From CBDUXZ01 sp965371325 [NCBI: uncultured bacterium] (GTDB lineage: Bacteria > JAUYMQ01): 5,890 nucleotides of DNA. The stretch lies in NCBI GenBank assembly GCA_965371325.1, contig CBDUXZ010000142.1:1-5890 (forward strand), given 5' to 3'. A model generated the notes under the pieces. That model made no database searches, had not been told where the DNA came from, and worked only from the letters and a program-made list of their open reading frames with translations. Numbering within the stretch: the stretch's first letter is position 1; every line of letters begins with the position of its first letter. The position numbers were made by a program, and so were the translations under genes. This document shows, in pieces, positions 1 through 5,890 of this stretch.

Positions 1-1758
1 GCTTTTATGGATCTCGTAAAGCGCGTAGGCGCCCCTGCGGTCGAGCTTCGTCGTCGAGGCGTTGGCGAAGGCCTCGAAGCGCGATACGCCCGCCGGACCG
101 AGACGGGCCGTGAGGTAGCGGCGAAGCAGCGCTTCGTTCAGCAGGAGGTGCGTTACGCCGCGGTCATCGAAGTAGGCCGCGGCGGCGTTGGGGCCGTTCC
201 GGAGAGCCTTCGCCAGACCAACGCCGCTGAAGTAGGGCTCGTAGATGTAGGGGGCCTCGAGGTAGTAACCCTGGTCACCCATGAAGAGCAGCTGGACCCG
301 CCCCTCCGCGGGGACCCGCTCGTTGGCAAGAGCATAGAGGGGGTAGGCCGCGAGGTGCCGTGAGAGGTAGGCCTCCCGCGACTCGCGCCCCGCAAGATAC
401 GGCAGAAGATCGGCCTCCCTCACCGCGCCCACGAGAAAGAGGCCGTTCCACAGCATCGCCACGGCGAATATTCCCCCCATGAGGATTCGGCCGCGATTTG
501 CGGTAATCGCCGCTGCGCCGAGCGGGCAGAGCACGCCCACGAAGGGGAGCACATACCTCACCCGAGCTACCTGTGTTCCCAGCGTGAGGAGCGTTCCACA
601 GACCGCGAACAGTGTGACGAGGCCCGCCCCGGAAATGCGCTCACCCCGCTTTCGAAGGAGCAGCACGCCCGCCGCAAGCAAAGGGAGGAACGGGTTCAAC
701 CGGCCATCGAAGCGACGCGGGTCGTCCTCGCGGCCCGAGAGAAAAATTCGGATGGGAAGCGCGGCGATCGCGAGCTTGCTCTCGCCATAGGCAATTCGCC
801 GAAGCCGGAGCGGACTCGTGCTTTCCGCCACCTGCTCGGGTATCGCTCCAAAGGGTTGCGAGAAGAGGGGGTAGACCGGATTACCGTAAAGCTGGACGTT
901 CCGAACCAGCCACGGCGTAGCCGGGAGGATCGCGAGCACCCCGAAGAGCAGCGCGTATCGCGTAGCGCGCGCGAGGCCATCGCGTCGCAGCGCCGTGAGC
1001 ACGACCAGTCCTCCGATCAGCCCAGCCGACATGAAGCCCTGATATTTTGTCGAGAGCGCGAACCCGACGGCGAGTGCGGAGAGTGTGAGACAGTGCCCCT
1101 TGTTTCCATTCTCCCGCCAGCGAAGAAAACATTCGAGCGCGAGGAAGGTGTAAAGGCAGAGCGCCAGATCGACGTAAGCAACACTCCCCAGACGCAGGAC
1201 AACCGGAAGGCTGAGAAAGAGGATGGCGGCCACTATCCCCGCGGTATTGCCCGCCCACACCCGCGCCCGCGCAGCCAGAACAGCCGCCGCCAGCAGGCCG
1301 AAGCCAAGATGAATCCATGCCGCCGCCCAGTCAGACCCGAGTCCCACCGGAAGGAGATAAAGCATGTCCACCACCTGGGGATAGGCCGCGTGCAGGGCGT
1401 AGGGGACATCGACAACGCGCCCGGCCTCCAGGAAGATTCGGGGGAGCGCCAGGTGATGGACGAGTGCATCCCGTGCTGTCGGTGGTGAGAGACCGAGGTA
1501 GAGGGACGCAAGTGCGATCGCCACGAGTACGCCTGACAGGAGTGGGCTATCGCTCATCGCCCCGGCGATCGCGCGCCGCGCGGCTCCCGCTGAAACGCCA
1601 ATTGCGATGAGGCCGCCCGCAATCAGAAGCGCCAGAAGAAGCAGCGCTCCGGGGTGGAGCATCCCGAGCATCCCCGCCAGGTAAACGAGGTTTCCGCCGA
1701 ACCAGAGCCAGGCCGCCGCCGCGTAGAGCGCGAGGAAGCCTCCGCCGGCGCCCCTCAC
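1..1758 (-). CDS. GT-C-type polytopic membrane glycosyltransferase, ArnT/PMT-like (3' end outside window)
   Basis: The frame is open for 586 codons from a GTG start to the window edge with no stop. The product has about a dozen hydrophobic segments (for example about 7-30, 36-55, 74-91, 150-163, 171-189) and a soluble C-terminal part from about residue 455. Motifs typical of bacterial GT-C sugar transferases are visible: a loop SPPTARDALVHH (91-102) with Asp97 as a candidate catalytic acid, AYVDLAL (194-200), STKYQG (236-241) and PWLVRN...GNPVYP (282-297). Such enzymes move a sugar from a polyprenyl-phosphate carrier to an acceptor on the outer face of the inner membrane. The GTG overlaps the upstream TGA by 4 bases and has GGGAG 7 nt before it (1770-1766), which suggests translational coupling to the DUF2723 gene. 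The last visible residues (GAYALYEIHKS) look like the usual end of such proteins, so little is probably missing. Substrate unknown. Confidence 0.85.
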   Translation of the reverse strand, partial: MRGAGGGFLALYAAAAWLWFGGNLVYLAGMLGMLHPGALLLLALLIAGGLIAIGVSAGAARRAIAGAMSDSPLLSGVLVAIALASLYLGLSPPTARDALVHHLALPRIFLEAGRVVDVPYALHAAYPQVVDMLYLLPVGLGSDWAAAWIHLGFGLLAAAVLAARARVWAGNTAGIVAAILFLSLPVVLRLGSVAYVDLALCLYTFLALECFLRWRENGNKGHCLTLSALAVGFALSTKYQGFMSAGLIGGLVVLTALRRDGLARATRYALLFGVLAILPATPWLVRNVQLYGNPVYPLFSQPFGAIPEQVAESTSPLRLRRIAYGESKLAIAALPIRIFLSGREDDPRRFDGRLNPFLPLLAAGVLLLRKRGERISGAGLVTLFAVCGTLLTLGTQVARVRYVLPFVGVLCPLGAAAITANRGRILMGGIFAVAMLWNGLFLVGAVREADLLPYLAGRESREAYLSRHLAAYPLYALANERVPAEGRVQLLFMGDQGYYLEAPYIYEPYFSGVGLAKALRNGPNAAAAYFDDRGVTHLLLNEALLRRYLTARLGPAGVSRFEAFANASTTKLDRRGAYALYEIHKS

Positions 1759-3908
1759 GATTCTTCTCCCGAGTCAATTCGGCCGAGGGCGGCCTGCAAC
1801 TCCGCGCGCTGTGAATCATCGCGCGCCCGCGCGATCGCCATCTCGAGGGCTGCGCGGGCCGCCTCAATGCGCCCGCGTTTCTTCTCCAGCTCGAAGAGCT
1901 GCTCGTAGGGCTCGGGCGCGTCGGGCGACGTCTCTCGCGCCTCGGCAATGGTGACGGCTGCTGCGTCCAACCTTCCCAGGCTTATCTGCAAAATCGCCAC
2001 GTTCAGGAGTGTCACGGGATCGCCCGGGTTCTTTGCCGCCGCCCGCCGAAACATCCGTTCCGCGTCTTCCCATCGCGAAAGCCCGCTGTAAAGGCGTCCG
2101 AGCTCGTTCGAAACACTCGGATCGTTCGATGAAAGGGAACTCGCCAGCTCAGCGATCACCACGGCGTCCTGGGGCCGGCCCTGCAGCTTCAGCACTTCGC
2201 CGGAGACGCTGAGTAGGTATGCGTGGTAACGGGCGGCGTCGATGTCATCCAGAAGGCCGGGGACCTCGATTTCCCGCCCGAGAAATGCACGTACGCGCTT
2301 GAAGTATGCGTCGGCCTCTTCGCGGGAGAGCGACACGACGCCGTCGGGATTGAAACGCCACAGGTAGAGCCAGGGCCGAAGGTACGCGTACACAGCTGGA
2401 TTGAGCGTGCTCAACGGCTCCCAGTAAACGGGAACGCGACCCAGATTGCGCCGCAGGAGTTCCTGAAAGAACTCCTCCCACCTCTTTTGATCGCCGCCCC
2501 CTTCCGGCACTTCGATTTTCGGAAACCGCACCGGGGTGACCGGCGTGAAGTAGGTCGGCAACGTGAGATCACTCACGAGCAGGATGCTTACGTCGGGACG
2601 CGCCCCTTCCACGTCCTGCAGGTAGCGCATGGGGAACCAGTTGGCGGTCACGAACGCGATGGCGTTCTCGTCGAGCGGGAGAAGATTGGCCGCCGCCGCC
2701 GAGCGCGGACCGTCGTGAATCCGCGAAATGGCCCTCACCGCCCCATCGCGGACCAGCAGCACGATGGCCATGGTAATCGCAAGTGCCGTTGCCGGAACCG
2801 CGAGCCGCCGGAACGGGGGCCGGAGATCGAATATGCGGGCCGATGCTATCCCCGCCCAGAGCGCCACGAACCAGAAAGTGGGGAGATAGGCGTCCGGAAT
2901 GGTCCAGATGCGCAGGAAGAACAGAAGGTTCCCCAGGCAGAACAGAACCGTGAAGGTTCCCCACCGGGCCGAGCGAACAAACGTAATTACCAATCCCGAA
3001 AGGGCGAGCAACCACCCGACAACCGTCACTTCCGCGTTCAGATTGCGCGCAAAGATCTTGATGTAGGGCCACCAGGGCTGTGCGCCGCCGGTAAAGTGGA
3101 AATCGGCATCCTTCCTGTCCGTCACATGCGATACAAATCGTTCCCACGTGTCGGGGTGCCCCCAGTTGAAGGCCGGCTCCGTTGCCGCCCGAATGGGGAG
3201 GTAGAGGTAAACGGAAGCCCCGAGTATTCCGAAGAAGGCTATGCGAAGCAGCATTCGTAACCGGCGGCCGCGGGGGATGCCCGTCAACACCAGAAAGACG
3301 AGGGCGGGGGTGAAAAACAGGGTGGTGCCATGAATTCCGCCGGAGAGCCCGAAGACGAATGCACCGCCGAGGAGATACCGATCGTCGCCGCTCTCCGCCC
3401 ACCGCAAAGCAAGAAAAACCAGCAGCGCCACGACCAGCGCCAGCGGCGCATAGACCTCCGCGTGGGTGGCAAAGTTCCAGTAGGTAGGAGAGAGCGCCAG
3501 AAGCGAGCCGCTGGCCATCCCCGCCACCCGGCCGGCAGTCGGACTCCCACCGAACCGGCGGTGCAGAAGGCCGACGCACAGGGCCAACAGCACGACGCCG
3601 GCCACGCCGCAAAGGAGCGAGAGAAGATTCACCCGGGCGGCGACCGACCCGGCGGGGAGAAGCCCCGCCAGCTTTCCGAGAAGCGCGTAGGTGGGAGAGC
3701 CCGGAGGATGTCCAATGCCCAGTGTATGAGCAACATCGACGAACTCGGGGGAGTCGTTCCAGCCGATGGTCGGCCTGAGTGTCAGGGCATAGACGGCGAC
3801 AAGGCCGAGGGCCCAGATCAGGAATAGACGGCGGCCCAGGACCGAAGTCTTCCCACCGGTCCCCCGCGATCCCTCGCCGGAGACGCCGATTTCCCCCAAA
3901 CCCACCAT
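1755..3908 (-). CDS. DUF2723 (TMEM260-like) membrane protein with C-terminal TPR repeats
   Basis: 717 residues. The N-terminal half is a polytopic membrane domain with the DUF2723 signatures: NDSPEF (51-56, acidic residues likely at the active site), HPPGSPTY (67-74), THAEVYA (148-154), GIHGTTLFF (191-199) and LPIRAA...FNWGHPDTWERF...HVT (237-263). The middle (about 400-550) is probably periplasmic. Residues about 563-698 form four in-phase 34-residue TPR units, the first degenerate, ending in GEES. DUF2723 belongs to the GT-C fold, and its eukaryotic member TMEM260 is a protein O-mannosyltransferase, so protein glycosylation is a fair inference here; the acceptor is not shown. It lies 102 bases after a pilin gene and is coupled to a second GT-C gene. 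An in-frame TAG two codons upstream rules out a longer start. AGGGG directly abuts the ATG, so a nearby GTG (3905) or TTG (3899) may be the true start. Confidence 0.9.
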   Translation of the reverse strand: MVGLGEIGVSGEGSRGTGGKTSVLGRRLFLIWALGLVAVYALTLRPTIGWNDSPEFVDVAHTLGIGHPPGSPTYALLGKLAGLLPAGSVAARVNLLSLLCGVAGVVLLALCVGLLHRRFGGSPTAGRVAGMASGSLLALSPTYWNFATHAEVYAPLALVVALLVFLALRWAESGDDRYLLGGAFVFGLSGGIHGTTLFFTPALVFLVLTGIPRGRRLRMLLRIAFFGILGASVYLYLPIRAATEPAFNWGHPDTWERFVSHVTDRKDADFHFTGGAQPWWPYIKIFARNLNAEVTVVGWLLALSGLVITFVRSARWGTFTVLFCLGNLLFFLRIWTIPDAYLPTFWFVALWAGIASARIFDLRPPFRRLAVPATALAITMAIVLLVRDGAVRAISRIHDGPRSAAAANLLPLDENAIAFVTANWFPMRYLQDVEGARPDVSILLVSDLTLPTYFTPVTPVRFPKIEVPEGGGDQKRWEEFFQELLRRNLGRVPVYWEPLSTLNPAVYAYLRPWLYLWRFNPDGVVSLSREEADAYFKRVRAFLGREIEVPGLLDDIDAARYHAYLLSVSGEVLKLQGRPQDAVVIAELASSLSSNDPSVSNELGRLYSGLSRWEDAERMFRRAAAKNPGDPVTLLNVAILQISLGRLDAAAVTIAEARETSPDAPEPYEQLFELEKKRGRIEAARAALEMAIARARDDSQRAELQAALGRIDSGEES
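1766..1770 (-). promoter_or_regulatory. Ribosome binding site of the downstream GT-C gene
   Basis: GGGAG lies 7 nt before the GTG at 1758, inside the last codons of the DUF2723 gene. It supports the GTG as the start and a coupled two-gene operon. Confidence 0.6.
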
Positions 3909-3940
3909 CCCCTACTCATCGGCCAAATCCGCCAACAGTA

Positions 3941-3973
3941 AAGCGGGGCCCGGACAAGGTCCGGACCCCGCTT
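3941..3973 (-). terminator. Probable intrinsic terminator or attenuator after the 4412-4011 pilin
   Basis: Two 15-nt arms (3941-3955 and 3959-3973) flank a 3-nt loop. The single position where the arms differ is a G-U wobble in minus-strand RNA but a C-A mismatch in plus-strand RNA, so the fold suits the minus transcript. The stem ends in TTT but the following T tract is weak (TTTACTGTTGG), so some read-through into the DUF2723 gene is plausible. No separate promoter for that gene is obvious in the short gap. Confidence 0.7.
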
Positions 3974-3981
3974 CGAGACTG

Positions 3982-4000
3982 CCCGAGAAGTTAACTCGGG
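3982..4000 (-). other. Small stem-loop between pilin stop codon and terminator
   Basis: CCCGAG (3982-3987) and CTCGGG (3995-4000) form a perfect 6-bp stem with a 7-nt loop, starting 10 nt after the pilin TGA. With the larger hairpin just downstream it makes a tandem 3' structure that could protect the abundant pilin mRNA. There is no T tract of its own. Confidence 0.45.
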
Positions 4001-4010
4001 TGAGCGCGAA

Positions 4011-4412
4011 TCAGCTGCTCACGTCGTTGGTCGTGTTCGTCGACTCCCTGGACGCCTGGGTGACGGTCCAGAGATCGATGGTCGCATCACCATCGATATT
4101 CGCGCTGGCGGTCCCTGTGAAGGACGAACCGCCCGTGTAGGTGAAGTTGTTCACGATGCCCGTGTAGTACTTGGGCGTGGCGCTCGGGGTGAAGCCCGCG
4201 TTCGACAGCGTCCCGTAAGTGTTCTGCTCCGCGAAGTACGCCTGCTCGGCGGTGTACACCGTGGAGAGGAGCTCTTTCGCTTCACTCTGCTTCGACTTGG
4301 CCTGGAAGCGGAGGAAGTTCGGGATCGCGATGGCAGCCAAGATACCGATGATGGCCACGACGATCATGAGCTCGATCAGTGTAAAGCCCTTCCTGTTTCG
4401 CAGTTTCATCAT
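4011..4412 (-). CDS. Type IV pilin (major-pilin type), short leader
   Basis: 133 residues. A basic 9-residue leader (MMKLRNRKG) precedes the prepilin peptidase site G9/F10, followed by FTLIE with the invariant Glu at mature position 5 (E14). Next is one hydrophobic helix ([15 protein letters not shown]), then a short globular part with [11 protein letters not shown] and [14 protein letters not shown] and a Ser/Thr/Asn-rich tail ending in Ser. The mature form is 124 residues with no cysteine, so there is no disulfide-bonded D-region as in Pseudomonas or Neisseria pilins. It aligns without gaps to the pilin at 5249-4821. PilD-like cleavage and N-methylation followed by assembly into a pilus is expected from the family. 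Two N-x-T sequons (mature N80, N117) and the C-terminal Ser are possible glycan sites. AGGAG 9 nt before the first of two ATGs favours 4412 as start. A consensus sigma-54 promoter lies upstream. Confidence 0.93.
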
Positions 4413-4421
4413 TTTCAGCCA

Positions 4422-4426
4422 CTCCT
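4422..4426 (-). promoter_or_regulatory. Ribosome binding site of the 4412 pilin
   Basis: AGGAG within a purine-rich run lies 9 nt before the ATG at 4412 and 12 nt before the adjacent ATG at 4409. The spacing favours the first ATG. The site is outside the folded leader that ends at 4441. Confidence 0.65.
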
Positions 4427-4440
4427 CTTCTTCAAAATCT

Positions 4441-4560
4441 GGGGCGATCCGTTTCGCTGCGCCTTGTCGGCTCTATCAGATGGATCTCCCAGTCATGTCC
4501 GGAAGCCTGTTTGCACGGCCGACAAGGCCAGCCCAGCATTTGCTTCCTCTCACCCGCCCC
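4441..4560 (-). other. Structured 5' leader (candidate cis-regulatory RNA) of the 4412 pilin
   Basis: Complementary blocks nest inside the predicted leader. GGGGCG (4560-4555) pairs with CGCCCC (4446-4441) as a closing stem. GCCTTGTCGGC (4528-4518) pairs perfectly over 11 bp with GCCGACAAGGC (4471-4461) across a 46-nt loop. A competing local fold pairs GGAAGC (4547-4542) with GCTTCC (4506-4501) and closes a small GGCC/GGCC hairpin (4529-4517) that uses the same strand as the 11-bp helix. The two states cannot coexist. The block starts about 25 nt after the expected transcription start and ends 28 nt before the ATG, leaving the ribosome binding site just downstream. I recognise no known riboswitch consensus. 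Folding is inferred from complementarity only. Confidence 0.5.
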
Positions 4561-4595
4561 TTCACAGCGAAGAGGACGGTCACGGCCCCGGCTTT

Positions 4596-4612
4596 TGCAA
4601 CCGTCGTGCCAA
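4596..4612 (-). promoter_or_regulatory. Sigma-54 (RpoN) promoter of the 4412 pilin
   Basis: TTGGCACG-ACGG-TTGCA on the minus strand matches the full -24/-12 consensus YTGGCACG-N4-TTGCW. The invariant GG (4610-4609) and GC (4598-4597) are exactly 10 nt apart. Transcription should start near 4585, giving a leader of about 172 nt. Pilin promoters in many bacteria use sigma-54 with the PilR activator; no pilS/pilR gene is in this window. Confidence 0.88.
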
Positions 4613-4759
4613 AGACGCCTTCCCGAAGGGTCTTCCGGATTTCCAATTTTTTCCTTTGCAATGACAAGGGGTTAGGGACTCGATCCTTCGGTCTGCCACG
4701 GCGCCCGAGAGTGAGGGGCCGAGCAATCACTGTTCCTCGCCCTGGGAAAGGACAATTTG

Positions 4760-4804
4760 GGTCACTTTGTGACCGTTTTCGTCACCCGCGACAACGCGGG
4801 TCAC
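4760..4804 (-). other. Two tandem stem-loops after the 5249-4821 pilin
   Basis: First, ACCCGCG/CGCGGGT (4784-4790 with 4795-4801) forms a 7-bp stem with a 4-nt loop, extendable by two pairs beyond one mismatch. Second, GGTCAC/GTGACC (4760-4765 with 4769-4774) forms a 6-bp stem with a 3-nt loop. The pentamer GTCAC or its complement occurs four times here. Neither stem is followed by a T tract on the minus strand, so simple intrinsic termination is doubtful; 3'-end stabilisation or factor-dependent termination is possible. Confidence 0.45.
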
Positions 4805-4827
4805 GGTGTTAGCTACGGTGTTAGCTA
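4804..4827. repeat. Perfect 2 x 12-bp tandem repeat spanning the pilin stop codon
   Basis: CGGTGTTAGCTA occurs twice in direct succession (4804-4815, 4816-4827). On the minus strand the unit covers the last Ser codon and the TAA of the upstream pilin, so the duplication places a second TAA in the same frame 12 nt downstream. It looks like a recent slippage duplication. Confidence 0.8.
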
Positions 4828-5249
4828 TTGATGTCGTTGCTTGTGTTGCTGGGAGTTCGTGCCGCGTTGGTGACCTCCCAGATGTCGAGGGTCGCGTCAC
4901 TGTCGAGGTTGGCGCTGCAGGTTCCGGTGAAAGACGAGGCGGCCGTGTAGGAGAAGTTCGCCTTGACGTTCGTGTAGAACTTCGGGGCCGCGGAAGGTGT
5001 GAAGCCGACGTTGCTGAGTGAGCCATACCGGTTATGTTCCCCAAAATACGCCTCTTCAGCGGTGTAAACCGTCGCCAGAAGCTCCTTGGCTTCGCTCTGC
5101 TTGGCTTTCGCCGCGAAGCCGAGGATCTGGGGGATCATAATCGCCGCAAGGATGCCCAGGATCGCCATGACGACCACCAGTTCGATGAGGGTCACTCCGG
5201 TTTTCCTGGAGGCTACCGGCGAACGGATTCCGGTTTTTATAACGTACAT
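4821..5249 (-). CDS. Type IV pilin paralogue with long leader and Val at +1
   Basis: 142 residues. An 18-residue leader with several basic residues ends in Gly18, then VTLIE (V19-E23) starts the mature protein: Val replaces the usual Phe at +1 and Glu+5 is kept. A single hydrophobic helix (LVVVMAILGILAAIMIP) is followed by FAAKAKQSEAK and TAEEAYFGEHNRYG. The mature part is 124 residues, the same as the pilin at 4412-4011; a gapless hand alignment gives 83 identities. It has one unpaired cysteine (mature 93) where the paralogue has Ala. Sequons N-F-S (N80) and N-T-S (N117) and the terminal Ser are retained. GAGGGGAG 2 nt before the ATG is a strong but tight ribosome site. The GTG at 5195 cannot be the start because it would remove the Gly needed for cleavage. 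It may be a second structural subunit or a minor pilin; the sequence does not decide. Confidence 0.92.
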   Translation of the reverse strand: MYVIKTGIRSPVASRKTGVTLIELVVVMAILGILAAIMIPQILGFAAKAKQSEAKELLATVYTAEEAYFGEHNRYGSLSNVGFTPSAAPKFYTNVKANFSYTAASSFTGTCSANLDSDATLDIWEVTNAARTPSNTSNDINS

Positions 5250-5251
5250 GG

Positions 5252-5259
5252 CTCCCCTC
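5252..5259 (-). promoter_or_regulatory. Ribosome binding site of the 5249 pilin
   Basis: GAGGGGAG lies just upstream of the ATG, leaving 2 nt after its last G and about 4 nt after the AGGGG core. The spacing is short, but no alternative start keeps the prepilin leader. Confidence 0.55.
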
Positions 5260-5272
5260 GAATTTCGGCGCT

Positions 5273-5302
5273 GATGCCCGGCGTGGGTTCCGGGCGGGCA
5301 TC
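5273..5302 (-). other. 5'UTR hairpin of the 5249 pilin
   Basis: GATGCCCG (5273-5280) and CGGGCATC (5295-5302) make a perfect 8-bp stem with a 14-nt loop between the expected transcription start (about 5317) and the ribosome binding site. A further GGC/GCC pairing beyond a short bulge could lengthen it. It may stabilise the mRNA 5' end; it shares no evident sequence with the longer leader of the other pilin. Confidence 0.5.
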
Positions 5303-5327
5303 GCCTTACCCTCCAGAGGCGCTAGGG

Positions 5328-5344
5328 TGCAATTAATGTGCCAG
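5328..5344 (-). promoter_or_regulatory. Sigma-54 (RpoN) promoter of the 5249 pilin
   Basis: CTGGCACA-TTAA-TTGCA on the minus strand matches the -24/-12 consensus except A for G at the last base of the -24 box. GG (5342-5341) and GC (5330-5329) are exactly 10 nt apart. The start of transcription should be near 5317, about 68 nt before the ATG. The promoter lies in the gap right after the TPR gene, so the pilin need not depend on read-through. Confidence 0.87.
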
Positions 5345-5372
5345 CGCTTTCAGCCCCCCGGGCGTTACGAAA

Positions 5373-5890
5373 TTATCTCTCCAGGTTACGAATCCGTTCC
5401 CGGGCGAGGTGCCGCTGCCCCGCGTTGCCCTCCCCCGAAGCCAGGAAGGTCCGAAGGACCTTCACGGCGGCCGTTCCTTCCTCCCCTTCCGCGAGGAGAA
5501 GTCCCTGCGCCAGCAGGGGGGCGCCCGCGCGCGGCCGGAGGCGCGAGGCCTCCCTGAATGCCACTGCTGCCGATTCGCGTTCCCCTGCGCCCGCGCGCGC
5601 GGCTCCGAGTCCCATCCAGAGATCGTAATTCTCCGGCGCCAGCCGCACGCCCCCCTCAAAAAAAGTCGCCGCCAGAGAGAATTTCCCCTGGCCGTAGTAG
5701 ATGACACCGAGGTTGTGGTAGGGGCGCGTCAGCGTGGGATCGGCTTCGAGCGCGGCCCGAAGATGCGCCTCCGCCAGATCCGCCCGGCCTCCTTCGAGCC
5801 ACCATGTTCCGAGATTGAAACGCGCGAGGGCACTCCGCTCGCTCTTGGCGGCGGCGTCGGTCCAGAGCGTCCCTTCATCCTTCCAGACCC
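5373..5890 (-). CDS. TPR protein, C-terminal part; probably the TPR tail of a TMTC/GT-C-like membrane protein (5' end outside window)
   Basis: 171 codons are visible before the TAA at 5375-5373; the frame stays open to the window edge, so the start lies outside. The first residues, VWKDEGTLWTDAAAKS, match the conserved linker (W-x-D/s-x-x-x-L-W-x-D) that joins the membrane domain to the TPRs in TMTC-like GT-C proteins. Then come about three 34-residue TPRs: ALARFNLGTWW...ADP, TRPYHNLGVIYYGQG...APE and YDLWMGLGAARAGAG...RPR, followed by a degenerate helical end (RIRNLER). TPRs mediate protein-protein contacts and would face the periplasm in such proteins. If the membrane part is present, this would be a third glycosyltransferase-superfamily protein beside the pilins; that domain is not in view. 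It ends 123 bases before the pilin start. Its 3' end carries a perfect dyad at 5445-5463. Confidence 0.8.
   Translation of the reverse strand, partial: VWKDEGTLWTDAAAKSERSALARFNLGTWWLEGGRADLAEAHLRAALEADPTLTRPYHNLGVIYYGQGKFSLAATFFEGGVRLAPENYDLWMGLGAARAGAGERESAAVAFREASRLRPRAGAPLLAQGLLLAEGEEGTAAVKVLRTFLASGEGNAGQRHLARERIRNLER
5445..5463. promoter_or_regulatory. Dyad in the TPR gene upstream of the sigma-54 promoter (possible activator site)
   Basis: GAAGGTCC-GAA-GGACCTTC is a perfect 8-bp inverted repeat with a 3-nt centre. Its centre is about 137 bases upstream of the expected start at 5317, the usual range for an RpoN enhancer-binding protein. It lies within codons for KVLRTF, so chance from coding sequence is possible. 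Confidence 0.3.

What the first reader, a model, noticed from the sequence alone, without database searches (positions are those of the whole stretch)
4441..4560. Pilin leader with two mutually exclusive folds: possible undescribed regulatory RNA
A 6-bp closing stem encloses a perfect 11-bp long-range helix. The 5' strand of that helix is also part of a self-contained local hairpin enclosed by GGAAGC/GCTTCC. Competing folds within a 120-nt block ending 28 nt before the start codon are typical of ligand- or protein-responsive leaders, and I match it to no known riboswitch class.
Basis: partly seen in the sequence, partly recalled or inferred. Interest (0 to 1): 0.62.

Follow-up and report, generated by a model that had tools for sequence, protein, structure and literature searches.

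The report
Conserved two-fold RNA leader of pilin
The stretch of messenger RNA in front of a type IV pilin gene can fold in two mutually exclusive ways, and both folds are preserved in a related bacterium, so it is probably an undescribed RNA switch that controls pilus production.

Summary
On the minus strand, between a sigma-54-type promoter site (4612-4596) and a type IV pilin gene (ATG at 4412), lie the claimed closing stem, the perfect 11-bp helix and the competing GGAAGC/GCTTCC hairpin. 0 of 500 dinucleotide shuffles of the 120-nt block give an 11-bp helix. The only close relative found, a Deltaproteobacteria MAG (L001, partial L002), keeps gene order, promoter site and leader. Four-fold codon sites are 35-45% identical to the window, but the leader's 5' half is 66/74; in its 3' half helix columns are 39/44 identical, others 26/55. 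The pair alignment supports one fold (z -6) and a second fold sharing no pair with it (z -7), 0 of 300 column shuffles each. The long-range fold can also pair a 5' octamer with the ribosome-binding site. Rfam: no credible match. Best reading: a bistable cis-regulatory leader, probably acting on pilin translation, trigger unknown. Limits: two species; one clear compensatory pair; no power for covariation; in L001 the closing stem is hardly populated and the predicted ON/OFF effect on the ribosome-binding site is not clear.

The parts
4596..4612 (-). sigma-54-type promoter site TTGGCACGACGGTTGCA; predicted start about 4585
   Evidence: pattern scan (consensus recalled); kept in L001 as TTGGCACGGCGGTTGCA; start position inferred from usual spacing
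4569..4576 (-). anti-Shine-Dalgarno octamer UCCUCUUC (pairs with 4430-4423)
   Evidence: L001 ACCUCUUC with GGAGAGGU; alignment register uncertain
4557..4575 (-). local hairpin P0, CCUCUUCG/UGAAGGGG, 8 bp
   Evidence: alifold fold 1; kept in L001 with G-U to G-C
4555..4560 (-). closing stem P1, 5' strand GGGGCG
   Evidence: invariant in L001; in alifold fold 2 but bpp 0.01 or less in L001 alone
4441..4446 (-). closing stem P1, 3' strand CGCCCC
   Evidence: invariant in L001 and L002
4542..4547 (-). hairpin A, 5' strand GGAAGC
   Evidence: invariant in L001
4501..4506 (-). hairpin A, 3' strand GCUUCC
   Evidence: kept in L001 and L002
4512..4538 (-). inner stems of hairpin A: UGC/GCA and GGCUGGC/GUCGGCC
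   Evidence: two changes in L001, both keep pairing
4518..4532 (-). helix B, 5' strand GCUG + GCCUUGUCGGC
   Evidence: L001 keeps pairing with one both-sided and one G-U change
4456..4471 (-). helix B, 3' strand GCCGACAAGGC + CAGC
4486..4505 (-). hairpin C, CUUCCGG/CUGGGAG, part of the long-range fold
   Evidence: MFE fold of window; core CCGG/YYGG kept in L001 and L002 by eye
4446..4486 (-). helix D, GAUCC (4486-4482) with GGAUC (4450-4446), part of the local fold
   Evidence: alifold fold 1; invariant
4423..4430 (-). ribosome-binding region GAAGAGGA
   Evidence: read from sequence; paired in the long-range fold
4011..4412 (-). type IV pilin gene A downstream of the leader
   Evidence: N_methyl, PF07963

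Best explanation
The leader of the pilin mRNA is a bistable cis-regulatory RNA. As it is transcribed from a sigma-54 promoter, its 5' half first folds into two local hairpins, P0 and A. When the 3' half emerges, its strands can unzip these hairpins and pair long-range with the same 5' segments: B first, then P1, and last the 5' anti-Shine-Dalgarno octamer with the ribosome-binding site, all nested. In the long-range fold the ribosome-binding site is buried and pilin translation is low; in the local fold the anti-SD is locked in P0 and translation can start. A factor that binds the nearly invariant 5' half (small molecule, protein or sRNA), or the pace of transcription, would set the choice. 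Shown by computation: both folds exist, exclude each other, are conserved in the one relative, and lie far below shuffled controls. Inferred: transcript start, order of folding, translational read-out. Unknown: the trigger.
For: Leader kept in the only close syntenic relative, while four-fold sites against the window are 21/53 and 23/52 (pilin A, L001 and L002), 22/49 (pilin B) and 89/253 (TMEM260-like) identical. Leader 5' half 66/74 identical; 3' half 39/44 in helix columns, 26/55 elsewhere (hand-anchored alignment; Fisher p 1.5e-5). Internal control: the leader of neighbouring pilin B is 46/94 identical after its promoter site, random level 0.32 +/- 0.07. Alifold fold 1 -57.5 against -34.9 +/- 3.8; fold 2, sharing no pair with it, -53.8 against -29.5 +/- 3.4; 0 of 300 shuffles each. 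Single sequences, dinucleotide shuffles: MFE z -2.7 (3 of 300 as low, window) and -3.2 (1 of 300, L001); disjoint second fold z -3.3 and -5.2 (0 of 300 each). Seven of 58 listed pairs differ between window and L001 and all still pair, five of them through a G-U pair in one of the two, which fits RNA better than a DNA palindrome; the helices were picked as pairing in both, so this is not a blind test. Growing-transcript folding: P0 and A first, B at about 130 nt in both.
Against: Two species only; the partial third sequence lies in the same MAG as L001. Covariation has no power (244 of 500 shuffles reach the observed). The SD helix is in a stretch of uncertain alignment (register shifted by 2 columns). 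In the full window leader hairpin A is not populated at equilibrium (B 1.00, A 0.00) and the local fold lies 5.6 kcal/mol above the MFE. In L001 the closing stem P1 has probability 0.01 or less at every length, the preferred fold flips with transcript length (A 0.99 at 150 nt, B 0.78 at 170, A 0.92 at 190), and the SD octamer is mostly paired in the local fold too (unpaired 0.15, against 0.63 in the window), so the ON/OFF read-out is not conserved in the model. Some other pilin leaders are as stable against shuffles (L015 z -3.3, L017 -2.7). Transcript start and expression are untested.
Confidence: 0.5

Rival explanations
1. A structured leader that only stabilises or matures the abundant pilin mRNA (a 5' hairpin shielding it from RNases). 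One fold works; the other is a by-product of strong complementarity.
For: Very stable folds in both sequences; pilins need much mRNA (general knowledge); the window's equilibrium strongly favours B.
Against: Does not predict a disjoint second fold at z -7 on the alignment and z -3.3/-5.2 in single sequences, nor near-invariant unpaired positions in the 5' half (22/26).
Confidence: 0.2
2. A landing site for an RNA-binding protein (CsrA-like, or an autoregulating pilus protein) or an sRNA, with a single relevant fold; regulation is by occupancy, not by switching.
For: 5' half 66/74 identical including unpaired positions; conserved GGA words in the 5' half and near the ribosome-binding site (read from sequence).
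Against: Several GGA words of the 3' half are not kept between window and L001 (alignment, by eye); no candidate factor was identified.
Confidence: 0.15
3. Conserved DNA: operator half-sites downstream of the promoter, with repeats bound by a protein as DNA.
For: The 11-bp repeat is perfect in the window; it sits next to the promoter.
Against: Changes that keep pairing through G-U break a DNA repeat but not an RNA helix; conserved islands of the 3' half are complements of several different 5' segments.
Confidence: 0.06
4. A leader peptide: an open frame from GUG (window 4583) or AUG (L001) at the very 5' end codes for about 24 conserved residues.
For: Frame open in both, start codon in both, 20 of 24 residues the same.
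Against: Silent sites are conserved in all three frames (four-fold 10/13, 10/10, 10/11), changed codons in the frame are 3 silent and 4 not, and a gap shifts the frame after the block.
Confidence: 0.05
5. Shared ancestry and chance: the leader is simply less diverged and the folds mean nothing.
For: Only two species; formal covariation test without power.
Against: Silent sites nearby are 35-45% identical; shuffles that keep the conservation pattern never reach either fold.
Confidence: 0.04

Closest known systems
c-di-GMP-II riboswitch of C. difficile pilA1 (Cdi-2-4; passages of PMC6200980)
   Same: Structured 5' UTR of a major type IV pilin gene that changes fold
   Different: No match to any c-di-GMP family here; Cdi-2-4 acts by transcription read-through, while the simple scan found no terminator-like site on this strand
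c-di-GMP-I / GEMM-I (RF01051)
   Same: Present in 6 of 15 genomes behind the pilin loci, that of L001 included
   Different: In the L001 genome it lies on another contig (C487), with no pilin among the listed frames (by eye); the leader itself does not match
Translational riboswitches with SD sequestration (recalled)
   Same: Two exclusive folds, one burying the ribosome-binding site
   Different: The anti-SD lies at the 5' end, upstream of the putative sensing part; no ligand known; read-out not clear in L001
Metastable leaders: toxin mRNAs (PMC6733600, listing only) and the MS2 maturation gene (recalled)
   Same: Local hairpins form first and a later long-range fold closes translation
   Different: Pilin gene; a kinetic role rests here only on equilibrium folds of growing transcripts

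Membership tests
Riboswitch, any described class | Match to a known aptamer family | tested here: not met
   Rfam 15, whole window, E up to 5: only mir-598 (2.3) and HOTTIP_3 (0.34), both far under their cut-offs
Riboswitch, general | Conserved alternative folds in an mRNA leader | tested here: met
   two species only
Riboswitch, general | Direct binding of a small ligand | not testable with these tools
   needs probing or a binding assay
c-di-GMP-I (RF01051) | Covariance-model match at the leader | tested here: not met
Transcription attenuator | Intrinsic terminator in one of the folds | tested here: not met
   one terminator-like site in 3850-5400, on the plus strand (1.7 expected by chance); the scan allows loops of 3-8 only
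Translational, SD-sequestering leader | SD paired in one fold and free in the other | tested here: inconclusive
   Unpaired in long-range / local fold: window 0.00 / 0.63, L001 0.00 / 0.15
Covarying RNA family | Significant covariation | tested here: inconclusive
   1 both-sided and 1 one-sided change in 21 pairs, 46 of 46 cells paired; 244 of 500 shuffles as high; slid controls 32-51% paired

The most novel reading that the evidence does not exclude
A new class of signal-responsive RNA switch in front of a sigma-54-controlled pilin gene, in which a nearly invariant 5' domain of about 75 nt senses a ligand or protein and decides between two complete, non-overlapping sets of helices, one of which seals the ribosome-binding site with an anti-SD at the very 5' end of the transcript.
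Probability: 0.3. Interest if true: 0.75.

Novelty: new variant of a known kind. Interest (0 to 1): 0.55.

Why it matters
The riboswitch known in front of a pilin gene (C. difficile pilA1) senses c-di-GMP. A second, unrelated RNA layer on a sigma-54 pilin gene would mean that pilus synthesis in this lineage is gated twice, at the promoter and after it. The element is compact, two complete exclusive folds in about 160 nt, and can be tested directly in vitro and with reporter fusions in E. coli.

Tried and rejected
Rfam on the window: chance-level hits only. Hammerhead-like and HDV-like readings were weighed by eye and dropped: the hammerhead-like words of the window are not kept in L001, no HDV core is evident, and Rfam shows no hit. 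Homologue search: genome contigs with the pilin part after residue 33 gave 35 loci, only L001 and L002 close; viral contigs none (the latter an exact 18-mer); plasmids none. Model R1 against 33 genomes, behind all 35 loci except that L002 and L034 share the MAGs of L001 and L013: 3 of 33 have a match at E up to 1; only G001 is convincing (7.9e-33, and 2.5e-9 for the partial copy); G015 (0.41), G021 (0.69) and a third G001 place (0.75) are chance level, of which I looked only at the first 200 bases of the G015 locus, which stop short of the match. R1 was built on alignment A2, in which the GGCTTCC word of L001 is one base out of register, so it is less sensitive there; and it omits hairpin A. 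For larger genomes only 110 of up to 228 candidates were scored.

Leader peptide: not favoured. L003 as a homologue: not supported (z -0.42; no R1 match); kept as an analogy. In one search one L001 helix (GCUG/CAGC) was put at a wrong CAGC; its constrained L001 energies are not used, repeats them. The alignment was anchored by hand on four shared words, which favours identity there and so also the Fisher test; unanchored MAFFT misplaces GGCTTCC but shows the same 5' block (37/40 and 39/40 in overlapping windows). The column shuffles do not keep dinucleotides; one search does. Yardstick: 22 of the 35 loci were given (near-duplicate Corallococcus and Myxococcus loci, short ones and L014, without a clear start, were left out), with starts picked by a simple rule. 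Papers: searches (20 of 61 listed; 20 of 159; 15 of 167; 10 of 20) listed nothing on this leader; open-licence library only. Read as passages only: PMC8835794, PMC6060248, PMC6200980.

Full report
What is there. On the minus strand the window holds the end of a TPR gene (5888-5373), pilin gene B (5249-4821), pilin gene A (4412-4011), a TMEM260-like membrane protein with TPRs (3908-1755) and a PMT-like membrane protein (1758 to the edge). Both pilin genes have a sigma-54-type site in front: TTGGCACGACGGTTGCA at 4612-4596 and CTGGCACATTAATTGCA at 5344-5328 (consensus recalled). From the usual spacing the pilin A transcript should start at about 4585, giving a leader of about 170 nt that contains the whole reported block (inference).

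The observation. Every reported helix is at the stated place. The 11-bp helix is the longest perfect inverted repeat that the repeat search lists in 3900-5400. In dinucleotide shuffles 0 of 500 (120-nt block) and 0 of 300 (171-nt leader) reach 11 Watson-Crick pairs; the block folds at z -3.4, 0 of 200 as low. As a yardstick, 21 other pilin leaders and L001 went through: the window (z -2.7) is among the more structured, but L015 (-3.3) and L017 (-2.7) are as low, and L018 and L031 hold short-span helices of 13 and 12 bp. Stability alone would not have been enough.

Comparison. A search with the pilin part after residue 33 found 35 loci; L001 and L002, two contigs of one Deltaproteobacteria MAG (79% identical), are the only close ones, and together show the same gene order. 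L001 has the promoter site and the leader; L002 starts inside the leader and covers the last 80 nt of the block. Four-fold degenerate sites against the window are only 35-45% identical, so silent positions are far diverged. Against that, the leader's 5' half is 66/74 identical, and overlapping 40-nt windows reach 37/40 and 39/40. In the 3' half identity is 26/55 outside the helices but 39/44 inside them (Fisher p 1.5e-5; hand-anchored alignment). The leader of neighbouring pilin B, also behind a sigma-54-type site, shows 46/94 against a random level of 0.32 +/- 0.07, so strong leader conservation is not general in this locus.

Two folds. RNAalifold on the pair gives fold 1 (P0, hairpin A with its inner stems, helix D) at -57.5. 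Forbidding every pair of fold 1 gives fold 2 (five pairs of the anti-SD with the ribosome-binding site, P1, B with its GCUG/CAGC extension, hairpin C) at -53.8. Column shuffles that keep the conservation pattern of each half give -34.9 +/- 3.8 and -29.5 +/- 3.4; none of 300 reaches either value. In single sequences with dinucleotide shuffles the best fold has z -2.7 (3 of 300 as low) in the window and -3.2 (1 of 300) in L001, and the disjoint second fold z -3.3 and -5.2 (0 of 300 each). Of 58 listed pairs of both folds 7 differ between the two sequences and all still pair, two by changes on both sides (B: U-A to C-G; SD helix: U-A to A-U, in an uncertain alignment) and five through a G-U pair; the inner stem of A and B share two of these substitutions. 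The helices were picked as pairing in both, so this count is descriptive. The formal pair count is uninformative for covariation (244 of 500 shuffles as high) but shows 46 of 46 cells paired against 32-51% in slid controls.

How it may work. Folding of growing transcripts puts P0 and A first (A 0.91 or more from 90 to 110 nt in both), and B replaces A at about 130 nt. In the window P1 and the SD helix then dominate at 170-180 nt (0.94 and 0.96) and fall to about 0.65 at 200 nt and 0.45 at 206 nt. In the long-range fold the ribosome-binding octamer is fully paired; in the local fold of the window it is unpaired at 0.63 on average. In L001 the two folds lie close (local -74.6, long-range -72.2, MFE -76.7), and the preferred one flips with transcript length; but P1 stays at 0.01 or less, and the octamer is mostly paired in the local fold too (0.15 unpaired). 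So two conserved exclusive folds are well supported, the translational read-out only in the window, and the trigger not at all. The near-invariance of the 5' half, with 22 of 26 positions outside the named helices, fits both the need to serve two folds and binding by a factor.

Is it known? No Rfam family matches credibly. c-di-GMP-I RNAs occur in 6 of 15 genomes tested, that of L001 included, but there on another contig. A riboswitch before a pilin gene is a known arrangement: C. difficile pilA1 with its c-di-GMP-II riboswitch (PMC6200980, passages). Passages of PMC8835794 link pilus genes to cGAMP levels in Geobacter, which makes cyclic dinucleotides a fair first guess to test, no more. Paper searches listed nothing on this leader. 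The element was found in 1 of 33 genomes reached, so it is narrow, or too diverged for the model; the window's own genome is not held.

Verdict. A real, conserved, structured mRNA leader with two exclusive folds, most likely a cis-regulatory switch of pilin synthesis and a new family of a known kind. I put about 0.85 on a functional RNA element of some sort, 0.5 on a regulated switch with a translational read-out, and 0.3 on a new class that senses a ligand or protein.

Noticed in passing
window 4741-4780: A second conserved block upstream of the promoter, with the inverted repeat GGTCACAAAGTGACC (32/40 identical to L001), about 155-195 nt before the predicted start: a possible sigma-54 activator (PilR-like) site. 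Several Corallococcus pilin leaders have a similar GTGACAAAAATTGGCA word.
   Followed up: partly
window 5344-5250: Paralogous pilin B has its own sigma-54-type site and a shorter leader with a GC-rich hairpin; the leader is only weakly similar in L001 (46/94).
   Followed up: partly
L003 76-235: The leader of a Nitrospira sp. MAG pilin has an 11-bp long-range repeat (one G-U pair) whose 5' strand sits inside a local hairpin: a similar layout with different sequence, not more stable than shuffles (z -0.42).
   Followed up: partly
L060 350-434: A c-di-GMP-I riboswitch match (60.6 bits) in the genome of L001, on a contig without the pilin locus; its downstream gene was not identified.
   Followed up: no
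window 3941-3973: A GC-rich near-perfect hairpin between pilin A and the TMEM260-like gene, read by eye; perhaps a terminator or processing site, though one search does not list it.
   Followed up: no
window 4803-4826: A tandem 12-nt repeat ACGGTGTTAGCT at the 3' end of pilin B.
   Followed up: no
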